64,000 nucleotides of DNA, taken from NCBI RefSeq assembly GCF_018141005.1, contig NZ_CP046582.1:558001-622000 (forward strand), in the 5' to 3' direction. This DNA comes from Erwinia sp. E602 (lineage in GTDB: Bacteria; Pseudomonadota; Gammaproteobacteria; Enterobacterales; Enterobacteriaceae). The position numbers and the translations under genes are program-made. Below are positions 1 through 64,000 of the stretch, piece by piece; the stretch's first letter is position 1, and the number at the start of each line of letters is the position of its first letter. The notes under the pieces were generated by a model. That model saw nothing but the letters and a program-made list of their open reading frames with translations. It was not told the DNA's origin and ran no database searches.

Positions 1-396
1 GGCACCGTCACCGGCGTTCAGCACCGGGATACCGCCGGAAAACTCGGTGGCCAGGCGCGCCGCGCCCTCCTGCGGGTGACGCATCACGATGGCATCGACG
101 TAGGTGCCAATCACCGAAATGGTATCGGCCAGCGTTTCACCTTTCTTGCCCAGCGAGGTACTGCCGCCGTCGGCAAAGCCGACCACCGAGGCACCCAGCC
201 GGTGAATGGCGGTTTCGAACGACAGGCGGGTGCGGGTGGAGGCTTCAAAAAAGCAGCTGGCGACGACTTTATGTTTCAGCAGCTCCGGCTGCGGCGTGGC
301 CTTCAGGCTTGCCGCGGTTTTCAGCACCAGCTCCAGCTCGTCACGGTTGAGATCGTTAATGGAAATAATATGTTTGTGATACAACGGATTCGCCAT
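1..396 (-). CDS. pyrB: Aspartate carbamoyltransferase catalytic subunit, N-terminal part (cut by window edge)
   Basis: This is the first 132 codons of the catalytic chain that joins carbamoyl phosphate and L-aspartate in cytosolic pyrimidine synthesis. Translation begins [10 protein letters not shown] and carries the carbamoyl-phosphate-binding STRTR motif at residues 53-57. The gene runs off the left edge, so the 3' end and any pyrI partner cannot be seen. The start at 396 follows a purine-rich stretch and lies about 75 bp beyond the pyrL leader stop, as in other enterobacteria. Expression is probably set by UTP-sensitive attenuation at the leader directly upstream. Recognition is strong. 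Confidence 0.96.
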
Positions 397-458
397 GCTC
401 ACTCTCCTGGTTGCCCCGGCTGTACCCGGGCCGCTGTCGCGGGGGTGAAAATTTGGGC

Positions 459-487
459 AAAAAAAAGCCCCTCAGCGAGGGGCTTTT
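459..487 (-). terminator. pyrB attenuator terminator
   Basis: Read on the minus strand this is a 7-bp GC-rich stem (483-477 pairing with 473-467) with a three-base loop, followed by eight U residues (466-459). It separates the leader peptide gene from pyrB and is the expected UTP-controlled attenuator. Confidence 0.9.
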
Positions 488-582
488 CTTACGCGATCGG
501 TGATGCCATTAACGGAAAAACGCGGCTGCCCGCCTGCGTGCAGACGTGGTTGAACGAAGCGATAAGTAACGTTCTGTGGCAT
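472..582 (-). CDS. pyrL: pyrBI leader peptide (36 codons)
   Basis: A 36-codon ORF (start MPQNVTYRFV, end RKAPR) lies between the argF stop and the pyrB start. Its TGA stop (474-472) is in the loop and 3' arm of the hairpin at 459-487. In the known pyrBI attenuation model, low UTP makes RNA polymerase pause in the U-rich leader so that the ribosome catches up, reaches the stop and prevents the terminator from forming. The peptide is shorter than the E. coli leader (about 44 residues) but has the same geometry. Its residue sequence probably matters little; its position relative to the hairpin does. Confidence 0.85.
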   Translation of the reverse strand: MPQNVTYRFVQPRLHAGGQPRFSVNGITDRVRKAPR

Positions 583-675
583 GGTTCCTCCCGGCAAACG
601 GGGGGCATTATACGCATTCGGCATGGCACGGCAAGCGGAAATCACCTGCCACGTAATCGGTTGCCCGGCCCCGGT

Positions 676-1686
676 TTACACCAGCTGCGCCAGGGTGGCG
701 ACCATCACCGCCTTGATGGTATGCAGGCGGTTTTCCGCCTGGTCGAACACCACGCTGTGCGCCGACTCAAACACCTCGTCGGTGACTTCCATACCGCCGT
801 GCAGATCGTACTGCTGCGCCATCTGCTGGCCCAGCGTGGTCTGATCGTCGTGGAAGGCGGGCAGGCAGTGCAGGAACTTCACCTGCGGATTGCCGGTCAG
901 ATCCAGCATCGCTTTATTGACCTGATAGGCGCGCAGTAAGGCAATCCGCTCTGCCCACACCTCTTTCGGCTCGCCCATCGACACCCAGACGTCGGTATAG
1001 ATAAAGTCGGCACCGGCCACCCCGGCGGCGATATCCTCGGTCAGGGTGATTTTGCCACCGGTTTTCGCCGCCGCTGCCCGGCACTCTTCCACCAGCTGCG
1101 CGTCCGGCCAGCACGCCTTCGGTGCTACCAGCCGCAGATCCAGCCCGGTCAGCGCTGCCGCTTCCAGCATGGTATTACCCATATTGTTGCGTGCGTCGCC
1201 GACATAGACGAAGGTCATCTGGCTGAAGGCCTTCTCCGGCAGGTGCTCCTGCATGGTCAGCAGGTCGGCCAGCAGCTGGGTCGGGTGGAACTCGTTGGTC
1301 AGCCCGTTCCACACCGGCACGCCGGCGTGTTCGGCCAGCGACTCGACCAGCGCCTGGCCGTGGCCGCGATACTGAATGCCGTCATACATGCGGCCGAGAA
1401 CGCGTGCGGTGTCCTTCATCGACTCCTTATGGCCGATCTGGCTGCCGCTCGGGCCGAGATAGGTGACGTTAGCCCCCTGGTCGTAAGCGGCAACTTCGAA
1501 AGAGCATCGGGTACGGGTCGAGTCTTTTTCGAAGATGAGCGCAATATTCTTGCCCTTCAGGTGCTGAATTTCTTCACCGTTTTTCTTGTCGGTCTTCAGT
1601 GTCGAGGCCAGCGCCAGCAAGCCGTTGATTTCGGCGGGGGTAAAATCCAGCAGCCTGAGAAAATGCCGTTTGTACAGTTGACTCAT
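676..1686 (-). CDS. argF: Ornithine carbamoyltransferase
   Basis: This enzyme converts ornithine and carbamoyl phosphate to citrulline in the cytosolic arginine pathway. The 336-residue product has normal family length. It shows the carbamoyl-phosphate loop STRTR (56-60), HPTQ (134-137) and the active-site HCLP motif (273-276) that distinguishes ornithine from aspartate transcarbamylases. The start at 1686 gives the usual [10 protein letters not shown] beginning. Tandem ARG boxes lie 20-60 bp upstream, so repression by ArgR with arginine is expected. Its position between pyrB and divergent rraB matches E. coli argI; argF and argI are interchangeable names for this gene. Confidence 0.97.
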
Positions 1687-1707
1687 AACGCACTCCGGTA
1701 ACTAATT

Positions 1708-1746
1708 AATGAATTAAAATTCAATTTAACCGTATGAATATTCATT
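1708..1746 (-). promoter_or_regulatory. Tandem ARG boxes (ArgR operator) upstream of argF
   Basis: The first box (1708-1725) contains TGAATTAAAATTCA, a perfect ARG-box core. After exactly 3 bp a second 18-bp box (1729-1746) keeps the right half ATTCA (1740-1744) while its left half is degenerate. Paired 18-bp boxes with a 3-bp gap are the standard hexameric ArgR target. The argF promoter should overlap them. Confidence 0.85.
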
Positions 1747-1871
1747 TTCAACCCCGGCATGCAGAAACTTTTTTATAAAGGTAGTGGCGCGACGGGCGCT
1801 GTGGGAAAATACTAAAAATTGCCGGTGCCGTCACTACAGACGCAGGGTACCTTTGACTTGAGGAATGGATT

Positions 1872-2303
1872 ATGGCTAACGAAGCATTACTGGAAGAGCA
1901 GCGCGAAGAGACACGGCTGATTATTGAAGAACTGCTGGAAGACGGCAGCGATCCGGATGCGCTCTATACCATCGAGCACCACTTCTCCTGCAGCAGCTTT
2001 GATGCGCTGGAGAAAGCGGCGGTTGAGGCCTTCAAGCTGGGCTACGAAGTGACCGAGCCGGAAGAGCTGGAGCTGGACGACGGTACCACGGTGATGTGCT
2101 GTGACATCCTCAGCGAAGGCGCGCTGAACGCCGAGCTGATCGACAAGCAGGTCGAGCAGCTGGTGAATCTGGTGGCGCAGTTCAACGTTGACTACGACGG
2201 CTGGGGCACCTACTTCGAAGATCCGGATGCGCAGGACGAAGACGACGAAGGCGAAGAGGAAGACGAGCAGGAAGACGGCGACGACAACGGCGTCCGTCAC
2301 TGA
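1872..2303 (+). CDS. rraB: Ribonuclease E activity regulator RraB
   Basis: RraB binds RNase E in the cytosol and reduces its activity, altering mRNA decay. The 143-residue product begins [17 protein letters not shown], keeps the family core with the CCD and [12 protein letters not shown] segments (about 74-118), and ends in a long Asp/Glu run (about 118-138), a variable acidic tail typical of the family. A purine-rich stretch (GAGGAA) precedes the ATG. It is divergent from argF, the conserved enterobacterial arrangement, and stands alone as a single-gene unit. Confidence 0.95.
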
Positions 2304-2569
2304 TCTGGCCGGCCGGGAGAAAAGCGGCGGCCTGCCTGATGGCTGCTGTCGCCGTAATCCCCTGGCCGCTGTTCTGAACAGGTCACAGTGGCCCGCGCGT
2401 TGCGGGTTATCACGGCCTGTTTACTGACGCCAGTGTTGCTGCCCGTGTCAGAAACGCTGACCCGCGTTAACGCAAAGACCGGCTGCCGGGTTCGTCAGCA
2501 ACCGTGCTTTGCGTTCAGCGCCCTCTGAACCCAAATCTGTGCCACTAACCGCTTTCACTGACCTTTCTG

Positions 2570-3346
2570 ATGACTATGACCCAGTTTGACACTCTGTTAG
2601 CCCCGATCCACGGCTTTCTGCACTGCCGTACTCCGCAGGCGTGGATCGACGAAGCGCGCAAGCCGGAAAACCTGCCGCTGTTACTCACCGACCACCTGGT
2701 ATGCGAGCTGAAAGCCGCCCAGACCGCGATGTGGCTGATCCGCAAATACGTGGCGGATAAAGCCAGCGGCGACGCGCTGCTGGCGTGGCTGAGACCCTGG
2801 GAAGATTTTGTTCATAACGACCAGGCCGACCTCGGGTTTCTGGAACAGCATAAGGCGCTGTCCAAAACCATCATCAGCCGTGAAGAGCTGCCCTACGGCG
2901 ACGCGCTGGTGGATAAGATGGTGCTGCTGATCAAAGAGGAGCTGCACCACTTCTATCAGGTGCTGGAGATCATGCAGGCGCGCGATATCCCCTATATGAA
3001 GATCACCGCCAGCCGCTATGCCAAAGGCCTGATACGTGAAATCACCACCCATGAGCCGCAGGCGCTGGTGGATAAGCTGATCTGCGGTGCCTACATCGAA
3101 GCGCGATCCTGCGAACGCTTCGCCAGCCTGGCCCCGCATCTGGACGATCGCCTGTCGGCGTTTTACGTCTCGCTGCTGCGCTCGGAAGCGCGCCACTATC
3201 AGGATTATCTTGAGCTGGCGCAGCTGATCTCACCGAAGGATATCAGCGCGCGGGTACAGAAGATCGGCGAGACCGAGGCGAAACTGATTAGCGAACCGGA
3301 CGACAGGCTGCGTTTTCACAGCGGCGTACCGGCGTTTGCCTGCTAG
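2570..3346 (+). CDS. miaE: tRNA 2-methylthio-N6-isopentenyladenosine hydroxylase MiaE
   Basis: MiaE is a di-iron enzyme that hydroxylates the isopentenyl group of ms2i6A37 in tRNAs reading U-starting codons, giving ms2io6A. The 258-residue product shows the expected paired carboxylate/histidine helices: an EELHH segment near residue 125 and EARSCERF and EARHYQDY further on. Salmonella has miaE in this same neighbourhood and E. coli K-12 lacks it, which supports a non-Escherichia host. The start may be this ATG or the second one at residue 3. The 3' end is followed by an imperfect copy of itself. Confidence 0.93.
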   Translation: MTMTQFDTLLAPIHGFLHCRTPQAWIDEARKPENLPLLLTDHLVCELKAAQTAMWLIRKYVADKASGDALLAWLRPWEDFVHNDQADLGFLEQHKALSKTIISREELPYGDALVDKMVLLIKEELHHFYQVLEIMQARDIPYMKITASRYAKGLIREITTHEPQALVDKLICGAYIEARSCERFASLAPHLDDRLSAFYVSLLRSEARHYQDYLELAQLISPKDISARVQKIGETEAKLISEPDDRLRFHSGVPAFAC

Positions 3347-3420
3347 CCGGGGATAGTCGTCAGCCACTGTCGGTGTGTCGGCGTTTGCCTGCTAATCCGG
3401 CATAGCCGTCAGCCACTGGC
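3331..3420. repeat. 49-bp imperfect tandem repeat over the miaE 3' end
   Basis: The last codons of miaE and the following bases (from 3331) are repeated from 3380, a period of 49 bp. Shared blocks are GGCGTTTGCCTGCTA and CGTCAGCCACTG. The copy is outside the reading frame and appears non-coding. Confidence 0.8.
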
Positions 3421-3533
3421 AGGTAAGCTGCGGGTGGCCCGCGCGATCTTAGCGCGGCGGTTTCCTGGCCGGGCGGATGCTGATGCGGGGATCGTGACCC
3501 CGCCCTGCCGCAGTGGCAGGGCGGTCAGCGGTG

Positions 3534-4037
3534 TTACAGCGTCTTCAGCATCGTTACTTCGCAGTCAACATGGCCGGTATAGCCCAGCGGCCCGTCGATA
3601 TGCGCAAAGCCGAGGTGCTCATACAGGCGGATCGCGCGGGTCAGCGAGGCGGTGGTTTCCAGATAGCAGCGCTTAAAGCCCAGCGTGCGGGCGTACTCCA
3701 GCGCCTGGATAGCCAGATCGCGCGCCACGCCGAGGCCGCGCGCCTCGCTGAGGAAGTACATCTTCTGCAGCTCGCAGACGTCCGCCTCACCGCCCTGCAG
3801 CGGTGCCACGCCGCCACCGCCGACCACCTGACCATTCACCTCGACCACCCAGTAGGCGCTGTCCGGCTCGCTGTAGAGCTCAAACAGCCGGTCAAGGTTA
3901 GGGTCGGAAACGGTATAGCCTTTATCTGCGGTCAGCCCGAATTCGGCAGAGACGGTGCGGATCACCTGTGCAATCAGCGGATTATCAGCAGCGGTAATCG
4001 GGCGTACCCGCAGGGTGGCGTGTATAGCGGTGGTCAT
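3534..4037 (-). CDS. yjgM: GNAT-family N-acetyltransferase
   Basis: This 167-residue protein has the GNAT fold pattern: an N-terminal strand-helix segment, a central acceptor region, and an acetyl-CoA loop of the R-G-x-G-V-A type (about 97-103) followed by the YEHLGF motif near residue 139. It acetylates an unknown substrate, presumably a small amine or a protein. Its position next to miaE and yjgN identifies it as the YjgM orthologue by context. It is convergent with miaE. Start at 4037 gives [10 protein letters not shown]; an internal start is possible. The family assignment is firm, the substrate is not known. Confidence 0.85.
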
Positions 4038-4428
4038 ACGTCTCGCTCTGGGTCAGGGTCAGGAAGAAACGTGTAATAACATTGCTGACGTAAAGATGCA
4101 ACGTTAGCGGCCCTGGCTTTGTTCAGCAGGCCGGTTGAGGTCAGCTCACAGCCGCTTCTCAACCGTTCACCGAACCGGGTTTACCGCCCTCAGGCAATCG
4201 TCAGGGTCAGCATAGTGTCCCGCAAAGGGGACATTAAGGGCTCTTCTCTCTTTAAATGACCTGAATCCGTGACATTACGCCCAGCCTGTCTGCTATTTAA
4301 CCTTAAATGACACAACCGGAAACATTTATTGTCGCATCTTTAACCTTGTGGTAAAAATACGCGGTTAAGTTAGATACTTCTTATTCTCATCATCATCTCT
4401 CCCCCTCTATTTTCAGGAAGAAAATTTA
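4038..4428. other. Intergenic region between yjgM and yjgN
   Basis: I see no gene in these 391 bases. There is a short hairpin (TGTCCC / GGGGACA near 4216-4233) without a T-tract. The AT-rich 3' half (4240-4400) should hold the yjgN promoter, and AGGAAG lies just before its ATG. Confidence 0.5.
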
Positions 4429-5616
4429 ATGGAAAACCAAACTTCTCCCAACCAGCAGCACCCGGTGCTGTTCCACGGCCGGGCCGGCGAGTACTTCTCG
4501 ATCTGGCTGGTGAATGCCTTACTCACCATGATCACGCTGGGCATCTACTCCGCGTGGGCCACCGTGCGCCGCCGCCGCTATTTCTACGGCAACACCGAAA
4601 TCGCCGGCGACCGTTTTGACTACCATGCGCGGCCGATGGATATCCTTAAAGGGCGGATTATCGTCTTTGTGGGCCTGGTGCTGTTCTTTATCCTCTCTTC
4701 ACTGCTGCCGACGCTGTCGCTCTTGTTTGTGCTGGCGTTCTTCGCGCTGATCCCGTGGATTGTGATCCGCAGCTGGCGCTATAACGCGCTGATGAGCAGC
4801 TTCCGCGGCGTGCGTTTTAACTACCTGTGCCGCATCGGCCGCGCCTACTGGGTGATGTACCTCTGCCCGCTGCTGATGGTGATTGGCCTGTATCTGCTGG
4901 TCAGCATGGTGGCGCTGTCGGCGATCAACCTCGGCAGCGTCAGCGCCTCATTAGCCATTGGCGTCATCGCGCTGGTGCTGCTGCTGGTCGGCGGTGCGGT
5001 AGTTCAGGGGGTGGTCAGCGCGCTGAACCACGACCTGTATATCAATAATATGTCGTTCGGCACGCTGCCGTTTAAGGCGCAGCTGAGCAAAAAAGCGTTT
5101 ATTAAAATCGTGCTGGTCAGCTTCCTGATCTTCCTGCCGTTCCTGGTGGTCACCGGGCTGCTGATCGGTTCGCTGATGGTTGGCCTGGTGTACGCTGCCG
5201 CAATGGGCGTCACCGATCCGCAGATGATGGGCGCGCTGATGGCCGAACACCTGTTCAGCCTGTTCCTTGCCATAGTTGTGCTGATCGTCGGCGGCCTGTT
5301 CTCCTCCGCTTACCTGGTGGTGGCGCAGCGCAACTACGCCTTCGGCCAGACTAAACTCGGCGAGGCGTTACAGCTTAAATCGACCCTCTCTACCGGTGCC
5401 TTCCTCGGTCTGGTGCTGACCAACAGCCTGATCGTTCTGTTCACGCTGGGGCTCGGTACGCCGATCGCCGAAGTGCGCCTGGCGCGCTATATGGCCAGCA
5501 GCACCGCGCTGACCGGTGATATCTCGCTGGTGACCGTACAGGCGCACCATGACAGCGCCGGAACGGCGGTAGCCGAAGAGGTGGCGGCGGCGTTCGATCT
5601 TAACGTGGGGATCTGA
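4429..5616 (+). CDS. yjgN: YjgN family (DUF898) inner-membrane protein
   Basis: The 395-residue product is strongly hydrophobic, with a short hydrophilic start followed by about eight to ten predicted membrane segments and the DUF898 pattern (LGIYSAWATVRRRRYFYGNT, about 37-56). The function of the family is unknown. Its stop overlaps the ATG of the next gene by one base (TGATG at 5614-5618), so the two are translationally coupled. That pairing with an M48 peptidase suggests a shared role in the cell envelope, which is an inference. An AGGAAG ribosome site supports the start. Confidence 0.9.
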   Translation: MENQTSPNQQHPVLFHGRAGEYFSIWLVNALLTMITLGIYSAWATVRRRRYFYGNTEIAGDRFDYHARPMDILKGRIIVFVGLVLFFILSSLLPTLSLLFVLAFFALIPWIVIRSWRYNALMSSFRGVRFNYLCRIGRAYWVMYLCPLLMVIGLYLLVSMVALSAINLGSVSASLAIGVIALVLLLVGGAVVQGVVSALNHDLYINNMSFGTLPFKAQLSKKAFIKIVLVSFLIFLPFLVVTGLLIGSLMVGLVYAAAMGVTDPQMMGALMAEHLFSLFLAIVVLIVGGLFSSAYLVVAQRNYAFGQTKLGEALQLKSTLSTGAFLGLVLTNSLIVLFTLGLGTPIAEVRLARYMASSTALTGDISLVTVQAHHDSAGTAVAEEVAAAFDLNVGI

Positions 5617-6644
5617 TGCTGCAGCTGGATGGCTTCTACCAGTATCCCGGACGGGCCGCCCGTGAGGTGGCCCGCCTGACGCTTAACGATCGCCATCTGA
5701 CCCTGATGCAGGACGGTCACCAGCAGGTGCTGCTGCTGAAAGAGGTGCAGGTCTCTGACGCACTGGGCACCATTCCGCTGACCCTGACCTTCCCGGACGG
5801 CGGTCGCTTTGTGCCGCAGAGTGACGCACAGTTTCGCCAGTGGTGGCAGCAGCGCCACCGGCCGGGGCTGGTGCACCGGCTGGAACGCTACCGCCGCGGC
5901 GTGGCGCTGACCCTGCTGGCAACGCTGGCCAGCATTGCTTTATGGCTGTGGGTGATCCTGCCCGCCGCCAGCGACCTGCTGGCGCGTAACCTGCCGGACG
6001 TGGTCGCCCGCCAGGTAGGGCAGCAGACGCAGACCCTGCTGCGGCACGGGGGATTCAGCGAGGTGACGCTGCCGCCCGCCGAACGGCAGCGGCTGCAGCA
6101 GCTGTTCAGCAGGGCGATCCCCCCCGAGCTGCGCGACGGCACGCTGCCGCTGCAGCTGAAGGTGATGCACTTCGACGGCGGCGCTAACGCCTTTATGCTG
6201 GCCGACGGCACGCTAATCGTCAGCGACGATCTGCTGAAGCTGGCAAAAAGCGACGATGCGCTGGTGGCGGTGATGCTGCACGAGATGGGCCACCATCATC
6301 ACCGCCATCCGCTGCAGATGCTGGTGCGCTCGTCGCTGGTAACGCTGGGCTATATGTGGCTGACCGGCGACGTCAGCGGCATCGGCGACACGATTCTGCA
6401 GTCGGCGGCGTTTGTCGACCAGATGCAGTTCTCACGCGGCATGGAGCGCGAGGCGGACGAGTACGCCATTGCGCAGATGCAGGCGCAGGGCCGCTCGCTG
6501 GCCGAGATGCAGGCGATCTACACCCGCCTGCAGCAGGAAGGCGACAGGCAGAGCCACGGCCTGCAGCTGCCGGAGTGGATCAGCAGCCACCCGGATATGC
6601 CGGAGCGTATTAAGGCCATTCAGGACGCGCAGCCGAAACCGTAA
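5616..6644 (+). CDS. M48-family metallopeptidase, membrane-anchored
   Basis: This 342-residue protein has an N-terminal soluble region, one strong membrane segment (about 92-115) and a C-terminal zinc peptidase domain. The zinc motif HEMGH is near residues 223-227 and the third ligand, in a READEYA helix, is near 280. The catalytic domain probably faces the periplasm, as in related M48 proteins with one N-terminal anchor; that is inferred. It is coupled to yjgN by a one-base overlap and ends at a clear terminator. Possible roles are membrane or lipoprotein quality control; I cannot name a substrate. Confidence 0.88.
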   Translation: MLQLDGFYQYPGRAAREVARLTLNDRHLTLMQDGHQQVLLLKEVQVSDALGTIPLTLTFPDGGRFVPQSDAQFRQWWQQRHRPGLVHRLERYRRGVALTLLATLASIALWLWVILPAASDLLARNLPDVVARQVGQQTQTLLRHGGFSEVTLPPAERQRLQQLFSRAIPPELRDGTLPLQLKVMHFDGGANAFMLADGTLIVSDDLLKLAKSDDALVAVMLHEMGHHHHRHPLQMLVRSSLVTLGYMWLTGDVSGIGDTILQSAAFVDQMQFSRGMEREADEYAIAQMQAQGRSLAEMQAIYTRLQQEGDRQSHGLQLPEWISSHPDMPERIKAIQDAQPKP

Positions 6645-6671
6645 CGCTTTACACCTCTGCATAATCATCCA

Positions 6672-6702
6672 CGCCTGACGAAATTCGTCGGGCGTTTTTT
6701 TT
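6672..6702 (+). terminator. Rho-independent terminator after the yjgN-M48 operon
   Basis: CGCCTGACG and CGTCGGGCG pair around a five-base loop and are followed by a run of T. The remaining bases up to the small ORF at 6954 are AT-rich with no other gene visible. Confidence 0.9.
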
Positions 6703-6953
6703 GCCTCACGAAAACAACAGGCAGTTTATCGCGTCGCGGCTGGAATAGTGTCAGGCAGATTCGTTCGGATACTGGCGAATAACGGGTTTTAAATTTGTCG
6801 CGCGATGTACTACAAATAATAATAAAAATGGATTATTTACTAATAGCGTGTTCCCTTCCGTTGACCCCATGTTGATGAAATATCAATGCTTCATTGTTAA
6901 CCTCTTCAGATCGTGGGATTACAAACGCAACGGCACAGGGAGAGGGCGAAGGT

Positions 6954-7136
6954 ATGATGACATTTCTGAGGAAGTGGTTGAAGAACAGGATTGTTTGGTC
7001 CTGTTTGATTTATCTCCCACTCACACTGTTAATCCTCTTTGGTATCTTTATGGCTTATATCTTTGCGAATATTGCCATGCAAGCTGTTGGTGTGTTTGTT
7101 ATTGTCATGATGGTTGCTGCTTTTCTTCTGCCATGA
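6954..7136 (+). CDS. Small membrane protein, 60 residues
   Basis: A 60-codon ORF starts with tandem ATGs at 6954/6957, preceded at good spacing by a GGCGAAGG ribosome site. The product has a basic amphipathic start (about 1-13) and two hydrophobic stretches (about 14-36 and 38-60), so it should be a hairpin inner-membrane protein. I do not recognise it. It lies between the M48 operon terminator and the convergent valS terminator, in AT-rich DNA, so it would be transcribed alone. It could be a stress-induced small protein; coding status rests on the ribosome site and hydrophobic pattern. Confidence 0.5.
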   Translation: MMTFLRKWLKNRIVWSCLIYLPLTLLILFGIFMAYIFANIAMQAVGVFVIVMMVAAFLLP

Positions 7137-7171
7137 AAACTATATTAATCGCGCCATCATCGGCCACCAAT

Positions 7172-7209
7172 AAAAAAGGCGATACAGGTTCTCACCCGCA
7201 TCGCCCTTT
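7172..7209 (-). terminator. valS terminator
   Basis: On the minus strand GGCGAT and ATCGCC pair around a loop and are followed by six U residues, 35 bp past the valS stop. Confidence 0.85.
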
Positions 7210-7243
7210 AACCGGCCGTTAACCGGTTGGCATTACCTAAGCC

Positions 7244-10099
7244 TTACAGCGCAGCAATCACGCCCTGCTGCTCGATCAGCTTGATTTTCGCCTGTTCGAA
7301 GTCGGCCAGACGCTCGCGCTCTTTGGCGACCACCGCCTCCGGGGCGCGTGCCACAAAGCCTTCGTTGCCCAGCTTGGCGGTGATTTTTTCCATCTCCGCT
7401 TCCACTTTGCCCACTTCCTTCGCCAGACGCTCCAGCTCGACGGTTTTGTCGATCAGCTCGGCCATCGGGATCAGCAGCTCGGCACCGTCGACCAGCTTGG
7501 TGACGGAAACCGGGCCTTTGTCACCGGCCGGCAGCAGCTCCAGCTTCTCCAGGCGCGCCAGGGTGCGCAGGAAGGTGTGGTTCTGCTGCACGCGGCGGGC
7601 CGCGTCGTCGCTGGCGCCGCGCAGCAGCACGTCCAGCGGTTTGGCAGGGGAGATGTTCATCTCGTTACGGATGTTACGCACCGCAACGATCGCCTGCTTC
7701 AGCCACTCGGTATCGGCCATCGCCGCCTCGTCAACGCGCGCGGCGTCAAACTCCGGCATCGGCTGCAGCATAATGGTGTCGTCGCTGATGTTCTTCAGCA
7801 CTTTCACCTGCTGCCAGATGGTTTCGGTAATGAACGGGATAATCGGGTGCGCCAGGCGCAGCAGCGCTTCCAGCACCGTCACCAGCGTGTTGCGGGTGCC
7901 GCGCAGCTGGTTCTCGCTGCCGCCGTTCATCACCGGCTTGGCCAGCTCCAGGTACCAGTCGCAGAACTGGTTCCAGGTAAACTCGTAGAGAATACCGGCC
8001 GCCAGATCGAAGCGGTAGCTGTCCAGCGCTTCGCGGTAGGCTTTCACCGTCTGATTAAACTCGGCGAGGATCCAGCGGTCGGCCAGCGACAGCTCCAGTT
8101 CGCCGCCGTTAAAGCCGCAGTCGTGGCCTTCGGTGTTCATCAGCACAAAGCGGCTGGCGTTCCACAGCTTGTTACAGAAGTTGCGGTAGCCTTCCAGGCG
8201 CTTCATATCCCAGTTGATGTCGCGGCCGGTAGAGGCCAGCGCCGCCAGGGTAAAGCGCAGGGCGTCGGTGCCGTGCGGCTCGATGCCGTTCGGGAACTGC
8301 TTCTCGGTGCGCTTGCGGATCTTCTCCGCCAGCTGCGGCTGCATCATGTTGCCGGTGCGTTTCTCCAGCAGGTCTTCCAGCGAGATGCCGTCGACCATAT
8401 CCAGCGGATCGATCACGTTACCCTTCGACTTGGACATCTTCTGCCCTTCGTCGTCGCGGATCAGCCCGGTCATATAGACGGTGTTAAACGGCACCTGCGG
8501 CTTGCCGTCTTCATCCTTGATAAAGTGCATGGTCAGCATGATCATGCGCGCAATCCAGAAGAAGATGATGTCAAAGCCGCTGACCAGCACGCTGGTCGGG
8601 TGGAAGGTACGTAGCGCTTCGGTGTTTTCCGGCCAGCCGAGGGTGGAGAAGGTCCACAGCCCGGAGGAGAACCAGGTATCGAGCACGTCTTCGTCCTGGC
8701 GCAGCGCCACGTCCGGGCCGAGGTTGTTCTCGGCGCGCACTTCTTCTTCGCTGCGGGCAACATAGACGTTACCGGCGTCGTCGTACCAGGCCGGGATACG
8801 GTGGCCCCACCACAGCTGACGGGAGATGCACCAGTCCTGGATATCGCGCATCCACGAGAAGTACATGTTCTCATACTGCTTCGGCACGAACTGAATATCA
8901 CCGTTCTCTACCGCTTCCACCGCCACTTTCGCCAGCGGGGCGGTGCGCACGTACCACTGATCGGTCAGCATCGGCTCGATCACCACGCCGCCGCGATCGC
9001 CGTAAGGAACGGTCAGATCGTGCGGTTTGATCTCGTCGAGCAGGCCGAGCGCGTCGATGGCGGCAACGATGGCTTTACGCGCTGCAAAGCGCTCCAGGCC
9101 ACGGAACTCCGCCGGGATAGAATCGTCGTGCGCATCGCACTCTTCGCCGTTGGTGTCGTAAACCTGTGCCGCATCGCGGATATCGCCGTCGAAGGTCAGG
9201 ATGTTGATCATCGGCAGCTTATGACGACGACCCACTTCGTAGTCGTTAAAGTCGTGCGCCGGGGTGATCTTCACGCAGCCGGTGCCTTTCTCCATATCGG
9301 CGTGTTCGTCGCCGACGATCGGGATGCGGCGGTTAACCAGCGGCAGCACGAGGAACTTGCCGATCAGGTCTTTATAGCGCGGATCTTCCGGATTGACCGC
9401 CACGCCGGTATCACCAAGGATGGTTTCCGGGCGGGTGGTGGCGACCACCAGGTAATCTTTGCCGTCGGCGGTTTTCACGCCGTCGGCCAGCGGGTAGCGC
9501 AGGTGCCACATTGAGCCTTTTGACTCGCGGTTCTCCACCTCCAGATCGGAGATGGCGGTGCGCAGCTTCGGATCCCAGTTCACCAGGCGCTTGCCGCGGT
9601 AGATCAGGTTCTCTTTATGCAGGCGAACGAACACCTCTTTCACCGCGTTAGACAGGCCGTCGTCCATGGTGAAGCGCTCGCGCTCCCAGTCCACGGAGTT
9701 GCCGAGGCGGCGCATCTGGCGGGTGATAGTGCCGCCGGACTCCGCTTTCCACTGCCAGATTTTTTCGATAAAGGCGTCGCGGCCGTAGTCCTGACGGGTT
9801 TTCCCCTCTTCAGCGGCGATCTTACGCTCCACCACCATCTGCGTGGCGATGCCCGCGTGGTCGGTGCCCGCCTGCCACAGGGTGTTTTTCCCCTGCATGC
9901 GCTGGTAGCGGATCATGGTGTCCATGATGGTCTGCTGGAAGGCGTGACCCATATGCAAGCTGCCGGTGACGTTCGGCGGCGGGATCATGATGCAGAAGCT
10001 TTCCTGGCTGGTATCGCCATGCGGTTTAAAGTAGCCCTGCTGTTCCCAGTGCTCGTAAAGCGGCTGCTCGATATCTTGCGGGTTATATGTCTTTTCCAT
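7244..10099 (-). CDS. valS: Valyl-tRNA synthetase
   Basis: The 951-residue class I synthetase attaches valine to tRNA-Val in the cytosol and proofreads threonine. Visible are the HIGH-type signature HMGH (49-52), the KMSKS loop (near 550), an editing domain between them and a C-terminal coiled-coil arm (about 880-951) rich in Lys and Glu. Length equals the E. coli enzyme. It is transcribed with or just after holC (13-bp gap) and pepA upstream, the conserved pepA-holC-valS order. The start at 10099 is preceded by an ATAGCAGATATGG context with a modest ribosome site. Confidence 0.98.
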
Positions 10100-10111
10100 A
10101 TCTGCTATGTC

Positions 10112-10561
10112 TTAGGCAATGGGCGGCGTTGCCGTATTCAAGTGGAATCCAACGCTGCGGTACGCTTTATAGCGGTCGCGCGCCAGCTGTTTCAAAGATT
10201 CTTCGTAGGGAACGAAGTCTATCACTTCATAGAAAGCGGTGGCAAAATCTGCAAACTGCGGCAGCAGGCTGATCAGCAGGTCGCGCGGGGCGTTGCCGCG
10301 GCGCTGCGGCCAGGCCAGCTCGACCGGCGCACCGTATTTCGGGCCTTCCCCCGCCAGATTATGCGGCACAAAGGCGTCGGCCGGGCGCTGCCACAGCGCC
10401 TCATCCAGCCGGATCGCCTGGGCTTCATCGGCGCAGGCGATCAGCACCCGCTTGCCTTCACGCCAGCGGGCGCCGGCCAGATCGCAGACCAGCGCTTCCT
10501 GCGCGCTCAGCCCGTCAACCGGGGTGTCGGTTTCCAGCAGATAGAAGGTGGCGTTTTTCAT
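10112..10561 (-). CDS. holC: DNA polymerase III subunit chi
   Basis: Chi links the clamp loader (through psi, HolD) to single-strand DNA-binding protein at the replication fork. The 149-residue product begins MKNATFYLLETDTP and shows the family features: an alternating alpha/beta fold and the conserved WREGKRVLIAC segment (about 33-43). It sits between pepA and valS, 12 bp from valS, as in other enterobacteria, so co-transcription with valS is likely. Family identity is firm from sequence and context. Confidence 0.95.
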   Translation of the reverse strand: MKNATFYLLETDTPVDGLSAQEALVCDLAGARWREGKRVLIACADEAQAIRLDEALWQRPADAFVPHNLAGEGPKYGAPVELAWPQRRGNAPRDLLISLLPQFADFATAFYEVIDFVPYEESLKQLARDRYKAYRSVGFHLNTATPPIA

Positions 10562-10588
10562 CAGGGTGCTCGTTTAATCGGGTAAGCG

Positions 10589-10614
10589 TACAGGGCCGGT
10601 GAACCGGCCCTGTA
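10589..10614. repeat. Perfect 12-bp-stem palindrome between pepA and holC
   Basis: TACAGGGCCGGT and ACCGGCCCTGTA are perfect inverted arms separated by GA. No T-tract follows on either strand, so it is not a standard terminator. It may be an mRNA processing or stabilising hairpin in the pepA-holC-valS transcript. Confidence 0.75.
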
Positions 10615-10628
10615 CGGCGGTGGCGGCG

Positions 10629-12140
10629 TTAATCGTCGCCGTTCAGGCCCGCGCGGTTCAGCAGGAACTGCGACAGCAGGGCGACCGGGCGGCCGGTGGC
10701 GCCTTTGGCCTTGCCGGAGCGCCAGGCGGTACCGGCCACGTCGAGGTGCGCCCAGTTATACTTACGGGCAAAGCGCGCCAGGAAGCAGGCGGCGGTAATG
10801 GCACCGCCGGGGCGGCCGCCGATATTGGCCATATCGGCAAAGTTCGAGTCCAGCTGCTCCTGATACTCGTCGGCCATCGGCAGACGCCAGGCGCGGTCGC
10901 CGGCCTGCTCGGAGGCACCGATCAGCTCGTGCGCCAGCGGATTGTGGTTCGACAGCAGGCCGCTGATATGGTGGCCAAGCGCGATCACGCAGGCCCCGGT
11001 CAGCGTCGCCACGTCAATCACCACTTCCGGATCGAAGCGCTCAACGTAGGTCAGCGCGTCGCACAGCACCAGGCGGCCTTCGGCGTCGGTGTTCAGCACC
11101 TCGACGGTCTGGCCGGACATGGTGGTCAGCACGTCGCCCGGACGGTAGGCGCGGCCGCCGGGCATGTTTTCACAGCCCGCCAGCACGCCAACCACGTTCA
11201 GCGGCAGGTTCAGCTCGGCGACCATACGCATCACGCCGTACACCGCCGCCGCGCCGCACATATCATACTTCATCTCGTCCATCGCTTCGCCCGGCTTGAG
11301 CGAGATGCCGCCGGTATCGAAGGTGACGCCTTTACCGACCAGCACGATCGGCCGCGCATCCGCGTCCGGGTTGCCCTTGTAATCGATCACCGACATCAGC
11401 GATTCATTCTGCGAGCCCTGGCCGACGGCGAGGTAGGCGTTCATGCCCAGCTCTTTCATCTGCTGCTCGCCGATCACCCGGGTGGTGATGTTCCTGCTGT
11501 AGGCGTCCGCCAGCTGGCGCGCCTGCGAGGCCAGATACGCCGCGTTACAAATATTTGGCGGCATATTGCCGAGGTCTTTCGCCGCTTTAACGCCGGAGGC
11601 CACGGCCAGGCCGTGCTGGATAGCGCGCTCGCCGCTGGTCAGCTCGCGGCGGGTCGGCACGTTAAACACCAGCTTGCGCAGCGGGCGGCGCGGCTCGACC
11701 TTGTTGCTCTTCAGCTGATCGAAGCTGTAGAGCGTCTCTTTCGAGGTCTCCACCGCCTGGCGCACTTTCCAGTAGGTGTTACGCCCTTTCACGTGCAGCT
11801 CGGTCAGGAAGCAGACCGCTTCCATCGATCCGGTGTCGTTCAGGGTGTTGATGGTTTTCTGGATCACCTGCTTGTACTGGCGCTCGTCCAGTTCGCGTTC
11901 CTTGCCGCAACCGATCAACAGGATGCGCTCAGAGAGAATGTTCGGCACATGATGCAGCAGCAGGGTTTGCCCCACTTTGCCTTCCAGCTCGCCGCGGCGC
12001 AGCAGGGCGCTGATATAGCCATCGCTGATTTTATCCAGCTGTTCAGCAATCGGTGATAACCGGCGCGGTTCGAAAACACCCACTACAATACAGGCACTGC
12101 GCTGTTTTTCCGGGCTACCGCTCTTTACACTGAACTCCAT
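10629..12140 (-). CDS. pepA: Leucyl aminopeptidase A (PepA)
   Basis: PepA is a hexameric, metal-dependent M17 aminopeptidase that also binds DNA (XerCD recombination at cer, and carAB regulation in E. coli). The 503-residue product has the normal length. The M17 signature NTDAEGRL is near residues 348-355, and metal-binding [10 protein letters not shown] precedes it (about 268-277). The gene is divergent from lptF and leads the pepA-holC-valS cluster. The start at 12140 ([10 protein letters not shown]) is the family's standard beginning, with AGGAGAA-like bases just upstream. Confidence 0.97.
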
Positions 12141-12408
12141 GCATTCTCCTGAATCTTAAAGACAACGGCGGCTGCTGCGGCTAGAATGTAGCGCTTCCGT
12201 AACGAAAAGTGCCGTTGCGTAAACGTCGTTTAGTCACGAACGTCAGAGTCAGTTCCGGGGAAGTTTTTAAGTTTTAACCCCACCGGAACGCGATTATTGT
12301 CATACTATTTTAGCTATGACATGGGCCATTGATGAGAAAAAATGGCGTATAAGCGATGAAACTAGCGATTTTCCTGCAAAAAGACAAGTTTTCACAGGCG
12401 TATTCAGC

Positions 12409-13509
12409 GTGATCATCATTAGATATCTGGTTAAGGAAACGCTCAAAAGCCAGCTGGCTATCCTGTTCATCCTGCTGCTGATCTTCTTTTGTCAGAAGTT
12501 AGTCAGGATACTGGGAGCCGCGGTGGATGGCGAAATTCCAACAAACTTAGTCCTCACCTTACTCGGCCTCGGCGTGCCCGAAATGGCGCAGCTGATCCTG
12601 CCGTTAAGCCTCTTTTTAGCCATTCTGATGACGCTCGGCCGGTTATACACCGAGAGTGAAATCACCGTGATGCACGCCTGCGGCCTCGGTAAGAGCGTGC
12701 TGGTCAAAGCGGCGATGCTGCTGATGCTGTTCACCGCACTGCTGGCGGCGGTCAACGTTGGCTGGCTTGGCCCGTGGTCGTCGCGTTATCAGAGCGAAGT
12801 GACGCAGAACGCCAAGGCCAACCCGGGCGCGGCGGCGCTGGCCGCCGGCCAGTTCCAGCAGTCCGGTGACGGCCAGTCGGTGCTGTTTATCGAGAACGTC
12901 AAAGGCAACAACTTTGGCAAGGTGTTCTTAGCCCAGCTGCGGCCGAACGGCAACGCCCGCCCGTCGGTGGTGGTGGCCGATCAGGGGCATATGAACCAGC
13001 GCGCCGATGGCTCGCAGGTGGTGACCCTCGATCACGGTACCCGCTTTGAGGGCACCGCGCTGCTGCGTGACTTCCGCATCACCGATTTCGAGAACTACCA
13101 GGCAATTATTGGTCACCAGACGGTGACGCTCGACCCGAATGACGCCGAACAGATGTCGCTGCTGGCGCTGTGGCGGTCAGACAAAACCGAGTTCAGAAGC
13201 GAGCTGCACTGGCGGCTGACGCTGGTGTTCTCGGTGCTGGTGATGGCGCTGATGGTGGTGCCGCTCAGCGTGGTCAACCCACGCCAGGGCCGCGTGCTGT
13301 CGATGCTGCCGGCGATGCTGCTCTACCTGGTGTTCTTCCTGCTGCAGAGCTCGCTGCGCTCCAGCGGCAACAAGGGCCGGCTCGATCCGGCGGTCTGGAT
13401 GTGGCTGGTTAACCTCAGCTACCTGGCGCTGGCGGTGCTGCTTAACCTGTGGGATACGGTGCCGATGCGCCGCCTGCGTGCGCGCTTTACCCGCGGAGGG
13501 TCGGTCTGA
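12409..13509 (+). CDS. lptF: LPS export ABC transporter permease LptF
   Basis: LptF pairs with LptG as the membrane part of the LptB2FG transporter that extracts lipopolysaccharide from the inner membrane. I chose the GTG at 12409, giving IIIRYLVKETLKSQ after the start, because this is the conserved beginning of the family; the open frame extends upstream to 12316 without homology. The 366-residue product has six predicted membrane helices, three at each end, around a periplasmic beta-jellyroll domain (about 100-260). It overlaps lptG by one base (TGATG), so the two are coupled. The promoter lies in the 268-bp gap facing pepA. Confidence 0.95.
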   Translation: MIIIRYLVKETLKSQLAILFILLLIFFCQKLVRILGAAVDGEIPTNLVLTLLGLGVPEMAQLILPLSLFLAILMTLGRLYTESEITVMHACGLGKSVLVKAAMLLMLFTALLAAVNVGWLGPWSSRYQSEVTQNAKANPGAAALAAGQFQQSGDGQSVLFIENVKGNNFGKVFLAQLRPNGNARPSVVVADQGHMNQRADGSQVVTLDHGTRFEGTALLRDFRITDFENYQAIIGHQTVTLDPNDAEQMSLLALWRSDKTEFRSELHWRLTLVFSVLVMALMVVPLSVVNPRQGRVLSMLPAMLLYLVFFLLQSSLRSSGNKGRLDPAVWMWLVNLSYLALAVLLNLWDTVPMRRLRARFTRGGSV

Positions 13510-14585
13510 TGTTTGGCGTACTTGACCGTTATATCGGTAAAACCATCTTTAACACCATCATGGCGACGCTGTTTATGCTGGTGTCGCTCTCCGGCATCAT
13601 CAAGTTTGTCGATCAGCTGCGCAAAACCGGGCAGGGCGAGTACACCGCGCTCGGTGCCGGCATCTACACCCTGCTCAGCGTGCCGAAGGACGTGGAGATC
13701 TTCTTCCCGATGGCCGCGCTGCTTGGCGCGCTGCTGGGCCTCGGCATGCTGGCGCAGCGCAGCGAACTGGTGGTGATGCAGGCCTCAGGCTTTACCCGCC
13801 TGCAGATTGCCGCCTCGGTGATGAAAACCGCCATTCCGCTGGTGATCCTCACCATGGCCATCGGCGAGTTCGTTGCGCCAAAAGGCGAGCAGATGGCGCG
13901 TAACTACCGCGCGCAGCAGCTGGTGGGCGGCTCGCTGCTCTCAACTCAGAACGGGCTGTGGGCGAAGGACGGCGATAACTTTATCTTTATCGAACGCATC
14001 CGCGACAACAGCGAACTGGCCGGCATCAGCATCTACAGCTTTAACCACGAGCGCCGCCTGCAGTCGGTGCGCTACGCGGCAAGCGCGAAATACGATGCCG
14101 GACGGGCGATCTGGCAGCTGTCGCAGGTGGATCAGTCCGATCTCACCGACCCGAAACAGGTGCGCGGCAGCCAGACGCTGACCGGCGAGTGGAAAACCAC
14201 CCTGACGCCGGACAAGCTTGGCGTGGTGGCGCTGGATCCGGAAGCGCTGTCGATCAGCGGGCTGTATGCCTACACCAAATATCTCAAGCAGAGTGGCCAG
14301 GTTTCCGGCCGCTACCAGCTGAACATGTGGAGCAAGATCTTCCAGCCGCTGTCGGTGGCGGTGATGATGCTGATGGCGCTGTCGTTTATCTTCGGCCCGC
14401 TGCGCAGCGTGTCGATGGGCATGCGGATGATCACCGGCATCAGCTTCGGCTTCCTGTTCTACGTGCTGGATCAGATCTTCGGCCCGCTGAGCCTGGTGTA
14501 CAGCATCCCGCCGGTGCTCGGCGCGCTGCTGCCGAGCGCGGCGTTCTTTGCGCTGAGTTTGTATATGTTGCTGAAGCGTCGATAG
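13509..14585 (+). CDS. lptG: LPS export ABC transporter permease LptG
   Basis: LptG is the second permease subunit of LptB2FG. The start at 13509 overlaps the lptF stop by one base and gives MFGVLDRYIGKTI, the standard family start. The 358-residue product has six predicted membrane helices and a periplasmic domain (about 105-270), and contains the conserved SELVVMQASGF coupling segment (about 92-102). A strong terminator follows at 14662-14695, closing the lptFG operon. Identity is certain from sequence and context. Confidence 0.96.
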   Translation: MFGVLDRYIGKTIFNTIMATLFMLVSLSGIIKFVDQLRKTGQGEYTALGAGIYTLLSVPKDVEIFFPMAALLGALLGLGMLAQRSELVVMQASGFTRLQIAASVMKTAIPLVILTMAIGEFVAPKGEQMARNYRAQQLVGGSLLSTQNGLWAKDGDNFIFIERIRDNSELAGISIYSFNHERRLQSVRYAASAKYDAGRAIWQLSQVDQSDLTDPKQVRGSQTLTGEWKTTLTPDKLGVVALDPEALSISGLYAYTKYLKQSGQVSGRYQLNMWSKIFQPLSVAVMMLMALSFIFGPLRSVSMGMRMITGISFGFLFYVLDQIFGPLSLVYSIPPVLGALLPSAAFFALSLYMLLKRR

Positions 14586-14661
14586 ACGCGAGGGCTATCC
14601 GCTGGCGCGGTGCGATTGCAAGGGCACCCGCCGGCGCGAAGCCGGGCAGGGACGATAAGAG

Positions 14662-14695
14662 CAGGGGCCGGATTGATACCGGCCCCTGTTTTTTT
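14662..14695 (+). terminator. lptFG terminator
   Basis: A perfect 10-bp stem (CAGGGGCCGG / CCGGCCCCTG) with a seven-base loop is followed by seven T. Its T-tract touches the stop of the convergent yjiN gene. Confidence 0.95.
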
Positions 14696-15971
14696 ATATC
14701 ACCTGCGGCAGCAGCGACAGCAGATAGAGGATCAGCCCGATGACGCCGCCGACCAGCGTACCGTTGATGCGGATGCGCTGCAGATCGGCGCCGATGTTCA
14801 GTTCGACCTGGTGCGACATATCGGCGGCGTCCCAGTTTTTCACCGTGTCGCGGATGTGCACGCTGAGGAACTCGGCGAACTCCGGCGCGGCGCTGCTGGC
14901 CGCCTCTTCCAGATGCTGGTTCAGCGAGGCGCGCAGGGTGGCGTCATTCAGCAGCGCTTCGCCGAACCACTGCCCGGCGGCGCTGATTTTCGCGTGCAGT
15001 TTTGAGTCCTCACGCGCGATATCCTCTTTCAGCCAGCCGCGCAGATCGCCCCACAGCTGGCCGATATAGCGGTTCAGCGTTTCGTCTTCCTTCAGGTACT
15101 GCTTAATCTCTTCCGCCTTCTGCGCCATCTCCGGATCGCTGCGCAGACGGACGATCAGCCGCTGCACCGCGCGGTTAAAGCCCTGGCGCAGCTGGTGGTC
15201 AGGATCGTTCTCAATCTCGTTCAGAATCGACTGCACCGCGCTGGCCGCCAGTCCGGCGCTCTTCTCGCCCAGCCACTCGCTCGGCAGCATCTTCTCCTTC
15301 AGCGGATGCTCGCGCTTCAGCCAGTGCACCACCTGCAGGGCAATAAACTCGTGGGTGGCGGGGCGGTTGACCAGCTGCAGCACCTGCGCCAGCGCGTCGT
15401 CCAGCAGCTGCTGGTGGCGGTTGTTCCTGGTCAGGCTCTCCAGCACCAGCGCCGCCGACCGGCTGAGATCGACCTTATCGATCGCCTGATGAACCGCGCG
15501 GCGCATAAACGCCTGAATGCGCTGGTCGTCGGCCAGATCGAGAAAGCCGCGCACCATCTTCAGCAGCCAGCCGCTTGCTCGTGCGGCATTATCCGGTGCC
15601 GCCAGCCAGCCGGCCAGCATCTGCGCCGGATCGTGCCGGCGGATCAGCTCCAGCAGCGACGCCGTACTGAGAAACTTGTCCTGCACGAAGGCCGCCAGGT
15701 TCACGGCGATACGGTCTTTATTGCGCGGGATAATCGCCGTATGGCGGCCAACCAGCGGGATCGGCACCCGGCGAAACAGCGCGCTGACCGCGAACCAGTC
15801 GGCCAGCGCGCCGACCATCGCCGCCTCCGACACCGCCTTCAGCCCGGCGATCCACGGGTTCGGCGCATACCACACCGGCCACAGTACGGTGCCGGTAAAC
15901 ACCAGCATTGCCGCCAGCAGCAGTAACAGCGGCAGGCGTTTGGCGCGTTTGAGTTCGAGTTCTTTATCCAT
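14694..15971 (-). CDS. yjiN: DUF445 family membrane protein (YjiN-like)
   Basis: The 425-residue product has a membrane helix near the N terminus (about 13-33), a conserved [10 protein letters not shown] segment of the DUF445 family (about 57-66), a long helical, charged middle, and a C-terminal membrane helix (about 400-422). Function is unknown; a scaffold role at the envelope is a guess. The start at 15971 ([11 protein letters not shown]) has only a weak ribosome site. A (GACT)15 tract begins 28 bp upstream, between the start and any promoter, so its copy number could influence expression. Confidence 0.88.
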
Positions 15972-15998
15972 AACTATCCGTTTTTCGTTTAACTTATC

Positions 15999-16061
15999 CT
16001 GACTGACTGACTGACTGACTGACTGACTGACTGACTGACTGACTGACTGACTGACTGACTG
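15999..16061. repeat. Tetranucleotide array (GACT)15 upstream of yjiN
   Basis: Positions 16001-16060 are 15 perfect copies of GACT, with partial units at each side. On the plus strand all frames contain TGA; on the minus strand (AGTC) no frame contains a stop. The rest of the 15972-16284 gap has no other gene I can support. Confidence 0.97.
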
Positions 16062-16284
16062 CTTTCAGCTATCTGTAATCTCGTGGCCCGCAGTCCGCTG
16101 CCGATATAGGGTTTGCTTCCCATCTGAGCCGATACCGGTTAGCTGCCCTGTCACAGGCACGGCCAAAACCGTTGGCTTACCGGTTGCTTCTTACGGCTCA
16201 CCATAATGCTGCCTGGCTATGCCAGGTGCCTGCTCATTGATACCGATGTTGGTCACAACGGGGGTAACACCGACAGCCAGCGGG

Positions 16285-17787
16285 CTACTTCCTGCGGCCA
16301 CCCATAATACTGCCCAGAACGCCGCGAATAATCTGATTCGTTACCTGGCGTGCGGCGCTCTTCGCCACGCTCTGTACCACGCCATCGCGCTTGCCGCCGC
16401 GCGGCCCGGTGCTGCCGAACAGAATATCCTTCAGCCCGCCGAGCAGGCCGCCATCCGCTGCCGCCTGTTCTCCGGCCACCGGCGGGGCACCGCTCCTGTC
16501 GCCCGCCGCCTGCACGCCCTGCTGCAGCCGTTCGTAAGCGGACTCGCGGTCGATCTCCTCGTCATACTTGCCGGAGAGCGGCGAGTGGTTAAGCAGGCCG
16601 TTACGCTCGTCGTCCGTCACCGGCCCCATGCGTGAGCCGGGGGCGATCACCCAGCTGCGTTCGACCACCGACGGGCTGCCTCTGGCATCAAGGAACGACA
16701 CCAGCGCCTCGCCGGTCGCCAGCTGCTGCAGCGCCTGTTCGGTATCAAAGGCCGGGTTGGCACGCAGTGTCTGTGCCGCCACCTTCACCGCCTTCTGATC
16801 CTTCGGCGTAAAGGCGCGCAGCGCGTGCTGCACGCGGTTGCCCAGCTGGCCGAGCACCGCATCGGGGATATCCGCCGGGTTCTGCGACACGAACCACACG
16901 CCGACCCCTTTGGAGCGGATCAGCCGCATCACCTGCTCGATCTTCTGCAGCAGCACCGCCGGCGCCTCGCTGAACAGCAGGTGCGCCTCGTCGAAGAAGA
17001 ACACCAGCTTCGGCTTATCGAGATCGCCCGCCTCCGGCAGCTGCTCGTACAACTCAGACAGCAGCCACAGCAGGGTGGTGGCGTACAGTTTCGGCTGCTG
17101 GTAAAGCTGCTCGGCGGCGAGGATATTGATGGTGCCGCGCCCGGCGTCGTCGGTGCGCATCCAGTCGCGGATCTCCAGCATCGGCTCGCCGAAGAAGTGC
17201 TCCGCCCCCTGCTGCTCCAGCGTCAGCAGCCCGCGCTGGATCGCCCCCACCGAGGCGCTGCTGATATTGCCGTACTGGTTCTGGAAGGCTTTGGCGTTAT
17301 CGCCGACGTAACGCACGATCGCCCGCAGATCCTTAAAGTCGAGCAGCAGCAGCCCCTCGTCGTCGGCGATGCGGAACACGATCTGCAGCACGCCGCTCTG
17401 CACCTCGTTCAGATCCAGCAGCCGCGCCAGCAGCAGCGGACCCAGATCGCTCACCGTGGCGCGCAGCGGATGGCCTCGCTTGCCGAACACGTCCCACAGC
17501 ACCACCGGGCTCTGCTGCGGCGACCAGTCGCTGACGCCGATCTTCGCCAGCCGCTCGTTCAGCTTGTCGCTGGCAACGCCCGGCTTCGCCACGCCGGTGA
17601 GGTCGCCCTTCACGTCGGCCATAAACACCGGCATCCCCGCGGCGGAAAGGCTCTCCGCCAGCTTCTGCAGGGTGACGGTTTTGCCGGTGCCGGTGGCACC
17701 GGTAATCAGCCCGTGGCGGTTGGCCATCGCGGGCAGCAGGTGGAGCTGGAGTTCAGGGGTCTGGGCAATCAGCAGCGGCTCGGTCAT
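16285..17787 (-). CDS. yjgR: HerA/DUF853-type ATPase YjgR
   Basis: This P-loop ATPase of the HerA-FtsK superfamily begins [11 protein letters not shown], the conserved start of the YjgR family; the frame is open upstream to 17859 but without homology. Walker A is GATGTGKT (30-37), and a hydrophobic strand ending FFFDEAHLL is the Walker B. The 500-residue length is normal. A Gly/Arg-rich, probably disordered, tail follows about residue 440. The role is not established, possibly DNA-linked. It follows lptG-yjiN as in E. coli, apart from the inserted yjiN. Confidence 0.92.
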
Positions 17788-18024
17788 GGCGGCATCCGTC
17801 GGTGGCGTGGCAGGGGAAGATGCCTGTAAGCATAGCAGGCGCTGCGCGGCTCTGAGCACGTTGGCTGCAGGGCAGGCGGGAAAAAGGCGATGCGGATCAT
17901 ATCCCTGGCGGCAGCATCGGCTGAAGGCGAGTTTACCGATACCGCGAATGCTCCGCGCATTGTGCTGTGCGGGCGGGGAAGATGCGTTGCCGGTATGCCC
18001 GGCGCAGCCTGTGGTAGCGGGGGA

Positions 18025-18112
18025 ACTGTGCGGAAAGCCGGCTTTACTGACCGTACCCGCAGCAGACTGTGCGGACAGCCGGCTTTACTGACCGTACCCG
18101 CAGCAGACTGTG
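18025..18112. repeat. 41-bp tandem repeat, two copies plus a partial
   Basis: A 41-bp unit starting ACTGTGCGGA begins at 18025 and again at 18066 with a single mismatch (AAAG/ACAG), and its first six bases recur at 18107. It lies in the 395-bp gap 17788-18182, which otherwise contains no gene I can support. Confidence 0.9.
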
Positions 18113-18182
18113 CATGACGGTGCTTGCCCACATTAACGCTTAGCCGTTATGTTAATCATTCATCAACTGAGCGGGGTATGAA

Positions 18183-18803
18183 ATGGACGCAGCGGTACTG
18201 TCGGTGGTTTCAATTGGGGCGGCGCTGGGCTTAGGGGCAATCAGCCCGGGGCCGAGCTTTATTCTGGTCGCGCGCACGGCGGTGGCCTCATCGCGGCGGG
18301 CGGGCATCGGTGCCGCACTGGGGATGGGCGCGGGCAGCCTGGTGTTTGCCACCATCGCGCTGCTCGGCCTGCATACGCTGCTTACCGCCGTACCGGTGCT
18401 GTGGCTGGTAATGAAGACCCTCGGTGGCCTCTACCTGCTGTGGATGGCATATAAGATGTTTCGTGGCGCCCGCGATCCGCTGGCTCTCGAACTGCCGGGC
18501 AGCAACGGCAAAACCATGCAGCGGGCGTTTCTCACCGCCTTCACCACCCAGATCAGCAACCCAAAAACCGCGCTGGTATTCAGCGGCGTATTTGCCGCGC
18601 TGCTGCCGCAGCAGGTCAGCACCGGCATGTTTATCGCCATCCCGCTGGTGGCGATGATGATTGACGGCCTGTGGTATCTGTTTGTGGCTTACGCTCTCTC
18701 ATCGCGCGGGCCGCGCAACACCTACCTGCGCTTTAAGGCCCCGCTGGATCGGCTGGGCGGCACGGTGATGGCGGCGCTGGGCATCCGGCTGATCGTGAAG
18801 TAA
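18183..18803 (+). CDS. LysE/RhtB-family amino-acid exporter
   Basis: The 206-residue product has the family layout of five to six membrane helices and the signature GAISPGPSFILVARTA near residue 18-33. LysE/RhtB proteins export amino acids or their analogues across the inner membrane; the substrate here cannot be read from sequence. No ribosome site is strong (GGGGTATGAA). It stands alone, convergent with yjjA. A second, only distantly similar LysE-type gene lies at 19859-20479. Confidence 0.88.
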   Translation: MDAAVLSVVSIGAALGLGAISPGPSFILVARTAVASSRRAGIGAALGMGAGSLVFATIALLGLHTLLTAVPVLWLVMKTLGGLYLLWMAYKMFRGARDPLALELPGSNGKTMQRAFLTAFTTQISNPKTALVFSGVFAALLPQQVSTGMFIAIPLVAMMIDGLWYLFVAYALSSRGPRNTYLRFKAPLDRLGGTVMAALGIRLIVK

Positions 18804-18888
18804 GGAGCGGGCGCTTTGCCGCGCTATCCTGCGGTGGCAGGGGCAGTCATCGCCCTGCTGCCGGGATTAACCTGATTTATCCCGACAT

Positions 18889-18912
18889 AAAAAAGGCCAC
18901 GCAGGGTGGCCG
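18889..18912 (-). terminator. yjjA terminator
   Basis: On the minus strand GGCCAC and GTGGCC pair around five bases and are followed by six U residues, about 55 bp past the yjjA stop. Confidence 0.85.
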
Positions 18913-18965
18913 GGTAAAGTCGGGGCGGCAGGGGGACAGCCCCGCCGCTGGTTAAGCGTAGTCAA

Positions 18966-19487
18966 TTAAGAGATAAAGTGCATACCCTGTTTCAGCACCA
19001 GATCGCAGGCTTTGGTTTTCACCTGCTTGCCGAGCGGGGTTTCACCCAGCGACTTCAGGTTCACCTGCTGGTTGCTGCCGGTATTCAGCAGGCCGAGCAG
19101 CCCCTGCTGATAGTCGGTGGTTTCCTGCTGCTTCTGCGTATCTTCCAGCCCCAGCTTGCCGAGCACCTGATTTTTCAGCGCGTCGACGTTGTTATCCACC
19201 AGATTGTTCTTCACGCAGTACGACAAAATGCCTGCCGCGTTGCTCATGGTACCCGCGCTCAGCGACTGGCTGCCGCCGTTCAGCAGCCCGGCCAGCGCGG
19301 TCAGCGAGGTGCCGCTCTGGGCGCTGGTCGCGCCGTTTTCAGCGGTGGTGGCACTGCCGCCGTTGCTCTGGCCCAGCGCATTTGCTGCCGAGCTTAGCTG
19401 ATCCTGCCAGCTGGCGGCGTTCGCCACCCCTGAGAACAGGGCGGAAGCGGCCATCGCGGCGATTAAGAATTTACCTGCTGCTTTCAT
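18966..19487 (-). CDS. yjjA: YjjA family (DUF2501) secreted protein
   Basis: I chose the start at 19487, which gives a signal peptide (MKAAGKFLIAAMAASAL, cleavage near ANA-AS at about 24). The mature part begins ASWQDQLSSAANALGQ, as in E. coli YjjA, passes through a Ser/Gly/Thr-rich stretch (about 40-62), and ends in the conserved KTKACDLVLKQG segment. Two cysteines (about 90 and 161) could form a disulfide in the periplasm. Length is 173 residues. Function is unknown; it stands as a single-gene unit with its own terminator. Confidence 0.9.
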   Translation of the reverse strand: MKAAGKFLIAAMAASALFSGVANAASWQDQLSSAANALGQSNGGSATTAENGATSAQSGTSLTALAGLLNGGSQSLSAGTMSNAAGILSYCVKNNLVDNNVDALKNQVLGKLGLEDTQKQQETTDYQQGLLGLLNTGSNQQVNLKSLGETPLGKQVKTKACDLVLKQGMHFIS

Positions 19488-19754
19488 TGTTATGCCTTGT
19501 ATCAACCTGCTGTGCTTTACCGCTGCCACCCGAAGGGGCACGCGGCGACCCGATCCTCAGACTACCGCGAAACGCGGAGGTTCCGCAGCCACCCTGCGTG
19601 CGGCACGCAAGGTAATGGAATTCAGAGTGTTCTGTAAAGGGGGGATAAGGGGATTAAGGGAAGCGGGGTAGCGATGCGCGATATTGCCGGCGCGGAGCAT
19701 GGCGGGCGGTGCCAACGTGAATCCCAGTCCAGGCATCGCCACCTTCAACAGCGG

Positions 19755-19890
19755 GGCATATCGCAGATTCAGGCCGTGATACCGGTCATCGCCAGCGCCA
19801 TCGCCATCACCAGCGTTGCTCTCTGCGCGGTCGCCCCGTGCCGGGACATATCGCGGAGTTACGTCGTGATACCGGTCATCGCCAGCGCGG
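19755..19890. repeat. 90-bp direct repeat over the 3' end of the LysE-type gene
   Basis: A block containing CATATCGC and GTGATACCGGTCATCGCCAG occurs at about 19757 and again 90 bp later at about 19847; the second copy contains the last codons of the exporter gene. The gap 19488-19858 shows no other gene. Confidence 0.8.
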
Positions 19891-20479
19891 CCCCCAGCCC
19901 TATCAGCGCCACGCCCAGCAGCCGATCCACGTGGCGCTGATACGCCAGTAGCCTGTGGCGCACCGGCGGCGCGCTGAAAAACAGCGCCACCAGGCTGAAC
20001 CACAGCCAGTGCGCCGCCGAAATAAACAGCCCGTAGCCGATGCCGTGGCTCAGCGGGCTGCCCGGCTGCACCAGCTGGGTATAGGTGGCGACAACAAACA
20101 GCATGGTCTTCGGGTTCAGCGCGTTGGTTAAAAATCCGCTGCGCCAGGCGGCGAACGGCGACGGTGCCGCACCCCGTGCCTCACTCACCTGCAGCGCGCC
20201 GTGGCTTCTCAGCGAACGCCAGCCGAGATACACCAGATACCCCGCCCCGGCCAGCTTCATCAGCGTGAACAGCAGCGGCGACTGCACGATCAGCAGCGCA
20301 ATACCGAACAGCGTATAAATCACATGCACCTGCACGCCGCAGGCGATACCAAAGGCCGACATCAGCCCGCTGCGCGCGCCGTACGCGTAGCTGTTGCGGG
20401 TGATCATGGCAAAATCGGGGCCGGGGCTGATCACCGCCAGAACGGTGATAAAGGCGACGCCTAACAGCTCGCTCAACAT
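19859..20479 (-). CDS. LysE/RhtB-family exporter
   Basis: A 206-residue membrane protein with the family signature AVISPGPDFAMITRNS (about 15-30), five to six membrane helices and the internal NALNPKTMLF motif near residue 117. It probably exports a neutral amino acid or homoserine/threonine-like substrate, as other RhtB members do. It is divergent from a LysR regulator, the usual arrangement for LysE-type exporters and their inducer-sensing regulator (ArgP/LysG model), so regulation by the neighbour is likely. Its 3' end is partly duplicated downstream. Confidence 0.88.
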   Translation of the reverse strand: MLSELLGVAFITVLAVISPGPDFAMITRNSYAYGARSGLMSAFGIACGVQVHVIYTLFGIALLIVQSPLLFTLMKLAGAGYLVYLGWRSLRSHGALQVSEARGAAPSPFAAWRSGFLTNALNPKTMLFVVATYTQLVQPGSPLSHGIGYGLFISAAHWLWFSLVALFFSAPPVRHRLLAYQRHVDRLLGVALIGLGAALAMTGITT

Positions 20480-20587
20480 AATTAAACTCTCATCAAAGAT
20501 CGGGGAAGTGCCCGGATTATCAGCCGCTTGCCCGCCCGGTAAAAACGATTTATCGTGATGCCAACCTGTGAGAATTCATCGACGATT

Positions 20588-21613
20588 ATGCCACTGCCGC
20601 CGCTCGCCTCATTTCGCTTCTTCAACGCCGCCGCCCGCTGCGGCAGCTTTGTGCAGGCCGCCGCCGAACTGCACGTCACCCACGGCGCGGTCAGCCGCCA
20701 GGTACGTCAGCTGGAAGAGGCGCTGGGCGTTACCCTGTTTGAACGCCGCAACCGCGCGGTATTTCTCACCCCCGCCGGGCAAACCCTGCTTAACACCACC
20801 GCCCCGCTGTTTGAACAGCTGGAGCACACCGTACAGCAGCTGCAGCAGGGCACGCGCCCGCAGGCGCTGACCGTCTCCTGCGAGCCAACCATCGCCATGC
20901 GCTGGCTGATCCCGCGCCTGCCCTCATTCCAGCAGCAGCACCCTGACATCACCCTGCAGCTGGTGGCCGCCGGCGGCCCGGTGGACTTCACCCGCAGCGG
21001 CATCGACCTCGCGCTGCGCCGCGACGACTTCAGCTTTCACGGCCAGCACGCGGAGAAAATCTGCGACGAGTGGATGGGGCCGGTTTGTCGGGATGCGGGT
21101 GCTCTTAGCGGTGGGCTGGGTGTAGACAGCGGTGCGAAGCAGAACAGTGAGCTGAGGCTGAGCGGCAGCGCGCATCAGGGCAGCAGCCTGAGCCTGAAGA
21201 GCTGCGAGCAGCAGAACAGTGACCTGAGCCTGCACGGCCAGCGGTTACTGCACAGCGCTACCCGTCCCGGCGCGTGGCAGCAGTGGCAGCAGGTCAGCGG
21301 CATCTCCACGGCGGGCAGCAGCCGGGCGGAGTATGAACACTTCTACCTCTGCGCCCAGGCAGCGTTGGCCGGGCTGGGCGTGGCGATGATGTCGTTTCTG
21401 ATGGTGCAGGATGAACTCAACAGCGGGCAGCTGGTGGCTCCATGGGGATTTGTGCAGGACGGGAGTGGGTACTGGCTGCTGGCGAAGGAGGAGATTACGG
21501 CTGGGTCTGACGCGGGGGCGTTTTGGGATTGGGTTAGGGGGGAGGTGGGAAGGAGTTTGGCGAGCGTACGAAATCGAGAGCAAACATCCATGAAATCTTC
21601 TGCAAACGACTGA
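20588..21613 (+). CDS. LysR-family regulator (GcvA-like), with internal repeat expansion
   Basis: An N-terminal winged helix-turn-helix (about 1-60, MPLPPLASFRFFNAAARCGSF) is followed by a substrate-binding domain. I chose the ATG at 20588 because GcvA-type proteins start this way; GTG/ATG at 20555/20558 are alternatives. Between about residues 165 and 217 the protein carries an extra, low-complexity Ser/Leu/Gln stretch that contains a 24-codon near-duplication (KQNSEL / QQNSDL, period 72 bp). This may affect ligand binding. A perfect ACGATTTATCGT dyad lies at 20545-20556 between this gene and the divergent exporter and could be its operator. The C-terminal tail runs into a decayed HTH gene. 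Confidence 0.75.
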   Translation: MPLPPLASFRFFNAAARCGSFVQAAAELHVTHGAVSRQVRQLEEALGVTLFERRNRAVFLTPAGQTLLNTTAPLFEQLEHTVQQLQQGTRPQALTVSCEPTIAMRWLIPRLPSFQQQHPDITLQLVAAGGPVDFTRSGIDLALRRDDFSFHGQHAEKICDEWMGPVCRDAGALSGGLGVDSGAKQNSELRLSGSAHQGSSLSLKSCEQQNSDLSLHGQRLLHSATRPGAWQQWQQVSGISTAGSSRAEYEHFYLCAQAALAGLGVAMMSFLMVQDELNSGQLVAPWGFVQDGSGYWLLAKEEITAGSDAGAFWDWVRGEVGRSLASVRNREQTSMKSSAND

Positions 21614-21840
21614 AACAGGCGAGGTTATCTCAGGGCCTGTCACAGAAGAGCCTCGGCATCGCCGCCGGGCTGGATGAGTTTGTCGCCAGCACGCGCATCA
21701 ACCGCTATGAGAAAGGGATCCATCAGGTGGATCTCGATACTGCACAGCGACTGGCTGAAGTGCTGGAGGTACCCGTCGCCTATTTTTATGCGGAGGATGA
21801 CGGGCTGGCAGAGGTGATTGTCGAGTATCACCGGCGCTAA
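21589..21840 (+). pseudogene. 5'-truncated XRE-family HTH gene
   Basis: An 83-codon open stretch (21589-21840, TAA) encodes a helix-turn-helix domain: LKQARLSQGLSQKSLGIAAG followed by INRYEKGIH and a C-terminal YFYAEDDGLAEVI segment. It is closely similar in layout to the gene at 49777-50031. No ATG, GTG or TTG lies in frame before the HTH; the frame is open upstream only to a TAG near 21540. It overlaps the last codons of the LysR gene in another frame. The likely history is loss of the start region by deletion or frameshift. A non-canonical start cannot be excluded. Confidence 0.6.
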
Positions 21841-21879
21841 AGAGCAGCGCCGTGTTCACCGCCAGGTAAGGCTTAATCC

Positions 21880-22461
21880 TTAACGTTGCCTGATTACGAT
21901 GGCGTTAAGCCACTGCGTTGCATTAACCGGCCGGTTATCCGTCGTCTGCCAGCACGATCTCAGCGACAACTGTGGCAGTTCAGCCAGCAGCGTTTCAATC
22001 CGTGATTGGTCTAAATCAGTAAACGACCTTCCGTCGACTTCCCGCTCGCCGCTGCCCAACTTAAACGACAGATACCATACGCCGCTGGGCTTCAGCGCCC
22101 GCGCCAGAATTGCCATTACACCCGGTAGTTCACTGGCAGGCACGTGCAGCAGCGAGGCGCAGCACCAGATACCGTCATACTGCTCCACCGCCGTCAGCCG
22201 ATCGAAGCGCAGGCACTGCACCGGCAACCCGCTCAGCGCCGTGGCCCGCGCCACCATCTCGCTGGAGGCGTCAAAGGCATCGACCTGATAGCCGAGCTGG
22301 TGGAACGCCTGCGCATCGCGTCCCGAACCGCAGCCGGCATCGAGGATGCGCCCGCCCGCCGGCAGCTGCGCCAGGAACGGCTGATACAGCGCAGACATAT
22401 CAACGTTCACCGTATCGTCAAAAAAGCGCTGTGCGTGGCGCTGGTAGTAATCAATGCTCAT
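21880..22461 (-). CDS. Class I SAM-dependent methyltransferase
   Basis: The 193-residue product carries the SAM-binding motif I LDAGCGSGRDA (40-50), an acidic residue at the end of strand 2 (VDAFDAS), and the usual seven-strand fold. It resembles small-molecule methyltransferases; there is no DPPY/NPPY motif, so DNA methylation is unlikely. Its start overlaps the stop of the HNH nuclease gene (ATGA, 22458-22463), so both are one operon with tight coupling. The substrate is unknown. The pairing with a nuclease is discussed under findings. Confidence 0.85.
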   Translation of the reverse strand: MSIDYYQRHAQRFFDDTVNVDMSALYQPFLAQLPAGGRILDAGCGSGRDAQAFHQLGYQVDAFDASSEMVARATALSGLPVQCLRFDRLTAVEQYDGIWCCASLLHVPASELPGVMAILARALKPSGVWYLSFKLGSGEREVDGRSFTDLDQSRIETLLAELPQLSLRSCWQTTDNRPVNATQWLNAIVIRQR

Positions 22462-23471
22462 CAGAAGGTGGCCTCTCCCTGTGCTTCGGGTTCCCAGGTA
22501 TGCAGTAAGCTTTGCCGGGCGGTGTTCCAGCGGTCGTTGAGGTACTGCCTGCGTACCTTCTCACTTTTGCCGGTCTGCTCCAGCAGCGTTTCACGCAGCG
22601 GCAGATGACTGTTGATAAAGTATTCGTTACGCGTATGCAAGCGGCTCAGCAGCGGCACGGAGGGAATCCGCGCCGACTTGCTGCCGTTGCACGCCCGGCA
22701 GGCCAACACCAGGTTCCACACCCCGTCGAGGTTGCGCAGAATGCCCTGCGGCATCAGGCTCCACGGCAGAAAGTGATCGACCTGCGCCAGCGCATCATCC
22801 CCCGACAGGATGCTGATGCTGCGATAGCAGTAAAAGCATTTTCCCTTCTGGTAGCCGTTCAGGCTGTCGCGGCAGCTGGTTATGGTTGTGCGCCGCAGCC
22901 CCTGCCTGCTGAACAGCATCTGGTCCGCGGCGTCGTACTCGACCGCAATCATATTGCGCGACACGCCCAGCGCCCACGCCTGCTCGACCAGCCGCCAGCG
23001 CGCTTCGGTTTCCGGCAGCAGGTTTGCGAACTGCTCGCTTTCGGTCAGCCGGAAGAAGTTATCGGTCAGACGGATGCCCTTATGGCTGCGGCGTTCGTCG
23101 AGAAAGAAGCGCTTATCTATCTCGCCGTTATTCACGTTATGGAAGGCATCGATCACCGCACCAAAGCCCAGCTTTACCGTTGCCGCCTGCAGCGCAGCCG
23201 GATCCAGCTCACCACGGTTAAAGGCGTTACAGGCGTTCAGGAACTGGCTCTGCTTCGAGGTGTTCTGCTTTGGTGCCTGCTGCAGGTGCTCGCAGATATG
23301 CCGGGCAAACGGCAGCGCCAGGTCGTCCAGCGTAATCAGCTCGTTCTGCGCATCGCGCAGCTCATACAGCGCCTTCGCCAGCGCAAACTTGTAAGAGGCC
23401 ACGTTACGGCCAAACAGAATGATGCCGCGCCAGTAGTTCTCAAGCGTGGGATCGACCTGATAGAAGTGCAT
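22461..23471 (-). CDS. HNH endonuclease domain protein
   Basis: The 336-residue product has a large N-terminal region of unknown fold (about 1-205) and a C-terminal HNH nuclease: a zinc pair C212/C215, the catalytic VDHFLPWS block (231-238), and a second zinc pair with the conserved Asn, CRACNGSK (258-265). The full HNH signature suggests an active metal-dependent nuclease. It overlaps the methyltransferase gene downstream, and is the last gene before tRNA-Leu. Possible roles are phage defence or DNA repair; neither is shown by the sequence. Confidence 0.85.
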   Translation of the reverse strand: MHFYQVDPTLENYWRGIILFGRNVASYKFALAKALYELRDAQNELITLDDLALPFARHICEHLQQAPKQNTSKQSQFLNACNAFNRGELDPAALQAATVKLGFGAVIDAFHNVNNGEIDKRFFLDERRSHKGIRLTDNFFRLTESEQFANLLPETEARWRLVEQAWALGVSRNMIAVEYDAADQMLFSRQGLRRTTITSCRDSLNGYQKGKCFYCYRSISILSGDDALAQVDHFLPWSLMPQGILRNLDGVWNLVLACRACNGSKSARIPSVPLLSRLHTRNEYFINSHLPLRETLLEQTGKSEKVRRQYLNDRWNTARQSLLHTWEPEAQGEATF

Positions 23472-23784
23472 GCGGTATCCGTAAGCTACGAAGATTCTTA
23501 AGTGAATCGGGTAAGCGGATCTGATAACAAAATGATGGGGATGTAAACATGTTAGGTGCTGAGGTGTTGGGGGGTTGGGGTGTGAAAGTGAGAAGGCGAC
23601 AAGCCGTTAAGATTTGTAGGGTGCTCGCGGCGCGCGGGGTAGGTTGTTGCGAAGATAGAGTTGGGGTGAAGCTGCCAGTATAACTGGGCTGGGGCGGGGC
23701 GGGCGTAGGGTAGAAACCAGCAGAGGAGTCTGGTTCAGTAATGCACGTTTTTTCGACACTCAGCGCAAAGGATGCGGAATCCGG
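23472..23784. other. G-rich non-coding stretch upstream of tRNA-Leu
   Basis: No convincing gene. The plus strand is strongly G-rich between about 23545 and 23712 and contains a quadruplex-type run of G-tracts at 23686-23710. A 44-codon ORF beginning at 23549 lacks a ribosome site. Confidence 0.6.
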
Positions 23785-23812
23785 TTGCGTATGCAGGGGG
23801 TAACGGTATAAT
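23785..23812 (+). promoter_or_regulatory. Promoter of tRNA-Leu
   Basis: TTGCGT (23785-23790), a 16-bp spacer and a perfect TATAAT (23807-23812) lie about 28 bp before the tRNA 5' end. This fits a strong sigma-70 promoter. Confidence 0.8.
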
Positions 23813-23840
23813 CCACAACGTTTTCCGCATACCCTTCAGT

Positions 23841-23925
23841 GCCGAAGTGGCGAAATCGGTAGACGCAGTTGATTCAAAATCAACCGTAGAGATACGTGCC
23901 GGTTCGATTCCGGCCTTCGGCACCA
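23841..23925 (+). tRNA. leuX: tRNA-Leu (anticodon CAA)
   Basis: An 85-base class II tRNA: acceptor arms GCCGAAG and CTTCGGC, a D-arm, an anticodon stem around CAA (23875-23877, reads UUG), a long variable arm and an encoded CCA. It is nearly identical to E. coli leuX, a classic integration site. Here the integrase gene starts 199 bp downstream, so the 3' half is the probable attL/attB core. Confidence 0.97.
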
Positions 23926-23938
23926 ACAGTATGTAAAT

Positions 23939-23962
23939 AGACCTCAACTGAGGTCTTTTTTT
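23939..23962 (+). terminator. tRNA-Leu terminator
   Basis: AGACCTC and GAGGTCT pair around AACT and are followed by a T-tract. It separates the tRNA from the integrase gene. Confidence 0.9.
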
Positions 23963-24123
23963 ATGCCTAAAATCCAGTCCCCGCAAGACTTTCCTCGCTT
24001 TTTCAGTCAACATAAGTCAACCTGATTCAATCTACATCAACTTAATGATGTGGGTACATCTGCGGGTATATCCCGGTTCGATAATGTTTGTACCCACACA
24101 GAACCCTTGAAAGGATATTCATC

Positions 24124-25377
24124 ATGGCTCTGAGTGATGTCAAGGTTCGTTCGGCTAAGCCTGAAGCAAAAGCCTATAAACTGACTGACGGTGAAGGCAT
24201 GGTTTTGCTGGTTCACCCTAACGGCTCCAAATACTGGCGGCTTCGTTATCGTTTTGGCGGCAAGGAGAAGATGCTGGCGCTGGGGAAATACCCTGAAGTG
24301 TCATTAGCTGATGCCAGAAATCGTCGGGATGAAGCCCGTGAGTTGTTAGCTAACGGCGTCGATCCTGGTGATAATAAGAAAGCTGTTAAGGTAGAGCAGG
24401 AGCAAGAGGCGATAACGTTTGAAGTGGTCGCTAGAGACTGGCATGCCAGTAATCAGAAGTGGTCTGCATCGCATAGTGCTCGTGTATTGAAAAGCCTAGA
24501 AGATAATCTCTTTGCTGCTATCGGTAAGCGGAACATTGCAGAGCTTAAGACTCGGGATCTTCTTGTACCCATTAAAGCGGTGGAGTCATCCGGGCGTCTT
24601 GAAGTCGCCGCCCGTTTACAGCAGCGAACTACCGCGATTATGCGCTTTGCCGTTCAGAGCGGCTTAATCGACTACAACCCCGCGCAAGAGATTGCCGGTG
24701 CGGTTGCTACGGCGAAAAGACAGCACCGTGCTGCATTAGAACTTAACCGCATTCCTGAATTACTTCACCGCATTGATCACTATTCTGGCAGGCCGTTAAC
24801 CCGACTGGCGGTTGAACTCACTTTGTTAGTTTTCATCCGTTCAAGCGAGCTGCGTTTTGCCCGTTGGTCAGAAGTAGATTTTGAAACCGCCATGTGGACC
24901 ATCCCCGGAGAACGTGAACCACTGGAAGGTGTTAAGCATTCACATCGAGGTTCAAAAATGCGCACTCCCCATCTTGTTCCCTTACCGAGTCAGGCCTTAG
25001 CTATTCTGGAAAAGATCAAAAGCATGAATGGGAACCGAGAGCTGATCTTCGTTGGCGATCACGATCCGCGTAAGCCGATGAGTGAGAACACGGTTAACAA
25101 GGCTTTGCGTGTGATGGGCTACGATACGAAGGTTGAGGTTTGCGGGCATGGTTTCAGGACTATGGCATGTAGTTCATTGATTGAATCAGGGTTGTGGTCG
25201 AAGGATGCGGTAGAAAGGCAGATGAGTCATCAGGAGCGTAACTCTGTGCGTGCGGCCTACATTCATAAGGCCGAGCATCTGGGAGAGCGCAGGCTGATGC
25301 TGCAGTGGTGGGCGGATTATCTGGATGCTAATCGGGAGAAAGGGGTTAGTCCGTTTGATTACTCGAAAGACAAATAG
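24124..25377 (+). CDS. P4-type tyrosine recombinase (island integrase)
   Basis: The 417-residue integrase would insert the island at the leuX 3' end. The N-terminal DUF4102 domain (MALSDVKVRSAKPEAKAYKL) is typical of P4-like integrases. Catalytic residues are R239 (FIRSSELR), H342/R345 (HGFRT), H369 and Y379. I chose the ATG at 24124, with AAAGGA upstream, over an upstream in-frame ATG at 24088. The catalytic set is complete, so it may be active. GC content is lower than the flanks, as for the whole island. No second att copy was found within the window. Confidence 0.95.
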   Translation: MALSDVKVRSAKPEAKAYKLTDGEGMVLLVHPNGSKYWRLRYRFGGKEKMLALGKYPEVSLADARNRRDEARELLANGVDPGDNKKAVKVEQEQEAITFEVVARDWHASNQKWSASHSARVLKSLEDNLFAAIGKRNIAELKTRDLLVPIKAVESSGRLEVAARLQQRTTAIMRFAVQSGLIDYNPAQEIAGAVATAKRQHRAALELNRIPELLHRIDHYSGRPLTRLAVELTLLVFIRSSELRFARWSEVDFETAMWTIPGEREPLEGVKHSHRGSKMRTPHLVPLPSQALAILEKIKSMNGNRELIFVGDHDPRKPMSENTVNKALRVMGYDTKVEVCGHGFRTMACSSLIESGLWSKDAVERQMSHQERNSVRAAYIHKAEHLGERRLMLQWWADYLDANREKGVSPFDYSKDK

Positions 25378-25597
25378 CGATAGCTATGATTTGTTATAAG
25401 CACCTGCAGACAAAAGTATTGCCAATTGGCATATGACCTCACTGGAACACATATCGAGTATTTATGCCCGACATGTGTCCTGAACTGAAACGTGTTGATC
25501 ATGCATGTCTTCCTGTCCATACGTGTTTTCCCAACTGATTTAATTTCATTTCAGCTTGAATTTTTTTACTTTTTTCGCATTTTGGGATACGATTTGC

Positions 25598-25615
25598 ATC
25601 GTTAAGCACAACGAT
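25598..25615. promoter_or_regulatory. Probable operator of the RM-operon HTH regulator
   Basis: ATCGTTAAGCACAACGAT is a six-base-arm dyad ending 10 bp before the regulator start. It overlaps the region where the promoter would end, so self-repression is plausible. Confidence 0.5.
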
Positions 25616-25625
25616 AAGGACCATT

Positions 25626-25853
25626 ATGATCCGCTGCCATCTTGCTCTGCTCATGGGCGAACATAAGATGCGAATAGCCGATGTTGTCAGGGAAACTGGA
25701 CTGAGTCGCAACACTATCACTTTGCTTTACAAAGAGACGGCTCAGAAAGTTGACCTGGATACATTAGAAAGGCTTTGCGTGCTTTTTGACTGTGAAATAC
25801 ACGATTTACTGCAAAAGGTTCCTGCTTCGCAGAATCGTATAGAGAAAAATTAA
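25626..25853 (+). CDS. XRE/Cro-type HTH regulator of the Type I RM operon
   Basis: The 75-residue protein is almost entirely one helix-turn-helix domain (IADVVRETGLSRNTITLLY, about 17-35, then VDLDTLERLCVLFDCEIHDLL). AAGGACC precedes its ATG. Its stop overlaps the ATG of the first hsdM gene (TAATG), so it is the first gene of the operon and translationally coupled to it. By analogy to controller proteins it probably represses the operon until methylation is established; that is inferred. A dyad just upstream is the candidate operator. Confidence 0.85.
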   Translation: MIRCHLALLMGEHKMRIADVVRETGLSRNTITLLYKETAQKVDLDTLERLCVLFDCEIHDLLQKVPASQNRIEKN

Positions 25854-27352
25854 TGACACTGATTAATCTAAAAGATCTTGAGGCCCATCTTTGGCATGCT
25901 GCCCATATCATTACTGGGCCTATTGATGCGTCAGATTACAAAACGTACATTTTCCCCATCCTGTTCTTCAAGCGCATTTGTGATGTATATGACGAAGAAG
26001 TTGCCGATGCGATGGTGAGCGTTGGGGATGCAGAACTTGCCAAGGGTAAGATGTTTCACCGTATTCAGATACCTGAAAATTGCCACTGGCGCGATGTTTT
26101 CGCTGAGACCAAAGACATAGGTCAGGCCCTGAAAGACTCTTTCCGTGGTATAGAACTGGCAAACTCTAAACTGCATGGCATTTTTGGCGATGCCAGCTGG
26201 ACCAATAAAGAACGCCTTTCAGATGAGCTACTGGCTACGCTACTTAATCATTTCAATAAGGTGAATCTGGGCGTTGCCAGTGTTCGTGATGATGATATGG
26301 GGCGCGCATACGAGTATTTAATCAAACGTTTTGCAGACAAAGCCAATAAGAAAGCCGGTGAGTTCTACACCCCACGCACTATTGTTCGCTTGATGGTTAA
26401 TATTCTTGATCCAAAAGCCGGTGAGAGCGTTTATGATCCCGCCTGTGGTACTGGTGGGATGCTGCTTGAGACTATCCACCATGTAAAAGAAAACGGTGGT
26501 GATCCGCGCTTGCTAAAAATTAAAGGTCAGGAAAAAAACCTGACCACCGAAGCCATCGCGCGAATGAACCTGTTCCTGCACGGTCAGGAGGATTTCGATA
26601 TTGTTCGTGGGGATACGTTGCGTGAACCTAAGTTTTTACAAAGCGATCGTTTAGAACGCTTTGACTGTGTTGTTGCCAACCCGCCGTTTAGCTTAAAGGA
26701 GTGGGGATACGATCTGTGGTCGAACGATCCCTATGGCCGTAAGCAATATGGCCTAGCGCCTAAAACAAACGGTGATTTTGCCTGGGTGCAGCATATGTTT
26801 GCCTCACTTAACGACAATGGGCGTATGGCTGTCGTGTTACCTCATGGTGTGCTATTTCGTGGCGGAGCTGAGGGAGTAATTCGAACCAAATTGCTGCAAG
26901 AAAATCGCATTGTGGCGATTATTGGTGTCGCTTCCAATCTATTCTATGGGACTGGTATTCCTGCGTGTATTTTGGTGCTACGCAAATCACGCCCGGCAAC
27001 GCATAAAGATCATGTATTGATCATCAATGCTGAAGAAATCTATACCAAGGGGCGTGCGCAGAATACGCTGTCCAACAAACAGGCTGATGACATATACCAA
27101 ATCTACCATGACCAGGCTGAACAAGGGCCAGATGCAAAAGAAATCGAAGGCGTTGCGCGCTGGGTTCCTCTAAAGGAGATTGAAGAAAATGACTTCAATC
27201 TTAATATTGCTCGTTATGTGCAAAAACCACTCGAAGAAGAAACCATCACTGTGGAAGAAGCGCTTAAAGATTTTCAACGGAAGCTGGCTGAGCTGGAAAA
27301 AGCAGAAGAGGAGCTGGAAGCCCTGCTTATCAAAGAAGGGTTCGAGGTATGA
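25853..27352 (+). CDS. hsdM: Type I RM methyltransferase subunit M1 (NPPF type, predicted m6A)
   Basis: The 499-residue product has the HsdM N-terminal helical domain (about 5-140), the FYTPR motif (171-175), the SAM site DPACGTGG (195-202) and catalytic motif IV NPPF (276-279), then a C-terminal coiled coil (about 460-499) that should contact HsdS. NPPF is the variant linked to N6-adenine methylation. It overlaps the second hsdM by four bases (ATGA). M1 and M2 share an aligned layout with the same motif order, but are clearly different proteins. The pair, rather than one repeated M, should form an M1M2S enzyme. Confidence 0.95.
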   Translation: MTLINLKDLEAHLWHAAHIITGPIDASDYKTYIFPILFFKRICDVYDEEVADAMVSVGDAELAKGKMFHRIQIPENCHWRDVFAETKDIGQALKDSFRGIELANSKLHGIFGDASWTNKERLSDELLATLLNHFNKVNLGVASVRDDDMGRAYEYLIKRFADKANKKAGEFYTPRTIVRLMVNILDPKAGESVYDPACGTGGMLLETIHHVKENGGDPRLLKIKGQEKNLTTEAIARMNLFLHGQEDFDIVRGDTLREPKFLQSDRLERFDCVVANPPFSLKEWGYDLWSNDPYGRKQYGLAPKTNGDFAWVQHMFASLNDNGRMAVVLPHGVLFRGGAEGVIRTKLLQENRIVAIIGVASNLFYGTGIPACILVLRKSRPATHKDHVLIINAEEIYTKGRAQNTLSNKQADDIYQIYHDQAEQGPDAKEIEGVARWVPLKEIEENDFNLNIARYVQKPLEEETITVEEALKDFQRKLAELEKAEEELEALLIKEGFEV

Positions 27353-28824
27353 GTACTATGAGTAATAAAAAGCTGGAAGAGCTGCTCTGGGGAGCCGCCG
27401 AATTTCTTCGTGGCCAAATCGACGCATCAGACTACAAGCAGTATGTCTTCCCGTTGCTGTTTTACAAACGCCTGTCAGATGTCTATCTGGAAGAATATAA
27501 CGAAGCGCTGGAACTCCATGAAGGTGATGCTGAATACGCCGCCATGCCGATGTTTCACCGTTTCAACATTCCCTCTGAGGCAGCTTGGGAAAAGGTCCGC
27601 AATACCAGTAAAAACATTGGTGAAGCGATCCAGAATGCGCTTCGACTGATTGAAGCCAAAAATCCACGCTTACATGGTGTCTTCGGTGATGCACAGTGGA
27701 CCAATAAAGAGCGCCTGCCCGATCATCTGCTGGCTGATCTGATTGAGCATTTCAGTAAAATTCCGCTCGGTATTAAATCTGTTGCCCAGGATGATCTTGG
27801 TGAAGCCTACGAATACCTGATTAAAAAGTTCGCTGATGATTCCGGCCATACGGCTGCAGAGTTTTACACCAATCGTACTGTCGTGCATTTAATGACGCGC
27901 ATTATGGGCTTAAAACCGGGTGAAACTGCCTATGATCCAACGTGCGGCACTGGCGGGATGTTGCTAAATGCAGTGATGGATCTTCGTTCAAGAGGGGAAG
28001 AGTGGCGCTCTGTGCATCTTTATGGCCAGGAAGTAAACTTGCTGACTTCCGCAATCGCCCGTATGAATATGTTCTTGCACGATATTGAAGAATTTGATGT
28101 GCTGCGCGGTGATACTCTGGCTGAACCTAAGTTTATTGAAAATGACCGGCTCAAGCAGTTTGATGTAATTTTTGCCAATCCTCCATATTCTATAAAAAAA
28201 TGGAACCGTGACAAATTTTCCGCCGATCCTTATGGACGTAATCTCTATGGCGTACCACCGCAGGGTTGTGCTGATTATGCGTTTTACACCCATATTATCA
28301 AAAGCCTGAAGCCAGATACCGGTCGTGCTGCCATGCTCTGGCCGCATGGTGTTCTATTCCGTGATTCTGAGCAAGCCATTCGGAAGCAGGTGATTGAATC
28401 TGATATTATTGAAGCCGTTATTGGGTTGGGGCCGAATCTATTCTATAACTCAACGATGGAATCATGCATTGTTGTTTTGAATAAATGCAAGCGCACAAGT
28501 AGGAAGGGCAATATCATTTTTATTGATGGATCCTCCGAAATTGTAAGTGATAGGAATCATAGTTATTTATCTGAAGAGAACATTAACGCCATAGTTTTAG
28601 CATTTAAATATCCCGAGAAAAACATGGGGGTTTCTACACTTGTGCCGTTGGGAATGATAAAGGAAAATGGATTTAATTTATCTATTCCGCTTTATGTTGC
28701 TAATGATTCTAGAAACAAGAAAGTGGATGTATATAAGACATTGGAGCTTTTTAAAATAACAATTAAAAAAAGAAAAAAAGCAACAAATAGTTATATCACT
28801 AATTTTGGTTCTTTGAGTGAGTGA
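27349..28824 (+). CDS. hsdM: Type I RM methyltransferase subunit M2 (NPPY type, predicted m4C)
   Basis: The 491-residue product parallels M1: helical N-terminal domain, FYTNR instead of FYTPR (172-176), SAM site DPTCGTGG (196-203) and catalytic motif IV NPPY (277-280). In the known two-M Type I systems the NPPY subunit makes N4-methylcytosine; that is the basis of the prediction. The start at 27349 overlaps the M1 stop; a second ATG is at 27358. From about residue 365 to the end base composition falls sharply to very AT-rich, matching hsdS downstream, so the C-terminal part may have been exchanged together with hsdS. Confidence 0.93.
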   Translation: MSTMSNKKLEELLWGAAEFLRGQIDASDYKQYVFPLLFYKRLSDVYLEEYNEALELHEGDAEYAAMPMFHRFNIPSEAAWEKVRNTSKNIGEAIQNALRLIEAKNPRLHGVFGDAQWTNKERLPDHLLADLIEHFSKIPLGIKSVAQDDLGEAYEYLIKKFADDSGHTAAEFYTNRTVVHLMTRIMGLKPGETAYDPTCGTGGMLLNAVMDLRSRGEEWRSVHLYGQEVNLLTSAIARMNMFLHDIEEFDVLRGDTLAEPKFIENDRLKQFDVIFANPPYSIKKWNRDKFSADPYGRNLYGVPPQGCADYAFYTHIIKSLKPDTGRAAMLWPHGVLFRDSEQAIRKQVIESDIIEAVIGLGPNLFYNSTMESCIVVLNKCKRTSRKGNIIFIDGSSEIVSDRNHSYLSEENINAIVLAFKYPEKNMGVSTLVPLGMIKENGFNLSIPLYVANDSRNKKVDVYKTLELFKITIKKRKKATNSYITNFGSLSE

Positions 28825-28831
28825 GTTATCT

Positions 28832-29941
28832 ATGAGTACTAAAAAAAGGCAAAGTTTTAATTTCTCTGAAATTGCGATGCAATCCACAATCTCAATAAAT
28901 AGGGATGATAATCCCTATGATAAATATGTTGAAGGAGGGCATATTGAAAGCAATACATTGAAGATAAGAAAATGGGGTGTTTTTGGTGATCAATATGTTG
29001 GCCCAGCTTTTCATCGTGTATTTAAAAAAGGACAGATACTTTATTGCTCACGAAGAACGTATTTAAAGAAAGTAGCAGTCCCTCATTTTGATGGAATTAC
29101 TTCCAACACAACTTTTGTCATTGAACCTAAAGTTGTTGATGGTTTTATTCCTCAACTATTGCCATTTATTATGTTGTCTTCAAATTTTACTCAGCATTCT
29201 GTCTTATATTCAAAGGGTTCAACCAATCCATATATTAATTATAAGGATTTGGAAGGGTTTGAGTTCTCACTACCTGGAGTTGCTGAACAGAATAAAATAT
29301 TAAATATTTTAAATAAAATCCAAGGGAATGAGCATGCACTTGTTGATTCTATATCTTCACTTATTAAACTCAATGACGTATTGTTGAGCGATAGTTTAAA
29401 AAAATCAGCCCCATCACTACCATTATCAAAATTGCTGACCGAAACAAAAAGATCAGTGAGTGATTTGTCGAGTGCTTCAAAACATATCGGTTTTGAACAT
29501 ATTAACTCTGATGACTTATTTGTCAGAGAGTGCGAGGAGGTTTCACAAATAAACTCTCATAAAAGCCTTTTCGAATATGGTGATATCCTATACGGTAAAA
29601 TAAGGCCGTACTTAAGGAAGGTTGCACTTTCTAATATGGAAGGTGTCTGTAGCTCAGATATTTTAGTATTAAGACCAGAAGTAACCGAGACTGCCATTAA
29701 TATAGCTTGGTACCTAAAAAGCACGTATTTTTCTAACGTAGCCATGTCATCAGCAAAGGGTTCTAAAATGCCTCGAGCTGATTGGAATGTTTTGCAGAAA
29801 CATACTATACCAGCTTCTTTTTTGGATGAGAAATATACTAAAATAGCAAAGGCATATTATGATCAACTGTCATATTTAAACGAGCAATTACGATTAACAA
29901 AAGAGTTGCAAATATCACTCACAGATAGACTTTTGGGGTAA
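28832..29941 (+). CDS. hsdS: Type I RM specificity subunit HsdS
   Basis: The start at 28832 (MSTKKRQSFNFSEI) lies 7 bp past the M2 stop; the open frame begins at 28817 inside hsdM2. The 369-residue product has the normal two-half layout: a target recognition domain (about 1-140), a helical spacer (about 145-185, GVAEQNKILNILNKI), a second recognition domain (about 190-330) and a C-terminal helical repeat (about 335-369). With two different M subunits, one half is expected to direct adenine and the other cytosine methylation. It is among the most AT-rich DNA in the window. Sequence specificity cannot be read. Confidence 0.9.
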   Translation: MSTKKRQSFNFSEIAMQSTISINRDDNPYDKYVEGGHIESNTLKIRKWGVFGDQYVGPAFHRVFKKGQILYCSRRTYLKKVAVPHFDGITSNTTFVIEPKVVDGFIPQLLPFIMLSSNFTQHSVLYSKGSTNPYINYKDLEGFEFSLPGVAEQNKILNILNKIQGNEHALVDSISSLIKLNDVLLSDSLKKSAPSLPLSKLLTETKRSVSDLSSASKHIGFEHINSDDLFVRECEEVSQINSHKSLFEYGDILYGKIRPYLRKVALSNMEGVCSSDILVLRPEVTETAINIAWYLKSTYFSNVAMSSAKGSKMPRADWNVLQKHTIPASFLDEKYTKIAKAYYDQLSYLNEQLRLTKELQISLTDRLLG

Positions 29942-29944
29942 TAT

Positions 29945-32900
29945 ATGTTTAGCGAACAAACCGTCACAGAAAATGGAATTATCGAACGTTTAAAAGGTTT
30001 AAACGGGGTCAAGTGGACATATTGCCATGGTGAAAAACTGCCTAAAAAAGCGCAGGATATCTTCGTTGATGAGTGGCTAAAAGACGCGCTTTGTTCGTTA
30101 AACCCCTACATAGGTAGACAATCTGACTATGCCGATGAGGTCATATATAAACTGCGGGGAGTGGTTTTAGAGGCTCGCCATACCGGTTTGGTAAAAGCCA
30201 ATGAAAACTTCCAGGAATGGTTGATGGCTGACAAAACCTTGCCTTTTGGCGAAAATGGCGACCATATCACCATCAATCTGATTGATTTTGACAATATAGA
30301 GAACAACCACTTTGTGGTGGCACAGCAGGTCCACTATGTCGCGGCCACTGAAGTTTATTTTGATATTGTCCTTTATGTGAACGGTATACCACTGGTAGTA
30401 GGCGAAGTTAAAACCGCCACACGCCCTAGCGTGACCTGGCAAGACGGCGCCGCCGATTTCATGGGCGGCAAAAAGTATTACTGGAAAAACGTTGAATCTT
30501 TCTTTGTACCTAACTTGCTGTGTTTTGCCAGCGAAGGAAAAACCTTTGCCTATGGCGCAATTAATGCCCGAGTTAAAGACTGGGGGCCCTGGCATAAAAC
30601 TGAGCTTCGTGATGAGATTCTGCCGGGATTAGCATCAGTACTCAACAGTTGCGAGAGTTTGTTAAATCCACAGACCTTATTGCAGCTACTGGAATCATTT
30701 GCATTATTTTCAACCGTCAAAACGGGAAAAAATACTCCACCTAAACGAGTTAAAATCCTGCCGCGTTATCCGCAATTTGAAGCAGCAAAACAAATCGTTG
30801 AGCGTGTTCGCAGAGGCTATCCAAAAAAAGGTCTGATTTGGCATTTCCAGGGATCGGGCAAATCCTTGCTGATGCTTTACGCTGCTAAAATGCTGCGTGC
30901 CGACAATGCGTTAAAAAATCCGACGGTACTCATCGTTGTGGATCGGCGAGATCTGGACAGCCAAATTAATGAGACCTTTGGTGGGGCCGACGTTAAGAAT
31001 CTGATTAAAGTGCAAAGTTGTAAAAAACTTGGCGAATACATTGAGCAAGACAGCCGTGGCATTTTAATCACCACCATCTTTAAATTTAAAGATATCGAAA
31101 TTGACGATAGCAACCCCAATGGCCTGAACAACCGTGACAACATCATTGTGTTAGTTGACGAAGCTCACCGTACCCAAGAAGGTGGGTTAGGCGAGAAAAT
31201 GCGCTGGGCGTTGCCCAATGCCCACTTCTATGGCCTGACGGGTACTCCGATTTCTGGCATTGATCGTAATACATTTAAGTTGTTCGGTGCCGAAGAAGAT
31301 CCTGGCCGCTATATGAGCCGCTATAGCTATAAGCAGTCGATCCGTGACGGCGCGACTAACCCGGTGAAGTTCGAACCTCGGTTGGCTGAACTCCGAGTGG
31401 ATCGTGATGCTATCAACGAAGAATTCGAGCAACTGGCTACCGAAAACAACCTGGATGAAGAAGAAAAAGCAGCATTGTCCAGACGCGCCGGCAAGCTGGC
31501 CGTCATGCTGAAATCTCCGAGACGCATGGCTGCGGTGAGTAATGACATTGTTGAGCATTTTACCAGCCATGTTATGCCGAAAAAGATGAAAGGCATGGTT
31601 GTGGTATACGATCGCGAAGCCTGTGTGCAGATGTATTATTTGCTCGGTGAAAAGCTCGGTTTTGATGCAGTTGAAGTGGTTATGAACGTTGACCAGGCTC
31701 CGGTTAAAGCTGAAGAGGGTGGTAAAAAAGATAAGCTCAACAAGGACTGGCTCAAATGGCATGACGAATTGGAGCTACCTGTTAAACAAGCTGATTTCGA
31801 ACGCTGGCAGCACATTGATGCAGAAGAGCAGGTACAAAAGGATCTGATTGAATGCTTTAAAGATCCTGTGCATCCGTTACAGCTTATCATCGTTACCGCC
31901 AAGCTGCTTACGGGCTTTGATGCACCAATTTGCTACTGCATGTACCTCGATAAGCCTCTACGCGATCATACTCTTCTTCAGGCCATGTGCCGAACCAACC
32001 GGTTGTATGAAACCGATGATGCACGCAAAGACATGGGGTTAATTATCGACTACCTCGGCGTTTTCGAAAATCTGCGTACCGCTCTGGCCTACAACCCTGA
32101 AGAAATTGAAGGGGTTGTAGAGGGAATCGAGGCATTTAAAGAGCTATTGCCGTTACAACTGAATAAATGTCTGGCCTTCTTCCCTGGTGTGGATCGTTCC
32201 ATAGAAGGTTTTGAAGGTATTATGGCTGCGCAGGAATGCCTGCCGACCAACGAGAAACGCGATGAATTCGCTGCCAGCTTTGGTGTGTTATCCAAGTTAT
32301 GGTCAGCTATCAATCCAGATCCTTTTTTAACCCCTTATCGTCAGGACTATAAATGGCTGGCGCAAATTTATGAATCGGTGCGTCCGGTGGGGCAGACAGG
32401 TGCGCTTGTTTGGGCTGCGCTTGGTCCTGAAACCATCAAAATGATCCATGAGCATACTGATATCAATCGTATTCGCGATGATATTGACGAGTTGATCATG
32501 GATGAGCACGCAATTTTTACCCTGACGGCTAAAGAACAGGAACAACGCGCAAAACGCCTGGAGATTGATCTTATGGGGCGTTTACGCGGTAGCCATGATC
32601 CTAAATTTGTGGCATTGGGTGAGCGTCTGGAAAAACTGCGTCAGGACTATGAAGCTGGTGTTATCAAGGCCATCGACTGGTTGAAAGGCCTGTTGGATGC
32701 TGCGAAAGATACCGTACAAGCCGAGCGCGAAACGGGCGAGCGCCCAGTAACTGAAGCTGATAATAAACAGGCTTTGACCAAGCTTTTCCTCGAAACACGC
32801 CCAGAAACTACCCCTAAGTTAATCGGTGATGTTGTAGAGCAAATTGATAAAATCGTGAAAGTTACCCGCTTTGATGGCTGGCAAAATTCCAACAGTGGCC

Positions 32901-33007
32901 CGCGTGAAATCCAAAAGGCGCTTTTGTTGACTCTGGCTCAGTTTGGATTAGGGAAAGATAAAGAGTTGTTCCGGAAAGCGTATGGGTACATTGAGGGACA
33001 TTATTGA
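29945..33007 (+). CDS. hsdR: Type I RM restriction subunit HsdR
   Basis: The 1020-residue motor-nuclease cleaves unmodified DNA after translocation. The N-terminal nuclease has D140 and E154-x-K156 (GEVKTA). The helicase part shows Walker A GSGKS (303-307), DEAH (405-408), TGTP (motif III) and QAMCRTNR (motif VI). A charged C-terminal region should bind M and S. It starts 3 bp after hsdS and is followed by a strong terminator, closing the operon. All key residues are present, so the restriction activity is predicted intact. Confidence 0.96.
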   Translation: MFSEQTVTENGIIERLKGLNGVKWTYCHGEKLPKKAQDIFVDEWLKDALCSLNPYIGRQSDYADEVIYKLRGVVLEARHTGLVKANENFQEWLMADKTLPFGENGDHITINLIDFDNIENNHFVVAQQVHYVAATEVYFDIVLYVNGIPLVVGEVKTATRPSVTWQDGAADFMGGKKYYWKNVESFFVPNLLCFASEGKTFAYGAINARVKDWGPWHKTELRDEILPGLASVLNSCESLLNPQTLLQLLESFALFSTVKTGKNTPPKRVKILPRYPQFEAAKQIVERVRRGYPKKGLIWHFQGSGKSLLMLYAAKMLRADNALKNPTVLIVVDRRDLDSQINETFGGADVKNLIKVQSCKKLGEYIEQDSRGILITTIFKFKDIEIDDSNPNGLNNRDNIIVLVDEAHRTQEGGLGEKMRWALPNAHFYGLTGTPISGIDRNTFKLFGAEEDPGRYMSRYSYKQSIRDGATNPVKFEPRLAELRVDRDAINEEFEQLATENNLDEEEKAALSRRAGKLAVMLKSPRRMAAVSNDIVEHFTSHVMPKKMKGMVVVYDREACVQMYYLLGEKLGFDAVEVVMNVDQAPVKAEEGGKKDKLNKDWLKWHDELELPVKQADFERWQHIDAEEQVQKDLIECFKDPVHPLQLIIVTAKLLTGFDAPICYCMYLDKPLRDHTLLQAMCRTNRLYETDDARKDMGLIIDYLGVFENLRTALAYNPEEIEGVVEGIEAFKELLPLQLNKCLAFFPGVDRSIEGFEGIMAAQECLPTNEKRDEFAASFGVLSKLWSAINPDPFLTPYRQDYKWLAQIYESVRPVGQTGALVWAALGPETIKMIHEHTDINRIRDDIDELIMDEHAIFTLTAKEQEQRAKRLEIDLMGRLRGSHDPKFVALGERLEKLRQDYEAGVIKAIDWLKGLLDAAKDTVQAERETGERPVTEADNKQALTKLFLETRPETTPKLIGDVVEQIDKIVKVTRFDGWQNSNSGPREIQKALLLTLAQFGLGKDKELFRKAYGYIEGHY

Positions 33008-33030
33008 ACTTAATTAATTATCAATTTTAA

Positions 33031-33056
33031 ACCACCTCCTATGGAGGTGGTTTTTT
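33031..33056 (+). terminator. hsdR terminator
   Basis: ACCACCTCC and GGAGGTGGT pair around TAT and are followed by a T-run, 23 bp after the hsdR stop. The mini-ORF on the opposite strand ends in its T-tract. Confidence 0.93.
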
Positions 33057-33153
33057 ACCAAAATACAGCCAGGCGAGGGTACTGGTCGATGGCCTGCTGA
33101 ACCACACGTTTTACTTGCTGTATTTCTTTCAGCTCATCGTTTAAATACTCCAT
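33055..33153 (-). CDS. Possible 32-residue small protein opposite hsdR
   Basis: A 33-codon ORF starts at an ATG (33153) preceded by CAGGAAATCTT, a fair ribosome site. The product begins MEYLNDELKEIQQVKRV and ends PRLAVFW; the first half is a charged amphipathic helix. It converges on the hsdR terminator. I do not recognise it. It could be a chance ORF or a remnant; evidence is only the ribosome site and the even amino-acid pattern. The 261 bp between it and the IS orfA start hold nothing further that I can name. Confidence 0.35.
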   Translation of the reverse strand: MEYLNDELKEIQQVKRVVQQAIDQYPRLAVFW

Positions 33154-33414
33154 AAGATTTCCTGAAATAACATGAGTGTTAAAATGATCTTCATCATATT
33201 AAGTAAATGACCCATGCCCCATCAGTTCGCATCTGATTGCTTGTCAGTTTCTTCGATACTGAAGATGCCTGTTCCGCATCAAGTGCAATGCTTTCTCCCA
33301 CTGTAATGATTTCCGCACCACACGCAATGCCAGAATGTAAGTATCCCTGCTAAACGCACCATTCACTTTTAGAGATCTTCCGGCATACTGATTGTGTCCT
33401 TGGAGGAGATCGCC

Positions 33415-33681
33415 ATGCGCAAAGCACGATTCACCGAACACCAGACCATCACCGTTCTGAAGTCCGTCGAAGCCGGACGTACCGTTAAAGATGTCTGCCG
33501 CGAAGCCGGGATCTCTGAGGCCTCGTATTACAACTGGAAAGCGAAGTTTGGCGGTATGGAAGCTTCTGATATCAAAAAGATGAAAGACCTCGAGTATGAA
33601 AACCGTCGGCTGAAACAGATGTTTGCGGACCTGAGTCTCGAATGCCGCGCCCTGAAAGACGTTATTGAAAAAAAGCTTTAA
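33415..33681 (+). CDS. IS3-family transposase OrfA
   Basis: The 88-residue product begins MRKARFTEHQTITVLKSVEA and contains the helix-turn-helix (about 20-42, ASYYNWKAKFGG) and leucine-zipper-like segment (about 52-88) typical of OrfA. GGAGGAG precedes the ATG. A slippery A-tract (GAAAAAAAGC, about 33667-33676) at its end is where the programmed -1 frameshift to OrfB would occur in an active element. It appears intact in itself, but the fusion partner is broken. Confidence 0.85.
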   Translation: MRKARFTEHQTITVLKSVEAGRTVKDVCREAGISEASYYNWKAKFGGMEASDIKKMKDLEYENRRLKQMFADLSLECRALKDVIEKKL

Positions 33682-33731
33682 GACCAGCGATAAAGCGTGA
33701 GCTGGTCAGCTATCTGACCGCGTAGTTTGCC

Positions 33732-34589
33732 ATGAGCTTACGTCAGGCATGCAGGACATTGTCGCTGAGCAGGACGGTATTTCGTTATCAGCCAGATACG
33801 CGACGTAATGAGCCGGTGATTGTGGTGCTGATCGCGGCGGCTGAACGCTATCCGCGGTACGGATTTAAGAAGCTTTTTCAGGTACTTCGTCGGCAGGGGT
33901 ATGCATGGAATCACAAACGTGTTCACCGGATTTACTGTCTTCTGAAACTGAATTTTCGCCGCAAGGGAAAACAGCGTCTGCCGGTACGTAACCCGGCTCC
34001 ACTGGCAACGCCTGAGGCGCTTAATCAGAGCTGGTCCATCGATTTTATGCACGACGCACTGGTCTGCGGGAGGCGCTTTCGGACTTTTAACGTGGTGGAT
34101 GATTTTAATCGGGAAGCGCTGGCAATAGAAATTGACCTGAATATCCCGGCGCAGCGGGTCGTGAGAGTGCTGGACAGGATCGTGGCAAACCGTGGATATC
34201 CGCTGAAGATGCGTATGGATAACGGGCCAGAGCTGGTCTCACTGGTTCTAGCCCAGTGGGCAGAAGAGCAGGGGGTAATGCTGGAATTTATCAGGCCCGG
34301 AAAGCCAACGCAGAATGCCTTTATCGAAAGGTTCAACCGGACGTACCGGACAGAAATACTGGATTTTTATCTGTTCAGTACGCTGAACGAAGCAAGGGAA
34401 ATCACAGAGCGCTGGCTTACCGAATACAACGGCGAATGCCCTCATGAGTCCTTGAACAACCTGACGCCGGACGAGTACCGGCTGATGGCTGAAACCCGAA
34501 AATCTCAAAAAGTGGCTGGAACTAAAACAGGTCTACTTATACCTCTACGACTAACCTATAGCCCACCAGTTCTCCGCTGCCCCCCATAG
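33732..34589 (+). pseudogene. IS3-family transposase OrfB, disrupted
   Basis: The open part encodes the DDE integrase core with WSIDFMHD, RMDNGPE and NAFIERFNRTYR, so the catalytic triad is visible. The -1 frame from orfA reads KKALRPAIKRELVSYLTA and then TAG (33723-33725), where relatives usually have Gln, so the normal OrfAB fusion stops before the catalytic core. At about 34493-34500 one base appears lost: another frame gives the usual family ending ISKSGWN with stop at 34523-34525, while this frame runs on with unrelated residues. Both lesions argue for an inactive copy. Confidence 0.8.
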
Positions 34590-34697
34590 CACTTCATCCA
34601 AACTCCCCACCCTGTGACCCCCTTCAAACCTCCCCGCGACCTGATTATTTACAGTCACCCTGACCAATCCCAATCACCCAGAAAGGACTCACACCCA

Positions 34698-35648
34698 ATG
34701 AACCTCAAGCAACGAATAGAATCCATCCCCGGCGGCATGATGGTGATCCCCTTAGCCCTCGGCGCACTGCTCAACACTTTCCACCCCCAGGCACTCGAGA
34801 TCGGCGGTTTCACCACCGTACTCTTCAAAAACGGCGCCGCCCCCCTGATCGCCGCCTTTCTGCTGTGCATGGGTGCAGGCATCACCCTCAGAACCGCCCC
34901 CAAAGCCTTGCTGGCAGGCAGCACCATCACCCTGACCAAGCTGCTGGTCGCCGTTGTGCTCGGGCTGGCCGTTGACCGCGCGTTCGGAACAGAAGGGCTG
35001 TTTGGCCTGAGCGGGCTGGCGATTATCGCGGCGATGAGCAACTCCAACGGCGGGCTGTATGCCGCGCTGGTCGGCGAGTTCGGCAACCAGCGGGACGTGG
35101 GGGCGATTTCGATTCTGTCGCTGAACGACGGGCCGTTTTTTACCATGATCGCGCTGGGCGCGGCCGGGATGGCGAGCATTCCGCTGATGTCGCTGGTGGC
35201 GGTGCTGGTGCCGCTGGCGCTGGGGATGCTGCTGGGCAATCTTGACCCGCAGATGCGCGCGTTCCTAACCCGCGGCGGGCCGGTGCTGATACCGCTGTTT
35301 GCCTTTGCGCTGGGGGCGGGCATCAATCTGGAGATGCTGCTGCAGGGCGGGCTGGCCGGTATTGTGCTGGGCGTGCTGACCACGCTGGTTGGTGGCCTGT
35401 TTAATATGGCAGCCGATCGTCTGGTGGGTGGCTCCGGGGTGGCCGGGGCGGCGGCGTCCAGCACCGCCGGTAATGCGGTTGCCACGCCGCTGGCGATCGC
35501 GCAGGCCGACCCGTCGCTGGCGCAGGTGGCAGCCGCCGCCGCACCGCTGATTGCCGCGTCGGTGATAACCACCGCCATTCTGACGCCGCTGCTGACCTCG
35601 TGGGTGGCAAGGCGCAACGCACGCAGGCCGTTAAAGGAGGCAGTATGA
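34698..35648 (+). CDS. KdgT-family acid-sugar permease
   Basis: The 316-residue membrane protein belongs to the 2-keto-3-deoxygluconate permease family (start MNLKQRIESIPGGMMVIPLALGA, with about ten hydrophobic segments and a conserved NSNGGLYAAL motif near residue 116-125). Its gene order with DUF1537 kinase, PdxA2 and a DeoR regulator suggests uptake of a four-carbon acid such as D-threonate rather than of KDG. I chose the ATG at 34698; upstream the frame is open but non-conserved. Its TGA overlaps an ATG (ATGA at 35645-35648). The IS remnant ends just upstream. Confidence 0.87.
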   Translation: MNLKQRIESIPGGMMVIPLALGALLNTFHPQALEIGGFTTVLFKNGAAPLIAAFLLCMGAGITLRTAPKALLAGSTITLTKLLVAVVLGLAVDRAFGTEGLFGLSGLAIIAAMSNSNGGLYAALVGEFGNQRDVGAISILSLNDGPFFTMIALGAAGMASIPLMSLVAVLVPLALGMLLGNLDPQMRAFLTRGGPVLIPLFAFALGAGINLEMLLQGGLAGIVLGVLTTLVGGLFNMAADRLVGGSGVAGAAASSTAGNAVATPLAIAQADPSLAQVAAAAAPLIAASVITTAILTPLLTSWVARRNARRPLKEAV

Positions 35649-35838
35649 AGCTGAGGGAAATCACCACTGCGAACCTGATGCCTTTACTAACCTCGTGGAG
35701 AGAAACAGGCAGCGCGCACAGCCAATTAAAGGAGGCAATATGGAGCTAAGGGAAATCACCACTGCGAACCTTACGCCGTTACTGGCCCCGTGGAGAGAAA
35801 CAGGCAGCGCGCGCAATCCGCTGAAGGAGGCCGCATGA
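35645..35838 (+). repeat. 95-bp tandem repeat of the gene junction, with two mini-ORFs
   Basis: ATG start sites recur at 35645, 35740 and 35835, exactly 95 bp apart; the third is the real kinase start. The intervening units are two imperfect copies (about 80% identical) and each ends with the ribosome site AAGGAGG. Unit 1 encodes 34 residues (MKLREITTANL..., 35645-35749), unit 2 encodes 32 residues (MELREITTANL..., 35740-35838). The mini-ORFs overlap their neighbours (ATGA at both ends). Confidence 0.9.
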
Positions 35839-37094
35839 AGCTGATTGTGATAGCCGATGATTTTACCGGTGCCTGCGATACCGGCGCGCAGCTGGCAAAA
35901 AACGGCGTACGCACCGAGGTGCTGCTCACCCCGCAGCAGAGACCGTCACCGTGCAGCGATGTGCTGGTGGTGAATACCGAAAGTCGTGCCAGCGCGGCGG
36001 CGGCGGCGGCACGCACCGTAGCTCAGGTGCTGCATCCGTGGTGCACGCCCGGTCAGGATCCGCCGCTGGTGTTTAAAAAAATTGATTCGACCTTTCGTGG
36101 CAACGTCGGGGCCGAGGTGGAAGCTGCGATGCTTGCGGCGGGCAAGCGGCTGGCGGTGATCGCAGCGGCCATCCCCGCCGCCGGGCGCACCACCGAGCAG
36201 GGCGAGTGCCGGGTGCATCAGGTGCCGCTGCTGGAGACGGCGTTTGCCCGCGATGCGGTTACGCCGCTGGCCTCTTCCCGCATCCGCACGCTGATCGCCG
36301 CGCAGAGCCGTCTGCCGGTGTATGAGATTGGCCTGCATCAGGTCAGGTATCACCAGCTGGGGAGTGCGTTAGCCCGGCTCTGCACGGGTGGCCGCGCGAT
36401 GGTGGTGGTGGATGCGGTAACGGACGACGATCTGCAGCAGATTGCCCGCGCGGCGCTGGCGATGCCGCAGGTGCCGCTGCTGGTCGGGGCGGCCGGGCTG
36501 GCGCACGCGCTGCCGGTGGCGGCCTATCGTCATCACGCCCTGCCGGTGCTGGTGGTGGCCGGATCGATGAATGAGGTCACCCGCCGTCAGGTGGAGGCGG
36601 CCAGGCAGCGCGGTCACGCTGAGGTGGTTGAAGTGGCGATGGCCGTGCTGCTTGGCAGCGCCTCCGGTAGCGAACTGCAACAGCTGGCGGAGCAGGTGGC
36701 GCGTCACCTGGCCCACGGGCGGCACTGCATTCTCTGCACCCGCCAGCAGGCGCGGGAGCGCACGACGGTCAGCCGCTACTGCCAGCAGCATCTGCTCACC
36801 CGTCGCCAGGTGGCCGGGCAGATTAGCCAGCAGCTCGGCAGGCTGGCGCATAGGGTGACCGGGCTGACCCGCATCGGCGGGCTGATCCTCACCGGGGGCG
36901 ATACCGCCGCCGCGGTGGCCGTCGCGCTGGGGGCGCATGGCTACCGGATTGCCGGTGAGGTTGCCGCCTGTATTCCCTTCGGCACGCTGACGGGCGGTGA
37001 AATCGACGATATCCCGGTGATCACCAAAGCGGGCGGTTTTGGCGCAGAGAGTGCGCTGTGCGACGCGCTGACCTTTATTGAGGAGAGGTACTGA
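35835..37094 (+). CDS. dtnK: DUF1537 four-carbon acid sugar kinase (D-threonate/erythronate kinase type)
   Basis: The 419-residue enzyme belongs to the DUF1537 family, shown to phosphorylate four-carbon acid sugars such as D-threonate or D-erythronate at O4. The N-terminal substrate domain begins MKLIVIADDFTGACDTGAQLA, and FKKIDSTFRGNVG (about 83-95) is a family motif; the C-terminal nucleotide domain has LTGGDTAAAV (about 358-367). The start at 35835 is the third ATG in the 95-bp array, with AAGGAGG upstream. Its stop overlaps pdxA2 (TGATG). The exact substrate is inferred from context; dtnK is used tentatively. Confidence 0.85.
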   Translation: MKLIVIADDFTGACDTGAQLAKNGVRTEVLLTPQQRPSPCSDVLVVNTESRASAAAAAARTVAQVLHPWCTPGQDPPLVFKKIDSTFRGNVGAEVEAAMLAAGKRLAVIAAAIPAAGRTTEQGECRVHQVPLLETAFARDAVTPLASSRIRTLIAAQSRLPVYEIGLHQVRYHQLGSALARLCTGGRAMVVVDAVTDDDLQQIARAALAMPQVPLLVGAAGLAHALPVAAYRHHALPVLVVAGSMNEVTRRQVEAARQRGHAEVVEVAMAVLLGSASGSELQQLAEQVARHLAHGRHCILCTRQQARERTTVSRYCQQHLLTRRQVAGQISQQLGRLAHRVTGLTRIGGLILTGGDTAAAVAVALGAHGYRIAGEVAACIPFGTLTGGEIDDIPVITKAGGFGAESALCDALTFIEERY

Positions 37095-38200
37095 TGAACA
37101 CAATTGCGGTAACGATGGGCGATGCGGCCGGCATCGGCCCGGAAATCATTCTCAACGCGCTGGGCGGTGAGCTGAGCGGCGCACCGGTGCTGGTGGTCGG
37201 GTGCCTGGCAACCCTGCAACGGGTATATGCGGCGGGGCTGGTTCCGGCGGTCGAACTGCGGGCCATCTCACAGGTTGCCCAGGCACGCTTTATGCCAGGT
37301 GTTGTCCACGTGCTGGACGAGCCGCTGGCCGATCCCGGCGCACTGCGGCCGGGCCGGGTACAGTCGCAGGCCGGGGATCTGGCTTACCGCTGCGTGAAGC
37401 GGGCGGCCGAACTGGCGATGGCGGGACAGGTGCAGGCCATCGCCACCGCCCCGCTGAACAAAGCAGCGCTGCATCTGGCCGGGCACCCTTATCCCGGCCA
37501 CACCGAGCTGCTGGCAGAGCTGACCGGCAGCCGCGATGTCGCGATGCTGTTGTATACCGACCGGCTGAAGGTTATCCATGTCTCCACCCATATCGCGCTG
37601 CGGCAGTTTTTAAATACGCTCAGCGCAGCGCGGATTACCTCGGTAATTGCACTCGCCGGGCGGTTTTTGCAGCTGGTGGGCTATGCGGCACCGCGTATCG
37701 CCGTGGCCGGGGTCAACCCCCACGCCGGGGAGAACGGGCTGTTTGGCGATGAGGAGATCGCCATCGTTGCGCCGGCCATCGCCGCCGCGCGGGCGCAGGG
37801 CTGGCAGGTGACCGGCCCGTGCCCGCCGGATACGGTGTTCCTGCAGGCGAGTGAGGGGCAGTACGATATGGTGGTGGCGATGTATCACGATCAGGGGCAT
37901 ATCCCGCTGAAGCTGCTGGGCTTCTACGACGGAGTGAATATTACCGCCGGGCTGCCGTTTATCCGCACCTCCGTCGATCACGGTACGGCGTTTGATATTG
38001 CGTGGCAGGGTAAGGCCAAGCCGGCCAGCATGGTGGCGGCGATTAAGCTGGCGATGAAGCTGGTGGGGGAAGTCCGGTATGTGACAGACGCCGGCGGAGA
38101 AAAAGAGCCTGTGACCCGATCAGGCAGAGAGAAGGCAGATGCAGTGGAGCAGCCGGGCGCGGGTACGGATCGGGGAAGCATGGCAGGCAGGTCTGTATGA
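37094..38200 (+). CDS. pdxA2: PdxA-like 4-phospho-acid dehydrogenase (PdxA2)
   Basis: The 368-residue NAD-dependent, metal-binding dehydrogenase has the PdxA motifs [13 protein letters not shown] (7-19), the metal/substrate segment [14 protein letters not shown] (about 131-144) and [15 protein letters not shown] (about 296-310). PdxA2 proteins beside DUF1537 kinases oxidise 4-phospho-threonate or -erythronate, followed by decarboxylation to dihydroxyacetone phosphate. It is coupled to the kinase by a one-base overlap and to the DeoR gene by four bases. The C-terminal about 35 residues are Gly/Arg-rich and non-conserved, longer than usual, perhaps from readthrough of the junction with the next gene. 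Confidence 0.88.
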
Positions 38201-38955
38201 GCACGCAGCAGCGTATTGAGCAGATCATGGCGGTGCTGAAAAGCCACAACCTGGTCACCGTTGAACAGCTGGTGGCGGCCACCCGCGCCTCCCCGGCAAC
38301 GATCCGTCGCGATCTGATCAAGCTGGACGATCGCGGCGCGATCGTCCGCAGCCACGGCGGCGTGGCGCTGAAGCAGTTTGTTCCCCTGCAGCCGACCACG
38401 CCGGAGAAGCAGCAGCGCAATCTTAAGCAGAAGCAGACCATCGCCCGCGCTGCCGCCACGCTGGTGCAGCCGGGCGATGCCATAGTGCTGGACGCCGGCA
38501 CCACCGCGCTGGAGCTGGCGCGCTGCCTGGTGCATCTGCCGCTGCGGGTGTTTACCGGCGATCTGCCTGTCGCGCTGTTCTTATCGGCGTTCCGCCAGAT
38601 TGACGTGACGGTGATCGGCGGGCGCATCGACAGCAGCAGCCAGTCCTGCATCGGCGATCCCGGCCGCAGCCTGCTGCGCGGCATCCACCCGGACGTGGCC
38701 TTTATAAGCTGCAACGCGTGGAGCCTGGAACAGGGCGTGACCGCGCCAACGGAGGAGAAAGCGGCGATAAAGCAGGCGGCGATGGCTAACGCCGGAAAGA
38801 AGGTGCTGATCGCCGACAGCAGCAAGTACGGCCAGCACGCGCTGTTCGGCGTGGTGCCGCTGGCAGCGTTTACGCATATTGTCAGTGATACGGGGCTGGG
38901 GGAGGAGTATGCAGAGCAACTGAGGATGTCAGGGATGAGACTAATTCTGGAGTAA
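38197..38955 (+). CDS. DeoR-family transcriptional regulator
   Basis: A winged helix-turn-helix (about 1-57, with [21 protein letters not shown]) is followed by a sugar-phosphate-sensing domain containing [15 protein letters not shown] (about 94-108) and [10 protein letters not shown] (about 202-211). DeoR proteins mostly repress sugar-catabolic operons and release DNA on binding a phosphorylated intermediate. Being the last gene of the acid-sugar operon, it probably regulates it; the operator was not identified. Length of 252 residues is normal, and its ATG overlaps pdxA2. Confidence 0.9.
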
Positions 38956-39054
38956 CCCGTTATCTTCAACCTGCTAACGTTGATAGTTTCATTTTTTCGA
39001 GCGAGGTTTATACCCGGCCAGAACCACTGAAGATTGTCCAATTCCACTTCTTGA

Positions 39055-39549
39055 TTAGCGGGATTCCAGCGCAAAGCGTGCATTTAACTGCCGTAAAAAC
39101 TGGAAAGTGTTCATCCACGGAACCTCGATATTTTGGCAGATATTGGGGATGCGGATTTTGCGGGATGTGACAGGCAACAGCGACTCATGAGTAATGAGTG
39201 TCGCGCCAATGGCTTTACTTTTCGCAATGATCCACGGATCGGCTTTTGCCAGAAAATTATCACGCTCACGTGCGTTGTAATCGCCAGCCATAACATCAGA
39301 CAGGATCTGCTGAAATATCTGCTGTGTTGCTTCGTCATCATTAGCAACAAAGTGCGCCGGGCGCTGTCTGGCCCACTGCGCCAGCTCGTCGTCACCGTCT
39401 CTCAACTCTCTGCCAATCATATCTACGCTTGCCACCGTGCCCAGCTCAAATTGCCAGTCGAGCCACTGCCAGTAGGCCGGGCAAATATCCATGCCGTAAT
39501 AGAAGTTTTTGGCCTCAATGTAAGTATTGGCATCCAGAAGATATTTCAT
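39055..39549 (-). CDS. DUF4411 PIN-like nuclease, probable toxin
   Basis: The 164-residue protein belongs to DUF4411, a PIN-like fold. It begins MKYLLDANTYIEAKNFYY with an early Asp, carries further acidic residues in the middle (GRELRDGDDEL), and has the ADPWIIAKSKAIGATLITHE segment (about 107-126) that would complete a metal-binding acidic cluster. PIN proteins are often RNases of toxin-antitoxin pairs. Its start overlaps the stop of the upstream ImmA-type gene (ATGA), so they form one operon. Target and activity are unproven. Confidence 0.85.
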   Translation of the reverse strand: MKYLLDANTYIEAKNFYYGMDICPAYWQWLDWQFELGTVASVDMIGRELRDGDDELAQWARQRPAHFVANDDEATQQIFQQILSDVMAGDYNARERDNFLAKADPWIIAKSKAIGATLITHESLLPVTSRKIRIPNICQNIEVPWMNTFQFLRQLNARFALESR

Positions 39550-40688
39550 AGTCCCAGTTCTCCGGCAAATCGGGCAATCTTTCCAGGTTTAATCCCATCG
39601 AGCAGATCGCTCGCTTCACGTAACAGCAGCTGCCCGCTCAACGCCTGGCTCACCACCGCCCGGGAGAAAGAAGGGCTAATCTGCGCTTTTTTGGTCCGGT
39701 AATAGTTCGGGCCACCGGGCTCTTTTTCCCGGGCGGCATAAGCCGCCTGTAATGAGCGGATATAGTCATCGTGAGCCGTTTTGTCGATCAGGCCGAGCGT
39801 TAACGCCCGCCGGGTCAGTACCCAGCGGCTGACGTGGAAATGGCTCTCCAGCGGAGCGAGGTTGCTCTGCCAGTCGGGATAGTCCGTGCGCCAGTGGGCC
39901 ATAAACTCGGCTGCGGGCACCAGGAACTCTGCCGCTACGTGGTTACACAGCGCTTCCTGTTGCAGATGAGCTGTAACACCCCCATCGGAGACGCCAGACA
40001 GTCCAATCCAGATATGGCAAAGCTCATGGATTAAGGTAAATAACCGCGCGCCGGGGGCGTCGGCATGATTCACGAAAATAATCGGCGCATAGTCATCGGC
40101 GATGGCAAAACCCCGGAACTCTTCCACGTTAAAGGGGCGGCTGTGGTGGCCGAGGCTGGCGGAGCGCATCACCAGCACGCCAGCCTGCTCAATTTTATTC
40201 ACCAGCTCGCGATAATACTCTTCCCAGCTTCCGCGGGAGGGATGGGCGTCGACGTTAAGCGTCTGACGCATATCCCGGACGATAGCGTCTGCCGCATCGT
40301 GGCGTGAAAAGCGGCCGGAAAGCCGGCCAGGTGGTATCATCTGCTGCTGCAGATACTCTCTGTACCACTCCTGCCGCTGCAGCATAATTTTCAGCAGATC
40401 CAACAGCTCGGCGCTGGGGCGGCTAACGCCTTTGCCCTGCACCGTGCGCAGGTCCGGCACCGGTAGTTGTTCAACCGGCGGCAGGGCCAGGAACAGATAA
40501 CCAAACGGGATATGGGCCTTGTGCGCAAAGGTCATCGCCTGGTTGAAGGTGATACTGTGGCTTCCGGCTTCCCACTCTCTCAGCCGCTGCTCATCAACGC
40601 CGCACAGCCGGGCAAATCGTTCCACGGCAATACCTGAACGCTCGCGCGCCCAGGTCAGCATTGCCGGATTGATATGTGCCTTGCTCAC
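39546..40688 (-). CDS. XRE-ImmA/IrrE metallopeptidase, probable antitoxin/regulator
   Basis: The 380-residue protein joins an N-terminal helix-turn-helix (about 10-60) to an ImmA/IrrE zinc peptidase domain with HELCH (221-225) and a third ligand, probably Glu about 20 residues on (QQEALCNHVAAEFLVP). It overlaps the DUF4411 gene downstream by four bases. Such XRE-ImmA plus PIN pairs are predicted toxin-antitoxin modules. The peptidase may cut a repressor or itself under stress. It is transcribed from the gap before the symE gene. Full catalytic motif present. Confidence 0.88.
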   Translation of the reverse strand: MSKAHINPAMLTWARERSGIAVERFARLCGVDEQRLREWEAGSHSITFNQAMTFAHKAHIPFGYLFLALPPVEQLPVPDLRTVQGKGVSRPSAELLDLLKIMLQRQEWYREYLQQQMIPPGRLSGRFSRHDAADAIVRDMRQTLNVDAHPSRGSWEEYYRELVNKIEQAGVLVMRSASLGHHSRPFNVEEFRGFAIADDYAPIIFVNHADAPGARLFTLIHELCHIWIGLSGVSDGGVTAHLQQEALCNHVAAEFLVPAAEFMAHWRTDYPDWQSNLAPLESHFHVSRWVLTRRALTLGLIDKTAHDDYIRSLQAAYAAREKEPGGPNYYRTKKAQISPSFSRAVVSQALSGQLLLREASDLLDGIKPGKIARFAGELGL

Positions 40689-40830
40689 GCAGTGTAATCC
40701 CGTTCAGTTTCGTCTGGCTGGTAGTATGTGGGCTGCCTGCTTAGCATTCAATAGCTGAACAATTAATCAGCAGGTATGCTGGTTTTCACGGCTGTTTCCG
40801 GGGGTGGTGCGGTTGAACGGTGGCTGCCAG

Positions 40831-41151
40831 TTACTTACCTGCCATCGCACCTATAAACGCCTCTACCTGCTGCTGTTTACGCCCGGAAAATTTGCATACC
40901 TTACGCAGTGATTTCATCAGCTGGGGCTCCGGTTCCCGCGCGGTGATCACCAGACAGCCGGCCATCACCCGCACATCCACTTCGGTACCGGTGGTAAAAC
41001 CTGCCGCCTCCAGCCACTTGCCCTTCATGTTTAGCGCCGCAACGTGCTGATAATCCGGAAGCGTGCTCGCATATCCCACCGTTAAATGCCGAATCGATGA
41101 AACGGCAACTTCTGATCTGTCTTCTGCTGCATTACACTCCTGCTTAGCCAT
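40831..41151 (-). CDS. symE: SymE-type toxin
   Basis: The 106-residue product follows the SymE family pattern: RHLTVGYASTLPDYQHVAAL, GKWLEAAGFTTGTEVDVRVM, LMKSLRKVCKFSGRKQQQVEAFIG. SymE has an AbrB-like fold; in E. coli it is an SOS-induced toxin kept off by the SymR antisense RNA. I chose the ATG at 41151, with GGAG at good spacing; GTG at 41157 is an alternative. No hsd gene is directly adjacent, unlike in E. coli. A probable SymR overlaps its 5' region on the other strand. Confidence 0.88.
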   Translation of the reverse strand: MAKQECNAAEDRSEVAVSSIRHLTVGYASTLPDYQHVAALNMKGKWLEAAGFTTGTEVDVRVMAGCLVITAREPEPQLMKSLRKVCKFSGRKQQQVEAFIGAMAGK

Positions 41152-41222
41152 GATCACTACTCCGTATAGTTTTTGTGGTTAGCGGGGCGAATGTGGTGAG
41201 ACACATTCGCCCCGCGTCTGAG
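41146..41222 (+). ncRNA. symR: Probable SymR antisense RNA
   Basis: On the strand opposite symE, covering its ATG and ribosome site, the sequence follows the E. coli SymR layout as I recall it: GTTAGCGGGGCGAATGTG at the 3' arm followed by a perfect 14-bp hairpin (41182-41195 with 41202-41215). A candidate -10 (TACACT, 41133-41138) lies 7 bp before the expected 5' end. No T-run follows the hairpin. Ends are estimated. Confidence 0.65.
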
Positions 41223-41682
41223 TACCCGGTAATTATATTCCTCATGCCTTGCTAAATCCTGATTAATTTAATTTAAATTCAATATGTGCAGTGTGGCTCG
41301 AATAAAAATGTAATAGCTACATTCCGGAGTGCAAGGGCGGTTTTTAGGGTGCCAGCTTATCAACCAACCTGCACGGCAGGGCTGGTGTACCAGTCTTGAA
41401 GACGTTCAGCGGAGTATCAGATAATCGGCAATGTCTGGCCGTGTATAATCGGTAATGAGCATGGCGATTTAATTTACAACCACTGCATTTAAGCCGCTCA
41501 GTAAGATTCTGCTTTCTCTCATGACTCAAGTCTGTTTTTGCTTTTTTTCTGTCTTGCTTGCTTCATATCATATGAAAATTGATTTTCGATTTACTTTTCT
41601 TCAATGCCACGTAAAGACAAAATCCGTAGCGCACATTCTGAGTAGATTAGAATCTTCTTTGAACTCATCACAGGATTTGACC
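41223..41682. other. Non-coding gap between symR and hcp
   Basis: 460 bases, AT-rich (notably 41270-41340 and 41490-41660). The hcp frame is open up to 41521, but that part is not conserved. It should hold the hcp promoter. I see no other gene. Confidence 0.5.
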
Positions 41683-42180
41683 ATGGCAATACCCGTTTAT
41701 CTATGGCTCTATGACGATGCCGGGAACCTCATTAAAGGAAGTGTCGATGTTCAGGATCGTGAAAGCAGCATCGAAATCATATGCTTAAATCACTGCATTG
41801 AAACTCCGACAGACAATGCCAACGGAAAAGTTACAGGAACGCGTATTCATTCAGCATTTTGTGTTGATAAGGAGGTTGACTCGTCAAGCCCGTATTTATA
41901 TCAGGCGTTAACGACGGGGAAAACCCTCAGGCTTGCTGAGCTAAGGTTCTACAATATAAATGATGCTGGTATGGAAGAGCATTACTTTTCCATTGTTATG
42001 GAGAATGTAAAAGTAGAAGCCATCTCCTCACTAATGTATGACATCAAGAGTGACTATGGTGAAAAATGTAATCATCTTGAGTGTATTGAATTGAAGTATG
42101 AAAAAATCAAGTGGCATTACCTGAAAGGTAATATCGTTCATTCGGATAGCTGGAATGAGCGTAACACCGTTGCTATCTGA
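41683..42180 (+). CDS. hcp: Type VI secretion Hcp-family tube protein
   Basis: The 165-residue protein starts at 41683 (MAIPVYLWLYDDAGNLIKGS), with AGGA upstream, the normal start for enterobacterial Hcp. It carries the KVTGTRIHSAFCVDKEVDSSSPYL and EHYFSIVMENVKVEAISSLM segments of the family. Hcp forms the hexameric rings of the T6SS tube and carries effectors. There is no T6SS structural cluster in the window, so this is an orphan Hcp, followed 18 bp later by the effector gene, which it probably delivers. Confidence 0.93.
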   Translation: MAIPVYLWLYDDAGNLIKGSVDVQDRESSIEIICLNHCIETPTDNANGKVTGTRIHSAFCVDKEVDSSSPYLYQALTTGKTLRLAELRFYNINDAGMEEHYFSIVMENVKVEAISSLMYDIKSDYGEKCNHLECIELKYEKIKWHYLKGNIVHSDSWNERNTVAI

Positions 42181-42197
42181 TACCAGGAGACAGATTT

Positions 42198-42554
42198 ATG
42201 TGGGTTTACAGCCAAAGCACCGGTGAGCTTTCCTATAACGGACGGCATGTTGAGACAGGATATTCTGGAAGGATGACGAATAAAAACAATCCTTCTCGTC
42301 AGCAGGTAAAGGGGTTAGGGCCAATTCCGCAGGGAACCTACAGGATAGGGATTCATACCCGTTCTAAAGGACCGCTCACCATTATTTTAACGCAAGTTTC
42401 AGGAGAAAGTTTTGGTCGGAGTGAATTCAGAATACACGGTGAGCGTGTCAAGGGGCCTTCTGGTTGGGCTTCTGAAGGGTGTATCGTTATGGGACTGGGT
42501 ACCCGGAGAGAAGTTGTTAACTCTGCTGATAAAGTTTTGGTGGTAGTGCCATGA
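42198..42554 (+). CDS. Tlde1-like T6SS effector (L,D-transpeptidase, DUF2778)
   Basis: The 118-residue protein begins MWVYSQSTGELSYNGRHVETGYSG, the usual start of DUF2778/Tlde1 effectors. It shows GLGPIPQGTYRIG (about 39-51), and the catalytic pair H80 (RIHGE) and C95 (SEGCIVMG), the L,D-transpeptidase-like HxnSxGC pattern. In Salmonella this family trims or exchanges D-amino acids in peptidoglycan stems of target cells. It follows hcp and overlaps the putative immunity gene by four bases (ATGA). All catalytic residues are present. Confidence 0.9.
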   Translation: MWVYSQSTGELSYNGRHVETGYSGRMTNKNNPSRQQVKGLGPIPQGTYRIGIHTRSKGPLTIILTQVSGESFGRSEFRIHGERVKGPSGWASEGCIVMGLGTRREVVNSADKVLVVVP

Positions 42555-43135
42555 AATTATTAGCTATCTTTGCATTACTGGTTCCAGTGTTTGCGAGTGC
42601 TTTGCAGCCTAAGGAGTTACTAACGGTAGACAGTCATAAAAAACATCTGCTTTTGACAGACACAGCCAACGTTGATGAACTTATTAATGGCGTTAAGTCA
42701 TCACAGCCGGCATGGCTGGAGGTGGTTCCGGGTATTATCGACAGTATTCCCCAATCACAATATATACCGCTAATGAATGCGCTGGCTGCATCACTGATCC
42801 GCTCGGCTCCCGCAACGTTGAAGGTACTTGCGCAGGTTGATAAGCTGATCGCCAGAGAAGAACAATCGACGGAACGCGACAGATTCGGTTCCTATATCAT
42901 TTGCGTATATACGCCTGATCCGAAAATTTATAATAAGCAGTCGGTTATTGAATACTTCGCACGGGCTCAAAGGGTGCTTCCTCAAGCGGGTAAGGCGGGG
43001 AGATCATGTCTGGAACTCATGGGTGAAGCTATTGCTGAGATGAAGCGCGATAATCAGAGAAAACCGTATAAGTGGGGTGATAAGGATTATTTTAAAAGCT
43101 ATTACCCGTTAAATGTACCCACAGAAACACCTTGA
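42551..43135 (+). CDS. Putative periplasmic immunity protein for the Tlde1-like effector
   Basis: The 194-residue product has a signal peptide (MKLLAIFALLVPVFASA, cleavage near residue 17) and so should be in the periplasm, where the effector acts. The mature part is helical with two cysteines (about 118 and 154). It overlaps the effector by four bases, the usual effector-immunity arrangement. I do not recognise a named family with certainty; Tldi1-like function is inferred from context and export signal. Confidence 0.75.
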   Translation: MKLLAIFALLVPVFASALQPKELLTVDSHKKHLLLTDTANVDELINGVKSSQPAWLEVVPGIIDSIPQSQYIPLMNALAASLIRSAPATLKVLAQVDKLIAREEQSTERDRFGSYIICVYTPDPKIYNKQSVIEYFARAQRVLPQAGKAGRSCLELMGEAIAEMKRDNQRKPYKWGDKDYFKSYYPLNVPTETP

Positions 43136-43619
43136 TTGCGGGCTTTTCTTGTATCTCAGGGTTCAATACTAAACCAGCAGGCTCATCGGCAGGAAGTGAA
43201 ATCAACACTATGGGTCCTGCTTGCAAATTATGCTGTTCCCGGCTCGGGCTGATCAATCTGCATACCCCACCGCTTAATGCCGAATCGTGCAATGACCGCA
43301 CAGGGCATTCCCCAGCGGTTGTTTACGCTCAATTCACATGCTAAGTTAATTCCCAATCAAATCAAACCGACAAAACAGTGATGACCCTCTCAACCCCACG
43401 ACCACAGCCCGTTTCTGCCCGCACCGCGCCTGCGGCGGCTGTCGCTGTGGCATGGCGTCATCACCTTTACTCCGTTACCTGTCCGCCACCTCGCGTTGTT
43501 GCTGTTGTTGTTGCCGGGGTATAAGCGCCCCGAACGCTAACGGCCAGTTCACGCCCTGCACCTGTCTGCCGCCGGCTGACTGCGCCAACGACTACAAAAC
43601 CAGGTAACCGGAGTTTTTC
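43136..43619. other. Non-coding gap after the T6SS cassette
   Basis: 484 bases with no gene I can support. A 70-codon frame starting at TTG (43132) overlaps the immunity stop but has no ribosome site or recognisable product. Confidence 0.5.
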
Positions 43620-44489
43620 ATGCGTTTTAATACTTCCCACCTCGCATCTCAGGGTGCGACCGCAGGCTTTGTGCTGCTGTGGGGCAGCGCCGCGATTTTT
43701 ACCCGCCTCGGGCTCGATCACGCCTCGCCGATGGCGCTGCTGATCTGCCGTTTTGCCATTGCGCTACTGGCGTTGCTGGCGATTGGCCTGCTGCGCCGTC
43801 GCCTGCTGCCGCAGCGCGGTAGCGCCCGCCAGGTGGCGCTGACCGGGCTGATGATCATCGGCGGTTATGCGATTTGTTATTTTGAGGCGATGGATCGCGG
43901 GGTAACGCCGGGGCTGATCGCCACCATTATGGGCATCCAGCCGATCCTGACGCTGGCGCTGGTCGAGCGGCGGATGCAGGGGCTGCGGCTGCTCGGGCTG
44001 CTGGTGGCGCTGTCCGGGCTGGTGCTGCTGGTGTGGCGTAGCCTGGCCGCTTCGCACCTCGCGCTTTCCGGCATTTTGTTTGCGCTGGCGGCGCTGCTGC
44101 TGATGACCTTCGGTTCGATTATGCAAAAGCAGATCCGCCAGCCGCCCGCCGACGTGCTGCCGCTGCAGTACGCCGTCAGCCTGCTGCTCTGCGTGCTGCT
44201 GGTGCCCGTCGGCGGCTTTCACACCGACCTGAGCGGGCAGTTTATCGTCGCGGTGCTGTTCCTCGGCGTGCTGATCTCGGTGGTGGCGCAGCTGCTGCTG
44301 TACCGGCTGCTCAACGCCGGCAGTATCGTTAACGTCACCAGCCTGTTCTACCTGGTGCCGGTGATCACCGCGCTGCTCGACTATCTGCTGCTCGGCAACG
44401 CGCTGCCGTGGTCCGGTATCGCCGGGATGGCGGCGATTATCGGCGGTATTATGCTGGTGTTTCGTGCGCCTCGGGTGGCGAGAAGGTAA
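43620..44489 (+). CDS. EamA/DMT-superfamily exporter
   Basis: The 289-residue membrane protein has about ten predicted helices in two EamA repeats (about 10-140 and 148-283). N-terminal FVLLWGSAAIFTRLGLDHASP and C-terminal GAL-type ends are family features. DMT members export metabolites or amino acids; the substrate is unknown. A strong terminator follows and the gene stands alone, with ACCGGAG upstream of the ATG. Confidence 0.9.
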   Translation: MRFNTSHLASQGATAGFVLLWGSAAIFTRLGLDHASPMALLICRFAIALLALLAIGLLRRRLLPQRGSARQVALTGLMIIGGYAICYFEAMDRGVTPGLIATIMGIQPILTLALVERRMQGLRLLGLLVALSGLVLLVWRSLAASHLALSGILFALAALLLMTFGSIMQKQIRQPPADVLPLQYAVSLLLCVLLVPVGGFHTDLSGQFIVAVLFLGVLISVVAQLLLYRLLNAGSIVNVTSLFYLVPVITALLDYLLLGNALPWSGIAGMAAIIGGIMLVFRAPRVARR

Positions 44490-44517
44490 GTTGCACGTTC
44501 GTCAGCCGATAAGGAAA

Positions 44518-44548
44518 ACGCCTGGCCGGGATGGCCGGGCGTTTTTTT
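44518..44548 (+). terminator. Terminator of the EamA gene
   Basis: CGCCTGGCC and GGCCGGGCG pair around a short loop and are followed by seven T, 30 bp past the stop. Confidence 0.9.
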
Positions 44549-44654
44549 GGCTGCGCAGCGCATCCGGGTGAATGCACCTGAAATAATGCATTAACGCTGT
44601 TATGCCTTTTTTAAGGGGCATAAGAACCGGGCACATGCCGCGCCCGGCACTGCT

Positions 44655-45077
44655 TTACTCAGGCTCGGCCGCCAGCGTCCCCACCCCAATCATCATCGGC
44701 GTATGGTGGTGCCCGGTCTCGGCATACAGCAGCGTGCCGCTGACGCGCACGTGCTGGTCAATCAGGTTACGGTGCGTCTTATACATCGCCGGATCTACCG
44801 TCAGTTGCAGCAGCTTCTCATCCCCCCAGTCCGGTGCATCGTTAGCACAGACCGGCTTATCGCTCTTTAGCGCCCAGTAGGTCTCCGGTTCGTCGCCCTG
44901 TTCCACGCTCTCGTAGTTTGGCGGGCCGGGCCAGGTGATGCGCAGCAGGGTGCCGGTCAGGCTGATATCGCTGCCTTCGCTGTAGCAGTCCGGCCAGGGG
45001 GTGATAATCCGGCTGTAACCGCACAACATGCGGCAAAGGTAGCTTTTTGCCGCCGCGACCGGGAGAATACCCGCCAT
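44655..45077 (-). CDS. DUF4431-like hypothetical protein
   Basis: The 140-residue frame contains a DUF4431-type segment: CYSEGSDISLTGTLLRITWPG (about 35-55), then KLLQLTVDPAMYKTHRNLIDQHVRVSGTLLYAETGHHHTPMMIGV. Function is unknown; homologues carry a signal peptide, but here the N-terminal about 30 residues (MAGILPVAAAKSYLC) do not make a clear one. Either the start is a rough fit, or the export signal has been lost or frameshifted. The conserved C-terminal part supports a real gene. It is divergent from the UPF0149 gene, 55 bp apart. Confidence 0.6.
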   Translation of the reverse strand: MAGILPVAAAKSYLCRMLCGYSRIITPWPDCYSEGSDISLTGTLLRITWPGPPNYESVEQGDEPETYWALKSDKPVCANDAPDWGDEKLLQLTVDPAMYKTHRNLIDQHVRVSGTLLYAETGHHHTPMMIGVGTLAAEPE

Positions 45078-45132
45078 TGCACTGTTATCCCGCCGGCGCC
45101 GCCGCGGGCAACCGAACGCTGAGGAGAGAATA

Positions 45133-45687
45133 ATGACCCAGGGCCCACTGAGCGCTGAACAACTGGAATGGCTGGACGATGTGCTGGCTGAATACGGCAA
45201 CGATGATTCGGTACTGGACGCCTCCGAGCTGGACGGCCTGCTGACCGCCGTTGTCACCCCACCGCAGCCGGTAGCGGTGGAGCTGTGGCTGCCGACGATC
45301 TGGGGCGGCGACTTCCCGGACTGGGAGTCAGAAGAGCAGTTCCAGACCTTTATGAACCTGGTGGCGCAGCAGACCAACGATATCGTCGATCGCCTGCGCG
45401 ACTACCCGGATCAGTTCGATCCGCTGTTCGGCACCAATGAGATGGAAGGCCAGGAGTTCACCGTGGTGGAAGACTGGTGCGTCGGCTATATGAAGGGCGT
45501 GGCGCTCGGCGACTGGTCGACGCTGCCGGAGGCGATGAAGCCGGCGCTGGCAACCATCGCGCTGCACGGCCAGCCGGAGCAGAACGCCGCGCAGCTGGAG
45601 ACGCTGACGGCCGAAGACTACGAAGAGAGCGTGGCGGCAATCCGCGCCGCGGCGCTGAAGCTGGCGGAGAAGTGGCAGGTGCACTAA
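45133..45687 (+). CDS. UPF0149 family protein (YgfB/YecA-type)
   Basis: The 184-residue acidic protein has the UPF0149 pattern: an N-terminal helical part with ELDGLLTAVV (about 33-42), then WGGDF, a middle GYMKGVAL motif (about 119-126) and a helical C terminus. Unlike YecA it has no C-terminal SEC-C zinc motif. Function is not known for certain; relatives are small helical proteins linked to stress or ribosome functions. GGAGAG precedes the ATG. A terminator follows at 45713-45756. Confidence 0.9.
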   Translation: MTQGPLSAEQLEWLDDVLAEYGNDDSVLDASELDGLLTAVVTPPQPVAVELWLPTIWGGDFPDWESEEQFQTFMNLVAQQTNDIVDRLRDYPDQFDPLFGTNEMEGQEFTVVEDWCVGYMKGVALGDWSTLPEAMKPALATIALHGQPEQNAAQLETLTAEDYEESVAAIRAAALKLAEKWQVH

Positions 45688-45712
45688 GCCGCCCGGCCAT
45701 CGCCCGTCGTTC

Positions 45713-45756
45713 ACCGCCCCCGCCAGCCCGTCTGCCGGGGGCGGTGGCGTTTTTAG
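45713..45756 (+). terminator. Terminator of the UPF0149 gene
   Basis: ACCGCCCCCG and CGGGGGCGGT form a long stem with a smaller stem-loop inside, followed by GGCGTTTTT. Confidence 0.85.
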
Positions 45757-45872
45757 CAGACAGAAAAGGCTAAGCGGCGTAATACATTAGAAAAATCTTA
45801 GGGATACATAGCCAGCCGTCGGCGATAGGGATAATCTTATGTGAAGCTGATGATAACCCTAAGTAAACGCCT

Positions 45873-48602
45873 ATGCTTTCCCGCAGTAAAACCTGGAAAC
45901 CGGGGCTCTGGGCCCGGCTGTTTTTACCTTCACCGTGGAAACTCACCCTCGACCCTAAGCTGCCGGACTTGCTGCTAACGCAGGGGGAGCCGCGCCGGCT
46001 GCCCTGTCTGGAGATTCAGGCGGTAACAACGGTGCAGGGGCTGCTGTGGCATACGCTGGAGATCCGCTCCGCCGGGCGCACCGATCGGCTGGCCGGGCTC
46101 TCCGCCGCGAAGGTCGCGCTGCTGCAGCAGGCGGTGCTCAACGCCGTTAACGGCCAGCTGGCGGTGGCGCTCGCGCAGGATATCGACAATCTTTCACAGG
46201 TAGATGCCACGCTGCAGGCGCTGACCGCGCAGCAGTCACGCTATCTGGCGAATGCCGACGTGTCGCAGGCGCTCTCCCGCCTGCCGGGTACGGTGGCGCG
46301 GGCGCTGGCGCATCCGCTGCTGGATCAGCGGCGCATTCCGGAGGCACTGCGGCTGCGTTTCCCGCGCTCGTTCGAACTGATCACCAATCCCAATCTGCGT
46401 CACCGTTATAACGAGCAGTTTGTGCCGCTGGAGATGCAGCGTTATCGCGCCTTCTTTGACCGGCTGGCGGGCCACTCGCTCACCGACGAGCAGCGCGAGG
46501 CCTGTATCCGCCTGGAGGATAACAATCTGCTGGTGGCCTCGGCAGGGTCGGGCAAGACCGCGACCATGGTCGGCAAGGTGGCCTACGTGCTGGAAAAAGG
46601 GCTTTACCGGCCGGAGGAGATCCTGATCCTCGCCTATAACAGCGATGCCGCCCGTGAGCTGCGCGAGCGGCTGGCGCAGCAGCTGCGGTTGCAGGAGGGC
46701 GAAGCGGGCTGCCAGGTCGCCACTTTCCACGCGCTGGGCCGTACGATCATTGAGAATGTGACCGGTAAGCCGCCGCAGCTGGCTAACTGGGCGGAAAACC
46801 CGGGCGGCGAGGCGCAGGTGATTAGCGGCATTATCCGCCAGCTGAGCGCGGACAACGCCCGCTTTGCCGATATCTGGCAGCAGCTGCTGACGCTCTATCC
46901 GCAGGCGGATCGCCCGGTCAGCACTTTTGGCAGCCTGGAGGAGTACCAGCGTTATATCTCGGACCGCCGCAGCGGTGGCGATCGCCAGGTCAGTACGCTC
47001 TCCGGCCTCACCGTGCGTTCATTCCAGGAGCGCAGCATCGTTAACTGGCTGTGGATCAATCGCATCACCTTCGACTACGAACGCCAGTTGCAGGTGGCCG
47101 ACGCCGACGGGCAGCCACGCTTTATCCATCCCGACTTCCATTACCCGCAGGTGGGGCTGTGGCATGAACACTATGCGCTGGATAAAAACGGCAAGGCACC
47201 GCCGGCCTTTGTTGACTACCTGAAGCACGCCAACCTGAAACGCGAAGCCTTTAAGCAGGCCGGCATCCCCTGTATTGAAACCACCAGCGCGATGGCGGAG
47301 AACGGTACGCTGCTGCCGCATCTGGAAGCGCTGCTGCGGGCGCTGGGCATCATGCCCGACCCACGGCCGCCGGAGGAGCGGGATGCGGCGATCCGCGACA
47401 AGGATATCCACCGCTTCCATCATCTGGTCTCGGTGTGCATCCGCCATATCCGCTCCGGCAATCTGACGCGTGAAATGCTGCTGAAGCGGGCAGAGTCGTT
47501 GCAGGATAAAACGCGCGCCCGACTGTTCGCCGAGGCGGTCTGGCTGATTACCGAAGCCTGGACGGCGAAGCTGAACCAGCAGCAGCATATCGATTTTGAC
47601 TCGATGATCGGTGATGCCGTGACGCTGCTGGAGACCGGGCGCTGGCAGAGCCCCTGGGCGCTGATCCTGGTGGATGAGTTTCAGGATATCTCAGAGCCGC
47701 GCGCCCGGCTGATCAAGGCGCTGAAGTATCAGAAGCCTTACAGCAAGGTGTTCGCGGTGGGCGACGACTGGCAGTCGATCTACCGCTTTGCCGGGTCGGA
47801 TATCACCATCTTCACCGAATTTGAGGCCGATTTTGGCAGCAGCTGGCTGGGCAGGCTGCAGCAGTCCTACCGCTGTAACCAGGTGATTACTGACGCGGCG
47901 GCGGCCTTTGTGCAGCGTAATCCGGCGCAGATAGGCAAGCAGGTGCGTTCAGCGCGGCCGGGGATTGCCCGTTCGCTGCGGGTGATACCGCTGGATATTC
48001 AGTGGGGCGACAGCACGCTGAAGGATGCCTGTCTGGCGCTGCTGCAGCGGCTCAACGCCTTTGCGGCCAGCATCGCCGGTAAGTGGCAGACGGCGGAGAA
48101 ACGCCAGCTGCAGGTGCTGATCCTGTCGCGCTATAACCGGGTCAATCCGTGGAAAGGGGAGCCGCCGTCGTTCAGCCATCTGGCGCTGCGCAGCATGACT
48201 TTCCATCGCGCCAAGGGGCTGGAGGCGGATTACAGCGTGCTGCTGGACGTCAGCGAAGGGGATTACGGCGTGCCGAGCCGCATCGAGGACGATGAGCTGC
48301 TTAACCTGGTGATCCCGCAGCCGGAAACCTTCGCCTATGCCGAGGAGCGGCGGCTGTTCTACGTGGCGCTGACCCGCGCCAGCCGTGGCGTCTGGCTGCT
48401 GGCAGATCAGAAAAAACCGTCGGTGTATCTGCAGGAGCTGCGCGAGATTGCCGGTGAGGATCTGCATGTGGAGAGCGTTGAGGGGCAGCCGGTGGCTGGC
48501 TGTAAGCGCTGCGGGCAGGGCTTTATGGTGCCTAAAACGCGGCGGGATGGCGGCAGCTTCACCGCCTGCAGCCGTTACCCCGAGTGTAAGGGCAGCAGCT
48601 GA
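45873..48602 (+). CDS. UvrD-type superfamily 1 helicase with C-terminal zinc finger (HelD-like)
   Basis: The 909-residue protein resembles Helicase IV in its N-terminal domain, Walker A AGSGKT (224-229), Walker B VDEFQDIS (near 599), SMTFHRAKGLEADY (motif V region) and FYVALTRA (motif VI). It is longer than E. coli HelD (about 684 residues): an extra insert between motifs Ia and II and a C-terminal topoisomerase-type C4 zinc finger (CxxC...CSRYPEC, last about 35 residues). It may act on DNA repair or RNA polymerase recycling; function is inferred. The start at 45873 lacks a strong ribosome site. No partner gene is adjacent. Confidence 0.88.
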   Translation: MLSRSKTWKPGLWARLFLPSPWKLTLDPKLPDLLLTQGEPRRLPCLEIQAVTTVQGLLWHTLEIRSAGRTDRLAGLSAAKVALLQQAVLNAVNGQLAVALAQDIDNLSQVDATLQALTAQQSRYLANADVSQALSRLPGTVARALAHPLLDQRRIPEALRLRFPRSFELITNPNLRHRYNEQFVPLEMQRYRAFFDRLAGHSLTDEQREACIRLEDNNLLVASAGSGKTATMVGKVAYVLEKGLYRPEEILILAYNSDAARELRERLAQQLRLQEGEAGCQVATFHALGRTIIENVTGKPPQLANWAENPGGEAQVISGIIRQLSADNARFADIWQQLLTLYPQADRPVSTFGSLEEYQRYISDRRSGGDRQVSTLSGLTVRSFQERSIVNWLWINRITFDYERQLQVADADGQPRFIHPDFHYPQVGLWHEHYALDKNGKAPPAFVDYLKHANLKREAFKQAGIPCIETTSAMAENGTLLPHLEALLRALGIMPDPRPPEERDAAIRDKDIHRFHHLVSVCIRHIRSGNLTREMLLKRAESLQDKTRARLFAEAVWLITEAWTAKLNQQQHIDFDSMIGDAVTLLETGRWQSPWALILVDEFQDISEPRARLIKALKYQKPYSKVFAVGDDWQSIYRFAGSDITIFTEFEADFGSSWLGRLQQSYRCNQVITDAAAAFVQRNPAQIGKQVRSARPGIARSLRVIPLDIQWGDSTLKDACLALLQRLNAFAASIAGKWQTAEKRQLQVLILSRYNRVNPWKGEPPSFSHLALRSMTFHRAKGLEADYSVLLDVSEGDYGVPSRIEDDELLNLVIPQPETFAYAEERRLFYVALTRASRGVWLLADQKKPSVYLQELREIAGEDLHVESVEGQPVAGCKRCGQGFMVPKTRRDGGSFTACSRYPECKGSS

Positions 48603-48718
48603 CGGGCAAGGGCGGTAGCGGATACTCGCTCCAGCCGCGGGCATCCGACGTTAAATGGCCCGGCAGCGCCCGCCAGAAGCGGGCGTTTCAGGCGTGGATG
48701 TCGCATCGGGCGGAGTAT

Positions 48719-49531
48719 TTACCAGCCCGGCACCGCACCGCCGTTAAAGATCTTCTCTGCCGCCGCCGCCACTTCCGGCGACTGGTAGGATTTTATAAAG
48801 TCGCGCACGTTGGCGGCGTCCTTATTGTCTTCACGGGTGACGATGATATTGACGTACGGCGACTCTTTATCTTCGATAAACACGTTGTCGCGCACCGGGT
48901 TAAGGCCGGTCTGCTGCAGGTAGGTGGTGCTGATAATCGCCACGGTCACCTGTTTGTCATCCAGCACGCGCGGCAGCTGTGCCCCTTCGATCTCCATAAT
49001 CTTCAGGTGCAGCGGGTTGCTGGTGATATCCACCGCGGTCGGCAGCAGCCCGGTGTCGGCTTTCAGGGTAATCAGCTTCTCTTTCTGCAGCAGCAGCAGC
49101 GCGCGGCCAAGGTTGGTCGGATCGTTGGGCATGGCGATGGTGTCGCCGTCCTTCAGCTCGCTGACCTGCTTAATTTTCTTCGAGTAGCCGGCCATCGGGA
49201 AGACGAAGGTGTTGCCCACCGCCACCAGCGTGGAGCCTTTGGCTTTGTTATCCTGCTCGAGGAACGGGCGGTGCTGGAATACGTTGGCATCGAGATCGCC
49301 GCTGGCGGTCGGGTCGTTAGGCAGCAGCGATCCGCTAAAGCCGACCAGCTCGACCTCCAGGCCGTACTTCTCTTTGGCCACCTGCTTCGCCACCCCGGCA
49401 ACGTCCTGTTCGGCACCGTTAATTACGCCGACCTTGATGTGGTGAGTATCCTGTTTTTTGTTATCGCAGCCTGCCAGCAGCAGGCCCAGCGCCAGCGCAC
49501 CGGCAACGAGGGGGAGAGTGGAGTATTTCAC
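48719..49531 (-). CDS. MetQ/NlpA-family lipoprotein
   Basis: The 270-residue lipoprotein has a lipobox LLAGC (Cys near 22) and the MetQ fold motifs HIKVGVINGAEQDVA (about 31-45) and FQHRPFLEQDNK. MetQ is the methionine-binding subunit of the MetNIQ ABC transporter; NlpA is an orphan paralogue. No metN/metI neighbour exists here, so an NlpA-like or auxiliary role is likely. The mature protein is anchored to the inner membrane at the periplasmic face. The upstream region is a single-gene unit. Confidence 0.92.
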   Translation of the reverse strand: MKYSTLPLVAGALALGLLLAGCDNKKQDTHHIKVGVINGAEQDVAGVAKQVAKEKYGLEVELVGFSGSLLPNDPTASGDLDANVFQHRPFLEQDNKAKGSTLVAVGNTFVFPMAGYSKKIKQVSELKDGDTIAMPNDPTNLGRALLLLQKEKLITLKADTGLLPTAVDITSNPLHLKIMEIEGAQLPRVLDDKQVTVAIISTTYLQQTGLNPVRDNVFIEDKESPYVNIIVTREDNKDAANVRDFIKSYQSPEVAAAAEKIFNGGAVPGW

Positions 49532-49776
49532 GGGTTAATCCTTTCATTCAGAAGCAGAAAACGCATCACTATCCGCGAAAGGCAGGCGGAGTCAATCGTG
49601 CAGGCTTATGATAAAAAGGAACAAGATATAATCAGGTTGCATGACCTGTCGCGCAGGTCACTTACCTGAAGAAAGCCGGGTTCTCAGAGTAAGCCAGTTG
49701 CCCGATCAAAAAAGAGTAAAACCTGTGGCCCAATCGGATGGAGTCGGCTCCCATCCTGAACAGCCACCCGGCCATA

Positions 49777-50031
49777 TTAATCAGGCTTCTGCTGATACCA
49801 CGCCACCACCAGCACGGCCAGCTCATCTTCCAGCGTGTAGAAAAAGCACGACGGCACGCCGAGTATCTTTGCCAGCCTGCAGACCAGCTCGAAATCGGGC
49901 ACGTGAATACCGCGCTCGTACTGGTTCATCCGGGCGCTGGCGGTGGCTTCGTCGATACCGGCCAGGATCCCCAGTTTTTGTTGTGAAATCCCTTTTTGCA
50001 GACGGGCTTCTTTCAGACGGTGTGGCAGCAT
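49777..50031 (-). CDS. XRE-family HTH regulator
   Basis: The 84-residue product from the ATG at 50031 begins MLPHRLKEARLQKGISQQKLGILAGI and is essentially one helix-turn-helix with a short C-terminal segment (FFYTLEDELAVLVVAWYQ). The frame is open to 50079 (MSSLENPV...), an alternative start. It resembles the truncated HTH gene at 21589-21840, a possible paralogue or second copy. It is divergent from the Nlp-type regulator at 50152, 120 bp apart, with ACTAAGTAATACTTAGT-like dyad bases in between (around 50088-50105), a candidate operator. Confidence 0.82.
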   Translation of the reverse strand: MLPHRLKEARLQKGISQQKLGILAGIDEATASARMNQYERGIHVPDFELVCRLAKILGVPSCFFYTLEDELAVLVVAWYQQKPD

Positions 50032-50151
50032 GTCGATCCTGACTTCTGAACAATTAACAGGATTCTCTAAGCTGCTCATGTAAATTGTACTAAGTAATAC
50101 TTAGTGATAAGTTTGAAGGAGATGAGGTGCCAAACACAAGGAGAGGACGTT

Positions 50152-50454
50152 ATGAAGATGAAAAGTGATATGCATCCGGCTGACATCGTTGCGGCGATTA
50201 AGAAACGCAAAAGCTCGCTGGCGGCGCTGTCCCGCCAGGCCGGGCTGAGTTCCGGCACCCTGGCCAATGCGCTGAAAAAGCCGTGGCCGAAGGGTGAGTT
50301 TATTATCGCCCGCGCGCTGGGGGTACACCCGTCGGTGATCTGGCCCAGCCGTTATTTCGATCAGCGCGGGCGGCTGCTGGCGCGGGAACGGCTGATGCGC
50401 AGCCCGCGGCTGTGCGTTGTGGCACCGCACCCGGCGGGCAGCAAAACGGGCTAA
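50152..50454 (+). CDS. Nlp/Ner-family DNA-binding protein
   Basis: The 100-residue product starts at 50152 with GGAGAGGACGTT upstream; the open frame begins at 50104. It contains the Nlp/Ner-type segment IKKRKSSLAALSRQAGLSSG and WPKGEFIIARALGVHPSVIWPSRY. Family members (SfsB/Nlp, Mu Ner) act as regulators, the Mu Ner relative being a repressor of phage early genes. The C-terminal about 20 residues are basic and non-conserved. It is divergent from the XRE gene. Function is not established. Confidence 0.85.
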   Translation: MKMKSDMHPADIVAAIKKRKSSLAALSRQAGLSSGTLANALKKPWPKGEFIIARALGVHPSVIWPSRYFDQRGRLLARERLMRSPRLCVVAPHPAGSKTG

Positions 50455-50583
50455 CCCCGGTTTGCCGCCGCGTCCGGCCTGCGCGCATGCCCGCCTGAAA
50501 CCGGCTGACTCCGGTATCACTGCCCGTTAATGCGCGTTGCCCGCCTCAAACCGGTCTGCAACGGCGACGCCAGCGGGGCAGGG

Positions 50584-51756
50584 TCAGTCTGCCATAATGC
50601 TGGCGGCCAGCTTCGCGCTGTCGGAGGTGTTACCAATCAGCTCGGTGAGCAGGTTGTGTACGCCGTCGCTCATCGGCGTGAAGCGGGTTTCATTAGAGCG
50701 CGCGACCACCACAAACACGCCGACGCTGTACTGCGGCACCATCGCCATATAGGTGATAAAGCCGCCGCCGCCGCCGGTTTTCTCGATGATGCCGGGGCGA
50801 CCGTCGCGCGGTGCCATATAGACCCAGCCCATGCCCAGCGCATCGGCGCGGCCCGGCACGTCCATGCCTACCACCTGGCTGAGCTGGCTGCGCTGGTAAA
50901 TCATGGTCTGCAGGCGGTCGACCTGCGCGCTGCGCGCCTGCACGTCGGAAGAGAGGAACTGCTGCATCCAGCGGCCCATATCGTCCGGCGTCGAGTAGAC
51001 GCCGCCGCTGCCGATCGCCGCCAGCGAGTTATTGCACGGGCTCGGGCTTTTCGCCGGGATCATCAGGCGTCGGCACTGGTCCGGCGACGGCGTAAAGGTG
51101 GTGTCTTTCATCCCCAGCGGGCGGGTGATTTTTTCCTGGAACAGCGCCGGGTAGGGCTTGCCTGCGGCGCGGGAAAGCGCATCCCCCAGCAGGTCGAAGG
51201 CGACGTTGGAGTAGCTGGCGCGTTCGCCCGGCGTCCAGGTCAGCTTCGCGGTGCTCAGCCAGTTCCAGCGCTGGTTGTAGGTCGGCCAGGTGAAGACGGC
51301 GCGGTTGGCTTTGCCGCCGGGCTGCTCGCGCGGCAGGCCGCTGGTGTAGGTGGCCAGGTTGATCAACCGGATCGGCTGGCCGTTAAACACCGGCACCCGG
51401 CTGCCGGGCGGGGCGTATTTGCTCAGCGGATCGTCAAGTTTGAGCTTGTTCTCCTCTGCCAGCTTAACCATCAGTTCGCTGGTCATCAGCTTGGTCAGCG
51501 AGGCGATGCGCACCACCGAATCCTTCTGCGGCCGCTGCGGGCTGCCGGGGCGTACCGCGCCGCGGCTGGCAAACACCCGCTGATTGGCATCAATCGCCAC
51601 GATCGCCATCCCGCTGGCCTTGGTGTTATAGAAGATATTATCGGCGTAACGGTCAACCACCTTTGACGCCAGCAGCGGGTCGGGGGCGGTACGGGCGGAC
51701 GCGTGCAGTGGCAGGGTTACGGCGGTGAGCAGCACGGCGGGCAGTAGGTGTTTCAA
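50584..51756 (-). CDS. ampH: Penicillin-binding protein AmpH
   Basis: AmpH is a periplasmic/membrane-associated D-alanyl-D-alanine carboxypeptidase and endopeptidase of the class C serine hydrolase family. The 390-residue product has a signal peptide (MKHLLPAVLLTAVTLPLHASA), the catalytic S86-x-x-K89 (SLTK), Y182-S-N184 and the late KTGGGGGF motif. Length and sequence pattern match E. coli AmpH. It is a single-gene unit; the start at 51756 is supported by the signal peptide. Confidence 0.95.
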   Translation of the reverse strand: MKHLLPAVLLTAVTLPLHASARTAPDPLLASKVVDRYADNIFYNTKASGMAIVAIDANQRVFASRGAVRPGSPQRPQKDSVVRIASLTKLMTSELMVKLAEENKLKLDDPLSKYAPPGSRVPVFNGQPIRLINLATYTSGLPREQPGGKANRAVFTWPTYNQRWNWLSTAKLTWTPGERASYSNVAFDLLGDALSRAAGKPYPALFQEKITRPLGMKDTTFTPSPDQCRRLMIPAKSPSPCNNSLAAIGSGGVYSTPDDMGRWMQQFLSSDVQARSAQVDRLQTMIYQRSQLSQVVGMDVPGRADALGMGWVYMAPRDGRPGIIEKTGGGGGFITYMAMVPQYSVGVFVVVARSNETRFTPMSDGVHNLLTELIGNTSDSAKLAASIMAD

Positions 51757-52066
51757 CGGGGGAGCATCCCTGTCAGTGAGTGATGACTTGGCAGTGTAAA
51801 TTCTTTGTTTTTAACTGCAAGCGTTTCGTGAAACCCCGGCAGCGGATGAGGACAACGCGTTCCGGAAACGAGCGTATCATCCGCGTCAGCCGTTTAATAA
51901 TATCGGGGTGTAATAGGCCTTTTTTAATAAGAAAACAGGTATCAGTCAAAATAGAAAATCTCGTATCATCATATTTTTACTAAATAAATTTCTTTGAGAT
52001 GAAGTTTAATCCCGGACAGGCTAAAGCTAAGGAGGTATTTAAAAAACAACCAACAGGAGTTAAAAA
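51757..52066. other. Divergent intergenic region, ampH and asparagine synthase
   Basis: 310 bases, AT-rich from about 51890. It should hold both promoters. AACAGGAGTTAAAA precedes the asparagine synthase ATG. No gene is visible. Confidence 0.5.
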
Positions 52067-53914
52067 ATGTGTGGAATAACGGGATGGTTGTCTTACAGCC
52101 GTCAGATGCAGGATCAGCGCGACACGCTGCAAAAAATGACCGATACCATGGCACTGCGGGGACCCGATGCGGAGGGTATCTGGATTGCCGGGCCGGTTGG
52201 CCTCGGGCACCGGCGCCTGTCGGTGATCGATCTGGCGGGTGGCGCACAGCCTATGATGGCAGGACACCGCGGCGTGGATGCCGTTATCACCTACAGCGGT
52301 GAGGTCTATAACTTCAAAGAGCTGAGAGCCGAGCTGGAAGGGCTCGGGCAGCGCTTCACCAGCCGCAGCGATACCGAGGTGGTGCTGCGCGCCTGGCTGC
52401 AGTGGGGCAATGATTTTGTCGGCCGTCTCAACGGCATTTATGCCTTTGCCATCTGGGATCTGCGGGCACAGTCGTTGCTGCTGGTGCGTGACCGGATGGG
52501 GGTCAAACCGCTGTACTATTTTACCACCCCCGACGGGGTGATTTTCGGCTCTGAACCGAAAGCGCTGCTGGCCAATCCGCTGGTGCCCGCGCGGGTGCAC
52601 GCCGATGGCCTGCGCGAGCTGCTGGAACTGGTCAAAACCCCCGGCCATGCGGTATTCAGCGGCATGGCGGAGCTGCAGCCCGGCGAGATGATGCAGTTTA
52701 CTCCGCAGGGCAACCATCGCCACCGTTACTGGCAGCTGGAGGCTAACGATCACAGCGACTCGCTGGAGCAGACCATCGGCCATACCCGTGAGCTGCTGGA
52801 TGACATTATCGCGCGGCAGATCGTCGCCGACGTGCCGATGTGCAGCCTGCTCTCCGGCGGGCTGGACTCGTCGCTGGTGACCTCGCTGGCCTCGAAAAAA
52901 CTGCTGGAGCAGGGGCGCGAGAATATTCGCTCCTTCTCGGTGGATTTTCGCCCGCACGGGGTGGATTTTATCGGTGATGACCTGCGGCCGACCCCGGATG
53001 CGCCTTTCGTGCGTGATGTGGCCGCGATGCTGCGATCGGAGCACGCCGAAATCATCCTCGACAGCCTGCAAATGGCCAGCGGCGAGGTGCGCGATCGGGT
53101 GATCCACGCGATGGACCTGCCGCCGGCGCATTTTGGCGATCTGTGGCCGTCGCTCTATCTGCTGTTTCAGGCGGTGCGCAGGCACTCAACGGTGGCGCTC
53201 TCCGGCGAGTCGGCCGACGAGGTGTTTGGTGGCTATCGCTGGTTCTTCGACCCCGGCTCGGTACAGGGGGATATCTTCCCGTGGCTGAGTTCGGTCTCGG
53301 GAAAATTCGTGGACAACACCAGCCTGCTGGATCCGGCGCTGCTGACGCAGCTGCGGATCGATGAATTCCTGCACGACAGCTACTCGCAGGCGCGCCAGGC
53401 CTGCCCGGTACTGCCCGGTGAAAGCGCCGAAAACCAGCGGATGCGTCAGCTGAGCTATATGAACCTGACGCGCTTTCTGCCGTCGTTGCTGGATCGCAAA
53501 GACCGCATGAGCATGGCGGTCGGGCTGGAGGTGCGGGTGCCGTTCTGCGATCACCGGCTGGTGGAGTACGTGTTTAACATTCCGTGGCAGATGAAGTGCT
53601 TCGACGGCCGCGAGAAGAGCATCCTGCGTGAGGCGGGCAAAGATCTGCTGCCGCAGTCGGTGTATCAGCGGCTGAAAAGCCCCTATCCCTCCACCCAGGA
53701 CCCGGCCTATGAACGCGCGCTGCGCGAAGAGGCCACGGCGATCCTGCAGGACAGCAATGCGCCGGTGCGGGGGCTGCTGGACGAGAAGCAGATACGGGCA
53801 AAACTGGCAGAAGCGCCGGGCAGCAGCAGCATGCTGGATGGACGCGTTGGCCTGGAGATGGTGATCGGGCTGAACCGCTGGCTGCAGAACTATCAGGTCG
53901 AGCTGGTGCTGTAG
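52067..53914 (+). CDS. asnB: Asparagine synthase (glutamine-hydrolysing), long type
   Basis: The 615-residue enzyme has the N-terminal glutaminase with catalytic Cys2 (MCGITGWL) and RGPDAEG (31-37), then the synthetase P-loop SGGLDSS (263-269) and SGESADEVFGGYRWF (near 378). It converts aspartate, ATP and glutamine to asparagine. It is longer than E. coli AsnB (about 554 residues) and more like the AsnO/actinobacterial-type forms, so asnB is used as a family name. AGGAG lies before the start, and the convergent opgB gene ends 60 bp downstream. Confidence 0.9.
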   Translation: MCGITGWLSYSRQMQDQRDTLQKMTDTMALRGPDAEGIWIAGPVGLGHRRLSVIDLAGGAQPMMAGHRGVDAVITYSGEVYNFKELRAELEGLGQRFTSRSDTEVVLRAWLQWGNDFVGRLNGIYAFAIWDLRAQSLLLVRDRMGVKPLYYFTTPDGVIFGSEPKALLANPLVPARVHADGLRELLELVKTPGHAVFSGMAELQPGEMMQFTPQGNHRHRYWQLEANDHSDSLEQTIGHTRELLDDIIARQIVADVPMCSLLSGGLDSSLVTSLASKKLLEQGRENIRSFSVDFRPHGVDFIGDDLRPTPDAPFVRDVAAMLRSEHAEIILDSLQMASGEVRDRVIHAMDLPPAHFGDLWPSLYLLFQAVRRHSTVALSGESADEVFGGYRWFFDPGSVQGDIFPWLSSVSGKFVDNTSLLDPALLTQLRIDEFLHDSYSQARQACPVLPGESAENQRMRQLSYMNLTRFLPSLLDRKDRMSMAVGLEVRVPFCDHRLVEYVFNIPWQMKCFDGREKSILREAGKDLLPQSVYQRLKSPYPSTQDPAYERALREEATAILQDSNAPVRGLLDEKQIRAKLAEAPGSSSMLDGRVGLEMVIGLNRWLQNYQVELVL

Positions 53915-53973
53915 GGAGCCGCCGCCGTCAGTCAGCGCGACGCAGCTCCGTTGCTGCGTCGCGTTCTGCAGCT

Positions 53974-56265
53974 TTACGGCAGCGGCTCTACCTGCAGGCT
54001 CACCAGGCCGATGCCCAGCCTGCGGGCGGTAAACCCGTCAGTCAGTCCTTCGCTGGATTCCACCGGCTCCGGCGGCACCAGGCTTATCACGCGTGCGCCG
54101 TCGGGGTTATCCACCTCCAGCTGCACGTTGCCCGCCTGTTCGCTGAAGGTCACCTGCTGCTGCCAGCCGCCGACCTGTACCGTTACCGGGCGCAGGGCGT
54201 TCGGGCCAATCGCGCGGGCGGTGAGGGTCAGGCGGAAGCGCGCGGGCAGCGGCTGCAGGTATTGCACCGTCACCTGCGGCTGCAGGTTGGCATCGGACCA
54301 GCGGCCCCACGGCTCAACGTATGACAGGCCACTCACCTTCTGCACCTCCTGCGGCAGCCCCGGCAGGTTAAACAGAATGCGGTCTGCGCGGTATTTCAGG
54401 TCGGCGTCGCTGACGTTCAGGCGGGCAACCGCCTGCTGCCAGCTGTTTTCATCAGCCTCAGTGTCCGGGAAGCTGATTTTACCCTTGCTGCTGCCGGGCT
54501 GTACTTCACTTATCAGCGGCGGCGCGTTCAGCGTGCCGCTGGCGATGCACAGATTATTGTTGAGCATCTTCGACTCATCCCACACGCTGCCGATTTTGTA
54601 GCAGCGGTCGATCCAGACAAAGCGCTCACCGGCGGCAAATTTTGCCAGCTGCTGCTTCAGCGGCGTGGCCAGATACGCATCCAGCTTCGGTTCGATGCGT
54701 CCGTCCTGAACCGACAGCAGCAGCGGCAGCGTAAAGTGGGTGCCGGAGAAGCTGAAGCTGTTTTTCACCGTATCAACGCTGTAGTCGCTAATGGTTTTCG
54801 GGAAGTTCCACAGCGCGATGACGTCCGGCTTCCACTCGTTAATCTTCTCTTTGATATCCAGGAAGGTGGTGGAAAGCGAGGTGGACGACAGGCTGCTGCG
54901 CCCGAGGCCGATAAAGTTATCGCCGCCCATCGCGTCCAGTACCGTGGCCCCGTTATCCAGCGTGCTGCGCTTCATGGTCAGCACATCGCTGCGCACGCTG
55001 TCGCCGCGCAGCATAAAGAACAGATCGGAACGCGGGTGCTGGTTCAGGTACTTAAAGGCGGTGTTGTTCATCGCCAGATGGTCAGAGCTGACCACGATAA
55101 TGGTGTTCTTAAAGTACGGCGTGGCGCGAATGCGCTCAATCAGCCGGGCAATATGCTCCTGGCCGCAGGCCACGGCGGCAAAGGATTTGTTCTCTTTGCC
55201 CTCGAACGGATAAGACCTGCGCTGGCAGCTGCGCGAGATAAACCCGTCCGGATGATGCGTATCAACGGTCAGCGTAAACAGTGAGAACGGCTGGTTGGTT
55301 TTCGCCAGTTCCAGGTACTTATCAAACACCAGATCCAGCACCGTGTCGTCATACCAGCCCCAGTCGTTACGGTATTTCGGGTCCTTCACCACGCTTTTCA
55401 GCTCGTTAAAGCCGTACAGATGGTCGAAACCGTGCGACGAGAGGAACAGATCTTTACCGGCAAAGCTCAGGCTGGCCCCCTGATAAAACCAGTTCTGATA
55501 ACCCGCAGCCTTGAGGATATCGCCCAGGCAGACGTTTTGCGGATAAAACGTGGAGAGTGAGCTGGAGGCGTTGCCGTCAAAGGGGGCGAACAGCGGGATG
55601 CCGCACTGTGAGGCGACCATGCCGGCGATGGTGTATTCGGTGCCGGGCAGCTGTTCGGTGTGGCTGAAATCGACCGCTTCGGCACGGATGCTGTTCAGCT
55701 CCGGTGCCAGTCCGGGAAACGCCTGCTCATCAAAATAGGTGCGCTCCAGGCTCTCCGCGTAGATCCACACCAGGTTGGGCCGGTCGCCGGAGAGGTTCTT
55801 CGACGGTACCTGATAGTGGCTGGAAAAATCCGAATCGGCGCGCGCCAGTTGCGACTTCACCAGCGCGGTGGTCTGGTGCCAGGCGGGGGTCGCTGCAACT
55901 GAAGCGATCGCCAGCAGCAGCGCCAGCAGGCTCCAGCGCCGACGGTAAGGGGTATGCCTGCGCAACCGCAGCACCCACGCCAGCAGGGCAACGATCGCCA
56001 CCAGCCCGGCTACCAGCCCGGCGGCGGGCAGCAGATACTTTTGCATTCCGGCACCGCTCAGGCTGTTGGTCAGGGTATAGAGTACCGCATCGTTAATCCC
56101 GTCACCGGTGAAGTAATTACTGGCCAACAGCGTGGCGTTGAGGATCAGGCTGGTCCCCAGCAGGATCAGCAGCAGCGTAAACCACAGCCGGTGGCGTCCG
56201 GCTTTCCACGAATAGAGCGCCGCCGAGGCGGCAAACAGTAGCAGCGATAAGGTGGCAGAAATCAT
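53974..56265 (-). CDS. opgB: Phosphoglycerol transferase I
   Basis: OpgB adds phosphoglycerol from phosphatidylglycerol to osmoregulated periplasmic glucans, acting at the periplasmic face of the inner membrane. I chose the start at 56265 (MISATLSLLLFAASAAL), giving 763 residues like E. coli OpgB; the open frame runs back to 56457 without homology. There are four N-terminal membrane helices (about 1-160) followed by an alkaline-phosphatase-like catalytic domain with LERTYFDEQAFPGL, QLPGTEYTIAGMVASQCG and VVSSDHLAMNNTA. It is a single-gene unit. Confidence 0.95.
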   Translation of the reverse strand: MISATLSLLLFAASAALYSWKAGRHRLWFTLLLILLGTSLILNATLLASNYFTGDGINDAVLYTLTNSLSGAGMQKYLLPAAGLVAGLVAIVALLAWVLRLRRHTPYRRRWSLLALLLAIASVAATPAWHQTTALVKSQLARADSDFSSHYQVPSKNLSGDRPNLVWIYAESLERTYFDEQAFPGLAPELNSIRAEAVDFSHTEQLPGTEYTIAGMVASQCGIPLFAPFDGNASSSLSTFYPQNVCLGDILKAAGYQNWFYQGASLSFAGKDLFLSSHGFDHLYGFNELKSVVKDPKYRNDWGWYDDTVLDLVFDKYLELAKTNQPFSLFTLTVDTHHPDGFISRSCQRRSYPFEGKENKSFAAVACGQEHIARLIERIRATPYFKNTIIVVSSDHLAMNNTAFKYLNQHPRSDLFFMLRGDSVRSDVLTMKRSTLDNGATVLDAMGGDNFIGLGRSSLSSTSLSTTFLDIKEKINEWKPDVIALWNFPKTISDYSVDTVKNSFSFSGTHFTLPLLLSVQDGRIEPKLDAYLATPLKQQLAKFAAGERFVWIDRCYKIGSVWDESKMLNNNLCIASGTLNAPPLISEVQPGSSKGKISFPDTEADENSWQQAVARLNVSDADLKYRADRILFNLPGLPQEVQKVSGLSYVEPWGRWSDANLQPQVTVQYLQPLPARFRLTLTARAIGPNALRPVTVQVGGWQQQVTFSEQAGNVQLEVDNPDGARVISLVPPEPVESSEGLTDGFTARRLGIGLVSLQVEPLP

Positions 56266-56831
56266 TAAATCGGTCTTCCCCTGGTGTGACGCAGTCCCTG
56301 TCATGCAGAGGCGAAGCGTAAAAAATGCACACTGAAATATTTTGTAATAGGACGGATTATCCCCGCCTGGCCGCCTGGCGAACAGTGAAAAAAGGCGATG
56401 GTTACTGATGGTAACGGGTTTGTTTAACGTTTGTTTAACTTCACCAGCAGAGCACATCGCGTGGTCAAATTAACCGATTACGCCCCGGCTGGGGAGACGC
56501 TGCGCCACAGAGTTGCAGAAGTGTTAAGCAGGCCATATTTCTGCTTCGGAATCGGCGACAAAAGTCGTCAGCCACATCGCACAGCCCGCGCTAACGTCCC
56601 GGAGCGACGGGCCCATCTGATAGTGAAGCCCGTAATCCAGCCGGCAGACGCTGCGGGATGTGCACGGTGCAGAAGTGTTATCCGGTGCAAGTTTTTGCGC
56701 TTAACCCCTCAGCAATCTGTGCTGCCCGCACGTATTGCCGTTCATGATGACAAAATGAGCGTTTAAGTGTGCTCTCCACTCTGAATGATCACGAGCGCAG
56801 TATCAGGGTAATCCGTCACGGAGGGATGGCT
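56266..56831. other. Divergent gap between opgB and the first porin
   Basis: 566 bases with no gene I can support. Frames extending both flanking genes lack homology. The region near 56320-56440 is AT-rich and should include the opgB promoter. Confidence 0.5.
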
Positions 56832-57980
56832 ATGTATACTGCGCGCAGAGACTGTCTGATCGTTTTTTCCCTGGGGCTGCTGCTGTTATCCCGCCCCGTC
56901 GCGGCTGAAGTTACTCTGAAAGAAGGCAAACGCAGCGGTGAGCAGGGGCTGAGCCGCATCCATGTGGCGGCGGGGGCCAGCATCCGTGCCGTGGTGATTG
57001 ACGTGATGGGCAGCAGCGATCGCGGTTCATACCAGCGCAATCTGTATGACGGCAGCTCGCGCTATATGCTGCGGCTTAATTACAATCTTGATGAGGATCT
57101 GTCGCTGGTTAACCTGTATGAAAACAGCATGGATATCCCGAAAATCGTCGGCTGGAAGGGCCACTACGCCAGCGGTGCCCGCAACACCGTCCGCCGCCAG
57201 ATGTACAGCGGGCTACGCAGCGAGCGCTGGGGCGAGCTGACCTGGGGGCAGCGCAACAGCGTCTATTACGAAACCATCAGCGCTAAAACAGATATCTGGG
57301 GTAACGACCTGCACGCTGAACCGGCCACGCTGGGCGCCGGTTTCAGCATCGACGGATCCTGGGGAACGCGCAACACCCTGATGTACGTCAGGCCGTTCGG
57401 GCCGGCCACCCTGTATGCCAGCTATATGAGCAGCGCGCACGAACGGCTGTTACGCCACGGCCTGCGCTTTAAGCGTCATAACGGCGCGGGGCTGGCGGTT
57501 GACTATCGGGTCACCCCCGACCTGACGCTGGCCGTGGCGGGGGTGATGACCCGCGACTCGCTGCGCAATGATGACCACAGCGACGCGCGGCGGGTGAATC
57601 AGCAGCTGCTGGGCAGCGCCGTAAGCTGGAAGCCGGGGCTGTGGACGGTGGCGGTCAGTGGCGGCTGGTATCACCATTTCGTTGCGCTGGCGCGTCAGCC
57701 TGCAGATCGCTACTTTGCGCACAATGCCTGGGGGGCGAGTTATTTTGTCGGGCGCGACTTCCCGGTGCAGATGCCGGTACTGAAATCCGTTATGCCGATC
57801 TGGTTTGGCGATCGGCTGCGCGCCGGGCATGGGCCGCAGCGGCGCTTTATACGTGAGAACGGCCTCGGCGTGGTCTTCTATTTAAAAAAAGGTTTTCGCA
57901 TTGATTATCAGCACGTTTTTCGTTCAGGCAACGATCGTATGGGCGACATCAACTTTATGCGTCTGCGTTATGATTTCTGA
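56832..57980 (+). CDS. Outer-membrane porin (first of two tandem paralogues)
   Basis: I chose the ATG at 56832, with GGAGGG at best spacing (ATG 56826 is too close). The 382-residue product has a signal peptide (MYTARRDCLIVFSLGLLLLS, cleavage near VAA-EV) and a beta-barrel pattern of alternating strands, and ends RLRYDF, with the C-terminal Phe recognised by the BAM complex. The next gene is a paralogue that shares GxLTxGQxNSVYY and the last residues. Barrel with a small-solute or sugar-acid role is inferred. Its regulation is unclear. Confidence 0.85.
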   Translation: MYTARRDCLIVFSLGLLLLSRPVAAEVTLKEGKRSGEQGLSRIHVAAGASIRAVVIDVMGSSDRGSYQRNLYDGSSRYMLRLNYNLDEDLSLVNLYENSMDIPKIVGWKGHYASGARNTVRRQMYSGLRSERWGELTWGQRNSVYYETISAKTDIWGNDLHAEPATLGAGFSIDGSWGTRNTLMYVRPFGPATLYASYMSSAHERLLRHGLRFKRHNGAGLAVDYRVTPDLTLAVAGVMTRDSLRNDDHSDARRVNQQLLGSAVSWKPGLWTVAVSGGWYHHFVALARQPADRYFAHNAWGASYFVGRDFPVQMPVLKSVMPIWFGDRLRAGHGPQRRFIRENGLGVVFYLKKGFRIDYQHVFRSGNDRMGDINFMRLRYDF

Positions 57981-58188
57981 GTGCGCTTATTTACTTTCGT
58001 TTAGGTTGGCTAGAGTAAATAAGCACGAAATGATTAAATCGATTAAAAAATAAATATTTTGAAATATTAATTTAAGAAATTCACATCGTGAAAGCACAGA
58101 ATAGTAATTTTTGCTAATTTCTTATCTTACAGATCGCGGTATTATTTTCGCGCAACAATTCTTAAAAAATAATAAGGGATAGAAATAA

Positions 58189-59340
58189 ATGTTAACTAAA
58201 ATGCGCATTTTAACTCAGGCCATTGGCCTGGGACTGGTGGTGGGCAGTGCATCGTTTGCCGCTAACGCAGAGATTACCGTACTGAAACAGGATCCGCAGG
58301 CGGGTAACCCGCTGAGCCGCCTGAACTTTACCGTGGGCGGCAGCATTCGTCCGCAGTTCAATAACATCACCGGCCCGGACGGCAGCAATGCCTATAAGCG
58401 TAACGGCTTTGACGGCGGTACCCGTTTCCGTTTCGCGGCAGATTACTACCTGTTCGATGACATCAGCTGGATAAGCTATTACGAGCTGGGTGTGAATATC
58501 CCGGCGGTGTTTGACTGGGACAGTCACCACGCAAAAGGCGCGCATGACACCACCCGTCGTATGCTCTATACCGGCCTGAAGAGTGACACCTGGGGTACGC
58601 TGACCTTCGGCCAGCAGAACAGCGTCTACTACGATGTGGTCGGTGCGAAGACCGATATCTGGGACTACGATATGGTCGGCCAGGCGCCGGGTAACGGCAT
58701 CAACGGTGATTACGACGGCTCATACCGTTCACGTAAGATGCTGAAGTACAAAAGCAGCTACGGCAACACCGACTTCTACGCCTCTTACCTGTTTGCCGAC
58801 AGCGAATACCTGCCGGGCAACGGCCTGCGCTACAAGCGCCAGGGCGGCGGCTCGCTGGGCGTGGATACCCATATCACCAAAGACCTGACGTGGGGCACCG
58901 CGTGGAACTATACCCGCGCCGAAATGCGTAACCCGGGCAACGGCGACAGCGAGTCCTGGGACCAGAATATCTTCGGTACCGCGCTGACCTGGAAACCGGA
59001 TAACTGGACCTTCAGCTTCGGCGGCGGTTACTACAACAACTTCCTGACCACCAAAAAAGCTAACGTGCATGACTACTTCGCCGGTGATGCCTGGGGTATC
59101 GAATACCTGGCGGGTTACACCGTACCGGTGGATCAGTATGGTCTGAAGTCGGTGATGCCGTATGTGATGGGTGACCGTCTGCAGTACGTCTCCGGCCGTG
59201 ACTACCAGCGCATCGACAACGGCCTGGGCGTGACCTTCAAGCTGGACTACGGTTTCCGTGTTGACTACGAACACGTATTTACCTCCAGCACCGACAAACT
59301 GGGTGATATGAACCTGGTGCGTCTGCGTTACGACTTCTAA
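58189..59340 (+). CDS. Outer-membrane porin (second paralogue)
   Basis: The 383-residue product has a signal peptide (MLTKMRILTQAIGLGLVVGS, cleavage near ANA-EI) and a beta-barrel with the C-terminal motif RLRYDF. It is clearly related to the first porin (for example TFGQQNSVYY against TWGQRNSVYY) but has its own AT-rich 208-bp upstream region and a good AAGGGATAG site, so it is probably transcribed separately. Compared with the first copy it has more regular, abundant-protein codon use. Substrate is unknown. A hairpin without T-tract (59353-59370) follows. Confidence 0.88.
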   Translation: MLTKMRILTQAIGLGLVVGSASFAANAEITVLKQDPQAGNPLSRLNFTVGGSIRPQFNNITGPDGSNAYKRNGFDGGTRFRFAADYYLFDDISWISYYELGVNIPAVFDWDSHHAKGAHDTTRRMLYTGLKSDTWGTLTFGQQNSVYYDVVGAKTDIWDYDMVGQAPGNGINGDYDGSYRSRKMLKYKSSYGNTDFYASYLFADSEYLPGNGLRYKRQGGGSLGVDTHITKDLTWGTAWNYTRAEMRNPGNGDSESWDQNIFGTALTWKPDNWTFSFGGGYYNNFLTTKKANVHDYFAGDAWGIEYLAGYTVPVDQYGLKSVMPYVMGDRLQYVSGRDYQRIDNGLGVTFKLDYGFRVDYEHVFTSSTDKLGDMNLVRLRYDF

Positions 59341-59516
59341 GCGTAACCTGCTCCCCGGCGTTCGCCGGGGACTTCCTGCGGTAGCACGCCGCCACCCCAG
59401 GCTGCCTTCTCTCCGTTATCCTCACCGTCACGCTCACCACCACGTTGACCACTGCGTTCAGCACCCCCTGACTTTTGTGGCCCTGGCGCCGTCTCAGCGG
59501 CGGTACGGTCCGAGCA

Positions 59517-59906
59517 TTACAGCTCGCCGGTCAGATACTGCGCCACGCCGTTGCCGAAGCTCCAGTCACCTTTCTCATTGGTGATAAAGGTGATCATCAC
59601 GTCGGAGGGCAGAATACCGCAGCTCTCTTTAAACTCACGGCACAGCTCAGCCATAAAGAACTGTTTCTGCTCGCTGCTGCGCGGGCTGGTAAACACCCGC
59701 ACCATTACCAGGTTATCGGTGCGCTGTAAGCCGAGGCCGGTATCCTCAAACACCATCTGATAAGCCTTGTTTTCCTGAACAATCTGATAACGATCGCGCT
59801 CAGGCACCTTAAAGGCGGCCAGCACGGCACGGTGCGCGGCGTCCAGCAGCGTTTTCAGTTCAGACTCGGAACGGCCCTGGATCACATCAAATTGCAGTAA
59901 CGGCAT
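59517..59906 (-). CDS. Tautomerase-family protein (tautomerase_2)
   Basis: I chose the ATG at 59906, which gives Pro as residue 2, the catalytic base of the superfamily after Met removal (MPLLQFDVIQGRSESELKTLL). The frame is open to 60005 but not conserved. The 129-residue product has the two-repeat tautomerase layout with the conserved MVRVFTSPRSSEQKQFFM segment (about 75-92). The reaction, a keto-enol type isomerisation or dehalogenation, cannot be specified. It is divergent from a LysR regulator that probably controls it. Confidence 0.88.
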   Translation of the reverse strand: MPLLQFDVIQGRSESELKTLLDAAHRAVLAAFKVPERDRYQIVQENKAYQMVFEDTGLGLQRTDNLVMVRVFTSPRSSEQKQFFMAELCREFKESCGILPSDVMITFITNEKGDWSFGNGVAQYLTGEL

Positions 59907-60069
59907 AGATACCTCGACATTGTCTTGTTTGCTGGATTTATGCGGCCAGTGAACAGCGGGTCTGCTGGTAGCACCCTGCTGTATCTGCCCGTCTCTGATG
60001 CACAACTTACCCCCTTATTTCGTCGGGAAAAACCGCTATACTTGAAATGATTATTTACTATAGTGAACA

Positions 60070-61089
60070 ATGCTGATGAGAGAGCTAAAAACCGACGCGC
60101 TGTGGAATCACCTGCACTGGCTGACGGTGCTGGCCGAGCAGGGCAGTTTTACCGCCGCCGCCGACCGTCTGGAGGTGAGCAAAGCCGCGATGTCGCAGAA
60201 GATCAAAGAGCTGGAGCAGCTGGCCGGCGTGCCGCTGGTCACGCGTACCACCCGCAGCGTGCGGCTGACCAGCGCCGGCGAAAAGCTGGTGGAGGATCTG
60301 CGTGAACCCTTTGCCCGCATTGAACAGAGCTTCTTCAGCGTGCGTGACTCGGCCGGTCCGCTGCGTGGCCTGGTGCGGGTCACCGCGCCGGTCGCCTTTG
60401 CCCGCCAGCAGCTGGTGCCGCACATCACCGCGTTTCTGCGCCAGCATCCGCAGGTGCGTGTGCAGCTGGAGGTGTCAGACCGGATTATCTCGCTGGCCAG
60501 CGAGGGCTTCGATCTGGCCATCCGCCACAGCAACACGCTGCCGGAAACCCACGTGGCGCTGCCGCTGTGCCGCACCCAGGCGCTGGTGGTGGCGTCCCCC
60601 GGCTATCTGGCCCACGCCGGCACGCCGGCGACCCCGGCATCGCTCGCCGACCACCAGTGCCTCTACTATCCGCGCGGCGTGGAGACCCCGCGCTGGAGTT
60701 TTGCCCCGCTGGACGGGGGCGAGCGGCAGTCGGTTAACGTCAGCGGGCCGTTTGCCACCAACAACAGCGAGTCGATCCGCGATGCCGCGCTGGCCGGGCT
60801 GGGCATCGCCCTGCTGCCGGACTTCAGCGCCCGCGCCGCGCTGCAGGAGGGCACGCTGGTGCAGCTGTTGCCGCAGTGGCACACCGTCGGAGCCTTTGCC
60901 GATATGCTCTATGTAGTGCGCCCGTGGTCCGCGCAGGTGCCGCGGGCGGTCAGCGGATTTATCCACTGGCTGCGCGAGGCGTTTGCCGATCGCCTGCCCG
61001 CCGGCCACGCGGGAGATCGGCCTGCTTCCGATCGTCACCCCCCGTCGACCGCCCGATCGCCTCACTCCGGCGATCGCCGTAACCATTGA
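60070..61089 (+). CDS. LysR-family regulator divergent from the tautomerase gene
   Basis: The 339-residue regulator has an N-terminal winged helix-turn-helix (about 8-65, HWLTVLAEQGSFTAAADRL) and a substrate-binding domain of the CrgA/AaeR type (LRGLVRVTAPVAFARQQLVP near 95-114). It overlaps a divergent promoter region with the tautomerase gene and is its likely regulator. Starts at 60070 or 60076 are both possible; neither has a ribosome site. The last about 30 residues (PAGHAGDRPASDRHPP...) are low-complexity, and its TGA is the first base block of a tandem repeat. Confidence 0.87.
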   Translation: MLMRELKTDALWNHLHWLTVLAEQGSFTAAADRLEVSKAAMSQKIKELEQLAGVPLVTRTTRSVRLTSAGEKLVEDLREPFARIEQSFFSVRDSAGPLRGLVRVTAPVAFARQQLVPHITAFLRQHPQVRVQLEVSDRIISLASEGFDLAIRHSNTLPETHVALPLCRTQALVVASPGYLAHAGTPATPASLADHQCLYYPRGVETPRWSFAPLDGGERQSVNVSGPFATNNSESIRDAALAGLGIALLPDFSARAALQEGTLVQLLPQWHTVGAFADMLYVVRPWSAQVPRAVSGFIHWLREAFADRLPAGHAGDRPASDRHPPSTARSPHSGDRRNH

Positions 61090-61190
61090 CCGCCGCACAC
61101 CGTTGACCACCGTACCCACTGACCGCTGCTCACCGTCGACCACCGTACCCACTGACCGCCGCACACCGTCGACCACCGCACCCACTGACC
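61087..61190. repeat. 33-bp tandem repeat after the LysR gene
   Basis: Three imperfect copies start at 61087, 61120 and 61153, with a partial fourth from 61186; each begins TGACCGC. The array starts at the TGA of the LysR gene. The rest of the 61090-61362 gap has no gene I can support. Confidence 0.9.
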
Positions 61191-61362
61191 TCAGTACTCC
61201 GGTGCCCTTCGTACTCGCTGACCGCCGCATGCGGCCGGCGGGTCTGTCCTGCTTTCGTGACGCGGCACGCAAAGCCACCCGATACCGGTAAAGTTTCTCC
61301 TCCTCCTGCCGACAACTGTGCTTAAACCCTGCCAGTGAACTTATTTATAACAAGGCCGTTAT

Positions 61363-62907
61363 ATGCACAGCCCTAAACCTGTTACACAACAGGAACATCC
61401 GCTCGACGACGATATCACGCTGATGACCACCACCGATGCCAGCAGCTACATCACCTACGCCAACAACGCGTTTATTGAGGTGAGCGGCTATGAACGCGAC
61501 GAGATCGACGGTCAGCCGCACAACCTGGTGCGCCACCCGGATATGCCAAAAGCCGCTTTTGCCGATATGTGGGCCACCCTGAACCAGGGGCTGCCGTGGA
61601 CCGGGCTGGTAAAAAACCGGCGTAAAAACGGTGACCACTACTGGGTGCGGGCCAACGTGGTGCCGGTGGTCCGTAACGGTGAGATTCAGGGGCATATGTC
61701 GGTGCGCACCAAACCGCAGGCGGAAGAGGTGCGGGCGGCTGAGCAGCTGTATCAGAAGATCAATCAGGGAAAAATGAAGGGCTGGCGGCTGCATAAGGGG
61801 CTGCTGCTGCGCAGCGGCTGGCTCAGCGGTCTGAGCATCCTGAAAACCCTGCCGCTGCGCTGGCGCATCCGCAGCGCGCTGCTGGCGCTGTGGCTGCCGC
61901 TGATCGCGGCTGCCGCCGCATCTGGCGCATCCGGCCTGGCGCTGGCCGGCTTTAGCGGCGTCTCGGCGCTGCTGCTGCTGCTGGGCAGCCTGTGGCTGGA
62001 GAGCCAGATCTCGCGCCCGCTGGAGTCGGTGTGCCGCCAGGCGCTGGACGTGGCGTCCGGTGCCCGGCCGCAGGTGGGCCATCTGAACCGGGTGGATGAG
62101 ATCGGCATGACCCTGCGCGCCGTCGGCCAGCTGGGGCTGATGTTCAGCTGGCTGATCAACGACGTGCGTGATCAGGTGGTCGACGTGCACCAGGCGAGTG
62201 ACGCGCTGGCGCGCGGCAATGACCAGATCAGCAGCCACACCGAGCAGACGGCGGCCAGCGTGCAGCAGACCGCCAGCACCATGAACCAGATGACCAGCAC
62301 CGTGCAGCGCAACGGCGAGAGCACCGAGCAGGCCAACCAGTTCTCGCGTACCGCCAGCAGTGCGGCGGCGAAGGGCGGCGAGGTGATGCAGGACGTGGTG
62401 GTGACCATGGACGAGATCGCCGAGAGCGCGCGGCAGATCGCCACCATCACCGGGCTGATCGACAGCATCGCGTTCCAGACGAATATCCTGGCGCTGAACG
62501 CGGCGGTGGAAGCCGCGCGGGCGGGCGAGCAGGGCAAGGGCTTTGCGGTGGTGGCCGGCGAGGTGCGTAACCTGGCGCAGCGCAGCGCCGGTGCCGCCAG
62601 CGAGATCCGCCAGCTGATTCAGGCCAGTAATCTCAAGGTGCAGTCCGGCGCCGGGCAGGTGCATGAAGCCGGCAAAGCCATCAGCGATATCGTTGAGAAG
62701 GTGCAGAACGTCACCGAACTGCTGCAGCAGATCAGCGTGGCTACCGCCGAGCAGAGCAGCGGCCTGAACGAGGTCGGCCAGGCCGTAGCGGCGCTGGATC
62801 GTCTGACCCATGATAACAGTGCGCTGGTCACGGAAGGGGCTCGCGCGGCACAGCGTATGAAGTACCAGGCGCAGCGGCTGGTGGAGGCGGTCAGCGTTTT
62901 CCGCTAA
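61363..62907 (+). CDS. aer: Aerotaxis receptor Aer
   Basis: Aer senses redox state through FAD in a PAS domain and signals through CheA/CheW. The 514-residue product has a PAS domain (about 20-120, with ASSYITYANNAFIEVSGYE and NLVRHPDMPKAAFADMW), a membrane hairpin region (about 165-210), a HAMP-like segment and the conserved methyl-accepting hairpin tip NILALNAAVEAARAGEQGKGF (near 372-392). It matches E. coli Aer over its length. A terminator follows. Identity is firm. Confidence 0.95.
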   Translation: MHSPKPVTQQEHPLDDDITLMTTTDASSYITYANNAFIEVSGYERDEIDGQPHNLVRHPDMPKAAFADMWATLNQGLPWTGLVKNRRKNGDHYWVRANVVPVVRNGEIQGHMSVRTKPQAEEVRAAEQLYQKINQGKMKGWRLHKGLLLRSGWLSGLSILKTLPLRWRIRSALLALWLPLIAAAAASGASGLALAGFSGVSALLLLLGSLWLESQISRPLESVCRQALDVASGARPQVGHLNRVDEIGMTLRAVGQLGLMFSWLINDVRDQVVDVHQASDALARGNDQISSHTEQTAASVQQTASTMNQMTSTVQRNGESTEQANQFSRTASSAAAKGGEVMQDVVVTMDEIAESARQIATITGLIDSIAFQTNILALNAAVEAARAGEQGKGFAVVAGEVRNLAQRSAGAASEIRQLIQASNLKVQSGAGQVHEAGKAISDIVEKVQNVTELLQQISVATAEQSSGLNEVGQAVAALDRLTHDNSALVTEGARAAQRMKYQAQRLVEAVSVFR

Positions 62908-62914
62908 CCCCCGG

Positions 62915-62937
62915 ACGGGCCAGCGATGGCCCGTTTT
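62915..62937 (+). terminator. aer terminator
   Basis: ACGGGCCA and TGGCCCGT pair around GCGA, followed by TTTT, just past the aer stop. Confidence 0.75.
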
Positions 62938-63065
62938 GCCGTTGTTGCAACACGATATTTGACTAAGCTCACAAATAAAATTTTTATTTCTTTTTGTTGT
63001 TTTGTGAAATAATAAATTCACCTATCCTGCAGGGCATTGACCGTTAACCTTGCCGGAGACGATTT

Positions 63066-63527
63066 ATGTCCGCCATTCCCAGTCTTGAAACCCTGCTTGA
63101 GCAGGAAGCCCACGTGCGCGTCAGCCAGTTCAGTTTTGATACCGCCTGGCAGATCGGCAGCCTGCTGCGCGAACGTGCCGCCCGCGAAAACCTGCCGGTA
63201 GCGATTGAAGTTTATGCCTTTGGTCAGGTGCTGTTCAGCACCTCGCTGAGCGGCTCCAGCGCAGAAAACCTCGAATGGATTGCCCGTAAGCGCAACACCG
63301 TGCTGCGCAACGCCCACGCCTCGCTGTATACCGGCGAGCTGAACAAGGCCAACGGCGTGGCGATGGAGCAGATGAGCTATATGGATCCGCAGCGCTACAC
63401 CGACTCCGGCGGCAGCTTCCCGCTGCTGCTGGCCGGCGGTGGCGTGATTGGCGCGGTTACCGTCAGCGGCCTGCCTTCCCATGAGGACCATGCGCTGGCG
63501 GTGTGGGCGATCCGGCAGGTCATGTAA
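63066..63527 (+). CDS. UPF0303 family heme-binding-domain protein
   Basis: The 153-residue product belongs to UPF0303/DUF336-type proteins (GlcG/HbpS fold): FDTAWQIGSLLRERAARENLPVAIEVYAFGQ (about 22-52) and GGSFPLLLAGGGVIGAVTVSGLP (about 119-141) are characteristic. A heme or cofactor role is suggested for relatives but is not shown here. GGAGACG precedes the ATG. The 194 bp between it and the next gene contains nothing I can name. Confidence 0.85.
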   Translation: MSAIPSLETLLEQEAHVRVSQFSFDTAWQIGSLLRERAARENLPVAIEVYAFGQVLFSTSLSGSSAENLEWIARKRNTVLRNAHASLYTGELNKANGVAMEQMSYMDPQRYTDSGGSFPLLLAGGGVIGAVTVSGLPSHEDHALAVWAIRQVM

Positions 63528-63727
63528 CGTCACGCCTCCTGGCCCCTCTGCACCCTCCGCCGACTGCGCCTGGCGCGTATTCGGCAGCTTCTGCCGCCGA
63601 TCGCTCTGAAAAAAGCAGCACCGGTTATCCGCATCGGCGATGATAAAGGGCAGGAGACGGGCGGCTGGGTGCTACCTCGCCGTTGCACCGCCCGGTTTTG
63701 TGCCCTGAATAACGGTTAAGGAGAGTT

Positions 63728-64000
63728 ATGAATAGCTATCAGGTAGCGGTGATCCCCGGCGACGGCATTGGCGTTGACGTCACCCGGGCCGCATGGCAGG
63801 TGCTGGAACACAGCGCGGCAAAATTTGATTTTTCCCTCGGCGGTGAGTGGTTCCCGTGGTCCTGTGAGTACTATCTTGAGCACGGTGAAATGATGCCGCA
63901 GGACGGCATCGCCATGCTGAAGCGCTTTGATGCGGTGCTGCTGGGCGCGGTGGGCTGGCCGGATAAAGTGCCGGATAACGTCTCGCTGCACGGGCTGCTG
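63728..64000 (+). CDS. Tartrate/D-malate dehydrogenase-type enzyme, N-terminal part (cut by window edge)
   Basis: The first 91 codons of an isocitrate/isopropylmalate dehydrogenase superfamily member of the tartrate/D-malate (TtuC/DmlA) branch: VAVIPGDGIGVDV (about 6-18), then WSCEYYLEHGEMMPQDG (near 47-63) and LLGAVGWPD (near 76-84). The enzyme oxidatively decarboxylates D-malate or tartrate with NAD and a divalent metal. AAGGAGAG precedes the ATG. It runs off the right edge. The precise substrate is not determined. Confidence 0.9.
   Translation, partial: MNSYQVAVIPGDGIGVDVTRAAWQVLEHSAAKFDFSLGGEWFPWSCEYYLEHGEMMPQDGIAMLKRFDAVLLGAVGWPDKVPDNVSLHGLL

Follow-up and report, generated by a model that had tools for sequence, protein, structure and literature searches.

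A PacII-type restriction–modification operon in Erwinia sp. E602 with an exchanged block spanning the hsdM2 3' end and hsdS

EcoR124-type HsdM proteins are standard adenine enzymes: one HsdM is used twice, and m6A is placed on both strands. A different arrangement is described for PacII, in which one HsdM with the motifs AGEF/NPPF (M1) makes m6A and another with AAEF/NPPY (M2) makes m4C, the discovery being credited to earlier work (PMC9613975). An initial annotation of the DNA analysed here had pointed to a subgroup of this nature, with NPPF linked to adenine and NPPY to cytosine, and such a subgroup does exist. In PacII the tails of the M subunits and S together form a four-helix bundle (PMC9613975). 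Here we describe a relative of PacII in a 64,000-nucleotide stretch of Erwinia sp. E602 (NZ_CP046582.1, positions 558,001 to 622,000), referred to throughout as the window. The locus is new in three respects: its M2 is chimeric and was exchanged in part along with S, its specificity is probably new, and its TRDs suggest a testable marker, readable from sequence, of which base is methylated.

Layout and mobile context of the operon

Five intact open reading frames lie head to tail between positions 25626 and 33007 of the window, in the order HTH, hsdM1, hsdM2, hsdS and hsdR (Table 1). Overlaps of 1, 4 and 8 bases join the first four genes, and 3 bases separate hsdS from hsdR. Two complete, distinct and overlapping hsdM genes followed by one hsdS and one hsdR, with a small HTH gene of the operon's own, had already been proposed; the frames are indeed open, the HTH gene is intact and has an HTH_26 domain, and the motifs named at the time (N276-P-P-F279 and FYTPR in M1, N277-P-P-Y280 and FYTNR in M2) are all present. 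HsdR scores 479.7 bits against the TIGR00348 hsdR model (cut-off 284.55) and contains DEAH and E-x-K motifs, and a downstream ATG in hsdS offers an alternative start giving a 369-aa form (P0002). The 5.17-Mb genome has no N6_Mtase matches (E up to 0.001) other than M1 and M2, and a search of it for PF01555 methylases gave none. The locus is a complete phage-defence type I restriction–modification operon of a type that is known, though not common. The small HTH protein is likely to act as its regulator; a search of the upstream regions of 13 loci for a shared operator gave no convincing common palindrome.

Table 1. Features of the operon and its left flank; positions refer to the window except where residues are given.
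Feature	Position	Strand	Description
tRNA-Leu	23841..23925	+	CAA anticodon; ARAGORN
Tyrosine integrase	24088..25377	+	Pfam Phage_integrase, Phage_int_M, Arm-DNA-bind_3
HTH gene	25626..25853	+	75 aa, Cro/C1-type; PF13443 HTH_26, E=2.5e-18
hsdM1	25853..27352	+	499 aa; m6A-type, AGEFYTPR, NPPF; Pfam N6_Mtase, HsdM_N
hsdM2	27349..28824	+	491 aa; m4C-type, AAEFYTNR, NPPY; Pfam N6_Mtase, HsdM_N
hsdS	28817..29941	+	374 aa, GTG start; Pfam Methylase_S
HsdS domains	residues: TRD1 about 10-154; CR1 helix 155-195; TRD2 about 198-337; CR2 helix 338-373
hsdR	29945..33007	+	1020 aa, restriction/translocation subunit; Pfam HSDR_N, SWI2_SNF2, T1R_D3-like
Exchanged block	28476..29944	+	last 110-115 hsdM2 codons and all of hsdS; about 1.45 kb

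The tRNA-Leu gene is the apparent integration site of the element, and the six fetched E. coli loci which carry the integrase also adjoin tRNA-Leu. The integrase is 93-96% identical in these six copies and 91% identical in Phytobacter massiliensis (L041). Since the 3' end of the tRNA is not repeated within the window, the right end of the element was not located; a kdgT-like gene on the right-hand side has relatives in 8 of 30 genomes of the genus, the window's own included. Other features lie nearby. An HNH-domain protein with weak PtuB- and Cas9 HNH-like matches is encoded on the minus strand on the far side of tRNA-Leu (22461-23471), and a 64% identical relative stands upstream of the integrase in L041. 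Shortly after hsdR there is an IS3-type transposase frame pair (33394-34589; HTH_Tnp_1, rve), and IS3-family features also follow hsdR in E. coli L089 and L092. At 35565-35849 a 95-bp unit occurs three times in tandem (69-73% identical to the first copy), running from where the kdgT-like gene ends into the start of the next gene.

Scanning species genomes with M2 yielded 294 stretches encoding relatives, the best 80 of which were kept as loci. M2 has NPPY and AAEFYTNR in all 80, and an NPPF M1, whole or broken, lies on the same locus in 71; upstream sequence in the nine loci without M1 amounts to 0.3-2.2 kb in four, where the contig then ends, and to 3.7-10 kb in five. An M2-type match occurs in 12 of 398 genomes of the phylum, and a close match to the window M1 in 107 of 5426 E. 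coli genomes. Seven E. coli loci were fetched, chosen from the best-covered matches rather than sampled at random, and in six of them the operon sits at tRNA-Leu beside the same integrase. The HTH gene stands upstream of M1 in 7 of the best 80 genome loci and in 6 of the 7 E. coli loci. Variants on the gene order were also seen. Four of the 80 loci (L024, L025, L054, L080) have single frames of 903-932 aa with matches to M2 and sufficient length for S as well, and these are possible M2–S fusions. Many relatives carry extra genes between hsdM1 and hsdM2 (e.g. L001:7916-10004, L061:8316-9998); among seven intervening frames scanned from six loci, one matched DUF4062, two Schlafen AlbA_2/Fic-like_C and four no Pfam family. 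The hsdM2 frame of the Phytobacter copy (L041:10001-11484) is broken, by sequencing error or in reality, whilst intact copies exist in E. coli.

Membership of the PacII family

Among solved structures searched by sequence, the best match to M1 is PacII M1 (PDB 7VRU chain A, E=8.3e-294, end to end) and the best match to M2 is PacII M2 (chain B, E=3.4e-264). Residues reported to act in catalysis, subunit contact or DNA contact in PacII (taken from PMC9613975) are kept at 12 of 12 positions in M1 and 20 of 22 in M2, the two departures being R11T and D19E. M2 R21, the counterpart of the PacII Arg29 which reaches the M1 pocket, is retained, as are the M1 contacts E170, F279 and S280 and the M2 equivalent of PacII R410.

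In a tree of 85 HsdM sequences, 31 M2 proteins form one clade (support 100) and 30 M1 proteins one set (support 81), with 24 standard HsdMs apart from both. The tree was built by a quick method, its outgroup branches are long, and the placement of EcoKI is unsure. Its rows were picked by hand from 24 of the 80 genome loci and three of the seven E. coli loci, together with L085 and L086; the standard rows come from 24 of 28 loci, four frames of more than 700 aa having been dropped, and L041 was excluded from M2 alignments on account of its broken frame. A standard system serves both half-sites with a single HsdM; the window has two M genes, and they fall outside the standard branch. The grouping of HsdM2 with standard m6A subunits, which the initial annotation had set against its own proposal, was not seen.

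That annotation had also read NPPY as a sign of cytosine methylation. The motif is present in the m4C-type M2, as it said, but is not diagnostic alone, because it also occurs in adenine HsdMs. Some members of the standard set have NPPY, and the match of one of them to EcoR124 M covers nearly the full length. The adenine enzyme M.TaqI likewise has NPPY (PMC3874165). The proposition that NPPY suffices to call m4C was therefore rejected. The case for an m4C-type M2 is instead supported by its clade, its AAEF motif and its partner, and the enzyme is predicted to methylate adenine on one strand and cytosine on the opposite one.

Exchange of the hsdM2 3' end together with hsdS

When the window DNA is compared with Phytobacter L041 and the seven E. 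coli loci (L088-L094), all eight comparisons give the same picture: 89-92% identity until nucleotide 1127-1142 of hsdM2, no alignable sequence beyond, and then 93-95% identity resuming between nucleotides -12 and +1 of hsdR. The breakpoints thus lie at 28475-28490 and 29932-29945. GC content is 30-35% within the block and 44-49% in the adjoining hsdM and hsdR. Two of the comparison copies, L091 and L093, share one and the same block with each other; in all 28 comparisons among the eight other copies, identity on the left extends to hsdM2 nucleotide 1402 or further. No match to 28490-29940 was found in 5426 E. coli genomes.

The same break is visible in the protein. M2 is typical of its kind from residue 1 to about 376-381, and the remainder is the exchanged tail. 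Median identity to 49 relatives is 91% over residues 1-380, falling to 35% over 381-440 and 27% over 441-491, where the relatives are 68% and 52% identical among themselves. M1 has no C-terminal break of that kind and its tail is typical. A second tail outlier, L029, groups with the window M2 in the tree. A word-limited search with the tail alone gave one relative, P0001 (98% identical), among 128 candidates sharing words with it, and the best relative of the window S besides itself is 64% identical. That the tail is merely fast-evolving was considered and is disfavoured, since the abrupt loss of nucleotide identity coincides with a drop in GC. The hsdM2 tail has been exchanged along with hsdS, and M2 is therefore a chimera; part of hsdM2 thus belongs to the specificity unit that was exchanged. 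This foreign, jointly exchanged tail is a point absent from the initial annotation.

A reason for the joint exchange may be that M tails pack with S helices, as in the PacII bundle. Modelling places a helix at residues 461-486 of the M2 tail with modest confidence (10-residue means over 451-490 of 50, 73, 77 and 66). The exchanged block most likely gave the enzyme a different target, and the target sequence is probably new. The fold predicted for S consists of two TRDs and two long helices and resembles that of PacII S, to which it is 25% identical over the structural alignment. In TRD1, two of six PacII contact residues are changed (H94T, Q79L) and R75/R76 are kept. Given the low identity and the changes at H94 and Q79, the target is probably other than that of PacII. 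That the specificity could be new had been suggested in the initial annotation.

Predicted half-site chemistry, rival readings and known systems

Each methylase was assigned to a half-site by means of the TRDs. Against a TRD1 profile built from 62 related S subunits, with the window left out, the window TRD1 scores 160 bits and TRD2 95 bits, compared with at most 36 for the 19 standard S subunits (from 28 loci) that were usable; an earlier TRD model which included rows from loci without M1 reached up to 57.5 bits on halves of standard S. Each of the 72 S subunits that do not belong to the M1-less set described below has its best match at the N-terminal place, with at least 190 bits, and any second match scores at most 103, though these scores are partly so by construction because 62 of the 72 domains trained the profile; nine of the 72 came from loci retrieved once the model had been built. 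The window TRD2 exceeds every second match in the 72 but one (L019, 103 bits).

PacII R75 touches the CCC half-site (PMC9613975). The corresponding position is Arg in all 72 TRD1 domains (64 Arg-Arg, 8 Arg-Asn) and in the window TRD1. It is Ile in the window TRD2, in the C-terminal domains of L008, L018 and L019 and in those of the four protein matches P0003, P0004, P0005 and P0011; five other weak C-terminal matches have Val (L006), Arg (L126, 27 bits) or a gap (three cases). In a TRD tree with hand-picked rows the window TRD1 lies inside the TRD1 clade (96/90), and TRD2 falls in a sister clade, where it forms a set of five (100/100) with C-terminal domains from L019, P0003, P0004 and P0005. 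The C-terminal pieces of L048 and L074, which have M1, also fall inside the TRD1 clade, because extended S starts displaced the cut; scanned whole, each protein has a single TRD1-class domain. As TRD1 belongs to the M2-linked class and TRD2 to a related class without the key Arg, the first half-site is predicted to receive m4C and the second m6A.

The TRD counts rest on S frames of 340-480 aa, found in 69 of the 80 loci; the four possible fusions and loci with short or missing S were excluded, and L074, with its extended S start, was omitted from the second TRD model. L005 and L044, which are among the 72, have no M1 in view and lie near a contig end. Sixteen loci were fetched later, of which 11 have a TRD1-class S domain; L141 repeats L060, and two of the 16 (L126, L140) have an M2 without a recognisable AAEF motif.

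Seven loci (L056, L059, L060, L062, L067, L075, L132) have M2 (NPPY, AAEF), S and R with no M1 in view. Their M2 proteins form one clade (100) nested within M2; five keep all of 12 PacII M2 positions, and L056 and L075 differ at K167 only. M1 queries against six of the whole genomes gave no match of M1-like strength (the seventh, L059, is a contig which begins 295 bases before M2); besides M2, the weaker matches were one in the L067 genome (33-34%) and two in the L132 genome (27-28%). A C-terminal TRD1-class domain is present in all seven S subunits (187-241 bits) and an N-terminal one in four (162-226 bits), among them L060 of Portibacter marinus, the other three scoring 20, 20 and 53 bits. 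This lineage seems to represent a natural type I enzyme that uses M2 only. Whether TRDs of the R75 class serve M2 (m4C) and others M1 (m6A), so that these loci would encode a natural (M2)2S enzyme making m4C, and doing so on both strands where two such TRDs occur, we regard as an even chance. The abstract of a 2016 paper reportedly describes cytosine-only enzymes engineered by swapping the adenine TRD. No M2-only type I system is described in the titles and abstract openings from our literature searches, a weak indication, as most subscription papers lay outside their scope.

Taken together, the locus is very probably a non-canonical M1M2S operon of the PacII type, with an integrase at tRNA-Leu, whose exchanged block most likely gave it a different target, TRD1 with HsdM2 being expected to give m4C and TRD2 with HsdM1 m6A. 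HsdS would bind a two-part DNA site, HsdM2 being offered a cytosine by TRD1 and HsdM1 an adenine of the opposite strand by TRD2, and the complex with two HsdR subunits would cut DNA lacking the marks. The M2 tail would have moved together with the S helices against which it must pack. A failure of that packing is the basis of an unlikely alternative, in which the foreign tail misfits and M2 is lost from the complex, leaving M1 and S to methylate adenine partially on a single strand, with m4C absent. The tail is indeed unlike those of 49 M2 relatives, with one relative among 128 candidates, and in PacII M1 binds S first, M2 joining later and not binding S alone (PMC9613975). However, the block that was exchanged holds both the tail and hsdS, all genes are intact, a separate protein record (P0001) has the same tail with 97-100% conservation, the residue corresponding to PacII R410 is retained, and an hsdR without a full methylase would presumably be costly.

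M2 might instead make m6A, the enzyme being an ordinary m6A/m6A type I system with two diverged HsdMs. NPPY in adenine HsdMs would allow this, as would the ability of PacII M2 to methylate adenine when offered one (PMC9613975); the position of M2 in a clade with PacII M2, its AAEF motif and pocket residues, and a TRD1 of the M2-linked class with R75 all speak against it, and we consider it very unlikely. Least likely of all is that both half-sites present cytosine, giving m4C on both strands. TRD2 is a distant relative of the TRD1 class, as its score above those of the 19 standard S subunits attests, yet it sits in the sister clade outside that of TRD1 and has Ile in place of R75; moreover M1 has been kept, and PacII M1 takes only adenine (PMC9613975). 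The PacII-type reading, with one base of each kind marked, gives the cytosine-marking type I enzymes a further well-anchored member whose specificity has probably not been seen before. It follows from the exchange that in this family a specificity unit can include the methylase tail which docks on S, and this bears on the re-targeting of such enzymes. If the TRD marker proves valid, the chemistry of uncharacterised relatives among the 294 stretches becomes predictable.

A number of parallels can be drawn with known systems. PacII (PDB 7VRU, 7VS4; PMC9613975) and the window share two HsdMs with NPPF/NPPY and AGEF/AAEF, one S and one R, together with catalytic and interface residues, the S fold and R75/R76 of TRD1; they differ in the M2 tail and in the upstream HTH gene of the window. 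The E. coli M1M2SR copies (six of seven at tRNA-Leu, e.g. NZ_CP012379, L088) and Phytobacter massiliensis L041 have the integrase and HTH gene (each in six of the seven and in L041) and share with the window M1 (97-99% identical), the N-terminal part of M2 and R (97-98%), but differ in the hsdM2 3' end and hsdS. EcoR124I-type standard systems have in common with the window the HsdM family, NPPY in HsdM and the S and R subunits, whilst they are set apart by a GGEFFTP motif and a separate branch of the tree.
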